NCBI GenBank assembly: GCA_017432025.1 | Contig: JAFRJX010000001.1 | Location: 1-35,402 of the forward strand | DNA: 35,402 nt | Source: Candidatus Saccharimonadota bacterium | GTDB taxonomy: Bacteria > Patescibacteriota > Saccharimonadia > Saccharimonadales > Saccharimonadaceae | Direction: 5' to 3' | Shown: one piece after another, positions 1-35,402 of the stretch | Layout: every line of letters starts with the position of its first letter | Position numbering within the stretch: the stretch's first letter is position 1 | Position numbers and translations under genes: made by a program | The notes under the pieces: generated by a model | What the model was told of the DNA's origin: nothing | What the model saw: only the letters and a program-made list of their open reading frames with translations | The model's database searches: none

Positions 1-306
1 GGGTTCAGAACGTCGTGAGACAGTTCGGTTTATATCCGGCATGATCGTTAGGAATTTTGAGGAGATTTGTCTCTAGTACGAGAGGACCGAGATGAACGAA
101 TCTCTAGTGTACGGGTTGTGGCCACCTGCTGCATCGCCCGGTAGCTATGTTCGGAAGAGATAAGCGCTGAAAGCATATTAAGCGCGAAGCCCACTCCAAG
201 ATAAGAATTCCCTAGGAGACTCCAGAGAGAAGATCTGGTTGATAGGCGCAAGGTGGAAGTATGGCAACATATGGAGCCGAAGCGTACTAATAGGTCCATC
301 GCCTTT
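1..306 (+). rRNA. rrl: 23S ribosomal RNA, 3' end (partial)
   Basis: This is the last ~300 nt of large-subunit rRNA; the 5' part lies outside the window. The universally conserved sarcin-ricin loop AGTACGAGAGGACC is at 75-88, and the terminal segment GAAGCGTACTAATAGGTCC near 279-297 matches the usual 3' end of bacterial 23S rRNA. The exact mature 3' end is estimated by analogy with other bacteria and may be off by several bases. It is followed by a short spacer and the 5S gene, the normal rrn order. No protein gene is called on either strand here. Confidence 0.97.
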
Positions 307-411
307 TTATGTCTTGAGCTTAGCTAGCAATCGGTGCTCGCACCGAAGACGTCATTTAAAATCTACACCTTATAGGCATCAATCGTAACAAAAGACGTCT
401 CTTTTGTTATA
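307..411 (+). other. 23S-5S internal transcribed spacer with two hairpins
   Basis: The spacer holds two clear stem-loops: TCGGTG/CACCGA (331-336 with 341-346, loop CTCG) and a perfect 10-bp stem TAACAAAAGA/TCTTTTGTTA (386-395 with 400-409, loop CGTC) ending two bases before 5S. The 8-mer AAGACGTC occurs at 346-353 and again at 392-399. Such stems are plausible rRNA processing sites, which is inferred from position only. No tRNA is present in the spacer. Confidence 0.7.
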
Positions 412-521
412 AATTGGTGCCCATAGCGCTGGGGTAATACCTGTTCCCATCCCGAACACAGAAGTCAAGCCCAGTCGCGCCGATTATACTGCTCTGCGGG
501 AAACTAGGAAGGTGCCAAATT
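412..521 (+). rRNA. rrf: 5S ribosomal RNA
   Basis: About 110 nt with the conserved 5S core CCCATCCCGAACACAGAAGT (446-465). The ends TTGGTGCC and GGTGCCAA pair to form helix I with two G-U pairs. It sits ~105 bp after 23S and directly before an intrinsic terminator. Ends are set by the pairing and may shift by 1-2 nt. Confidence 0.95.
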
Positions 522-527
522 ATCGAT

Positions 528-552
528 AAACCACCCGAAAGGGTGGTTTTTC
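528..552 (+). terminator. Intrinsic terminator of the rRNA operon
   Basis: Stem AACCACCC (529-536), GAAA tetraloop, GGGTGGTT (541-548), followed by a T-run. It lies 8 bp after 5S. Confidence 0.92.
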
Positions 553-556
553 GTTG

Positions 557-596
557 AATCCACCCGAACGAAGGTCCATTTAAGGGTGGATTTTTC
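557..596 (+). terminator. Second, weaker terminator-like stem after rrn
   Basis: AATCCACCC (557-565) pairs with GGGTGGATT (584-592) across an 18-nt loop and runs into TTTTT. Its 3' arm lies only ~30 bp before the next start codon. It could be a backup terminator for rRNA transcription or part of the next promoter region. Confidence 0.55.
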
Positions 597-607
597 ATTG
601 CGTTTAT

Positions 608-622
608 GTTATTTTAAAGATA
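608..622 (+). promoter_or_regulatory. Putative -10 box, predicted leaderless start of the gene at 622
   Basis: TGTTATTTT (607-615) is an imperfect extended -10 whose last base is 6 nt before the ATG at 622, the same geometry as the stronger TATAAT boxes elsewhere in the window. No Shine-Dalgarno sequence precedes 622. The match to consensus is modest. Confidence 0.45.
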
Positions 623-2211
623 TGGATGAACTAGACAATAATCAGCCTTTAGATTCGATGGGCGAGCCGATTACGCCACTTGGTGATCGTCCAGTGAATC
701 CTTATGTGCCGAATAATATGAATAATCCGGTGAATGCGCCGAGGAACCCTTTGGCACCAGAACCGGGCGAAATGCCGCCAACGCAAGGTGGTATGATGAA
801 CGAAATGCCAATGGAACAGCCGATGCAACAGGGCTATGGCCAGCCGATGGGGCAACCGATGAATCCGTACGCGAACCAGCCGATGGGCCAGCCAATACAA
901 CAACCAATGGGCCAGCCAACGCAAGGCTATGGGCAACCGATGGGTCAGCCGATGATGTATAGTCAGCCGATTGACTCTTATCCTGAGATGATGAATATGG
1001 GTGCGATGAAGCAGCCGAAGACTGGGGGAATTACTTCTTCGAAAGGTTTCATGATTGGTCTGATTGTCTTTGGGCTAGTTTTGTTCGCAGTGCTTCTGTT
1101 CTTACCAAGTATGCTTCCGAGTGGTTCTGGTGGCGGAGAAGGTGGCAACGAGGGTACTTTGAATGCTATAACGGCGAAATCGGTAGCAGATTATTGTGCG
1201 GCAAATGGTTATACTGATGAAGATACAAGTAACAATTCTATTCTTAAGGATGCGATTGAGACGCATGTTTGCTCAAACAGGGATAAGGGTCTGCAGCTTG
1301 CCTATGCGAAGTTTTCGGGCTCAGCTATAGAAACGACTGCTGCTAAAGAGGTAATCGGTGACATAGAATCACTGAATGGTGCAAAGGTTGTAGATGAAGA
1401 AAACCATTTAGAGATGGTAGCTAACACTGAACGGTATAAGGTCTATATGGTTATCGATAGTAATAGTGTTTTCTATACAATCGTGAATGATACCGATGAT
1501 ATTGAAGGTATTCTCGAAGCCGTGCGTGGCAAGAACGATTTGAACGCTAAATACAAAGATGTCATCAAGAATATGCCGAAAGAAGAAGAGAAAAAAGACA
1601 AAAAGGATGATGATAGTTCCGATGACGGAGATTCCGATGATGATGATTCTGATGATGATGACGAGACGGATACTAGCGATACCAAGGCGTCGGTTAGGGA
1701 TGCGACTAGAAGAAATGATATGAGCCGAGTCGATGTTGCACTGGTGATACACCAAACAAATAATAATACCAAGAGTAATAATTTACCAGGTGCAGGTTGG
1801 TGGAAGGGTAAGGCCGATTTTATGGGTACAAATAACTGTTCCTCAACTGATACAGCATGTTTGTTTGCGCGTGACTATATGAATAGTTCACTGGACGAAG
1901 AAACGATGAAAAACGAATTTGTTGATCCGGATGGGACGCCGTATAGCTTTCTCATTACGAGTAACTGGGCGAAAGAAGGCGATGGGACGCTTGGTGTAAT
2001 AACCCCTGGCGAAGGTGGTGAAAACTCTAAGCTCGTTGAAAAGGATGGTGGTTATACTATTGGTGGCGACAACCCATTCTCCGAACATGTAGTTTATATT
2101 GTGCCGGGTGGACGTTGTGATGGTGAAGTCGTAAACCAATCGCAAAAACGTCATTTCGCAGTGCTTTATAAGCTCGAAGGTGGTGGCGTATACTGTATTG
2201 ATGATCATTAA
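622..2211 (+). CDS. Single-pass membrane protein with pseudopilin-like C-terminal domain
   Basis: 529 residues. Residues 1-140 are a Pro/Gln/Met-rich tail with degenerate GQPM repeats. One membrane helix follows (about 142-164, GLIVFGLVLFAVLLF), then a Gly linker, a globular region, a Lys then Asp/Ser-rich acidic tract (about 326-353), and a C-terminal domain of ~175 residues. That domain opens with RRNDMSRVDVALVIHQTNNN and contains DPDGTPY; it resembles the globular part of type II/IV pseudopilins (RRxDxxxIxxAL, then DPxGxxY). Pilin-like function is inferred and no prepilin cleavage site is seen. Orientation is probably N-in, C-out, with cysteines only in the outer part. A GTG at 586 is in frame but overlaps a terminator stem; ATG 622 fits the promoter spacing. 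It heads an operon with the paralogue at 2226, 14 bp downstream. Confidence 0.85.
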   Translation: MDELDNNQPLDSMGEPITPLGDRPVNPYVPNNMNNPVNAPRNPLAPEPGEMPPTQGGMMNEMPMEQPMQQGYGQPMGQPMNPYANQPMGQPIQQPMGQPTQGYGQPMGQPMMYSQPIDSYPEMMNMGAMKQPKTGGITSSKGFMIGLIVFGLVLFAVLLFLPSMLPSGSGGGEGGNEGTLNAITAKSVADYCAANGYTDEDTSNNSILKDAIETHVCSNRDKGLQLAYAKFSGSAIETTAAKEVIGDIESLNGAKVVDEENHLEMVANTERYKVYMVIDSNSVFYTIVNDTDDIEGILEAVRGKNDLNAKYKDVIKNMPKEEEKKDKKDDDSSDDGDSDDDDSDDDDETDTSDTKASVRDATRRNDMSRVDVALVIHQTNNNTKSNNLPGAGWWKGKADFMGTNNCSSTDTACLFARDYMNSSLDEETMKNEFVDPDGTPYSFLITSNWAKEGDGTLGVITPGEGGENSKLVEKDGGYTIGGDNPFSEHVVYIVPGGRCDGEVVNQSQKRHFAVLYKLEGGGVYCIDDH

Positions 2212-2225
2212 AAAAGGGGTAAGAT

Positions 2226-3725
2226 ATGGATGGGCAAGATAAAAACGGAAATTATGGACAGGGCTCGTTCGGTATGAGTAGCGGACCGAGTTTTGGTTCG
2301 TTTACTTTTGACGAAAGCAAGGTGAAAGTACCAGAGCCGGAGCCGATGCCGGTGCCAGAGCCGATGCCACAACCGGTGGCTCAGTCAGCACCAGAAATGC
2401 CACAACCGCAGCCGGAACAACCACCGATGCCGATGGGGCAGCCTCAGCCAATTGGTCAACCAATGCCGATGGGACAACCAATGCCGGTGAATCAGCCAAT
2501 GCCTGGGGATAACTATCAGGTTACGAACAAGAAGAATTCGAAAGGCTTAGTGATTGGAATAGCGATCGGTGTATTCGTGATTTTAGCGATTGCTGTGACG
2601 GCGATTATTATGTTTGGCCAACCGCCAGCACCAGAACCGGAACCAGCACCAGAGCCGGAACCGATTGACTACGAAGCAGATGTGCCAACTCTAGTTACTA
2701 CTAGGCGTTACTGTGCTACGAGCGGGCTCTATGTTTGGGATCTGCCGGATGAAAAGAGTAGTAGAGAAGCGGTTTATGGTACGGTAAACTGTCGTTACAA
2801 CGAACAGGCGGTCGAAAAAGACGATGGTACCAATGAGGAAGCTGATACCGAAGAGGAAACTGAGGAAGTTGATCTAGATAAAATCGTTGAAGAGCCGGAG
2901 GGCGCGGTGATTGCTCTAGACTATTATGTTCTTACGAAGGATCATAACGAGCTTGAGTCGGTGAAGACACTCCAGGGCGACTATTCCTCATTTGGCTCAG
3001 AGCTTGAAAATAGTACTGATTACAAGATTTTCTACCAATTTAAAGACAATTTCAATTATACAGTGGTGACGTATACAGTCTTTTACAAGAATTCGTTGTT
3101 CTTAATGTCAGCGAAGAATGCGGAAGAGATTGAGACGGCACTCAAGACAATTGGCTTCCCGGAATCTGAACATGAGGTGCCAACTAAGGAATCCGAGGCC
3201 GCAAAGCGAGAGAAGGAGCGCGAACAGGGGAAAGCGACTCCAGCAAAACGTGATGTACTCCGTCGGAACGATATGGCGAGAGTGAGTACGTCTCTCACGC
3301 AATATATGACCAATAATAAAGGGGAATTGCCGGGTCCGAGTGTTTGGACTGCTACGGCAAATTATGCCGGCGAAAATGCCTGTAAGGCCGAGAATACTGC
3401 CTGTAATTTCGTGATGTCATATCTGAATACCACTGATGATAAAAACGATTTCGAAGATCCGAGCGGCGATGTTTATAATGTCTTAATTACTGGAAACATT
3501 GCAGATGGTGGCGAGATTGGAAATACTATCTACAGTGCCGACAGTAAACTCGCGATCCAGAGCAAGAAATACACGATTGCCGGCAGAAACCCGTTTTATG
3601 AGCATGTAGTTTATATCATTCCGGGTGCAAAATGCGATGGCACCGGCGCTAAGGCAGCTAAAAAGGATAATTACGCGGTACTTTACCGCCTAGAAGAAGG
3701 CCAAACTTACTGTCTAAATAATTAG
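2226..3725 (+). CDS. Paralogue: single-pass membrane protein with pseudopilin-like C-terminal domain
   Basis: 499 residues with the same architecture as the preceding gene. There is a Pro/Met/Gln-rich N-terminal tail with PEPMP and GQPMP repeats, one membrane helix at about 107-130 (GLVIGIAIGVFVILAIAVTA), a PEPEPAPEPEP linker, an acidic Glu-rich stretch, and a C-terminal domain starting RRNDMARVSTSLTQYMTNN (about 346 on) with DPSGDVYNV and HVVYIIPGAKCDG. The last motif closely matches HVVYIVPGGRCDG in the upstream protein, so the two arose by duplication. The start is supported by AAGGGGT 5 nt before the ATG. It is probably co-transcribed with the upstream gene. Function is unknown; a surface or pilus-like accessory role is inferred from the pseudopilin-like motifs. 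Confidence 0.87.
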   Translation: MDGQDKNGNYGQGSFGMSSGPSFGSFTFDESKVKVPEPEPMPVPEPMPQPVAQSAPEMPQPQPEQPPMPMGQPQPIGQPMPMGQPMPVNQPMPGDNYQVTNKKNSKGLVIGIAIGVFVILAIAVTAIIMFGQPPAPEPEPAPEPEPIDYEADVPTLVTTRRYCATSGLYVWDLPDEKSSREAVYGTVNCRYNEQAVEKDDGTNEEADTEEETEEVDLDKIVEEPEGAVIALDYYVLTKDHNELESVKTLQGDYSSFGSELENSTDYKIFYQFKDNFNYTVVTYTVFYKNSLFLMSAKNAEEIETALKTIGFPESEHEVPTKESEAAKREKEREQGKATPAKRDVLRRNDMARVSTSLTQYMTNNKGELPGPSVWTATANYAGENACKAENTACNFVMSYLNTTDDKNDFEDPSGDVYNVLITGNIADGGEIGNTIYSADSKLAIQSKKYTIAGRNPFYEHVVYIIPGAKCDGTGAKAAKKDNYAVLYRLEEGQTYCLNN

Positions 3726-3751
3726 TGGTGAGCTAGTAAATCTTATCTGTT

Positions 3752-3785
3752 TATGATATAATTAACCGTATACTTGTTAGGGGGT
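3752..3785 (+). promoter_or_regulatory. Extended -10 promoter and AGGGGGT ribosome binding site
   Basis: TGATATAAT (3754-3762) gives a predicted start near 3769. AGGGGGT (3779-3785) then lies 7 nt before GTG 3793. No convincing -35 is seen. Confidence 0.65.
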
Positions 3786-3792
3786 GTTTTTA

Positions 3793-4236
3793 GTGCAGGT
3801 AGGTTCTTTACCTTTATGGGCTATGATTCTCATTGGAAGTGTAATTTTTTCGTTTGTAATAGGCTTTATCAACCCATACGTTACAAAGGCAACGCTGATC
3901 CGGCTCGAAAATGTCGATAAAGAAGACTGGTCTAAACCGCGGCCGACGGTGACTATAAAAGAGCGGCTATCGCCAATCATCGTGGTAGATTTTATCTTTA
4001 TAATACTATTCGTCGGCTTTATGTGTTTTCTAATCCAAGGTTTGATGCCGATGTCTAACAGGTTTGGCGGAGGCGTATTAGTGACACTGATGGTGGTGCT
4101 TTTTTCGATTATTGCTTTAGGACTAACCTTTATCATCGACATGATGGCTTATATTACAGGGCTGGAGCTTACTGCGACCAGATTAAAACGACACTTCGAA
4201 AGGCAATATGGTGCCAGAATCGAAAGAGAATCATAG
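3793..4236 (+). CDS. Small multi-pass membrane protein, island paralogue 1
   Basis: 147 residues from GTG 3793. The spacing to AGGGGGT and the alignment of its N-terminus (GSLPLWAMI) with those of the next two genes (GTLPIWSII, STFPFWVIV) both favour this over the in-frame GTG at 3784. Features shared with the paralogues are a membrane helix near the N-terminus ending in GF/GY..PYVTK, a basic loop of ~40 residues, a second helix, an FGGG motif, a third hydrophobic segment, and a charged tail with ERQYG. It matches no family I recognise. The gene is monocistronic, with its own promoter and a strong terminator. Confidence 0.82.
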   Translation: MQVGSLPLWAMILIGSVIFSFVIGFINPYVTKATLIRLENVDKEDWSKPRPTVTIKERLSPIIVVDFIFIILFVGFMCFLIQGLMPMSNRFGGGVLVTLMVVLFSIIALGLTFIIDMMAYITGLELTATRLKRHFERQYGARIERES

Positions 4237-4244
4237 TTAAATCT

Positions 4245-4270
4245 AAAACCCCGTTTTACGGGGTTTTTAT
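4245..4270 (+). terminator. Intrinsic terminator after island gene 1
   Basis: AAAACCCCG (4245-4253) pairs with CGGGGTTTT (4259-4267), followed by a T-rich run. Confidence 0.9.
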
Positions 4271-4291
4271 CTTGAAAACGCTTAAGATATA

Positions 4292-4346
4292 TTGACATTT
4301 CTAATAAAGTGTGCTATAATAATAGTTATATTCTATCTAGGGGGGT
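4292..4346 (+). promoter_or_regulatory. Consensus promoter and AGGGGGGT site of island gene 2
   Basis: TTGACA (4292-4297), 17-bp spacer, TGCTATAAT with TATAAT at 4315-4320: a perfect vegetative-type promoter with extended -10. AGGGGGGT (4339-4346) is 6 nt before ATG 4353. Confidence 0.88.
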
Positions 4347-4352
4347 ATAAAA

Positions 4353-4802
4353 ATGGAAGGTACATTACCAATCTGGTCTATCATTCTGGTTTTGGGAGCA
4401 GGAGTGTTATTCTCCTTGGGATATGTGAAACCATATATTTCAAAGGAGAACAAAGCGGAAATTATCGCGTATGCAAAGAATGAGAACATCGGTAAACCGC
4501 CAGTAGTGATCATCCGTGATCACATGACACCGGCGATGAGCCTGGCACTGGTAATAGGGATTGCACTCGCCTCTCTGATACTGTTTATTGTCGAAACTTT
4601 CGGCAACATGGTGCAGCATTTTGGCGGTGGTTTCTTCGGTGTACTGATCACAATCGGTCTCATGTTCTTGCTCTACAGTTTTTCGTTTATTGCACTGCTC
4701 TTTCTTCACCTAATCGGTGAAACCGTCACTTCAATCTCGTTTGAGCGGCTTTACAGGGATTGCTACGGTCTCGAAGTGAAATACGAATCAGAAACTAAAT
4801 AG
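4353..4802 (+). CDS. Small multi-pass membrane protein, island paralogue 2
   Basis: 149 residues with three hydrophobic segments (about 8-27, 63-87, 95-125). It aligns over its length with its neighbours: LPIWSIILVLGAG and GYVKPYISKE at the start, FGGGFFGVLI in the middle, and FERLYRDCYGLEVKYE at the end. The loop after the first helix is basic, suggesting that it and the C-terminal tail face the cytoplasm. No catalytic motif is visible and function is unknown. The gene has a perfect promoter, a shared-type AGGGGGGT site and its own UUCG-loop terminator, so it is an independent and probably highly expressed transcription unit. Confidence 0.85.
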   Translation: MEGTLPIWSIILVLGAGVLFSLGYVKPYISKENKAEIIAYAKNENIGKPPVVIIRDHMTPAMSLALVIGIALASLILFIVETFGNMVQHFGGGFFGVLITIGLMFLLYSFSFIALLFLHLIGETVTSISFERLYRDCYGLEVKYESETK

Positions 4803-4808
4803 ACCATC

Positions 4809-4836
4809 ATCCCCATCTTCGGATGGGGATTTTTCT
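4809..4836 (+). terminator. Intrinsic terminator with UUCG tetraloop
   Basis: ATCCCCATC (4809-4817), TTCG loop, GATGGGGAT (4822-4830), then a T-run. C(UUCG)G is an unusually stable tetraloop. Confidence 0.92.
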
Positions 4837-4837
4837 A

Positions 4838-4892
4838 TGGACAATTTAGCATAAATGTTGTATAATATATCTATTCTGCATTTGAAGGGGGT
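4838..4892 (+). promoter_or_regulatory. Promoter and AGGGGGT site of island gene 3
   Basis: TGGACA (4838-4843), 17-bp spacer, TATAAT (4861-4866). AGGGGGT (4886-4892) is 6 nt before ATG 4899. The -35 follows the upstream terminator's T-run by a base or two. Confidence 0.82.
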
Positions 4893-4898
4893 GCTGGA

Positions 4899-5360
4899 AT
4901 GCACGAAAGCACATTTCCGTTTTGGGTTATCGTCCTGTTACTCGGCGCAGCTTTCGCATATTTTGTGGGGTACGCTAGTCCGTATGTCACGAAAGAGTCT
5001 AGGGAAGAGGTGAAGAAATACGTTAAAGGGGAAAACGCCATCCGGCCAAAAATCATTATCAAAAATAGAACAGATTCGGAAACCGTAATTTGTCTATCGG
5101 TCGGGTTGGCAATCGTATGGATGATTTTCTTCTTTTGTGACGGTTTTTCTAACCTCATTATGAGGCTCGGCGGTGGCACTTTTGCATCCATCTTTGCAGT
5201 TCTCATCTTCTTAATCAGCTTCGGGCTGATATTCTTTGGGATGCTGTTTATGTATCTCTTTGGAGCGACCGTGTCGTCCGGAATGCTAGAGAGACGCTAC
5301 AAAGATCGTTACAATGTCGATGCTGAACTGGTGCTCGATGAACCGGAGATAAACCATTAA
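4899..5360 (+). CDS. Small multi-pass membrane protein, island paralogue 3
   Basis: 153 residues, third member of the family. It shares FPFWVIVLLLGAAFAYFVGY and SPYVTKESREEVKKYVKGEN near the N-terminus (compare PYISKENKAEIIAYAKNEN in paralogue 2), a central LGGGTFASI and the tail ERRYKDRYNVDAEL. Three hydrophobic segments are seen. The conserved PYV/IT/SK boundary after helix 1, the GGG before the last hydrophobic segment and the ER.Y...YG-like tail define the family. No known domain is recognised. It is a monocistronic unit with its own promoter and terminator. Confidence 0.85.
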   Translation: MHESTFPFWVIVLLLGAAFAYFVGYASPYVTKESREEVKKYVKGENAIRPKIIIKNRTDSETVICLSVGLAIVWMIFFFCDGFSNLIMRLGGGTFASIFAVLIFLISFGLIFFGMLFMYLFGATVSSGMLERRYKDRYNVDAELVLDEPEINH

Positions 5361-5365
5361 CCTGT

Positions 5366-5392
5366 ATCCCCTGTTTTACAGGGGATTTTTTA
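5366..5392 (+). terminator. Intrinsic terminator after island gene 3
   Basis: ATCCCCTGT (5366-5374) pairs with ACAGGGGAT (5378-5386), followed by TTTTTT. Confidence 0.92.
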
Positions 5393-5419
5393 TTACCTCT
5401 GTTTTAGGCATAAGTATTA

Positions 5420-5507
5420 TTGACTTTTTTGGCGTTTTGTGCTATAATATAGAGTATAAAATGTTTTTTGGGACATTTTAGAATTTTAATAGATGTTTTT
5501 AGGGGGT
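5420..5507 (+). promoter_or_regulatory. Consensus promoter with a structured 56-nt leader
   Basis: TTGACT (5420-5425), 17-bp spacer, TGCTATAAT with TATAAT at 5443-5448. The leader carries a hairpin AAAATGT/ACATTTT (5458-5464 with 5473-5479) and AGGGGGT (5501-5507) just before ATG 5511. The hairpin has no T-run after it, so it is not a standard terminator. Confidence 0.82.
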
Positions 5508-5510
5508 AAG

Positions 5511-6011
5511 ATGAAAAACATATTTTTAGACGAAGCTTCACGGGCGGTTAATCATGGTGGTCTTGAAGGCACCATCTACATGATTTTCAAGTACGGCAAC
5601 TTTTCGATGGTGGACGATGAAGGCATGAGTATCGAAGAGAAGATAAGCTACGGAACCGAAATGCTCGATATCGAAGTAAAAAACTTCGAGAAACGAAAGA
5701 AGATGGTTAAGCAGCAAAATAGCATATGCTACTTCTTGATTGGACTGATTCTGATAGGGTTAGTCATCGCATTATTTAGCACCGATTATCTATCGGCCGA
5801 TGAAACTATGGTAATTAGCGTATTGTCTTTGCTGATATCCTGCATGCTAATTTATGAAACTGAAGAGTCAAAGTCTAAAAATACCAATCTACTGGTGCTG
5901 TTTTGGGTCGCCTACGTTGAGAGAATGCTCTTTTATGTGGATGATCTGGCACCAGAAGTGACTTTTCCGGCTGCCATTAAGGTAGGAAATGCAATTAAAG
6001 ACGTATCTTAG
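5511..6011 (+). CDS. Small two-helix membrane protein, island gene 4
   Basis: 166 residues from ATG 5511. The in-frame ATG 5493 is upstream of the AGGGGGT site and is less likely. It has a soluble N-terminal part of ~65 residues ending in a charged segment (VKNFEKRKKMVKQQ), two hydrophobic segments (about 68-88 and 98-114), then a second soluble part. It is not an obvious paralogue of genes 1-3, but it shares their promoter type, Shine-Dalgarno sequence and single-gene layout. No family is recognised. Common regulation with its neighbours is inferred from these signals. Confidence 0.8.
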   Translation: MKNIFLDEASRAVNHGGLEGTIYMIFKYGNFSMVDDEGMSIEEKISYGTEMLDIEVKNFEKRKKMVKQQNSICYFLIGLILIGLVIALFSTDYLSADETMVISVLSLLISCMLIYETEESKSKNTNLLVLFWVAYVERMLFYVDDLAPEVTFPAAIKVGNAIKDVS

Positions 6012-6023
6012 AAAACATCGCCG

Positions 6024-6051
6024 AACTCCCGAGCAATCGGGAGTTTTTTAT
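6024..6051 (+). terminator. Intrinsic terminator after island gene 4
   Basis: AACTCCCGA (6024-6032), GCAA tetraloop, TCGGGAGTT (6037-6045), T-run. Confidence 0.92.
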
Positions 6052-6081
6052 CTGTAAAATATCGTTTAAGCATAAGCAGTA

Positions 6082-6136
6082 TTGACAATTTTGCTAAAGT
6101 GTGCTATAATAGTAGTAAGAATTAGTTAAAGGGGGT
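6082..6136 (+). promoter_or_regulatory. Consensus promoter and AGGGGGT site of island gene 5
   Basis: TTGACA (6082-6087), 17-bp spacer, TGCTATAAT with TATAAT at 6105-6110. AGGGGGT (6130-6136) lies 7 nt before ATG 6144. Confidence 0.88.
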
Positions 6137-6143
6137 CAATAAA

Positions 6144-6515
6144 ATGACTAATCTCGCACTTTACAATATCCCGTTCTATGTGTACGAAGGACTGTTTACA
6201 TTCATTCTGATGGTGATACTCGGGTTATCTTACATCAAGGTATCGAAGAGTAACCGCTCTGGTAAACGGTTTGAACATACTGAACGCTTCGGCGTTGAGA
6301 CGATTCTGATGTTTGCCTTCGGTGGTGCCGTACTGTTCGTTCTCTCATTCGTGAGGAAAGCAGTGACGATTCCATCCAGCTTCTTCTTCAAAATCGTAAT
6401 GTTCGCGCTGATGATTGGAATGGTTTTCGTGATTGCACTCGCCAATGTTGGCATTTCGATGTTCGCATCAAACCTTGCCATTAATATCGCCGAGAAAGAT
6501 CTCGAACACCGCTAG
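6144..6515 (+). CDS. Small three-helix membrane protein, island gene 5
   Basis: 123 residues with three hydrophobic segments (about 13-30, 52-70 and 80-105) and a basic loop after the first (KVSKSNRSGKRFEHTERF). The third segment is rich in Met/Phe/Val. It has no close sequence match to genes 1-3, although its layout (helix, basic loop, two helices, short charged tail) is similar. No known family is recognised. It ends at a terminator shared with the convergent nusA gene. Confidence 0.8.
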   Translation: MTNLALYNIPFYVYEGLFTFILMVILGLSYIKVSKSNRSGKRFEHTERFGVETILMFAFGGAVLFVLSFVRKAVTIPSSFFFKIVMFALMIGMVFVIALANVGISMFASNLAINIAEKDLEHR

Positions 6516-6520
6516 AACAA

Positions 6521-6552
6521 AAATCCCCGTCTTTAAGACGGGGATATTTTTT
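6521..6552. terminator. Bidirectional terminator between island gene 5 and nusA
   Basis: ATCCCCGTCT (6523-6532) pairs with AGACGGGGAT (6536-6545). There is an A-run on the left and a T-run on the right, so both strands see a hairpin followed by U residues. It can end both convergent transcripts. Confidence 0.9.
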
Positions 6553-6561
6553 GTCTTAAAA

Positions 6562-7668
6562 TTATTCGTCTTCGGCTTCTTCAAGCGCGGAGAGGAGGGA
6601 ATCCTCGACGTTCTGTTTTTTCTTCTTAGGAGCGGATTTCATGAGCTCGATATCGATTTCGTAGCCGGTAAGCTTAGAAGCGAGGCGAACGTTTTGGCCT
6701 TTGCTACCAATCGCGATCGATTGTTGATCTTCGTTGACGTAGACCTTGGCTTTCTTGCCCTCGATGTCGACTTTGTTGATTTCGGCTGGACTAAGAGCTT
6801 CGCGGATGTATTCAGATGGATTGTCGCTCCAGGTGACGATGTCGATTTTCTCTTTGTCACCGATTTCGTTCATCACGGCTTGGACGCGGACACCACGGCC
6901 ACCCACGAAGGTGCCAACTGGGTCAATGCCAGGAACGGTGGCGGTAACCGCAATCTTGGTGCGGCGGCCAGCTTCACGGGCGATACCACAGATTTTGACG
7001 GTGCCATTCTCGATTTCTGGAACTTCCTGGCGGAAGAGGCACTCGACGAATTCGGCGGAGCCACGGGAGAGAATGAGTTGGGCGCCTTTGTCGCCACGCT
7101 CAATGTTCTTGATATAAACCTTAATACGGCTGCCAACCGAGTAGTATTCGCCGTCGATTTGCTCGGAACGTGGGATGATACCACTAGCGCGACCGAGGTC
7201 GACACGGACGAGTCTGGCTTCCACACGGGAAACAGTACCGGTCACGATGGTACCGATTTTATCTTCAAAGGCAGTCAGTACTGCGTCATTTTCAGCTTCG
7301 CGGAGGCGTTGAATCACGACCTGCTTAGCGGTCATAGCGGCAACGCGGCCAAAAGTGGTAACTTTAGATTTTTCTTCGATCACATCGCCAACTTTGGCAC
7401 CTTTGCCAGCTTCAGCGAGTGGGATTTCGGTTGATGGGTTGTAAGCGAGACCATCCTCGATGACTTCGCGGGATACAAAAACATCAGCTTCGCCGGTTTT
7501 GGTGTTAAGGGTGGCACGGACATTCATGTCGCGGTCGCCGTTATCCTTACGCCATGCAGCGGCAATAGCTTGTTCGATAACATTCAGAACTGTCTCTTTT
7601 GGGAGACCTTTTTCTTCAGCAATAATGTCAACCATGCTGGACATTTGCTTCAAATCAAGATTTTCCAT
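6562..7668 (-). CDS. nusA: Transcription termination/antitermination factor NusA
   Basis: 368 residues, the length of a NusA without the C-terminal acidic repeats found in E. coli. NusA binds RNA polymerase and nascent RNA and modulates pausing, termination and antitermination in the cytoplasm. The N-terminal polymerase-binding domain covers about 1-130 (IIAEEKGLPKETVLNVIEQA), S1 about 135-205, then KH1 and KH2. KH1 contains VPGIDPVGTFVGGRGVRVQA and KIDIVTWS; KH2 contains AIGSKGQNVRLASKLTGYEI. The KH1 loop reads VGGRG where VGMRG/VGVRG is usual. AAAGGAAA precedes the ATG at a normal distance. It is monocistronic with its own promoter; in many bacteria nusA follows rimP, which is not the case here. 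Confidence 0.96.
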   Translation of the reverse strand: MENLDLKQMSSMVDIIAEEKGLPKETVLNVIEQAIAAAWRKDNGDRDMNVRATLNTKTGEADVFVSREVIEDGLAYNPSTEIPLAEAGKGAKVGDVIEEKSKVTTFGRVAAMTAKQVVIQRLREAENDAVLTAFEDKIGTIVTGTVSRVEARLVRVDLGRASGIIPRSEQIDGEYYSVGSRIKVYIKNIERGDKGAQLILSRGSAEFVECLFRQEVPEIENGTVKICGIAREAGRRTKIAVTATVPGIDPVGTFVGGRGVRVQAVMNEIGDKEKIDIVTWSDNPSEYIREALSPAEINKVDIEGKKAKVYVNEDQQSIAIGSKGQNVRLASKLTGYEIDIELMKSAPKKKKQNVEDSLLSALEEAEDE

Positions 7669-7735
7669 ATTTCCTTTCTGCCTCTGGGCCTAAAAATACC
7701 GTCTCTTTTCGAGCCGGTCAATTCTGTATACTCTA

Positions 7736-7763
7736 ATTATAGCAAAGTCTTGAAAAAATGCAA
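7736..7763 (-). promoter_or_regulatory. nusA promoter, interleaved with the RNase J promoter
   Basis: On the minus strand, TTGCAT (7758-7763), 16-bp spacer, TGCTATAAT with TATAAT at 7736-7741. The predicted start near 7729 gives a ~60-nt leader. Confidence 0.75.
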
Positions 7764-7778
7764 TAAATTTAGTACAAT
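7750..7778 (+). promoter_or_regulatory. RNase J promoter, interleaved with the nusA promoter
   Basis: TTGAAA (7750-7755), 17-bp spacer, TACAAT (7773-7778). The predicted start near 7785 gives a ~32-nt leader with AAAGGAA before ATG 7817. The element overlaps the divergent nusA promoter. Confidence 0.75.
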
Positions 7779-7816
7779 AGAGATAGCTGATTTTACTTGT
7801 AATATAAAAGGAATAT

Positions 7817-9946
7817 ATGAATAAAAAAGAAGAAGAGCGTCGTGCCCGGCTCTTAAAACTGAGGGCAGAAAGGTTGCCTGATATTAAAAGACAGTTTGAA
7901 GAAGCGCAAAACCGCAATTTCAACTCGAATTTTAAACCAGGTGGCAAAGATGAAGCTTTAGTAAAACCAAAGAAAACTGCGACGAAAAAAGCCACGAAAA
8001 CTGTAAAGGCAGTAAAAGAGCCAACGGCGAAAGAAAAGGCCAAGGAGGAAGCCGAGAAACGCAAGGTGAATTTATCTGTTTCGGTGAAAAAAGGCGAAAT
8101 GGTGCACCACCAGAGAATGCTCTCGCAGGACGTGAATGCGCAGGCGACGCAGCATATTATTGGCGTTCCAGTGAATAAATCGCGCTACAACGGCTATAAG
8201 GGCGAGCAAATCACCAATGCGAAGCTCAAAAACATGCGCATTGACCCAGAAGCAGTGAGAATTATTCCGATTGGTGGTACCGGTGAGTTTGGTATCGGTA
8301 AAAATATGACCGTGATTGAGTACAAGTCCGAGATGATTGTTGTGGATATGGGCGTGTTGTTTGCTGGCGATGATTATCCAGGTGTGAACTATTTGATTCC
8401 AGATATTAAATACCTAGAGGACAACCGCGAAAAGGTGAAGGCGATTCTCTTTACGCACGCTCACCTTGATCATATTGGAGCGTGTAGGCATCTTCTACCG
8501 CATTTTAATCCTCTGACACCGATTTACGGTACTGATTTTACGATTGGAATGATAAAGAAGCAGATGTCTGAGCTTGAGGATGTACCGGATTACAACTACC
8601 AGGTAGTGGATCCGTTTAAGCACGAAAATATCAAGGTTTCAGAGCATTTTTCGGTGGAATTTATCCATACGCTCCACTCAATTCCGGGCAATACCGCGAT
8701 TGTGATTCGTACACCAAATGGCGTGATTTACATGTCTGGTGACTGGCGCGCTGAGGCGAATCCGATGGGTGTGCAAACAGATTACGAGCGCATTGATGAG
8801 ATCGTGGCAAAGGAAGGCATTGATTTGATGCTGAACGAGTCGACGAATATCGATTCGCCAGGGAAGCACCCGCATTCTGAGTACGATGTCGGCGAGAACC
8901 TTGGTCTGGTGATGGACCACTATGTGAACGGGCGCGTGATTATTTCGTGCTTCTCGTCACAGATTTCTCGTATTGAACTCATTCTGAAAGAGGCCGCAGC
9001 GCGTGGCCGTAAGGTGGCTTTCTCGGGCTTTTCAATGATTAATAACGTCGAGGTGGCACTTCGCTCGAAATCAATTAAGGTGCCAAAAGATACGATTGTA
9101 AAGATGGAAGATATCATCAAGCTCCCAGATGAGAAGGTTTGTATTGTTTGTACTGGTTCACAGGGTGAACTAAATGCCGTCTTAAACCGTATGGTAACGG
9201 GTGCACATAAGTACATCAAGATTAAATCGACGGATACGATTGTGTTCTCGTCGAACCCAATTCCGGGTAACGAGCCACACGTAGTGTCGACCGTGGATGG
9301 CCTGCTCCGCGAAGGTGCGCAGGTGATTCAAAATGGTAAGACACATTTAACGAATATTGGGCCACTTCACTTGTCCGGCCACGCTTACTACGAAGATCAC
9401 GTTGAATTTGTAACGAGACTTCACCCGAAGAATTATATGCCATATCACGGTGAGTTTTACATGCTTCAGCACAATGCCGAGATGGCAGAGAATGTCATTG
9501 GTATTCCGCATGATAATATTTTACTTGCAGATGATGGCGACATCGTGGAACTCACTCCTGAGAAGACGATTCGCAAAGCTGGTAGGATTTATGTCGGTAA
9601 TAAACTTTATGATGATGCTGACCAACCAGTGCACGAAGCGGTGGTGAAAGATAGAATTCACATTTCACGCGAAGGTATTTTCGTAATTGTGCTGACACTC
9701 AACAAGAAGACTGGGCATCTGATGAAGACGCCAGATATCGTGTCGAGAGCATTTATTTATCTTGATAACTCAGAAGAGTTGATTGGTAAGATTCGTCATT
9801 ATCTACGCCAAAAGACGGATAAGTCGATTTCAACCGATCCAGAAATGAAAGTGTTGAAGGAAGAGATTAAGGAAGACATTACGCATATTCTCTTTGATGC
9901 GACCGGTCATACCCCGATTGTGATTCCGGTGATCAACAAAGTCTAG
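7817..9946 (+). CDS. rnj: Ribonuclease J with basic N-terminal extension
   Basis: 709 residues; family members are usually ~550-560, and the excess is at the N-terminus. RNase J is a metallo-beta-lactamase/beta-CASP ribonuclease with 5'-3' exo- and endonucleolytic activity in mRNA decay and rRNA maturation. Residues 1-~150 are Lys/Ala/Glu-rich (KKTATKKATKTVKAVK) and probably disordered. The catalytic part starts near 155 with RIIPIGGTGEFGIGKNMTVI. The zinc motif HAHLDH is at 214-219, SGDWRAEANP follows near 311, and the beta-CASP region has HLSGHAYYEDH (H518, H521) and PYHGEFYML. A C-terminal domain follows. It is divergent from nusA. The acyltransferase promoter begins right at its stop codon. 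Confidence 0.96.
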   Translation: MNKKEEERRARLLKLRAERLPDIKRQFEEAQNRNFNSNFKPGGKDEALVKPKKTATKKATKTVKAVKEPTAKEKAKEEAEKRKVNLSVSVKKGEMVHHQRMLSQDVNAQATQHIIGVPVNKSRYNGYKGEQITNAKLKNMRIDPEAVRIIPIGGTGEFGIGKNMTVIEYKSEMIVVDMGVLFAGDDYPGVNYLIPDIKYLEDNREKVKAILFTHAHLDHIGACRHLLPHFNPLTPIYGTDFTIGMIKKQMSELEDVPDYNYQVVDPFKHENIKVSEHFSVEFIHTLHSIPGNTAIVIRTPNGVIYMSGDWRAEANPMGVQTDYERIDEIVAKEGIDLMLNESTNIDSPGKHPHSEYDVGENLGLVMDHYVNGRVIISCFSSQISRIELILKEAAARGRKVAFSGFSMINNVEVALRSKSIKVPKDTIVKMEDIIKLPDEKVCIVCTGSQGELNAVLNRMVTGAHKYIKIKSTDTIVFSSNPIPGNEPHVVSTVDGLLREGAQVIQNGKTHLTNIGPLHLSGHAYYEDHVEFVTRLHPKNYMPYHGEFYMLQHNAEMAENVIGIPHDNILLADDGDIVELTPEKTIRKAGRIYVGNKLYDDADQPVHEAVVKDRIHISREGIFVIVLTLNKKTGHLMKTPDIVSRAFIYLDNSEELIGKIRHYLRQKTDKSISTDPEMKVLKEEIKEDITHILFDATGHTPIVIPVINKV

Positions 9947-9948
9947 TG

Positions 9949-9965
9949 TGCTATAATTATAGTAA
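9949..9965 (+). promoter_or_regulatory. Extended -10 promoter giving a predicted leaderless mRNA
   Basis: TGCTATAAT with TATAAT at 9952-9957; the ATG at 9965 is 7 nt further, where transcription should start. There is no Shine-Dalgarno sequence and no clear -35. Confidence 0.75.
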
Positions 9966-11875
9966 TGAAGAAGAGTGTGACAAAACGCATTTTTGGTTTT
10001 GATACATTACGTTTTGTGGCAATTACTTTGATTGTAATTTACCACGTATTCCCAGGAGTTTTGCCGGGTGGGTTCGTGGCGGTAGAATCGTTCTTTGTGT
10101 TGTCTGGTTTTTTGATTTGTCAGAAGTTAATTAGGGCGAAACGAAAAGAGGGAAAGAATTTTGGCACAGCGAAGAGTTTTATCAATTATTTCTGGAATCG
10201 CCTGGCGAGATTTTGGCCGACGCTTCTGTACTGTATGATTCTCACGCTGACGTTGGCGTATTTTGCGAACCCGGATTTATTAACGGGCGCAAGGCAGAAT
10301 TCACTGTCGGCAGTGACGTTTACAACAAATATTGTGGCGCTAAAGACCGGTGTAACGTATGAGAATTCGCTGATTCCGAATCTCTTTAATCCAACTTGGT
10401 ATTTGGCGCTCGAGATGCAGATTTGTCTATTATTCTATGGGCTGTTTGCGGTATTTTATCGGATGACGGCGAAGAAATGGAAGATTCGTCGGCAATATCG
10501 GGTGTTTAGCAGGATTTGTGCGCTAATTGCAGTGCTATCGTTTGCATTAATGATGGTGTATGGCGGGTATCTTTGCCTATTCGATCGGGCTTACTTTGGA
10601 CCGGATTCGCATATCGGTGCTTTTATGATTGGTGCAGCGATGGCTTCGTATCTCGCGATTCGTCCACGAATGAAAACCGCTAAGAGAAAGTGGGTATGGT
10701 GGATTCTGCTGCTATTATCCGGTGGTGGCATCATTGCGATGACGCCATTTGTGCTTTATCAGTCTTCTTTTGCATTTTACTTTGCTTTGCCAGCGACGGC
10801 GGCGCTGACTATGATTTCGATTTATGCGATTTTGAAACTACAGAGCAAGACGATGCCAAGGATTCTGAAGCCGTTTGAGTTTCTCGGTTCGATTTCGTTT
10901 CCGATATATCTACTCCATTATGGACTATACATCCTGTTTCTAAATTTACTTCAATTTATGCCACTGGAAATCATCCCGTATACGGCAATTCTCACTAGTA
11001 TTCTATTCTCAATTATTCTGTTTAAAGTTATCATGCCGTTTGGTAAGAAACATAAAAAGGTTTTTGCCTTGTTGTTGCTACTTAGTTTAATTTTGCCAAT
11101 TCTGGCGCTTATTAAAGCTCCGGAGAAATCTTCGATTGAGGAGAATTTGAATGAAGGTGCGGCAGTAATTGAAGAAAAAAGTGCGGACGATGCGAAAACG
11201 ACGACACGGATTGCGATTGACTACGCGGGCATTAAGGAAATGGCGACGGTCTTCACTAATGATACGATGAAATTCTTTGATAAGGCCGAAGATTATGCGA
11301 AGCCATATGTAGCGAGGGTGCTTTATGGTGGTGGCTCCGGTGGTAGCGGGCGCGCAAGGTTTAGCACGCCAATTTATAGCGCAGTGTCGAGGCTAAACTC
11401 CTCAAGGGTACTCGTGATTGGTGATTCGGTAGTCCTAGGTGCGACCAGTGCAATTTATAATACGGTGCCGGGCGCGTTTGTGGATGCAATGGGCTCGAGA
11501 AATATGTATGATGCGATTGATTTGATTGCCGGATACCGGGCGGCAAATGGCGGGAATCTCCCACGCGTGATTGTGATTGGTCTAATTACGAACTATTGTT
11601 CATTTGGTGCGGGTACGCTTCAACAGATTATGAACGTGGCTGGTCCGGGTCACCAATTTGTCTTTATTACTGGATATCTAAGGGACAGTAATCGTGATTC
11701 GCAGAATGCTACACTAAGGTATATGGCAAATTCATATGGTAACGTGAGAGTGGCGGACTGGGTGCCACTTGCGGCGTCGAACCCGGGTTATCTTTACGCG
11801 GATGGAATTCATCTTACGCCGGCTGGTCGGACGGCTTATGGGAATATGGTTAATGCAGCGACAAGGGGATTATAA
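9965..11875 (+). CDS. Membrane O-acyltransferase (acyltransferase-3) fused to SGNH domain, OafA-like
   Basis: 636 residues. The N-terminal ~370 residues are an acyltransferase-3 membrane domain of about ten helices. It opens with FGFDTLRFVAITLIVIYHVF, whose conserved His is the expected catalytic residue, followed by GGFVAVESFFVLSGFLI. A variable linker follows, then a C-terminal SGNH hydrolase-like domain with GDSVVLG (Ser488) and DGIHLTPAGR (Asp613, His616), all candidate triad residues. Proteins of this build acetylate peptidoglycan or surface polysaccharides outside the membrane; the substrate here cannot be told. A Gly/Ser-rich patch (near 452-460) precedes the SGNH domain. It is first gene of an operon with the next two genes; its TAA overlaps the next ATG (TAATG). 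Confidence 0.93.
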   Translation: MKKSVTKRIFGFDTLRFVAITLIVIYHVFPGVLPGGFVAVESFFVLSGFLICQKLIRAKRKEGKNFGTAKSFINYFWNRLARFWPTLLYCMILTLTLAYFANPDLLTGARQNSLSAVTFTTNIVALKTGVTYENSLIPNLFNPTWYLALEMQICLLFYGLFAVFYRMTAKKWKIRRQYRVFSRICALIAVLSFALMMVYGGYLCLFDRAYFGPDSHIGAFMIGAAMASYLAIRPRMKTAKRKWVWWILLLLSGGGIIAMTPFVLYQSSFAFYFALPATAALTMISIYAILKLQSKTMPRILKPFEFLGSISFPIYLLHYGLYILFLNLLQFMPLEIIPYTAILTSILFSIILFKVIMPFGKKHKKVFALLLLLSLILPILALIKAPEKSSIEENLNEGAAVIEEKSADDAKTTTRIAIDYAGIKEMATVFTNDTMKFFDKAEDYAKPYVARVLYGGGSGGSGRARFSTPIYSAVSRLNSSRVLVIGDSVVLGATSAIYNTVPGAFVDAMGSRNMYDAIDLIAGYRAANGGNLPRVIVIGLITNYCSFGAGTLQQIMNVAGPGHQFVFITGYLRDSNRDSQNATLRYMANSYGNVRVADWVPLAASNPGYLYADGIHLTPAGRTAYGNMVNAATRGL

Positions 11876-12582
11876 TGAAGGTTTTTAAAAAGATTTTCAT
11901 AGCATTTATCCTAATCGGCCTACTAACGGCGGGGGTGCTTTACGAAGCTTATTCAATCACGAGAAAAGAGTATGAAAAGCAGGCCGAGGTCGCAAATGAT
12001 GTACGAAAAGAAGTGAATTTTGATCTTAATATGATTAAGATTGCCGTGCAGACGAATGATGCGGATGTTTTTAATGAGAATCTGGGAAAAATGAAGGTCC
12101 AGGCGGAAAGATTAAAAGATCTGTCGTTCTTAGAGAATCGTTTGGCGGGTTACAAGGCAAGACTAACTTATTATATTGATTTACTAGATTCAAAGACGGA
12201 TCTCTTGCCGCAAATCAAGCAACTAAAAACGAAGGTGTCGGAAATTGCGACTTTTGTAAAAGAGAATTACGTTGAGAGTAAAGCGTCGCGCGATAAGGTA
12301 CGCGAAGTAAATCCGAAATTAAATCAGTTAAAGATTGCGCTGGGTGATTATACGAACGATACAGTTAAGAATGTGGTGAATACCGTGAACGGATTTCTTG
12401 AGGAAATGGCGATTGGTGGAACTTCACTTTCGGATTGTATTGATACTTGCTATAAAGATAAGATTTCTGGGATTAATGACGGGCTGGAGACAAAGATTAA
12501 GGCGTTTGCCGACAAAACGGCCGAGCTAAATGCGGGATTAGAGAAGGAATTTGATTTCGAGACGCTCGCGGATTTACAATAA
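11875..12582 (+). CDS. Membrane-anchored coiled-coil protein of unknown function
   Basis: 235 residues with one N-terminal hydrophobic helix (about 7-25, FIAFILIGLLTAGVLYEAY). It may be a signal anchor; there is no clear signal-peptidase site. A long, charged, mostly helical region with heptad character follows. Two cysteines lie close together in LSDCIDTCYKDK (near 190) and could form a disulfide outside the membrane. No family is recognised. It is coupled to the acyltransferase by a TAATG overlap with AAGGGGA upstream, and is followed 9 bp later by trxB. A partner role for the acyltransferase is possible but rests only on gene order. Confidence 0.82.
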   Translation: MKVFKKIFIAFILIGLLTAGVLYEAYSITRKEYEKQAEVANDVRKEVNFDLNMIKIAVQTNDADVFNENLGKMKVQAERLKDLSFLENRLAGYKARLTYYIDLLDSKTDLLPQIKQLKTKVSEIATFVKENYVESKASRDKVREVNPKLNQLKIALGDYTNDTVKNVVNTVNGFLEEMAIGGTSLSDCIDTCYKDKISGINDGLETKIKAFADKTAELNAGLEKEFDFETLADLQ

Positions 12583-12591
12583 AGGAGGAAT

Positions 12592-13494
12592 ATGAGTAAA
12601 GAATATGATATTGCGATAATTGGTGCCGGAATGGCAGGTCTCACGGCTGCGATTTATGCAGTGAGAGCCGGTAAGAAGGTCGCCGTGTTAGAGAGGAATG
12701 CATATGGCGGACAAATCATTACTAGCACGAAGATTGCCAACTATCCGGGCGTGCCGGGCGTATCTGGGTTGGAACTAATGAGGGGTGTTTACGAGCAGGC
12801 GAAGAAACTCGGTGCGGAGATTTTAGACGAAGAAGCAGAAGCGGTCGATTTTGGCGGCGAGATGAAGAAGATTAAAACGGATGAAGGCGAGATATTAGCA
12901 AAGGCTGTGATTGTCGCAACCGGTTCGCGCGAGAAGGCACTCGGGCTTCCGGATGAAGAGAAGTTTACTGGGCATGGTATTTCGTACTGTGCGACTTGCG
13001 ACGGCGGATTCTATAAGGATAAGCCAGTAGTGGTAGTCGGCGGTGGTAACACGGCACTCTATGATGCTTTGTATCTTTCGGATATTGCTTCTAAGGTTTA
13101 CATTGTGCACCGCCGGAATGAATTCCGGGGACAACCGTTCCTAGTGGAGAAATTACGCGAAAAAGAAAATGTTGAATTTGTGATGGAAAGTAAACCGGTA
13201 AGGTATATCGGTGACGAGAAAATTTCTGGTTTAGAAGTGGAAGGTCTGGAGGGAAAAAGAACGTTCGATGTAGCTGGAATCTTTGTGGCGATTGGTAGGG
13301 TGCCGGCGACAGAGATTTTTACAGAACTGAATAAGGATGAGGGTGGCTATATTGAAGCGGGCGAAGATTGCCACACGAGTGTTGAAGGTGTGTTTGTAGC
13401 CGGTGATTGCCGTACAAAGAATTTGAGACAGCTCGTAACGGCTTCAGGTGATGGCGCCGTGGCTGCGACGGAAGCGGTGCATTATCTCGGATAA
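12592..13494 (+). CDS. trxB: Thioredoxin reductase (NADPH)
   Basis: 300 residues, typical for low-molecular-weight TrxB, which uses NADPH and FAD to reduce thioredoxin in the cytoplasm. An FAD-binding GAGMAGLTAAIYA is near the N-terminus, followed by YGGQIITSTKIANYPG. The redox-active CATC is at 133-136 in SYCATCDGGFYK. The NADPH-binding domain has VVGGGNTALYDALYL and HRRNEFRGQ; the paired Arg supports NADPH over NADH. A C-terminal FAD motif (GVFVAGDCR) is followed by RQLVTASGDGAVAA. The start follows a strong AAAGGAGGA site. It is last gene of the acyltransferase operon. No thioredoxin gene is seen in the window. Confidence 0.96.
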   Translation: MSKEYDIAIIGAGMAGLTAAIYAVRAGKKVAVLERNAYGGQIITSTKIANYPGVPGVSGLELMRGVYEQAKKLGAEILDEEAEAVDFGGEMKKIKTDEGEILAKAVIVATGSREKALGLPDEEKFTGHGISYCATCDGGFYKDKPVVVVGGGNTALYDALYLSDIASKVYIVHRRNEFRGQPFLVEKLREKENVEFVMESKPVRYIGDEKISGLEVEGLEGKRTFDVAGIFVAIGRVPATEIFTELNKDEGGYIEAGEDCHTSVEGVFVAGDCRTKNLRQLVTASGDGAVAATEAVHYLG

Positions 13495-13497
13495 TAT

Positions 13498-13505
13498 GAT
13501 ATAAT
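13498..13505 (+). promoter_or_regulatory. -10 box of tRNA-Leu
   Basis: TGATATAAT with TATAAT at 13500-13505, about 9 nt before the tRNA 5' end. The -35 is weak and would lie in the end of trxB. Confidence 0.6.
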
Positions 13506-13514
13506 ATATATGTT

Positions 13515-13599
13515 GCCCGGATGGCGGAACTGGTATACGCGTTCGACTTAAAATCGAATGGAGAAATCCGTGCGGGTTCGATTCCCGCTCCGGGCACCA
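13515..13599 (+). tRNA. tRNA-Leu (anticodon UAA), CCA encoded
   Basis: 85 nt. The acceptor GCCCGGA pairs with TCCGGGC, and the D-loop has the conserved GG. Anticodon stem TTCGA/TCGAA carries loop CTTAAAA with anticodon TAA at 13549-13551. There is a long class II variable arm, a canonical T-loop TTCGATT, and an encoded 3' CCA. Leu is assigned from the anticodon plus the long variable arm. Confidence 0.96.
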
Positions 13600-13602
13600 T
13601 AT

Positions 13603-13627
13603 AAATGGTCTTTGGGCCATTTTTTTA
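13603..13627 (+). terminator. Terminator of tRNA-Leu
   Basis: AAATGGTC (13603-13610), TTTG loop, GGCCATTT (13615-13622), then a T-run. It overlaps the stop codon of the convergent FISUMP gene. Confidence 0.85.
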
Positions 13628-16600
13628 TTTTGCGACGCAACGGATTGCGACACCATTACTTCTGGCGGAGCCACCGAAAGAAGTACCCGAATCAGTAAGA
13701 CTCATGATGTCCATATTTTCACTACTGGACCAAGTTGAAGTCCAATAGTAGCCAGATGTGCCTTGATATGAGACGTTGCTGAAGAACAGACCGGAGAGAA
13801 CGAAGCCAGCTCCACCGTTTGCGATTGATGCTCTCATAAGGCCACTAGCACTGTATTGTTGATAGATGGTTCGTGTTTCTCCGGAAGTGCCACCGGTTGG
13901 TAGTCTCCACCCAGCAGGGCAGATATCCTCGTAAGCACTACTACTATTGGAGTTTCCCGTTTTTGTTCCGGCAGAAGCGGCATAGTAGTTATAGAGTGTG
14001 CCGTAGGCGGTACCGGAAGTTGAGTCTGTACCAGAAGTGTTAATAAATTCACCAGCGGTATAAGTATTTGTTCCAGATGTCTTCTTCCAGCCATTAAAAG
14101 TGGAAGCTGTTATTGTCGAAGAGATATTAGTATTAGTAATGGTGAGATCATTAGTGAGCGTAGTGCGCCCTAGATCCAGGTTTTCGGCCATCCAGATTTT
14201 TCCGTCTTTCATCTTGGCGACTTTGTAGGTTCTATTATCACGATTATCTATAAGGTCATATGTGGTGCTGTCTGCCATTGAAGCGAGGACGGTTGCCTTT
14301 TGACTAGAGGATAATTCTTTAAAATGCTGCATATAGGTTATATTAGAAATAGTTAGCGGTTCGTCCAATATACATCGTATGGATTTCCCGGTATAACCGT
14401 AGGTTAAAGAATTTGTTGGATCGACGGTTGAAGTACTAAGACTCATATTTCGAACATAGCTATTAAGCCTAGTAGAGGACCAGTAGTAGCCATTATTCCA
14501 ATTCGTTGGAGTAGAATTACTGAAACTGCCAGCGAGGGCGAAGGCGGCTCCGCCGTTTGCGACTGACGCCCTCATAAGAGCGTAAGAATTATATTTTTGG
14601 TAGAGAGCGCTAAACTCTCCGAAATTTCCACCGGTTGGAAGTCTCCACCCAGCAGGGCAAATATCATATTGGGGGCTATTGGTGTTGTTGCTTCCGGAAA
14701 TGGTTCCGGCAGAGGCAGCGTAGTAGTTGTAAAGCGTGCCAAATGCAGTATCAGATGTTGCGTCAGAACCGGCCGTACTGATGAATTCACCGGCATCATA
14801 AGTAGCAGAACCAGATGTTTTCTTCCAACTGTTAAATGTGGAAGCCGTCACTGTTGTGGATAGATTCGTGTTGGAGCTAGTGAGATCTGTCGTAAGTGCG
14901 GAACGACCGAGGTCCAAATTCTCCATCATCCAACATCTGCCATCATTTAGACGTTGAATGGTATAGGTATGATTATCACGAGCGTCAACAACTTGGGAAG
15001 GCGTAGAAGTACATTTATTAGATGATATGTTTTGTATAGATTCTCCTGCGGTGACCGTAAGGGTCGCGTCCATTGCGCCCATGGTGAAGGTCGTGGACTG
15101 AGTGGTAGTTGAACCTATAGTACCAGAAGTCGTAGACCAACCCGTAAATGAATATCCTGAAGATAGTTCAACGTCAATAGTATAGGTTTCTCCTTCTTCA
15201 AGCTGGATAGTACTGTTATTATAGAGGTAGTTACTTCCCCTGATTATGATTCTTGAAACTCCAGTACCAATGGATGTTTTAAGGGTATGAAGTGGCTTTT
15301 TAACGATACATCGAATAGCGTAGCCGTAGTCGCGACTGCTGATGTTGACTGGATAGACGCTTGACGTGTCAAGGGATAGGCCATACATTTCGGTGTTGCT
15401 GTATCTAGTGGTGGCCCAGTAGCGACCAACGCTGTTTGCAAGGGTCGGGGTACTGTTAGTGAAATAGCCAGCGAGGGCGAAAGCGGCTCCGCCATTTGCA
15501 ATTGGTGCCCGCATGAGAGCATTAGAATTATATTGTAAACTAAGGGCTCGGAACTCTCCTGTATTGCCACCGGTTGGAAGTCTCCACCCAGCTGGGCAGA
15601 TGTCATAGATAGCATCTTTATTGTTGGTTGACCCTGAAATATTCCTCATAGTGGCGGCGGCATAATTATATAAAGTACCATAAGGAGTACCAGAAGTTGG
15701 ATCCGTGCCGGATACATTGATGAATTCACCATTAACGAAGGTTTGTGTGCCGGAGGTCTTTTTGAAATCATCAAAGTTAGTGTAGGTGGCATTATCTGCG
15801 TAGTTAGTATTATCGGCAGTTAGATTATCTAGGAGGGTTTCTCTGCCTAAGTCTAGGTTTTCGGCCATCCAGATTCTGCCATCCTTCATCTTGGCAATGG
15901 AATAGGATTTATTGTCGCGATTGTCTATCAGGTTGTAGGTAGTGCTATCTGCCATGGAGTTTGCAACGGCAATGAGATCACCCTTCTTAAGATTCTTGAA
16001 ATCTTGAAGATATGCCAGATCAGAGATTTGTTTTTTGAGAACACATCGTACAGAGCGACCAGCAGAACGATTCGAGAGACTATAAGGGTTGCCTCCCGTT
16101 GCGGTGACTAATAAATATGACATCTTCGTATTATCAGATGCTGTAGATGACCAGTAGGTACCACGAGTACCTGTACTATATGGAGCGCCGTCCATGAAGA
16201 TTCCGTCAAGAGTAAAGCCTGCTCCGCCGCTTGTGGTTGGGGTATTCAGTACGGAACCAGATCCATATTCTTGGTAGAGTAGATTATAAAGATTGTCAAA
16301 TTCTTCGCCTTGACCACCAGTTGGAAGTCGCCATCCGGCTGGGCAAATATCATATATTACATTACCATCCGTAGTGCTCCCTGTGATGGTTCCTGCCGAA
16401 GCGGTGTAGAAATTATAGAGGGTGCCATATGGAGTATCGGAAGTGGGGTCGTTTCCGGTAATATTAATAAACTCGCCAGCGTCATATGTATCGGTTCCGG
16501 AGGTTGTTTTCCAGCTATTAAAGGTTGAGGCAGTGACGGTTGTGGAAATATTAGTGTTTGAAGATGTTAGATCGGTGGTAAGGGCTGTTCGGCCGAGGTC

Positions 16601-19600
16601 TAAGCTCTGCGTCATCCAACAATTGCCGTCAATAAGGCGTTGAATAGTATAGGAATGCATATCACGGTTATCATAAACGGTGGTTGGAGTTGAAGTGCAA
16701 ATTGAAGAACTCATGTTTTGCATAAATGGACCACTAAAGGTGGCAGCAGCGGTAAGGGTAGTATTGCCGGTAATACTTCTTAAATATGTAGAATCGGAGC
16801 TTGCCGTGTCGATGCTACCGGTTGTTGCAGTCCAACTGGAGAAGGAATAACCAGGCCCTAAGGAGGCATTAATAACATACCTTGTGCTTTCTTCGAGGGT
16901 AATAGTTCCATTGTTTGCTACAGAAACACCATTAATAGTAACGTCTGTGATGCCAGTTCCATACGAAACGGTTACAGTGTGAGTTGATTTTTTTAGGATA
17001 CAGCGAATGGCGCGTCCGTAACTACGATTACTACTGCTGTTTGGGGTTACACTCGATGTGTTTAGGTATAAGGAGTATCTATTTGTACCACTGCTTCTCA
17101 TAGAAGACCAGTAGGAAGCACTACTGCCCTGATTGGTTGGAGTGCTATTGCCAAAATAACCAGCAAGAGCGAAAGCGGCTCCTCCGTCTGCAATTCCAGC
17201 TCGCATTTTTGCAAGAGTGTTATATGAACTATTGCTGTAAAGAACACCAAATTCGCCCCAGCTATCGCCGACTGGAAGTCTCCATCCGGCCGGACAGATA
17301 TCATAGAGGGCGTCATACTCATGAGTGCTTCCAGTGATGGTACCGGCGGATGCTGCAACGTAATTGTAGAGGGTTCCATATGGAGTACCGGAAGTGCTAT
17401 CTGTTCCGGAGACATTAATGAACTCGCCGTCATCAAAGGATAGCGAGCCGGAAGTTTTCTTCCAACCGTTAAAGGTGGAAGCATCAACAGTAGTGGCAAT
17501 ATTTGTGTTCGTGGATGTAAGATTTGTTGTGAGGGTAGTACTGCCAAGATCCAGGTTTTCCATCATCCAGCAGCGACCATCGTCGAGACGTTGAACTGTA
17601 TATATATGATTGTCGCGAGTATCTTTTACATAAGATGGGGTAGTGGTGCAGTTACTTAAGGAAAGATTTTGCATAGTATAACCGTTGAAGGATGCGGTGG
17701 CTGTGATGGTGGCATCACTAGTGCCAACGGTAAAAGTTGTAGATTGGCTGGTAGTTGAGCCGATGGTGCCAGAGGTGGCAGACCAATTTGTAAAGGAATA
17801 GCCAGTTGCGACAACCGCATCGATGGAATAACTCATGCCTTCCTCAAGAGTGATAGAGGTATTCTCAGGTACGAGAAGGGTACCACTTACATCGACTTGT
17901 GTAACACTTGTTCCGTCGTATGCAATAGTAATGGTGTGAGACGGCTTTCTAGCCACGCACCGCACGGCCGCGCCTAGATTACGGTTGGCCTCATATTCTA
18001 ATCCTCCCCAATCATCATTGGAGTACATCCACATGGAATCGGAATAACCTGTGGCTGTTGAAGTCCAGTAACTACCGGATTCTCCCTGCGACTGTAAGCT
18101 TGATTGAGAAAACTCACCAGAATATGGGAATGCTGCACCACCGTTAGCGATGGCTGAATGCATACTACTGCCACTATAATTGCTATCAAGACTATTGACT
18201 TCGCTTTCAATTGGTAATCTCCATCCGGCCGGACAAATATCGGAATGAGCATTATAATCGTATGCGTTTCCGGCGACAGTACCAGCGGAGGCGGCATAGT
18301 AATTATAAAGCGTTCCGTATGAAGTGCCGGTCGTAGAATCTGTCCCGCTAAGCGAAACGAATACACCTGAAGTTAAACTGGCTGAGCTAGTGGTCTTTTT
18401 CCAGCTATTAAAGGTGGAAGCGGTCACACTGGCAAATGTATTAGTGTTGGCGCTGGTAAGATCGGTGGTAAGTGTCGTGCGGCCAAGATTAAGGTTTTCG
18501 GCCATCCAGATTCTGCCATCTTTCAATTTAGCAACAGCATAGACTCGATTATCGCGATTGTCGGTCAGGTTATAGGTGGTGTTTTCTGCCATGGAAGCAG
18601 TGATTCCTGCGAGTTCATTTTTGGTTAGATTCTTAAAGTCTTGAAGATAATTAAGATCGGAGATTTGTTTTTTAAGTATGCATCGTATAGCATACCCACT
18701 GTAGCGAGGGCTGACGCCGTTTGAAACATATGATGTACTAACGACTAGATTATACATATATGTGCTACTGTCTCTTTTAGAGGACCAATAGTAGCCATAG
18801 TTGCCTTGGCTGGTAGGAGTGCTATTGGTAAAGTCACCAGAGAGGGCGAAAGCAGCTCCGCTGTTTGCGACTGGCGCTCTCATAAGAGCATTGGAATTAT
18901 ATTCTGCATAGAGAGCCTGAAATTCTCCGGTGCTACCGCCGGTTGGAAGGCGCCAGCCAGCCGGACAAATATCATATTGAGCGTCACTGGTATTTGTTCC
19001 TCCGGTAATAGTTCCGGCAGAAGCAGCATAATAGTTATAAAGGGTGCCGTATGCAGTGCCGGAAGTTGCGTCCGTGCCCTCAATAGGTATTAATTCGCCG
19101 GCGATGTTGGTCGCATTGCCGGAGGTTTTTCTCCAGCCGTTAAAGGTAGATGTAGTAACAGTGGAGCTAATATTGGTATTGGCGCTGGTAAGGTTTGTGG
19201 TAAGAGGAGTACGGCCGAGATCCAGGTTTTCCATCATCCAACAATTACCATCGTCGAGACGCTGTACGGTATAGATATGATTATCACGATTGTCTTTGAC
19301 TAGCCTAGGGGTTGAGGTACAAAGAACGCTACTAAGGTTTTGCATATCTGAACCAATAAATGCTACATTGGCGGTAAGAGTGGCATCGGTGGTACTAATG
19401 GCGTAGGTCGTAGATTGAGTATTACTAGAGCCAATTGTGCCAGAAGTAGCAGACCAGGAATCAAATGAATAGAGGGTCTGGTCGTAGGTCATATTGATTG
19501 GATATGATGCGCCCCGAATTAATTTAACGGTTTCGCCATTTGCAATAGTTACACCGCCGACGGTTACTCCGGTGACGCCGGTACTATAGTTTACTGTGAG

Positions 19601-20218
19601 GATGGAAGACGGGATGATGTTGGCGGTTGCTTCAAGGATTAGATTTTCGTTAATATAAGTGCCGGATGGCAACGAAGTATCGGCACGGGCGCCGAGGGAA
19701 ATAGTGTAGTTTTTAGCGGTGGTGTTTGCGGTCGAAGTGCGGTCTAAAGTGACAGCAGTTGTGCTGACGCCAAAATACCGGCTATTAGATTCAGAATTGT
19801 AGAAGTTCGGTTTAAAGCCCCAACGATTATTAAGGGTGGTGTTGCTGCTAGTTGAGAATTGTTCAGCGGTTACGCTGGAAGCAAGGGAAGTGAATGAGTT
19901 GTCGTCTTTGTCGATGGTAGTTTTGGTGCTACGAACCGATAATGCGTAGCCGGTGTAGTTACTGGTTGCTACAGAGAAGGAAATATCATTAGCACCTGAG
20001 GTAGTAGCAAAGACACCAGTTTTTGATGGGTCAATTGTGATGCTTGCTGCATTATTAATGGAGGTCATAGTAATAGCGGTTTCACCGGTGAGGTCGGTGA
20101 TGGCTTCGGCAGATTCTTGATTCTTAGCGGCTGGGTTGATGATGGAACCAAAAAGGATTACTGCACAGATGGATGCAGCTATGCCAACCGCACGATGTCC
20201 CTTCCGTATTTTTAACAT
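13625..20218 (-). CDS. Giant secreted protein with seven FISUMP domains
   Basis: 2197 residues. An N-terminal signal peptide (hydrophobic AVGIAASICAVILFGSII, likely cleaved after SAEA near 39) precedes a beta-rich domain (about 40-200) shared with other secreted proteins in this window. After that come four repeats of a beta-sheet module containing YSF..W.ATSGTIGS and seven FISUMP domains starting near 292, 543, 849, 1166, 1422, 1728 and 1981. FISUMP (Fibrobacter succinogenes major paralogous domain) hallmarks are DNRDNH.YTVQRL, CWMMENLDLG, YDICPAGWRLPTGG and AIRCILKK. Type A domains (1, 3, 4, 6) have four conserved Cys; type B (2, 5, 7) lack the first two. No LPXTG and no C-terminal membrane helix are seen, so how it stays at the surface is unknown. 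Adhesion or binding is a guess. No Shine-Dalgarno sequence precedes the ATG. Confidence 0.93.
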   Translation of the reverse strand: MLKIRKGHRAVGIAASICAVILFGSIINPAAKNQESAEAITDLTGETAITMTSINNAASITIDPSKTGVFATTSGANDISFSVATSNYTGYALSVRSTKTTIDKDDNSFTSLASSVTAEQFSTSSNTTLNNRWGFKPNFYNSESNSRYFGVSTTAVTLDRTSTANTTAKNYTISLGARADTSLPSGTYINENLILEATANIIPSSILTVNYSTGVTGVTVGGVTIANGETVKLIRGASYPINMTYDQTLYSFDSWSATSGTIGSSNTQSTTYAISTTDATLTANVAFIGSDMQNLSSVLCTSTPRLVKDNRDNHIYTVQRLDDGNCWMMENLDLGRTPLTTNLTSANTNISSTVTTSTFNGWRKTSGNATNIAGELIPIEGTDATSGTAYGTLYNYYAASAGTITGGTNTSDAQYDICPAGWRLPTGGSTGEFQALYAEYNSNALMRAPVANSGAAFALSGDFTNSTPTSQGNYGYYWSSKRDSSTYMYNLVVSTSYVSNGVSPRYSGYAIRCILKKQISDLNYLQDFKNLTKNELAGITASMAENTTYNLTDNRDNRVYAVAKLKDGRIWMAENLNLGRTTLTTDLTSANTNTFASVTASTFNSWKKTTSSASLTSGVFVSLSGTDSTTGTSYGTLYNYYAASAGTVAGNAYDYNAHSDICPAGWRLPIESEVNSLDSNYSGSSMHSAIANGGAAFPYSGEFSQSSLQSQGESGSYWTSTATGYSDSMWMYSNDDWGGLEYEANRNLGAAVRCVARKPSHTITIAYDGTSVTQVDVSGTLLVPENTSITLEEGMSYSIDAVVATGYSFTNWSATSGTIGSTTSQSTTFTVGTSDATITATASFNGYTMQNLSLSNCTTTPSYVKDTRDNHIYTVQRLDDGRCWMMENLDLGSTTLTTNLTSTNTNIATTVDASTFNGWKKTSGSLSFDDGEFINVSGTDSTSGTPYGTLYNYVAASAGTITGSTHEYDALYDICPAGWRLPVGDSWGEFGVLYSNSSYNTLAKMRAGIADGGAAFALAGYFGNSTPTNQGSSASYWSSMRSSGTNRYSLYLNTSSVTPNSSSNRSYGRAIRCILKKSTHTVTVSYGTGITDVTINGVSVANNGTITLEESTRYVINASLGPGYSFSSWTATTGSIDTASSDSTYLRSITGNTTLTAAATFSGPFMQNMSSSICTSTPTTVYDNRDMHSYTIQRLIDGNCWMTQSLDLGRTALTTDLTSSNTNISTTVTASTFNSWKTTSGTDTYDAGEFINITGNDPTSDTPYGTLYNFYTASAGTITGSTTDGNVIYDICPAGWRLPTGGQGEEFDNLYNLLYQEYGSGSVLNTPTTSGGAGFTLDGIFMDGAPYSTGTRGTYWSSTASDNTKMSYLLVTATGGNPYSLSNRSAGRSVRCVLKKQISDLAYLQDFKNLKKGDLIAVANSMADSTTYNLIDNRDNKSYSIAKMKDGRIWMAENLDLGRETLLDNLTADNTNYADNATYTNFDDFKKTSGTQTFVNGEFINVSGTDPTSGTPYGTLYNYAAATMRNISGSTNNKDAIYDICPAGWRLPTGGNTGEFRALSLQYNSNALMRAPIANGGAAFALAGYFTNSTPTLANSVGRYWATTRYSNTEMYGLSLDTSSVYPVNISSRDYGYAIRCIVKKPLHTLKTSIGTGVSRIIIRGSNYLYNNSTIQLEEGETYTIDVELSSGYSFTGWSTTSGTIGSTTTQSTTFTMGAMDATLTVTAGESIQNISSNKCTSTPSQVVDARDNHTYTIQRLNDGRCWMMENLDLGRSALTTDLTSSNTNLSTTVTASTFNSWKKTSGSATYDAGEFISTAGSDATSDTAFGTLYNYYAASAGTISGSNNTNSPQYDICPAGWRLPTGGNFGEFSALYQKYNSYALMRASVANGGAAFALAGSFSNSTPTNWNNGYYWSSTRLNSYVRNMSLSTSTVDPTNSLTYGYTGKSIRCILDEPLTISNITYMQHFKELSSSQKATVLASMADSTTYDLIDNRDNRTYKVAKMKDGKIWMAENLDLGRTTLTNDLTITNTNISSTITASTFNGWKKTSGTNTYTAGEFINTSGTDSTSGTAYGTLYNYYAASAGTKTGNSNSSSAYEDICPAGWRLPTGGTSGETRTIYQQYSASGLMRASIANGGAGFVLSGLFFSNVSYQGTSGYYWTSTWSSSENMDIMSLTDSGTSFGGSARSNGVAIRCVAK
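13628..19345 (-). repeat. Internal tandem duplication of FISUMP modules
   Basis: Within the giant gene the unit A-domain + B-domain + beta repeat recurs. Unit 1 is about 19345-17675 (557 residues) and unit 2 about 16723-15038 (562 residues), with a shorter A + beta-repeat unit at 17674-16724 and a final A + B unit at 15037-13628. A-to-B spacing is 251, 256 and 253 residues, so the copies arose by duplication of a fixed block. Residue positions come from the MQN, IQN or MA(E/D) that begins each domain. Confidence 0.85.
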
Positions 20219-20257
20219 TTTATTTAAATGTTTATTTAAAATGACCTATTTGGTTTT

Positions 20258-20287
20258 ATTTTAGCATAAGCTTTCTTAATTTGTCAA
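20258..20287 (-). promoter_or_regulatory. Promoter of the giant FISUMP gene
   Basis: On the minus strand, TTGACA (20282-20287), 18-bp spacer, TAAAAT (20258-20263), preceded by TGC. It gives a ~33-nt AT-rich leader containing TTTAAATAAA twice in tandem and no Shine-Dalgarno sequence. Confidence 0.75.
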
Positions 20288-20309
20288 ATAAATTTTGTAA
20301 TTTTGTTTA

Positions 20310-20325
20310 TGCTATAATGAAAGTA
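20310..20325 (+). promoter_or_regulatory. Extended -10 promoter giving a predicted leaderless mRNA
   Basis: ATGCTATAAT with TATAAT at 20313-20318, 6 nt before ATG 20325. No Shine-Dalgarno sequence is present. Confidence 0.75.
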
Positions 20326-20915
20326 TGAAAATAAAAAGGCTCATACCTTTGACGATGCTTGGTGCACTGGTGGCAACACCGGTTTTTGCGATGACGTCAG
20401 AGTCGAGTTCGGATGTGCAGTTTACTTTTCAGCCGGTTTTGTCACTTTCTTTTTCCGAATCAAGCCTTTCGATTGGTGATCTTTACCCAGGAACTTTCGG
20501 TCGGAGCAATTACATTGACGTCGTGGTTAACACAAATAGTATTTCTGGTTACACGCTTTCGGCAGCGGTGGGTGATGGCACGACTTATTTAAATACGAAT
20601 TTGATTAATAATAGCACGGCTACTCCATTTACGAGTTTGGCGGCTAATGTAGCGATTGAAACATTTGAAAGTGACAACACCTGGGGATATACGATTGATG
20701 CCGGCGAGACTTATTCCGGTTTGCCATATTACGGTGAGACAAATTGGAAGGTTTTGGGACAAACCGAGAACAATGATGGCAATAAGACATTCCAGTTTGG
20801 AATTGCGGCGAAAGCTTCGGATTCGATGTCGTCCGGCGAATATAAAAATGTCATCCAATTTAGAGTGATTGCAAATCCGATTCCGGAGGAGCCAGAACCG
20901 GAGCCAGGCGTTTGA
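20325..20915 (+). CDS. Small secreted protein with the shared beta-rich domain
   Basis: 196 residues. A classical signal peptide (KRLIPLTMLGALVATPVFA, cleavage after VFA) is followed by one domain resembling the N-terminal domain of the giant FISUMP protein: GYTLSAAV, FTSLAANV, NTWGYTID, FGIAAKASDSMSSGEYKNVI. The tail is Pro/Glu (EEPEPEPGV). It has no cysteine in the mature part, no sortase signal and no membrane anchor. Function is unknown; it is a minimal stand-alone copy of the domain, so it may be a surface-layer or adhesin subunit. It ends with TGA directly upstream of the next promoter. Confidence 0.87.
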   Translation: MKIKRLIPLTMLGALVATPVFAMTSESSSDVQFTFQPVLSLSFSESSLSIGDLYPGTFGRSNYIDVVVNTNSISGYTLSAAVGDGTTYLNTNLINNSTATPFTSLAANVAIETFESDNTWGYTIDAGETYSGLPYYGETNWKVLGQTENNDGNKTFQFGIAAKASDSMSSGEYKNVIQFRVIANPIPEEPEPEPGV

Positions 20916-20916
20916 T

Positions 20917-20950
20917 TTGACTTTTAAATTTTTATGTTATAATAAAGTTA
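20917..20950 (+). promoter_or_regulatory. Promoter giving a predicted leaderless mRNA for the second FISUMP gene
   Basis: TTGACT (20917-20922), 15-bp spacer, TGTTATAAT with TATAAT at 20938-20943. ATG 20950 follows after 6 nt. Confidence 0.77.
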
Positions 20951-22395
20951 TGCTTAGGCATCATACACAAAAACAAAAACTATTTTTGTATCTAATGAGC
21001 GTTTTGATACTGCCAACTTTGTTGGGAGTTTTTTGTAATGTAAATGCGGTGAGAGTTAATTGTGAGACGTCGGATTGTGAAAAAGGTGTGACTTTTCGGG
21101 CACTCGTGAATGAAGTTCTGACGGTTTCGATTTCGGAACCAGAATCGTGGGCGACCGGCGGTTTAACAAATAAAGTGGGAAATCGTAATTATAGTGATTT
21201 ATTAAGAAACCGATTTGGTTTAACAATTTATTCGAATAATCCGGCGGGATTCTCGGTGTTGATGAATACGGCTTCAGTGGCAGGCGCGCTCGTAAACACG
21301 CACGCGTCACTTTCGAGCGATACAATTCCAATGCTAACTTCAAACTGGACAAGAGAAGATACGCTAAGAACTAAATTCTGGGGCTATTCGATTAACGATG
21401 ATAATGAAGATGGTACTTACAGGGCTTTCGCAAAAAGTGGCGAAGCACCAACGGAGATCTTGGCAGTTGATGAGGCATCGATGTCGACGGTGAATCTGTA
21501 TTTTGGAGCGATGGCAGATGACACGATTACTTCTGGTACTTATGAAGAGACAATTATCATTAATGTGGTGACGAATGTGGCGCCAGATGAGCCGATTTAC
21601 ATGCAAGATGTGGACGAATGGGGCGAGTCGCTTGAAGTTGGTGATGAGATTACGGTCAGGGATGCGCGTGACGAAAAAGAATACACGGTGAAGAAAATGC
21701 CGGATGGACACATTTGGATGACGCAGAACCTTGACCATGATATCAATATGGATTATCCGTATGGTCCGGCTAATACCGATATTCCGTCGAGCTGGAATCC
21801 GGGGGCTTCGACTAAGCAAAGTAGCAATACAACTTGGGTAAATTCCAAAGTGATTGAGTCATATGATCCAGGTGATTTGTACTGGAATGGCGAGACTAAT
21901 ACGGCACAGGATTCGACAAACTATGTGGCAGATTCGGGTGATTCGCATTATCATCTCGGAAATTATTACAACTTTGCGGCGGCGCTCGCGGTGAATGATG
22001 CTAGCAGCTACAATGGCGCGAGCCAACTGGTAAACCAATCGATTTGCCCGGCTGGTTGGACTTTGCCAAGGCCAGGCAGTGGCGATGATACGTTCTATGC
22101 ACTGCTTGAAGAATACGGTTTTACGGCGAGTTCGATTAACGGCTCGAATGAAGAAGCGTGGGATGCGCCACTCTACTTCGCACTTACTGGCGTTTGGACG
22201 GGCGAATTAAGATTTGTAGGAAATCGCGGAGTCTTCTTTGCGTCGGCGACTGGCTCATTACCAGATTCGGCAGCGGATTATTCTTTGTATTACAATGGAC
22301 AGACGACGGTAGTCCAAAGCGACAAAGCGGTCGGTGGTGGGCAGACGATTCGTTGCTTTACGAGACCGGCGACAACGACACTTTCATTTGATTAA
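20950..22395 (+). CDS. Secreted FISUMP-domain protein
   Basis: 481 residues from ATG 20950. An in-frame TTG at 20869 lies inside the previous gene and upstream of the promoter, so it is rejected. The signal peptide (LFLYLMSVLILPTLLGVF, likely cleaved after VNA) precedes a beta-rich domain (about 50-215; GFSVLMNTAS, TKFWGYSIND, SGTYEETIIINVVTN) related to those in the neighbouring secreted proteins. A C-terminal FISUMP domain follows (about 230-475; RDEKEYTVKKMPDGHIWMTQ, SICPAGWTLPRPGSG, TIRCF). The FISUMP domain is of the type without the first two Cys. The mature N-terminus has two extra Cys (NCETSDC). It is likely surface-exposed; the ligand is unknown. A glycosyltransferase operon follows at once. 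Confidence 0.9.
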   Translation: MLRHHTQKQKLFLYLMSVLILPTLLGVFCNVNAVRVNCETSDCEKGVTFRALVNEVLTVSISEPESWATGGLTNKVGNRNYSDLLRNRFGLTIYSNNPAGFSVLMNTASVAGALVNTHASLSSDTIPMLTSNWTREDTLRTKFWGYSINDDNEDGTYRAFAKSGEAPTEILAVDEASMSTVNLYFGAMADDTITSGTYEETIIINVVTNVAPDEPIYMQDVDEWGESLEVGDEITVRDARDEKEYTVKKMPDGHIWMTQNLDHDINMDYPYGPANTDIPSSWNPGASTKQSSNTTWVNSKVIESYDPGDLYWNGETNTAQDSTNYVADSGDSHYHLGNYYNFAAALAVNDASSYNGASQLVNQSICPAGWTLPRPGSGDDTFYALLEEYGFTASSINGSNEEAWDAPLYFALTGVWTGELRFVGNRGVFFASATGSLPDSAADYSLYYNGQTTVVQSDKAVGGGQTIRCFTRPATTTLSFD

Positions 22396-22402
22396 GGGAA
22401 AA

Positions 22403-22417
22403 GGTATAATAAAGATA
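22403..22417 (+). promoter_or_regulatory. -10 promoter giving a predicted leaderless mRNA for the GT8 operon
   Basis: TATAAT at 22405-22410, 6 nt before ATG 22417. There is no extended TG and a weak -35 (TTTCAT, 22382-22387, 17 bp upstream, inside the previous gene). Confidence 0.65.
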
Positions 22418-23235
22418 TGAATATTCTCTACTGTGGCGACCAAGGAATTAGCCGCGGAGTATTGGTTTCGATTCTTTCGCTCTTAAAACATAATCGAAAA
22501 GAGCTGAATATTTATATTTTGACGATTAATTATGAAGACACGAAGCCGTTTACGGAGAAATCGACGGCATTTTTAGATGATTTGGTAAAGAAAACGAATT
22601 CCAGAAGTTTTGTGAAGCGCATTGATGCGACGAAGGTGTTTGTTGAGAATTTGCCGAAGAAAAATATGAAATCGTATTTTACGCCGTGCTCGATGCTCCG
22701 CCTTTACATTGATAAGATTCCGGAAATTGCGGCGCTCGACCGTGTCTTATATCTTGATTATGACGTGGTGTGTCGGGATGATTTGACGGAATTTTATAAT
22801 ACGGACTTAAAGGATATTGAAGCGGCGGGTGTGCTGGATATTTATGGTAAGAATTTTTATCATTACAATTTCCCGAAGACGGATTACATGAATTCCGGTG
22901 TGATGCTATTTAATATGGACGAATGCTTAAAGAGTGGGATGTTTTCGAGGGCGGTAGCGAAATGCATGAAAAGATGGATGATGCTAGCAGACCAGGCGGC
23001 CTTAAATAAATCGATTAAAAAACGAAAACTCATGCCGAGAAAATATAATGAACAAGGTGAACGACCGCGAGAAGACACGGTGCTACATCATTTTTCGAAT
23101 AATTTCAAATTCTGGCCGTATTTCAGAGTGCAAAAAGTGAAACCATTTGAGATTGAGAAGATTCATAAGATTTTGAAAATCACCGAGTATGATGATATAT
23201 TAATGAAGTACGAAGAACTGAAAGGGAATTTGTAA
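22417..23235 (+). CDS. Glycosyltransferase family 8 protein
   Basis: 272 residues. Family 8 enzymes are GT-A fold, retaining, Mn2+-dependent transferases that use UDP-hexoses, often galactose or glucose. The sequence begins MNILYCGDQGISRGVLVSI. The metal-binding DxD is D114-Y-D116 in RVLYLDYDVV. Further family motifs are MNSGVMLFNMD and LADQAALN. The C-terminal HHF segment matches the usual HF(x)GxxKPW region only weakly (LHHFSNNFKFWPYF). It is first gene of a three-gene operon; its TAA overlaps the next ATG. Likely substrates are surface glycans or glycolipids, inferred from the context. Confidence 0.92.
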   Translation: MNILYCGDQGISRGVLVSILSLLKHNRKELNIYILTINYEDTKPFTEKSTAFLDDLVKKTNSRSFVKRIDATKVFVENLPKKNMKSYFTPCSMLRLYIDKIPEIAALDRVLYLDYDVVCRDDLTEFYNTDLKDIEAAGVLDIYGKNFYHYNFPKTDYMNSGVMLFNMDECLKSGMFSRAVAKCMKRWMMLADQAALNKSIKKRKLMPRKYNEQGERPREDTVLHHFSNNFKFWPYFRVQKVKPFEIEKIHKILKITEYDDILMKYEELKGNL

Positions 23236-24062
23236 TGGCAAAGGCAGAATTATTCCAGAAAGATTTACCGGAAGAAGAGCGTGTTTTTTATTACGACAAC
23301 GAAGAAGATGATCCAATCAAAACCAAGGAGCAGGAACGAAAAGAAAAAGTTACGTTGCCGGAAGGCTATGAATTCATTCCGAAAAATCCGTTTGTCCGGA
23401 TGTATTCAGCGATACTATTTAGATGTTTTAAGGTTTTCGCGAGATTTTATGCGAGATTTTATCTTCACATGGATATTGTGGGGCGCGAGAAATTCAAGAA
23501 AGTCAAAGGCACCGGCTATGTGATGTATGCCAATCACACGAATCCGTTCCATGATGCATTTTCGCCAGCGTTGGTGGCTAATAAAAGAATCTTTACAATT
23601 ATTTCGCCAGTGAATTTGAAGCTTCCTGGCATTGGTAAATATCTCCCGATGATTGGCGGTATTCCGCTCGGCACGAATGATGAAGAAAAGAAGGCTATGA
23701 ACGAGGCAGTGGACAAAAGAATCAAGCAGAAAAAATGTTTGGTGATTTATCCGGAAGCGCACGTGTGGCCGTATTATACGAAGATTCGTAAATTCCCGGC
23801 CGGCGACAAGTCGTTTAAGTACGCGACCAGAAATAATGTACCGATTTTTACAATGACTACTACTTATCATAAGTCGAAAGTAAAAGGCCAGGCGCGCCCA
23901 GACATGACGGTGTATGTAGATGGTCCATTCTATCCGGACGAGAAACTGACCGATGACCAAAACCGCGCAAAATTAGCGAAAGAAGCTTATGATAGTATGG
24001 TAAAATGGAGTAAGAAGAGTACATATGAGTATTTTCAATACAGGCATAAATCCGCTAAATAA
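23235..24062 (+). CDS. PlsC-like glycerolipid acyltransferase
   Basis: 275 residues. The LPLAT/PlsC fold is indicated by YVMYANHTNPFHDAF (H101, D107), a variant of the NHx4D catalytic motif with five residues between His and Asp, and by the later IYPEAHVWPYYTKIRKFPAG, which matches a PlsC-related subfamily. GIPLG (near 140) precedes it. The N-terminal ~55 residues are charged and soluble; a hydrophobic stretch at 55-75 probably touches the membrane. Family members move acyl chains onto lysophosphatidic acid or related lipids. Sitting between two GT8 genes, this one may acylate a glycolipid. The start overlaps the upstream stop (TAATG). Confidence 0.9.
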   Translation: MAKAELFQKDLPEEERVFYYDNEEDDPIKTKEQERKEKVTLPEGYEFIPKNPFVRMYSAILFRCFKVFARFYARFYLHMDIVGREKFKKVKGTGYVMYANHTNPFHDAFSPALVANKRIFTIISPVNLKLPGIGKYLPMIGGIPLGTNDEEKKAMNEAVDKRIKQKKCLVIYPEAHVWPYYTKIRKFPAGDKSFKYATRNNVPIFTMTTTYHKSKVKGQARPDMTVYVDGPFYPDEKLTDDQNRAKLAKEAYDSMVKWSKKSTYEYFQYRHKSAK

Positions 24063-25008
24063 GTTTTCGAAAGTTGTTCCGGTTTTTTTGACGATTTCAA
24101 ATGATTATGCCCAGTATGCGGCAGCAGCGATTAATTCGCTAATGAAACACACTAATCCAGAACGAAATTACCGAGTGATTATTCTTTATGACAGGCTGAG
24201 CTTGCCGAACCGTTGGCGTCTTCGAAACATGGTGACGAAGAACTGTGCCATCGAATTTCGTAAAATGAAATTTAATGTGCATCTTCAGATTATTCGAACA
24301 TACTGTGCAACCAAAACTGGAACGGGTGATTTTTTCTCGAAGACAGTTTATTATTACCGAGCATTTATTGCGCGCCTCTTCCCACTTTATGATAAAGCAG
24401 TCTATATTGATAGCGACACGATTTTACTCGATGATATCGGCAAACTATTTGATATCGATTTGGGTGACAAGGTGATTGCGGCGCGAGTCGATCCAAAAGT
24501 TACGAATGTACCAGAATTTAAGGGCTATGTGGAGAATGCGTTAGGAATTCCGGCGAGCGAATATGTGAATTCGGGTGTGCTTCTAATGGATTTAAAGAAA
24601 CTGAGGAAACTGCATTACATTACGCGAATGACCGACCTCATGAAAGATTTTGATGTGAGCCTAGTGGCGCCAGATCAAGATTATCTAAATCTGATTCTTC
24701 AAGGTAAAATCATGAAGCTCGATGATAATTGGAATCTGGAACCGGCCGAAGAACTTCCTAAAGGTGCAAAATTACTTCATTTTAATTTGTTTAATAAACC
24801 ATGGCATTATGAAGATGTAAATTGCGAAGAATACTTTTGGAATGCCGCGAAGGGAACGGGCTTTTATGGTGATTTGTGGCGGACGCGTCAGGGATTTACA
24901 GATGAGATGAGAAAGAAAGACCACGAAAAAGTAGGTGCTTTGATCGCAAAAGCTGGTGAACTTGCAAAAGCGAAAGAACCAATTATTAAGTTTGGAGATA
25001 AGAACTAG
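24025..25008 (+). CDS. Glycosyltransferase family 8 protein, second copy
   Basis: 327 residues. DxD is D129-S-D131 in KAVYIDSDTILLDDI. Other GT8 motifs are VPVFLTISNDYAQYA near the N-terminus, NSGVLLMDLKKLR, APDQDYLN and the C-terminal KLLHFNLFNKPWHYE, the latter better conserved than in the first copy. A Lys/Ala-rich tail ends the protein. ATG 24025 lies 38 nt inside the preceding gene; no later Met would keep the first beta strand, so the overlap is accepted. The two GT8 proteins differ enough to have distinct acceptors. The stop TAG shares the palindrome CTAG with the stop of the convergent gene. Confidence 0.91.
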   Translation: MSIFNTGINPLNKFSKVVPVFLTISNDYAQYAAAAINSLMKHTNPERNYRVIILYDRLSLPNRWRLRNMVTKNCAIEFRKMKFNVHLQIIRTYCATKTGTGDFFSKTVYYYRAFIARLFPLYDKAVYIDSDTILLDDIGKLFDIDLGDKVIAARVDPKVTNVPEFKGYVENALGIPASEYVNSGVLLMDLKKLRKLHYITRMTDLMKDFDVSLVAPDQDYLNLILQGKIMKLDDNWNLEPAEELPKGAKLLHFNLFNKPWHYEDVNCEEYFWNAAKGTGFYGDLWRTRQGFTDEMRKKDHEKVGALIAKAGELAKAKEPIIKFGDKN

Positions 25009-25484
25009 CTTTTTAAATAATCCTTATTATTTAGAAGAAGATATATTTTTGAAGCAGGGGAGTAAATTGCGAACAGGTAATAAATGATACTTATTACTGT
25101 ATCAAATTGTTCTTCATCATCATCTATTTTTATACAAATGCCGGTGCATTTTTCAATAGTAGATGTATCATACATTTTAATAGCCACTACGATTCCGAAT
25201 ATGATTACTAATAGACAGGTAATTGAAATGATTCTATTCTTATTGTGGATATTCGCTTTATATAATAGGGCGATACTTACAAGGGTGTAGATTGACAAGC
25301 AGATTGGAAGAGATAAATCGTTATATCTATCGACCGATTGAAAAACAATGAAAGTAATTACACAGAGTATAATTGTCGCTAAAAGGAGCGTGCCTATTTG
25401 TGCTCTTTTTTTAACGCTTGATTTTAATATTAGAATAATCCATAGGACTAAATCAAAGACTAAGATGACTATTCCTATTGGCAT
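25005..25484 (-). CDS. Small four-helix membrane protein, unknown
   Basis: 159 residues with four hydrophobic segments (about 2-20, 30-48, 60-75, 85-103) and a possible fifth near 135. Two Cys lie in EKCTGICIKIDDDEEQF, between helix 4 and the last hydrophobic stretch. No family is recognised. The ATG is preceded by CAGGAG. The gene starts 15 bp after tRNA-Cys on the same strand with no visible promoter of its own, so it may be read through from the tRNA promoter. Its coding strand is more AT-rich than its neighbours, which could reflect weak constraint or recent arrival. Confidence 0.72.
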   Translation of the reverse strand: MPIGIVILVFDLVLWIILILKSSVKKRAQIGTLLLATIILCVITFIVFQSVDRYNDLSLPICLSIYTLVSIALLYKANIHNKNRIISITCLLVIIFGIVVAIKMYDTSTIEKCTGICIKIDDDEEQFDTVISIIYYLFAIYSPASKIYLLLNNKDYLKS

Positions 25485-25499
25485 AAATGTCTCCTGTAA

Positions 25500-25573
25500 T
25501 GGAGGTGCCTACCGGAATTGAACCGGTGTACGCGGTTTTGCAGACCGCTGCGTAACCACTCCGCCAAAGCACC
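25500..25573 (-). tRNA. tRNA-Cys (anticodon GCA), CCA encoded
   Basis: 74 nt on the minus strand. Acceptor GGTGCTT pairs with AGGCACC, and anticodon stem GCGGT/ACCGC carries loop CTGCAAA (anticodon at 25539-25541). The T-loop TTCAATT is canonical, the discriminator base is U, and CCA is encoded. Discriminator U73 and GCA agree with Cys identity. Confidence 0.96.
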
Positions 25574-25583
25574 ACCTTGGTTT

Positions 25584-25592
25584 ATTATAGCA
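25584..25592 (-). promoter_or_regulatory. Extended -10 promoter of tRNA-Cys
   Basis: TGCTATAAT on the minus strand, with TATAAT at 25584-25589, about 10 nt upstream of the tRNA 5' end. Confidence 0.75.
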
Positions 25593-25598
25593 TAGATT

Positions 25599-26525
25599 CT
25601 ATTTTTGCAGAATGATAATGCCAGCAACGACGAGGACCGTAGCAATGAGATGCACGAGGACGGATTTCTTGTCGAGTTTTTCGCGACCGAAAGCTGGCCA
25701 GATGATAGTAAACAAAATGCCAAGAAAGAAAACTACGATTGGCGAAGCGGAATCGGTGGCAACCGATGCAATGGCGACAGCTGGAGCGAGTGTAAGAGCG
25801 GCACGGTAAGTAAAATCCTTGGTAACGCCAATGACTGCATTAATTATGAGTGGGCGGAGCATTTTGCCTTTGGTTTTTTTGACGACCGTATTGAAACGTT
25901 GAATCCAGGTTGGTTTAAAGCCGCAGATGATAATGTTACCAATACCTTTACCGAGGAAGACAAAAATCATGTCTTGAATAAAAGACATCTCGGTGACATC
26001 GCTGGCTCGTACAAAGATTAAATTTGCAACCACAGAAATAATGACATATAGACTGGCTTGGATAGCGGCTTTGATTTTGAGTTTGCGACTGCGTTTTCTG
26101 GTGGTAGCGATAACGAGAAACGGGCCACAGAGAATCACGGCAAAACCTAAAAGTTGGTGTGGCGAAAAGCTTTCGTGGAAGGCAATCCAGCCAAAGATTA
26201 AATATACAATCGGTGCAAGTTGGACGAAGATTGAAATGTTCGTGGTGTCGTCCATTTCTATGGCACGATAATATGGGATGCCGGCGAGGGAATTAAGACA
26301 GCCGGCGAGCACGAGAAATCCAATGAGGTAAAATGGAGTCGTCTCGAAGTTGACTGGAAAAATAAAAAGCATAACGATGGCCATGACGACGAAAAACCAG
26401 CCGTAGAAATGCTTTTGTGAAACAGATTCTTTACCTTTGAAGTAGACGTCGGTAATGTAGTTATCGGCGAAAACTCTGATTGCATCAGCGACGACCGCAA
26501 TAGCAACCAGAACTAGCCAATTCAT
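25599..26525 (-). CDS. EamA-family (DMT superfamily) transporter
   Basis: 308 residues with about ten hydrophobic helices in two halves. The first half (to ~135) ends with ESFSPHQLLGFAVILCGPFL, the typical EamA helix 4-5 junction (E.....Q..G..LI..G). The second half has the matching VATDSASPIVVFFLGILFTI and a terminal DKKSVLVHLIATVLVVAGII. Members export or import metabolites, and the substrate cannot be read from sequence. Its ATG overlaps the stop of the cation exchanger (ATGA), so the two are co-translated from one mRNA. tRNA-Cys lies directly downstream. Confidence 0.88.
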   Translation of the reverse strand: MNWLVLVAIAVVADAIRVFADNYITDVYFKGKESVSQKHFYGWFFVVMAIVMLFIFPVNFETTPFYLIGFLVLAGCLNSLAGIPYYRAIEMDDTTNISIFVQLAPIVYLIFGWIAFHESFSPHQLLGFAVILCGPFLVIATTRKRSRKLKIKAAIQASLYVIISVVANLIFVRASDVTEMSFIQDMIFVFLGKGIGNIIICGFKPTWIQRFNTVVKKTKGKMLRPLIINAVIGVTKDFTYRAALTLAPAVAIASVATDSASPIVVFFLGILFTIIWPAFGREKLDKKSVLVHLIATVLVVAGIIILQK

Positions 26526-27508
26526 AGGATTTGAACGCCAGTTATTCCAACGTAGATGACATAGGTATAATACAGGGCAAAGATGGCAAGCATGGCCCAG
26601 CCTTCTTTACGGGTAATCTTATGGTCTTTAACAGTAAAGAGCCAGACTAGAAGAGCAGAGAAGATGAGCATGATAAGGTCAACTGGGTCGAAGTTGGTTG
26701 CGGTGATAGAGCCGCCGAAGAGGACTGGAATCGCCATCACGCCACAGATATTAAAGATGTTACTACCGATGATATTGCCGAGTAAGAGATCATGTTCCTT
26801 GCGTCTTGATGCGGTGATAGTAGTAACGAGTTCTGGAAGCGAAGTACCGAAGGCGACGATGGTGAGGGAAATCATTTTTTCGGAAACACCGAAGGCCTGA
26901 GCGATAGAAGTGGCACCATTCACGACGAGTTGGCTACCGCCGACGACACCGGCAAGACCAATAGCGGTGATGAGGAAGGATTTGCCAAGTTTCCATTTTG
27001 GTTTTTCAACTTCGTTTTTGCCGTTTTTCTTCTTTTTCGCCATGGCGACAAGGTAATAAATAAAGACGCCAAATAACAGAATACAGACAATGGCATCAGC
27101 ACGGGAGATTTTGCTGACAGTAGCATCATTTAGGGAGGTATCGAGGAACAGGACGACAAGTATAGTGGAAATGAGAAGCAGAATTGGCAATTCTTTTTTA
27201 ACGGTGTTTTTCTTCACGACGATTGGTACAATGGCAGCGCCGACACCGAGTAGAAGCAGGACGTTCACAATATTACTACCAACCACGTTACCAAGAAGTA
27301 CGTCGGTATTGCCACTAATCATAGAAGAAATGGAAACTGCAAGCTCTGGAGCACCGGTGCCGAACGCAATGATCGTAAGACCAATTAGCATTTTTGAAAC
27401 TTTGAAATTTTGTGCGACGGAAGACGCACCGGAGATTAACCAGTCCGCGCCTTTAATCAAAAGTACGAAGCCGGCAACCAACATCACTATTTGTAGAAAC
27501 ATTTCCAT
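26522..27508 (-). CDS. yrbG: Na+/Ca2+ exchanger family antiporter (YrbG/CaxA-like)
   Basis: 328 residues, ten to eleven helices. The family's two inverted alpha repeats are clear: FGTGAPELAVSISSMISGN with LLGNVVGSNIVNVLLLLG in the first half, and FGTSLPELVTTITASRRKE with LLGNIIGSNIFNICGVMA in the second. The Glu in each PEL motif and the GNxxGSN motifs form the cation sites. A basic cytoplasmic loop (KKKKNGKNEVEKPKWK) separates the halves. The protein probably exchanges Ca2+ for Na+ or H+ across the membrane. The start is the first Met of MEMFLQ; the second Met two codons on is possible, and no Shine-Dalgarno sequence is present. It leads a two-gene operon with the EamA transporter. Confidence 0.94.
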   Translation of the reverse strand: MEMFLQIVMLVAGFVLLIKGADWLISGASSVAQNFKVSKMLIGLTIIAFGTGAPELAVSISSMISGNTDVLLGNVVGSNIVNVLLLLGVGAAIVPIVVKKNTVKKELPILLLISTILVVLFLDTSLNDATVSKISRADAIVCILLFGVFIYYLVAMAKKKKNGKNEVEKPKWKLGKSFLITAIGLAGVVGGSQLVVNGATSIAQAFGVSEKMISLTIVAFGTSLPELVTTITASRRKEHDLLLGNIIGSNIFNICGVMAIPVLFGGSITATNFDPVDLIMLIFSALLVWLFTVKDHKITRKEGWAMLAIFALYYTYVIYVGITGVQIL

Positions 27509-27554
27509 TTTATTTTTTGTTTTGCCTGTTTATTTTTGCTTTATTATGCTTATG

Positions 27555-27583
27555 ATTTTAGCAGATAAGTTTGAATTTGTCAA
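27555..27583 (-). promoter_or_regulatory. Promoter of the exchanger-EamA operon
   Basis: On the minus strand, TTGACA (27578-27583), 17-bp spacer, TAAAAT (27555-27560) preceded by TGC. It closely resembles the giant FISUMP promoter (TTGACAAATT ... TGCTAAAAT). Confidence 0.78.
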
Positions 27584-27612
27584 AGAAAATCTTTATAAGT
27601 TTAAAGTTATGT

Positions 27613-27620
27613 GTTATAAT
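27613..27620 (+). promoter_or_regulatory. -10 box of tRNA-Gly
   Basis: TGTTATAAT with TATAAT at 27615-27620, 11 nt before the tRNA. The -35 is weak (TTTATA, 27592-27597, 17 bp upstream). Confidence 0.65.
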
Positions 27621-27631
27621 AGATTAAACGT

Positions 27632-27708
27632 GCGAATGTAGCTCAGTTGTTTAGAGCGCTTCCTTGCCAAGGAAGAGGTCGAGAGTTAGAGTCTCTTCAT
27701 TCGCACCA
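27632..27708 (+). tRNA. tRNA-Gly (anticodon GCC) with altered D- and T-loops
   Basis: 77 nt. Acceptor GCGAATG/CATTCGC, D stem GCTC/GAGC, anticodon stem CTTCC/GGAAG with loop TTGCCAA (anticodon 27666-27668), T stem GAGAG/CTCTT, and encoded CCA. Two normally invariant bases differ. The D-loop reads AGTTGTTTA where AGTTGGTTA is usual (position 19 is U, not G). The T-loop reads TTAGAGT where TTCGAGT is usual (position 56 is A, not C). The two changes are complementary. All helices are intact, so this looks like a functional tRNA and not a pseudogene. Confidence 0.92.
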
Positions 27709-27730
27709 TTTTTGTGCACGAATATTTTTA

Positions 27731-27746
27731 TGCTATAATGAGATCA
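27731..27746 (+). promoter_or_regulatory. Extended -10 promoter giving a predicted leaderless mRNA
   Basis: TGCTATAAT with TATAAT at 27734-27739, 6 nt before ATG 27746. A possible -35 TTGTGC (27712-27717) lies 16 bp upstream. Confidence 0.77.
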
Positions 27747-28363
27747 TGAAAGGTCATACAAAAACAGCAATTTTATTGTCTTTTGTAACGACATTTTCTT
27801 TTCTAACTCTAGTGAATTTGCAATTTGTGAGTGCCGATTCAAAAGAGGCGTCGGTTTATGTTTTACCGGCTTGCTCGATGACGACGACAGCAATCACAAC
27901 ACATCTTTATTCTTTGAATGTGGGTTCGTACCAGGATGAACTGGGCAAGACGAAGATTACAGCGATTTGTAACGATGCGGCTGGATTCTCAATCTATGCA
28001 ATTGGCTTTTCTGGTGATACGAACGGTAATACTGACATGGTGAATCCAAATGGGTTCACCATTGCGACTGGTACAGGTACGAGCGAGACGACTTCAAACT
28101 GGTCAATGAAACTCGTGAAGGATTTGGATTCTTATGTGCCGGCAAACCTTGGAATTGAAAATGGCTATCAAAACTATAAAGTGGTTCCGGGTAATTACAC
28201 AAGGGTGGTTTCTTACAGTGCTAGTACAACACCGGATGCGGGCGCGGCGGTAATTTCAAGTTATGCAGTTAATATCTCGAATATTCAAGCGTCCGGTAGT
28301 TATTCCGGAAAAGTGAAATATACGATGGTGCATCCGGCGAACGAAGCAGCGCCTGAGATTTAG
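27746..28363 (+). CDS. Secreted protein with the shared beta-rich domain
   Basis: 205 residues from ATG 27746. An open frame extends upstream through tRNA-Gly but is not credible as coding. The signal peptide (TAILLSFVTTFSFLTLVNLQ, cleavage after VSA) is followed by one domain with AGFSIYAIGFSGD, TSNWSMKLVKD and GSYSGKVKYTMVHP. These echo GFSVLMN..., NTWGY... and SGEYKNVIQFRVIANP in the proteins at 20325 and 20950. Two Cys are present (PACSM and AICND). No anchor is seen. A secreted or surface subunit of unknown role is the best description. Confidence 0.85.
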   Translation: MKGHTKTAILLSFVTTFSFLTLVNLQFVSADSKEASVYVLPACSMTTTAITTHLYSLNVGSYQDELGKTKITAICNDAAGFSIYAIGFSGDTNGNTDMVNPNGFTIATGTGTSETTSNWSMKLVKDLDSYVPANLGIENGYQNYKVVPGNYTRVVSYSASTTPDAGAAVISSYAVNISNIQASGSYSGKVKYTMVHPANEAAPEI

Positions 28364-28379
28364 TTTTGCAGTTTTTTGT

Positions 28380-28408
28380 GCTATAATGATTATATATATA
28401 ATATAAGG
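28380..28408 (+). promoter_or_regulatory. lemA promoter and ribosome binding site
   Basis: TGCTATAAT with TATAAT at 28382-28387; leader of ~20 nt with AAGGAG (about 28405-28410), which fixes the start at ATG 28416 and not the in-frame GTG 28410. Confidence 0.72.
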
Positions 28409-28415
28409 AGTGGAA

Positions 28416-28994
28416 ATGAATCCAGGATTAATAGCATTAATAGTTGTCGGCGCGATTCTATTAATCGTCATCGGTACGATTATTGCGATCTACAACAGTT
28501 TAGTCGGGCTCAATGAGCGCGTAAACGAAGCTTGGTCTGACATTACTGTTCAGCTCAAGTATCGTGCAGATCTCATCCCAAATGTGGTTGAGACTGTTAA
28601 GGGCTATGCCAAGCACGAGAACGAAACCTTCAAGATGGTGACGGAAGCTCGTACGGCTGCCATGGGTGCAAAGACTGTTAAGCAAGCTGCTGAGGCAGAG
28701 AACCAAATGCAGAATGCACTTGGCCGCATCTTTGCCATCGCTGAGGCTTATCCAGAACTCAAAGCAAATACGAATTTCCAAACTCTTCAAGGTCAACTCC
28801 AAGATTGTGAAGATAAAATTCAGGCTGCTCGCCGTTTTTACAATGCCGGCGCAAAAGAGCTCAATACTAAGATTAAAACTTTCCCAGCCAACGTGGTGAA
28901 CAACATGTTTGGTCACTTCAAGAAGCGTGATTACTTTGAAGTATCCGAAGCTGAGCAAGCTAAAATCGAAAAAGCTCCAGATGTAAAATTCTAA
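28416..28994 (+). CDS. lemA: LemA family protein
   Basis: 192 residues from ATG 28416. There is one N-terminal membrane helix (about 4-24, LIALIVVGAILLIVIGTIIA), then the LemA helical domain: YNSLVGLNERVNEAWSDITV, QLKYRADLIPNVVETVKGYA, AENQMQNALGRIFAIAEAYP and ARRFYNAGAKELNTKI. LemA proteins are membrane-anchored, with the helical domain usually outside; their biochemical role is poorly defined. The gene is followed by htpX, a pairing seen in many bacteria and suggesting joint work in membrane protein quality control. A strong hairpin lies between the two genes. Confidence 0.95.
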   Translation: MNPGLIALIVVGAILLIVIGTIIAIYNSLVGLNERVNEAWSDITVQLKYRADLIPNVVETVKGYAKHENETFKMVTEARTAAMGAKTVKQAAEAENQMQNALGRIFAIAEAYPELKANTNFQTLQGQLQDCEDKIQAARRFYNAGAKELNTKIKTFPANVVNNMFGHFKKRDYFEVSEAEQAKIEKAPDVKF

Positions 28995-29003
28995 TATAAT
29001 TTG

Positions 29004-29030
29004 CTACGCCTCGCGAGGAGCGGGGCGTAG
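29004..29030 (+). promoter_or_regulatory. Strong intercistronic hairpin between lemA and htpX
   Basis: CTACGCCTCGC (29004-29014) pairs with GCGGGGCGTAG (29020-29030) over 11 bp with one G-U pair and loop GAGGA. No T-run follows, so it is not a standard terminator. It may stabilise the lemA 3' end or set the lemA:htpX ratio; that role is inferred. Confidence 0.7.
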
Positions 29031-29044
29031 TATTATCAGGAAAA

Positions 29045-29903
29045 ATGTATAAGCAAATCGCACAGAATAAAAGACGAACCATATATATTATGCTTGGTTT
29101 TGTCGTGCTCATTTCATTGCTGGGCGTAGCACTGGCCGCTTACCTTGGAGATTGGTGGATTGTGCTATGGGTAGCAATTGTTGCGGTAATATATGCAGTG
29201 ATTCAATACTTTATTTCTGGCGCGACGACGATGATGCTCACGGGTGCAAATGAGATTACGAAAAAAGATTGCCCGAAACTATATAATACGGTAGAGAACT
29301 TAAGTATTACGACGGGTCTTCCGATGCCGAAGGTTTATCTTATTGATGATCCGGCGCCGAATGCGTTTGCAACGGGACGTGATCCGAAACATGCGATGGT
29401 CGCGGCGACGACTGGCCTAATTGATATTATGGATAACAAAGAACTTGAGGCCGTGATGGCGCATGAGATGTCGCACGTAAAGAATTATGATATTCGGGTG
29501 TCGCTCATTGTGTTTGGACTTTGTTGCGTGGTTGGTTTGATTGCGGATATTGGTACGAGGATGGTGTTTTATGGTAGTCGTCGTCGTGATAATGAAGGTA
29601 GCCCGGTGGGACTAGTGATGCTTCTTGTCGCTGGGATTTTGTCGCCAATCTTGGCGTCAATTATTCAAATGGCAGTTTCGCGCGAGCGTGAATATCTTGC
29701 GGATGCATCGGCAGTAAACATCACGCGTTATCCGGATGGGATGATTAATGCTCTCAAAAAACTTCAGGCACATTCGCAGCCTTTGAAGAGTCAAAACACA
29801 GCAGCCGCCTCGATGTATATCAATGATCCTTTAAGAAAAGGGTTCTTAAGTAGTTTGTTTAGTACACACCCACCGATTGAGAAGAGGATTGAGAGGCTGG
29901 AAC

Positions 29904-29923
<20 letters not shown>
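29045..29923 (+). CDS. htpX: HtpX-like membrane zinc metalloprotease (M48)
   Basis: 292 residues, the usual HtpX size. Two N-terminal helices (about 13-33 and 37-57) precede a cytoplasmic protease domain. The zinc motif is HEMSH at 140-144 in LEAVMAHEMSHVKNYDIR. The third zinc ligand Glu is in SREREYLADASAV, and further on is the usual substrate-site STHPPIEKRIERL. Another hydrophobic pair lies at about 155-175 and 195-220. HtpX degrades misfolded membrane proteins together with FtsH in model bacteria. The start has CAGGAAAA upstream. Its 3' end overlaps the next gene by 20 nt. Confidence 0.96.
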
Positions 29924-33024
<3,101 letters not shown>

Positions 33025-33056
33025 TAGGTTTTCCACACTATTTAGTAATAATTGTT

Positions 33057-33081
33057 AAAAATCGCGGCGCGCCGCGATTTT
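33057..33081. terminator. 24-bp perfect palindrome, likely ligA terminator
   Basis: AAAATCGCGGCG followed by its exact complement CGCCGCGATTTT (33058-33081). The folded RNA would have a G+C-only core with flanking A and T runs, so it can act in both directions. Confidence 0.75.
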
Positions 33082-33084
33082 CTG

Positions 33085-33115
33085 TGTTATAATAATTATG
33101 TTTAGTAATGGAGGT
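33085..33115 (+). promoter_or_regulatory. Methyltransferase promoter and ribosome binding site
   Basis: TGTTATAAT with TATAAT at 33088-33093; GGAGGT (33110-33115) lies 7 nt before ATG 33123. This rules out the in-frame ATG 33108 that overlaps the site. Confidence 0.75.
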
Positions 33116-33122
33116 AATAATC

Positions 33123-34205
33123 ATGGAAAAGCTGAAGTGTGCTGGATTCTTCGCGGGCGTTGGTGGTATTGAGAAAGGTTTAGAAAAAACCGGAAGATTT
33201 GAGACTGTATATGCCAATGAATTTGACAAATACCCTTGTGAAACGTTCGACCTAAACTTTGATATTAAGGCTGATTGTCGCGACATTCATGACGTGAAGT
33301 CTAGTGAAATACCTGATTGTGATGTAATTACTGGTGGTTTTCCATGTCAGGCTTTTAGCATTGCTGGGCTCAGAAAAGGTTTTGATGATGAAAAAGGCAG
33401 AGGAACTCTTTTCTTTGAACTTGCAAGAATCATCGAAGATAAGCAACCGAGCATAGTTTTACTTGAAAATGTGAAGAATCTTGTTAGTCATGACAATGGA
33501 AACACTTTTAGAGTGATTCTTGAAAAACTGGAGAGTCTTGGATATTTCGTAAAATATCAGGTTTTAAACGCTATGGAATATGGCAATACTCCACAGAACC
33601 GTGAGAGAATTTATATTGTTGGCTTTAAGGATCGGGAAGTTTATAAGAATTTTGAATTTCCACACCCTGTGCAGCTAACTTCAAAACTTGACGACATTAT
33701 TGATTTTGAGACAAAACTTGACGATAGATATTATTATACTGACGGTAAGTATAAAGGTGATATTTACGATAAGCTCGTTGAGGCAATGGATGATGATCGT
33801 GCTGTTTATCAATGGCGAAGGCATTATGTCAGGAAGAATAAAAGCGGTGTTGTTCCAACTTTGACAGCGAACCAAGGTGAAGGTGGTCACAATGTGTGCC
33901 TAGTTAAAACTAAACATGGTATTCGGAAAATGACTCCACACGAATGTTTTAATACGCAGGGTTTCGACGAAGACTTTAAACTACCAAAACAAAGTGAATC
34001 GAGACTCTATAAACAAGCTGGTAATTCTGTATGCGTTAAAGTAATTAATAGAATTGCTGATAAGATTGTAGAAGCTATTGATTTAGCTGAGGAAGGCCGT
34101 TATTCAATGGCTTCGGTTATTCAGGAATCAAGTGTTCCGTCAGAGCCTGCATTGTCAACTATACCGGTAGAGTCTATTTCAGACGAGTCCATGAACGCCT
34201 CGTAA
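33123..34205 (+). CDS. DNA (cytosine-5-)methyltransferase, type II
   Basis: 360 residues. It transfers a methyl group from SAM to C5 of cytosine in a specific DNA site. Motif I is AGFFAGVGGIEKGLE, motif IV GGFPCQAFSIAG with catalytic Cys75, motif VI LENVKNL, and motif VIII QNRERIYIVGF. Motifs IX-X are VPTLTANQGEGGHNV and YKQAGNSVCVKVI. The variable target-recognition part (about 180-250) is short, so the recognition sequence cannot be read. The last ~28 residues are Ser/Glu-rich and lie in the region overlapping the convergent gene. The gene is more AT-rich than ligA next to it, which suggests acquisition. It presumably protects DNA from the nuclease encoded opposite. Confidence 0.95.
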   Translation: MEKLKCAGFFAGVGGIEKGLEKTGRFETVYANEFDKYPCETFDLNFDIKADCRDIHDVKSSEIPDCDVITGGFPCQAFSIAGLRKGFDDEKGRGTLFFELARIIEDKQPSIVLLENVKNLVSHDNGNTFRVILEKLESLGYFVKYQVLNAMEYGNTPQNRERIYIVGFKDREVYKNFEFPHPVQLTSKLDDIIDFETKLDDRYYYTDGKYKGDIYDKLVEAMDDDRAVYQWRRHYVRKNKSGVVPTLTANQGEGGHNVCLVKTKHGIRKMTPHECFNTQGFDEDFKLPKQSESRLYKQAGNSVCVKVINRIADKIVEAIDLAEEGRYSMASVIQESSVPSEPALSTIPVESISDESMNAS

Positions 34206-35314
34206 CTTCCGATTTTTGCAAAATCAATTGAGTAAACTAGATCGTCTTCTTTTGTGATTCGAACTGAATCAATGCCGTATTTTTCTAACATCTCATATGT
34301 AATTAATTCTTGTGGATCAATTTTAAAGACGTCGTCAATGAGCCAATGGCCTAAATCCTTGTTTGGGTTTGTCATCAATGCTTTGTCACCTTGCTGGCAT
34401 ATTTTTGCTGATAATTCTTTGCCATTTGGAAGAATAAGTTTAAATGGTTGGTCACTAGGCGGGAAAAACGGCCTGAACTTTCTGTTGAATTCTTTCGAAA
34501 TTGCAATGTATGCTTCATAAATATCTCGTTTTCTTCCACCAGAAAACCTTGCGTTAAGGGCTGCTTTTTCTTGGACATATTTCCCACGCTCTTTCGTAAA
34601 AGTGTATAGTGGTAGGAAAACATGTTCTTTTTCTTTTTGCAGTTCTCCGGCAAAAACTATTTCACCGTCTTTTGAGTTTAGAATTCTTTGTTCTAGGAGT
34701 AGGAAAGGATCTTCGATAATTTTAACCTTAACGGTATCAAGAATTTGAATATTCTTAAAATCTTTATATAATGTACTTTTTGACGTATTAAATGAATAAT
34801 TATTCTTTCTGTCGTTGAATGTAATTATGTTCCTGTTCTTTTTTATGCTGTTAATTTTGTCGATGTCAATTAATTCGAGCGGACATTCTGCGACTTTGAT
34901 AATACCTTTGTCACGGATAGTGCAATGATACACCATCTTATTCAGATCGTAAGTGCGCATTGTAAACAGTATCCTATCATTACGTAACTGCGAAACGTAT
35001 TTAACCATTTCCTCTGTTTTTAAATTTTCATACATTGGTTTTTGAGAATTAAATTCAGCAATCTTTTGAAGATTGGACCCAACCCATGTTTTTATGCCTA
35101 TGCCAGTATGGCCTTTTCTCGCATCGGCAGTAATATCTGAGCGCGAAAGGTTTTCTGCGTCTAGATACTTACAAAAAACGTTTTCCGTTACGCGAGATGC
35201 TAGATATGGTCTTTCGCTGCTGGAAAAAAGGTTAGATAGTGATCCTATTAGCGCAAGCATTTTTTTATAATAATTCTTTTCAAAGTCTGTATTATCTGAT
35301 TCGTAGAAGGTCAT
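34121..35314 (-). CDS. Putative type II restriction endonuclease paired with the methyltransferase
   Basis: 397 residues, AT-rich and rich in Lys/Asn/Ile. I cannot name the family with certainty. Assignment as the restriction partner rests on its convergent position beside the methyltransferase, its size, the lack of membrane segments, and a conserved-looking segment SRSDITADARKGHTGIGIKT (about 57-76). That segment has acidic residues before a beta strand ending in I-K-T, as in nuclease cores. No HKD motif is seen. The ATG follows AAGGAATAATT. The last 85 bp overlap the methyltransferase 3' end on the opposite strand. Its Ser/Asp-rich C-terminus is probably set by that overlap. Confidence 0.7.
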   Translation of the reverse strand: MTFYESDNTDFEKNYYKKMLALIGSLSNLFSSSERPYLASRVTENVFCKYLDAENLSRSDITADARKGHTGIGIKTWVGSNLQKIAEFNSQKPMYENLKTEEMVKYVSQLRNDRILFTMRTYDLNKMVYHCTIRDKGIIKVAECPLELIDIDKINSIKKNRNIITFNDRKNNYSFNTSKSTLYKDFKNIQILDTVKVKIIEDPFLLLEQRILNSKDGEIVFAGELQKEKEHVFLPLYTFTKERGKYVQEKAALNARFSGGRKRDIYEAYIAISKEFNRKFRPFFPPSDQPFKLILPNGKELSAKICQQGDKALMTNPNKDLGHWLIDDVFKIDPQELITYEMLEKYGIDSVRITKEDDLVYSIDFAKIGSYEAFMDSSEIDSTGIVDNAGSDGTLDS

Positions 35315-35340
35315 AATTATTCCTTATTGTTTCCATGATT

Positions 35341-35346
35341 ATTCTA
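35341..35346 (-). promoter_or_regulatory. -10 box of the putative restriction gene
   Basis: TAGAAT on the minus strand (35341-35346), giving a ~20-nt leader with AAGGAA before the ATG at 35314. The -35 would lie near 35364-35369 and is not clear. Confidence 0.5.
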
Positions 35347-35402
35347 CCATAAATAAGACTAGCTTAAAAACACCTATGGTTATTTCTTTAATATATACAA
35401 TA

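Follow-up and report, generated by a model that had tools for sequence, protein, structure and literature searches.

Orphan immunity gene islands, described for example in Bacteroidales, are acquired clusters serving interbacterial defence, as two reports outline them (PMC12247911, PMC10470768). Here we describe a locus of a different make-up in the Saccharibacteria. The window, by which we mean the entire 35,402-nt stretch that was analysed (contig G000:C7), belongs to the 859-kb genome of a gut-type Saccharibacterium; near-identical contigs are known from uncultured Saccharibacteria, including one from a roe deer omasum. Its ORFs include five membrane-protein genes, g1 to g5, all on the plus strand and spanning positions 3793-6515. 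Our main reading is that they occupy a recombination-prone slot with abundant, independently expressed envelope proteins that function in recognition, exclusion or immunity. For this statement as a whole we estimate a probability of roughly 0.35, and we consider its anatomical and evolutionary part highly probable.

Gene arrangement and the 3-TM protein family

The features of the locus, from the left end of the window to nusA, are as follows.

1-311: 3′ end of the 23S rRNA, at the left end of the window
413-520, plus strand: 5S rRNA (Rfam RF00001, 81.6 bits), bordering the slot on the left
586-2211, plus strand: slot cargo, ORF read as a protein that combines a Pro/Gln-rich N-terminus with one TM and, at the C-terminus, a pseudopilin-like domain; no match in a Pfam scan
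2226-3725, plus strand: slot cargo, ORF read as a second Pro/Gln-rich/TM protein with a similar pseudopilin-like C-terminal domain; in G003 and G179 a relative adjoins the 3-TM gene
3754-3762, plus strand: promoter P1, extended -10 TGATATAAT with no good -35, aligned in relatives
3793-4236, plus strand: g1, 3-TM family member, 147 aa, GTG start, SD GGGGG at 3780-3784
4246-4266, plus strand: terminator T1; in G074 the stem is kept and the loop changed
4292-4320, plus strand: promoter P2, TTGACA-17-TATAAT, 12/12, extended -10
4353-4802, plus strand: g2, 3-TM family member, 149 aa, SD AGGGGGGT
4809-4830, plus strand: terminator T2
4838-4866, plus strand: promoter P3, TGGACA-17-TATAAT, 11/12
4899-5360, plus strand: g3, 3-TM family member, 153 aa
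5366-5386, plus strand: terminator T3
5420-5448, plus strand: promoter P4, TTGACT-17-TATAAT, 11/12
5511-6011, plus strand: g4, 166 aa, about 2 TM, outside the 3-TM family
6023-6046, plus strand: terminator T4, between g4 and g5
6082-6110, plus strand: promoter P5, TTGACA-17-TATAAT, 12/12
6144-6515, plus strand: g5, membrane protein of 123 aa with three helices, probably a distant relative of g1-g3 that has been shortened
6523-6545, no strand assigned: two-way terminator between g5 and convergent nusA, serving both
6562-7668, minus strand: nusA (ORF), right border of the slot, conserved across the genus

Further along the window, positions 13625-20218 on the minus strand encode a 2197-aa protein of repeated FISUMP-like units (DNRDNxxYxVxKLxDGxxWMxENLDLG ... 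ICPAGWRLP).

The preliminary description of this DNA had recognized g1-g3 as paralogues, which the comparison confirmed (E 1e-28 and 3e-14); a sequence search found no further members in their own genome. A profile built from g1-g3 and their relatives yielded 32 genes in 24 of the 174 genomes of the genus, and a clear gap separates these members (E ≤ 2e-23) from the next matches (≥8e-5). When the search was extended over Patescibacteria, nothing convincing appeared in samples of the order (197 genomes) and the phylum (239 genomes); the weak matches beyond the genus were partial, mostly lay within larger ORFs and had E values of 2e-4 or worse, and were judged to be due to chance. Between species, two members are often close to 20% identical. 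Kept across the family are the motif TLPxW, a glycine at the end of TM1, NPYVxK, an arginine before TM2, and YYxxRYG.

Based on a structure model of g2 (pLDDT 85, pTM 0.73) and on the charge distribution, the family is predicted to have three TM helices in N-out/C-in topology, in line with the envelope location proposed earlier. The model places helices at residues 7-25, 60-89 and 93-138 and a small inner strand set at 27-29, 52-56 and 142-144; the inner segments have 7.7 and 4.3 Lys+Arg, versus 0.3 and 0.8 outside, consistent with the positive-inside rule. From an outer N-terminus, the predicted chain runs through TM1 into a basic cytoplasmic loop with N-P-Y-V-x-K, then through TM2, a short outer loop and a long TM3 to a cytoplasmic tail with YY..RYG. 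Conservation is highest in TM1 and the inner motifs and lowest in the outer loop.

Scans of the family against Pfam, NCBIfam, PHROGs and PADLOC gave scattered chance-level matches only; the PADLOC model DpdH was matched by just two of 30 members (best E 1e-3), with nothing else consistent in that collection. Hits of the profile among PDB sequences were weak and confined to designed helical proteins and chimeric receptors. The fold search returned no PDB or BFVD match (best Foldseek E 2.3), which is not proof of a new fold, and the VIA Z (≤7.5) lies within the range expected of helical bundles. With g2 or g3 as query, since the family profile lacks a conserved block, viral contigs and phage and plasmid records gave nothing, and we found no mention of such genes in the literature on Saccharibacterial transcriptomes and genetics. 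On these searches, the 3-TM family is undescribed and genus-restricted, and the initial statement that no known family could be recognized agrees with the Pfam, NCBIfam, PDB and fold searches.

The remaining two genes had both been called non-paralogues, which stands for g4 and probably fails for g5. By its sequence, g4 is unrelated to g1-g3 (hhalign against the family profile 0.2%), and among the 174 genus genomes it was found in G000 and G074 only, 32-35% identical. The family HMM search of these 174 genomes missed g5. Aligned directly with the profile, g5 nevertheless scored 51-55% in hhalign, far above other membrane proteins of the genome (≤5.1%) and reversed ones (4.1%), and a low-confidence model (pLDDT 65) gives it helices at 3-36, 51-75 and 79-122. 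The match is weak, and we read g5 as a probable truncated member far removed from g1-g3, a probable degenerate fourth paralogue.

The slot between 5S rRNA and nusA

In 20 of the 24 carriers the 3-TM gene adjoins the 5S rRNA and/or a convergent nusA gene; this number includes G119 and G170, each with one border only on the contig. The gene lies beyond nusA, downstream of an RNase J-like gene, in G175, G100 and G079, and elsewhere, among surface-protein genes, in G173. Most carriers have one cassette, G026 has two and the window's group three; two are seen in G119, where the contig ends inside g2. The usual single-gene cassette consists of an extended -10 promoter, a G-rich SD, the gene and a terminator.

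A separate observation concerns the single cassettes of L011, L031, L102 and L104, in which the -35 region (TGGATT) shares nucleotides with the 3′ arm of the hairpin that terminates the rRNA operon; terminator and promoter are thus fused.

Many relatives have an empty slot; in G004, nusA follows directly after the 5S terminator. All carriers fall within one subclade of the NusA tree, and close sisters can differ by an empty slot (G004 vs G111, G061 vs G181). At least ten gains or losses are needed on this tree, five of them forced by well-supported branches. The genes also diverge fast, with branch lengths of about 0.5-2.6 in the 3-TM family versus 0.03-0.2 for NusA.

Comparison with G074 points to exchange of individual cassettes. 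The stretch 4300-5050 (P2, g2, P3 and the start of g3) is ~97% identical between the two genomes, in contrast to ~85% in the flanking genes, 56% protein identity for g1 and 35% for g4; dS is 0.05 for g2 and 0.65 for nusA. Such a tract amid diverged flanks, together with the low dS of g2, indicates a recent exchange of one cassette. Since natural competence has been demonstrated in a cultivated Saccharibacterium (PMC10633639), cassette exchange by transformation is plausible.

Patchy presence, empty slots and mixed cargo would also be expected if the site behind the rRNA terminator were merely permissive, a landing place for selfish or neutral orphan genes whose arrival or loss matters little to the cell. 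We consider this very improbable: dN/dS is 0.1-0.4 for most pairs, so the genes are kept by selection, promoters and SDs are conserved as well, and the family motifs persist across members that are only ~20% identical. The dN/dS values of close comparisons gave no sign of positive selection.

The other slot cargo consists mostly of secreted or surface proteins. Neighbours of this kind occur in G149, G173, G175, G179, G091, G003 and the window, and include subtilase-like, papain-like, pseudopilin-like and FISUMP-like proteins, several with P[ND]TG, a TM and a basic tail. The 3-TM proteins might therefore be accessory factors for surface display, helping the slot's surface and secreted proteins to become inserted, folded or anchored. 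We regard this as unlikely, because the 3-TM gene is alone in the slot in at least 11 carriers and the slots of G070 and G060 hold surface proteins without a 3-TM gene.

Some of these cargo proteins have features of their own. The subtilase-like and papain-like proteases of the slot (L098 579-1814; L095 484-2268, after turning; L035 2356-4380) end in APDTG, APNTG or TPNTG followed by a TM and a basic tail, and this sequence pattern suggests a sortase-type anchor without the leading Leu. Three large surface proteins (L091 683-2542, after turning; L092 2333-4147; L020 3431-5038, after turning) carry a sortase-like P[ND]TG with TM and basic residues near the N-terminus, an unusual placement, after which come a second TM and an ectodomain rich in Ser/Thr. 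Pro/Gln-rich/TM/pseudopilin-like proteins recur beside 3-TM genes (window 586-3725; L025 about 1083-1800; L095 2920-3822, after turning) and diverge fast, with ~70% DNA identity where nusA has 95-99%.

Control signals of the single-gene cassettes

According to the preliminary description, the five genes form an island in which each has its own promoter and ribosome-binding site, four of the promoters with a near-consensus -35 at 17 bp. This was borne out. At 17 nt spacing, the sigma-70 match is 12/12 for g2 and g5 and 11/12 for g3 and g4; P1 has an extended -10 only. All five genes have an SD with a run of five or six G, and a hairpin terminator follows each of them, including g4, the gene for which the earlier account had left it out. 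Promoter sites of at least 11/12 number four in the island versus 0.04 expected from island shuffles, and promoter density is 1.4 per kb per strand versus 0.09 in the remaining genome. A terminator and a TATAAT box occur together in 4/4 island gaps versus 4/94 same-strand gaps elsewhere (195 kb; Fisher P = 2e-5), and ribosome-binding sites with five or more G in 5/5 island genes versus 6/150 background genes (P = 7e-7). The contrast drawn with an otherwise tightly packed genome was also right: background genes have a median gap of 11.5 nt and 33% overlap, where the background for gaps and SDs comprises eight 20-kb genome samples plus the window, in which ORFs were called by a simple program that overlooks short genes.

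In alignments with G074, G170 and G119, the -35, extended -10 and SD are kept nearly letter for letter and the terminator stems are retained with altered loops; promoter and SD thus persist among related genomes despite diverged coding sequence. This conservation, together with the excess over chance, shows that the control signals of the island are real. P5 is 72% identical over 74 nt to the stretch from P2 to the SD. Each island gene is probably expressed independently and strongly, as had been proposed, and from the promoter, SD and terminator signals we infer a high, steady expression of the cassettes.

The signals are not peculiar to the island. The promoter, TTGACN-17-TGnTATAAT, has about 50 copies in the genome. 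A strict search pattern occurs 50 times, versus four times for the reversed pattern; the TG extension is present in 40 of these 50 sites, and many are also alike in their T-rich spacer. This is the general strong promoter of the genome, and the idea of an island-specific promoter was rejected on the same count. The G-rich SD also precedes putative ribosomal protein L16 and L14 genes (named by sequence reading) and unrelated soluble single-gene units. As an additional detail of the ~50 promoters in G000, the T-rich spacer often reads TTTTTxGCAxxxTGTGC, besides the common -35 and extended -10.

These findings bear on the suggestion that the shared control signals mark the five genes as one co-regulated functional set. 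The genes are indeed adjacent, with matching promoters and SDs. The same signals, however, drive unrelated genes throughout the genome, so that their match indicates strong separate expression and not a common function. Membership is not conserved either: most carriers have one cassette only, so the five genes need not co-occur, and in G170 g4 is absent and g5 lies behind a P4-like promoter. In G074, the g4-g5 gap is 37 nt long and has no promoter, and g4 and g5 are therefore probably cotranscribed there. A functional set of five thus lacks support and is very unlikely.

Proposed role and comparison with described systems

We propose that, in one genus of Saccharibacteria, a fixed slot between the rRNA operon and the convergent nusA has the island as its cargo. 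In the window's lineage this cargo comprises three 3-TM paralogues, g5 as their probable degenerate fourth, and the unrelated g4. As each cassette carries its own signals, single cassettes can disappear, be duplicated or be exchanged without the others; the likely route would be natural transformation, with the conserved 5S and nusA flanks as sites of recombination. A constant scaffold would be formed by TM1 and the motifs on the cytoplasmic side, and the variable part by TM2, the outer loop and TM3.

The most likely function of the 3-TM proteins is recognition, exclusion or immunity at the membrane, because control signals of a strong, constitutive type coincide with the autonomy of single genes, recurrent gain and loss, an increase in copy number and fast divergence over a constant inner scaffold. 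Their targets might be bacteriocins, phage or a partner cell. We looked for a partner toxin, a phage link and a defence-family match in the Pfam, NCBIfam, PHROGs and PADLOC scans and in viral, phage and plasmid records, and found none. Three further points count against recognition: the 3-TM protein would present little of itself to the outside, uncommon in a receptor or decoy; the close comparisons show no positive selection in their dN/dS; and the neighbouring surface or secreted proteins seen in several carriers also fit an accessory role.

A function without recognition has some appeal as well. Abundant small structural proteins that shape the envelope or its lipids, tuned to the membrane or host of each species, would agree with the strong control signals, the small all-membrane proteins and purifying selection. 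The family is, however, undetected in ~86% of the genus genomes, and repeated gain and loss and replacement by exchange would be odd for such proteins; we consider this explanation possible but doubtful. Recognition, exclusion or immunity, our preferred reading, can also be put in a more specific form: the episymbiont would keep interchangeable, constantly expressed membrane proteins of this undescribed family behind its rRNA operon, swap them cassette by cassette through natural transformation, and use them for resistance to phages, bacteriocins or partner cells or for telling these apart. This full scenario is rather unlikely as it stands.

Little is known of the genes that Saccharibacteria use in encounters with hosts, rivals and phages, and the fixed slot is a place to look for them in every genome of the genus. 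Its replaceable cassettes offer a ready set of natural variants for testing, and their strong native units of promoter, SD and terminator are possible genetic parts for Saccharibacteria.

Among the described systems, orphan immunity islands, to the extent that the two reports characterize them (PMC12247911, PMC10470768), resemble the slot in that its genes are patchy, rapidly evolving and without a cognate toxin. Unlike those islands, the slot genes have no matching immunity family in Pfam, NCBIfam or PADLOC; no recombinase was noticed beside them, and they encode 3-TM proteins with a promoter each. Colicin immunity proteins (PF03857) are likewise small and multi-TM. The sequence match to them is, however, at chance level (E 0.13-0.15) and below the curated cut-off: g3 reached 12.5 bits versus a gathering threshold of 25.8, and across the family two of 30 members matched (best E 0.13). 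The tandem five-TM proteins of Gram-positives (TIGR01218) share the arrangement of small membrane-protein paralogues in tandem. The slot proteins have three TM, and their match to this family stays below the cut-off (E 0.38, 10.4 bits versus 35). Like integron gene cassettes, the slot contents form a row of single-gene units gained and lost singly. No attC-like boundary repeats were found in 3700-6620, where all repeats are promoters, terminators or coding stretches, and unlike integron cassettes, those of the slot carry their own promoters and terminators.

Follow-up and report, generated by a model that had tools for sequence, protein, structure and literature searches.

The tRNA-Gly(GCC) gene and its elbow pair

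The window (the whole analyzed stretch of DNA, 35,402 nucleotides) contains three tRNA genes: Leu(TAA), Cys(GCA), and a complete tRNA-Gly(GCC), which scored highest of the three against the Rfam tRNA model (Table 1). ARAGORN, Rfam, and direct reading of the bases agreed that every stem of its cloverleaf is paired and that CCA is encoded, as the initial annotation had stated. The elbow pair G19-C56 presents a flat face to the ribosome (in the A, P, and E sites), to RNase P, T-box RNAs, and proteins, and is treated as invariant. This pair is absent from the tRNA-Gly(GCC) of the window, which carries U19-A56 instead. The observation is real, and the change is indeed a compensated double change as originally described; the two altered bases had been placed at 27651 and 27693, i.e. 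wrong by one and by five positions, and actually lie at 27650 and 27688. The Leu(TAA) and Cys(GCA) genes, likewise as described before, are normal, with G18G19 and TTC in the ARAGORN structures. In the T-stem of tRNA-Gly(GCC), the pairs G49-U65 and G51-C63, known for strong binding of EF-Tu (PMC4052509), are retained. The term 'Levitt pair' refers to 15-48 and not to 19-56 (PMC9976931).

Two further features of the window were recorded. A C5-cytosine DNA methylase gene adjoins a gene whose product has a C-terminal domain of the NgoFVII restriction enzyme type, and the two are likely a restriction-modification pair. The by far largest open reading frame of the window has a length of 2197 aa.

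Table 1. Features of the window (positions are those of the whole stretch)
Feature	Position	Strand	Basis
tRNA-Gly(GCC), complete, CCA encoded, discriminator A73	27632..27708	+	ARAGORN; Rfam RF00005, 70.1 bits; base reading
Promoter-like site TTTATA-17-TATAAT (with TG), just upstream of tRNA-Gly(GCC)	27592..27620	+	consensus scan, 10/12 matches
G18 (27649, kept) and U19 (27650, normally G19), D-loop AGTTGTTTA	27649..27650	+	sequence; D-loop from ARAGORN structure
Anticodon GCC, decodes GGU/GGC	27666..27668	+	ARAGORN; codon count
T-loop TTAGAGT: U54, U55, A56 at 27688 (normally C56), G57, A58	27686..27692	+	sequence; T-loop from ARAGORN structure
A73 of tRNA-Gly(GCC)	27705	+	base reading
Encoded CCA of tRNA-Gly(GCC)	27706..27708	+	base reading
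2197-aa open reading frame	13625..20218	-	
C5-cytosine DNA methylase gene and adjoining NgoFVII-type gene	33108..35314		

A probable working gene and sole decoder of GGU and GGC

The organism's own genome (858,689 bases, 97.1% complete) was searched as a whole, and ARAGORN was run on all matches. Among 46 distinct tRNAs, only one copy with the anticodon GCC was detected; no second tRNA-Gly(GCC) was found in this 97.1% complete genome. The Gly(UCC) and Gly(CCC) tRNAs of the same genome carry G18G19 and C56. Within the 17 open reading frames of the window, GGU and GGC account for 479 of 664 glycine codons (72%). A TATAAT-like box was seen at the same place upstream of the gene in most relatives, with flanks otherwise unrelated. 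Because of the single GCC copy, the codon use, and the promoter-like site, the gene looks like an expressed and needed one, and like the sole decoder of GGU and GGC. In a relative whose genome was completely fetched (G151), tRNA-Gly(GCC) is likewise the single GCC tRNA.

About 20 further genomes from the genus, each a different species, carried the identical 77-mer with unrelated flanks; named public records with the identical tRNA belong to Candidatus Saccharibacteria, which bears out that the organism is a Saccharibacterium. Because this 77-mer recurs in unrelated surroundings, and because 52 distinct sequences of the class (see below) are all U-A or A-U, chance or error is excluded as the source of the altered pair. 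That a sequencing error, a pseudogene, or a silent extra copy should lie behind U19-A56 has therefore a negligible probability. The gene recurs in independent assemblies, its promoter-like box is conserved, it is the single copy found, and the large majority of glycine codons in the window depend on it; support for any of the three was not found in the data surveyed. Error, pseudogene, and a second normal copy were accordingly discarded, in agreement with the absence of any sign of a sequencing error and of a second gene, for which a check had been proposed in the initial annotation. Its reading as selection and not decay is supported as well. We consider it very probable that the gene is a functional sole decoder with a compensated pair fixed by selection.

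Survey of tRNA-Gly(GCC) in the Saccharibacteria

We surveyed 393 genomes of the class with a sequence pattern that left positions 19 and 56 open. This pattern matched in 316 genomes, and when A or T was required at both positions, again 316 were obtained. A looser pattern recovered 40 of the 77 leftover genomes, all of the same kind; in the remaining 37, neither pattern gave a tRNA-Gly(GCC) gene. All 356 genes found had A or U at both positions, and G19-C56 was not found in any of them (356 genes, 393 genomes); C19-G56 was not seen in the tRNA-Gly(GCC) of the class either. Matches listed individually (about half of the 316) were all U19-A56 or A19-U56, and the rest had A or U at both positions. 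The 52 distinct full-length sequences with A73 comprised 36 with U19-A56 and 16 with A19-U56; none was mismatched and none had G-C. The state of the window gene is thus not a peculiarity of one genome, as it had first appeared, but class-wide and alternating with A19-U56. In the tabulation of bases 19 and 56 that had been suggested for Saccharibacteria, U-A indeed proved common, A-U occurred as well, and G-C never.

In other respects, the tRNA resembles the canonical bacterial tRNA-Gly(GCC), sharing with it the cloverleaf, the anticodon GCC, G18-U55, U54-A58, G53-C61, the encoded CCA, and the strong EF-Tu pairs of the T-stem. In contrast to the canonical G19-C56, the class tRNA has U-A or A-U throughout. 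It also combines A73 with a dimeric GlyRS, whereas U73 was read in nearly all of the other phyla.

Both forms of the pair were found among close relatives. Among the matches listed for genus g1, all were U-A except G442 and G628, which were A-U. A-U was also found in the same family in G461 (genus g282) and in G493 and G670 (genus g287), and the families f151, f154, and f8 each contained both forms. The U-A and A-U forms thus interchange within families and within a genus, with a number of switches that, being taken from taxonomy without a species tree, is a rough lower bound. Two transitions via G-U suffice to turn A-U into G-C, while the step from U-A to A-U passes through a mismatch or requires a double change. 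As U-A/A-U switches need a mismatch or a double change, yet no G-C appears, we infer that G19-C56 is probably selected against in the tRNA-Gly(GCC) of this class. Positions 19 and 56 covary, staying Watson-Crick as U-A or A-U, and because they do so, the elbow should fold normally.

In three genomes, the last 26-31 bases of tRNA-Gly(GCC) were repeated just downstream, about 82 bases apart (G007:C10:3873-3986, G009:C23:30556-30585, and G010:C23:18726-18836). By analogy, these repeats resemble the attachment sites of integrating elements.

Other isoacceptors and other tRNAs of the class

Of 117 class genomes, 90 yielded genes for Gly(UCC) and Gly(CCC) with a pattern that favored GG in the D-loop and left positions 54-56 open, so that a change at C56 would usually have shown. 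They carried G19-C56 in these 90 genomes with one exception, a Gly(UCC) with A19-U56 in G283. As judged from these sequences, the replacement is specific to the Gly(GCC) isoacceptor.

A few other tRNAs of the class are altered at the elbow. A second compensated elbow pair, A19-U56, is present in the tRNA-Ala(UGC) of the organism's own genome (D-loop AGTTGATTA, T-loop TTTGAGT; loci L001/L009, region G000:C1:7256-7424). Gly(GCC) is the only tRNA altered at 19-56 in G151; in G264, Gly(GCC), Ala(GGC), and Pro(UGG) are altered, the latter to A19-U56. Counted over four class genomes, exceptions at position 56 occurred in 7 of 30 strong-box tRNAs versus 0 of 114 others, a contrast for which the P value is optimistic, the four Gly genes sharing descent.

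Changes at neighboring positions were also noted. In the tRNA-Gly(CCC) of the own genome (L070, G000:C3:81017-81088), whose T-loop is TCCGACT, the near-invariant U55 is replaced by C55, as it is in nearly all listed genomes of the genus. The tRNA-Cys(GCA) genes of G151 (L330) and G264, which belong to other families, have A18 together with G55 (GAGGAGTTA/TGCAAAT and GAGCAGTTA/TGCAACT), as if both partners of the adjacent tertiary pair 18-55 had changed in concert. A still odder T-loop, AGCGTTA, was read in the tRNA-Cys(GCA) of G125, a genome represented by partial sequence only.

Compensated swaps outside the class

Elsewhere in the phylum, near matches to the tRNA of the window carry GG and TTC, and A19-U56 in Gly(GCC) was confined to the families f73 and f103 among about 220 genomes. 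A scan for any anticodon in 240 genomes of the phylum, covering one common type of D-arm, returned swaps in Gly(GCC), Ala (UGC, GGC, and CGC), one His, and one Thr tRNA. The same kind of scan in 236 Clostridia gave Gly (GCC, UCC, and CCC) and two Arg-CGN tRNAs. Named genomes with A19-U56 in Gly(GCC) comprised uncultured Clostridia, Labilibaculum, Bdellovibrionota, SAR86, and Peregrinibacteria; Gly(UCC) was altered too in Labilibaculum and in a Flavobacteriales genome. These sporadic swaps affect the same isoacceptor as in the class and are likewise compensated, but they are A-U only, scattered, and mostly accompanied by U73, whereas the class tRNA has U-A or A-U with A73. Among the named genome matches, U19-A56 in Gly(GCC) was restricted to the set with A73 (i.e. 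the Saccharibacterial type).

On viral contigs, A-U and U-A swaps at 19-56 were common, nearly always Watson-Crick as in the class tRNA, and mostly in tRNA-Arg. The swapped viral tRNAs are accessory, in contrast to the tRNA-Gly(GCC) of the class, which is the cell's sole decoder. Short D-loops (AGTGGATA) may be mistaken for G18-A19 by the any-anticodon pattern. The viral matches were for this reason filtered again to keep D-loops lacking GG, and reading of the cellular matches by eye showed no such case. The largest viral enrichment was found for Arg, including the anticodon UCU, a reader of a weak box. With Arg left out, Gly, Ala, and Pro made up 22 of 52 viral tRNAs with A-U versus 28 of 226 with G-C and the same D-arm type (P = 3e-6, an optimistic value, as are all P values here, the strong-box grouping having been chosen after the first scans and the events being related by descent). 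Swaps in cells and viruses together are enriched in Gly, Ala, and Arg. Because such exceptions exist, G19-C56 is typical of tRNA-Gly(GCC) without strictly defining it. The initial description of the pair as universal was too strong in view of the swaps in the organism's own Ala(UGC), in scattered bacteria, and in viral tRNAs; near-universal it remains.

Possible causes of the replacement

As the best overall explanation, to which we assign roughly an even chance, we propose an ordinary sole GGU/GGC tRNA with U-A for G-C at its elbow, selection against G19-C56 in this one tRNA, and, as the likeliest mechanism, a softening of the elbow. The adjustment of a tRNA to a strong anticodon is known from the tuning of the 32-38 pair, and an A/U elbow pair could act analogously, as a counterweight on the side of the tRNA body. 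The ribosome would grip a tRNA partly via the 19-56 pair and partly via the codon-anticodon duplex. Strong G/C codon pairing (Gly, Ala, Pro, and Arg-CGN) would then hold the tRNA too firmly, and an elbow pair with two hydrogen bonds and a different stacking face may restore uniform accommodation and translocation. Offsetting of strong codon-anticodon pairing by a softened elbow was judged the likeliest of the mechanisms considered, although its probability stays below even. The 19-56 pair is known to be contacted by the ribosome at each of its three sites, by RNase P, by T-box RNAs, and by a number of proteins; within the P site, the contact to G19-C56 includes L5, and a destabilized elbow slows translocation and affects frameshifting (PMC4810234). 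The L1 stalk also contacts the elbow (PMC3602588).

The elbow-tuning model fits Gly, Ala, and Arg-CGN, and a Pro(UGG) with A19-U56 later turned up as the idea of strong boxes would predict. It does not fit the viral Arg(UCU), nor Gly(CCC), whose codon pairing is expected to match that of Gly(GCC) in strength but which keeps G19-C56; moreover, most strong-box tRNAs have retained G-C. Because the viral enrichment peaks in Arg including UCU, amino-acid identity may outweigh codon strength, and the cellular exceptions are accounted for about equally well if the tRNAs are grouped by the subclass of their synthetase (Gly, Ala, Pro, His, and Thr).

A cause on the side of the synthetases or of tRNA identity is rather unlikely, though it and the tuning model fit better than the other explanations considered. 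The elbow may be read by the C-Ala domain of AlaRS, by Ins3 or B2 of GlyRS, and by ArgRS at A20; with such contacts lost or changed, the 19-56 pair would be freed or reshaped, or else a non-GC pair would separate tRNA-Gly from look-alikes. The exceptions cluster in Gly, Ala, and Arg, for whose enzymes contacts to the elbow or D-loop have been reported, among them those of C-Ala and of Ins3 or B2 (PMC9908026, PMC10485164). The organism's own AlaRS stops directly behind the editing domain and lacks C-Ala, as in 11 other Patescibacteria checked, and its GlyRS is of a compact 450-aa dimeric type with no recognized extra domain. However, one and the same GlyRS presumably also serves Gly(UCC) and Gly(CCC), which keep G19-C56, and two Patescibacteria (G131 and G173) with the same short AlaRS and the same GlyRS type have G-C in Gly(GCC). 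Most synthetases have no known elbow contact, yet their tRNAs keep G-C, so that a lost contact alone does not predict the change, and the Pro exceptions are not accounted for. A simple relaxation through loss of C-Ala, attractive for tRNA-Ala, was rejected as it fails on Gly(GCC) and on the split between isoacceptors. Binding of a nematode C-Ala drops when G18G19 is changed and recovers only partly with compensation at 56 (PMC10485164); swaps at 19-56 may thus have consequences wherever the elbow is read. A T-box regulator coevolving with the elbow was also sought, without an Rfam match in the GlyRS or AlaRS locus. The AlaRS of all 12 Patescibacteria checked (loci L157-L168) measured 564-690 aa and had no C-Ala.

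Under neutral drift, the ancestor of the class would have fixed an uncommon compensated swap and passed it on, the pair now and then flipping between U-A and A-U without effect on fitness. Only one ancestral event would be needed for most of the 356 genomes, and swaps do arise sporadically elsewhere. We regard such drift as improbable, given the repeated switching in a genus and several families that never reached G-C, and given sister isoacceptors that kept G-C. Still less probable is an escape from a factor reading the elbow, in which a tRNA with G19-C56 would fall prey to a nuclease or toxin or enter an undesired contact with RNA or protein, and other Watson-Crick pairs would be favored. 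The exclusion of one pair with two interchanging A/U alternatives, as well as the many swaps in phage tRNAs, would be in keeping with such an escape. On the other hand, the factor is putative, fixation across many families calls for an equally old and common agent, and C19-G56, which would serve equally, is missing from the class. Finally, the tRNA might be partly diverted to the synthesis of peptidoglycan bridges by FemXAB-type enzymes as in Staphylococcus, whose non-proteinogenic tRNAs are also tRNA-Gly with changed positions 18-19 (PMC4052509); such bridges commonly contain Gly and Ala, among other residues (PMC9976931). The staphylococcal tRNAs are extra isoacceptors, with both G18 and G19 replaced and with weak EF-Tu pairs (A49-U65 and A51-U63) (PMC4052509). 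The class tRNA, in contrast, keeps G18 and U55, compensates its change at position 56, retains the strong EF-Tu pairs, and is the only GCC copy and decoder. A tRNA of the staphylococcal type was rejected on these features (G18 kept, G49-U65 and G51-C63 present), and any diversion of this kind seems highly improbable.

Implications

Fixation of a compensated, isoacceptor-specific replacement of the elbow pair across a whole class is new, whereas such swaps as such are not. In the open-access literature, no report was found of A19-U56 or U19-A56 tRNAs of this kind, or of tRNA elbows in Saccharibacteria. The bias of the swaps towards Gly, Ala, and Arg suggests that the elbow may be tuned for individual tRNAs. 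As a tentative and more general proposal, bacteria (and phages) might adjust the strength of the elbow pair to codon-anticodon strength or to the amino acid, with G19-C56 counterselected class-wide; the 'invariant' elbow would then carry isoacceptor-specific information. In any case, the replacement in these tiny, host-dependent bacteria speaks for strong selection, of still unexplained origin, on a contact shared by nearly all tRNAs. A needed tRNA that never carries G19-C56 throughout a natural class, with its sister isoacceptors as internal controls, offers a direct way to probe the role of this pair.
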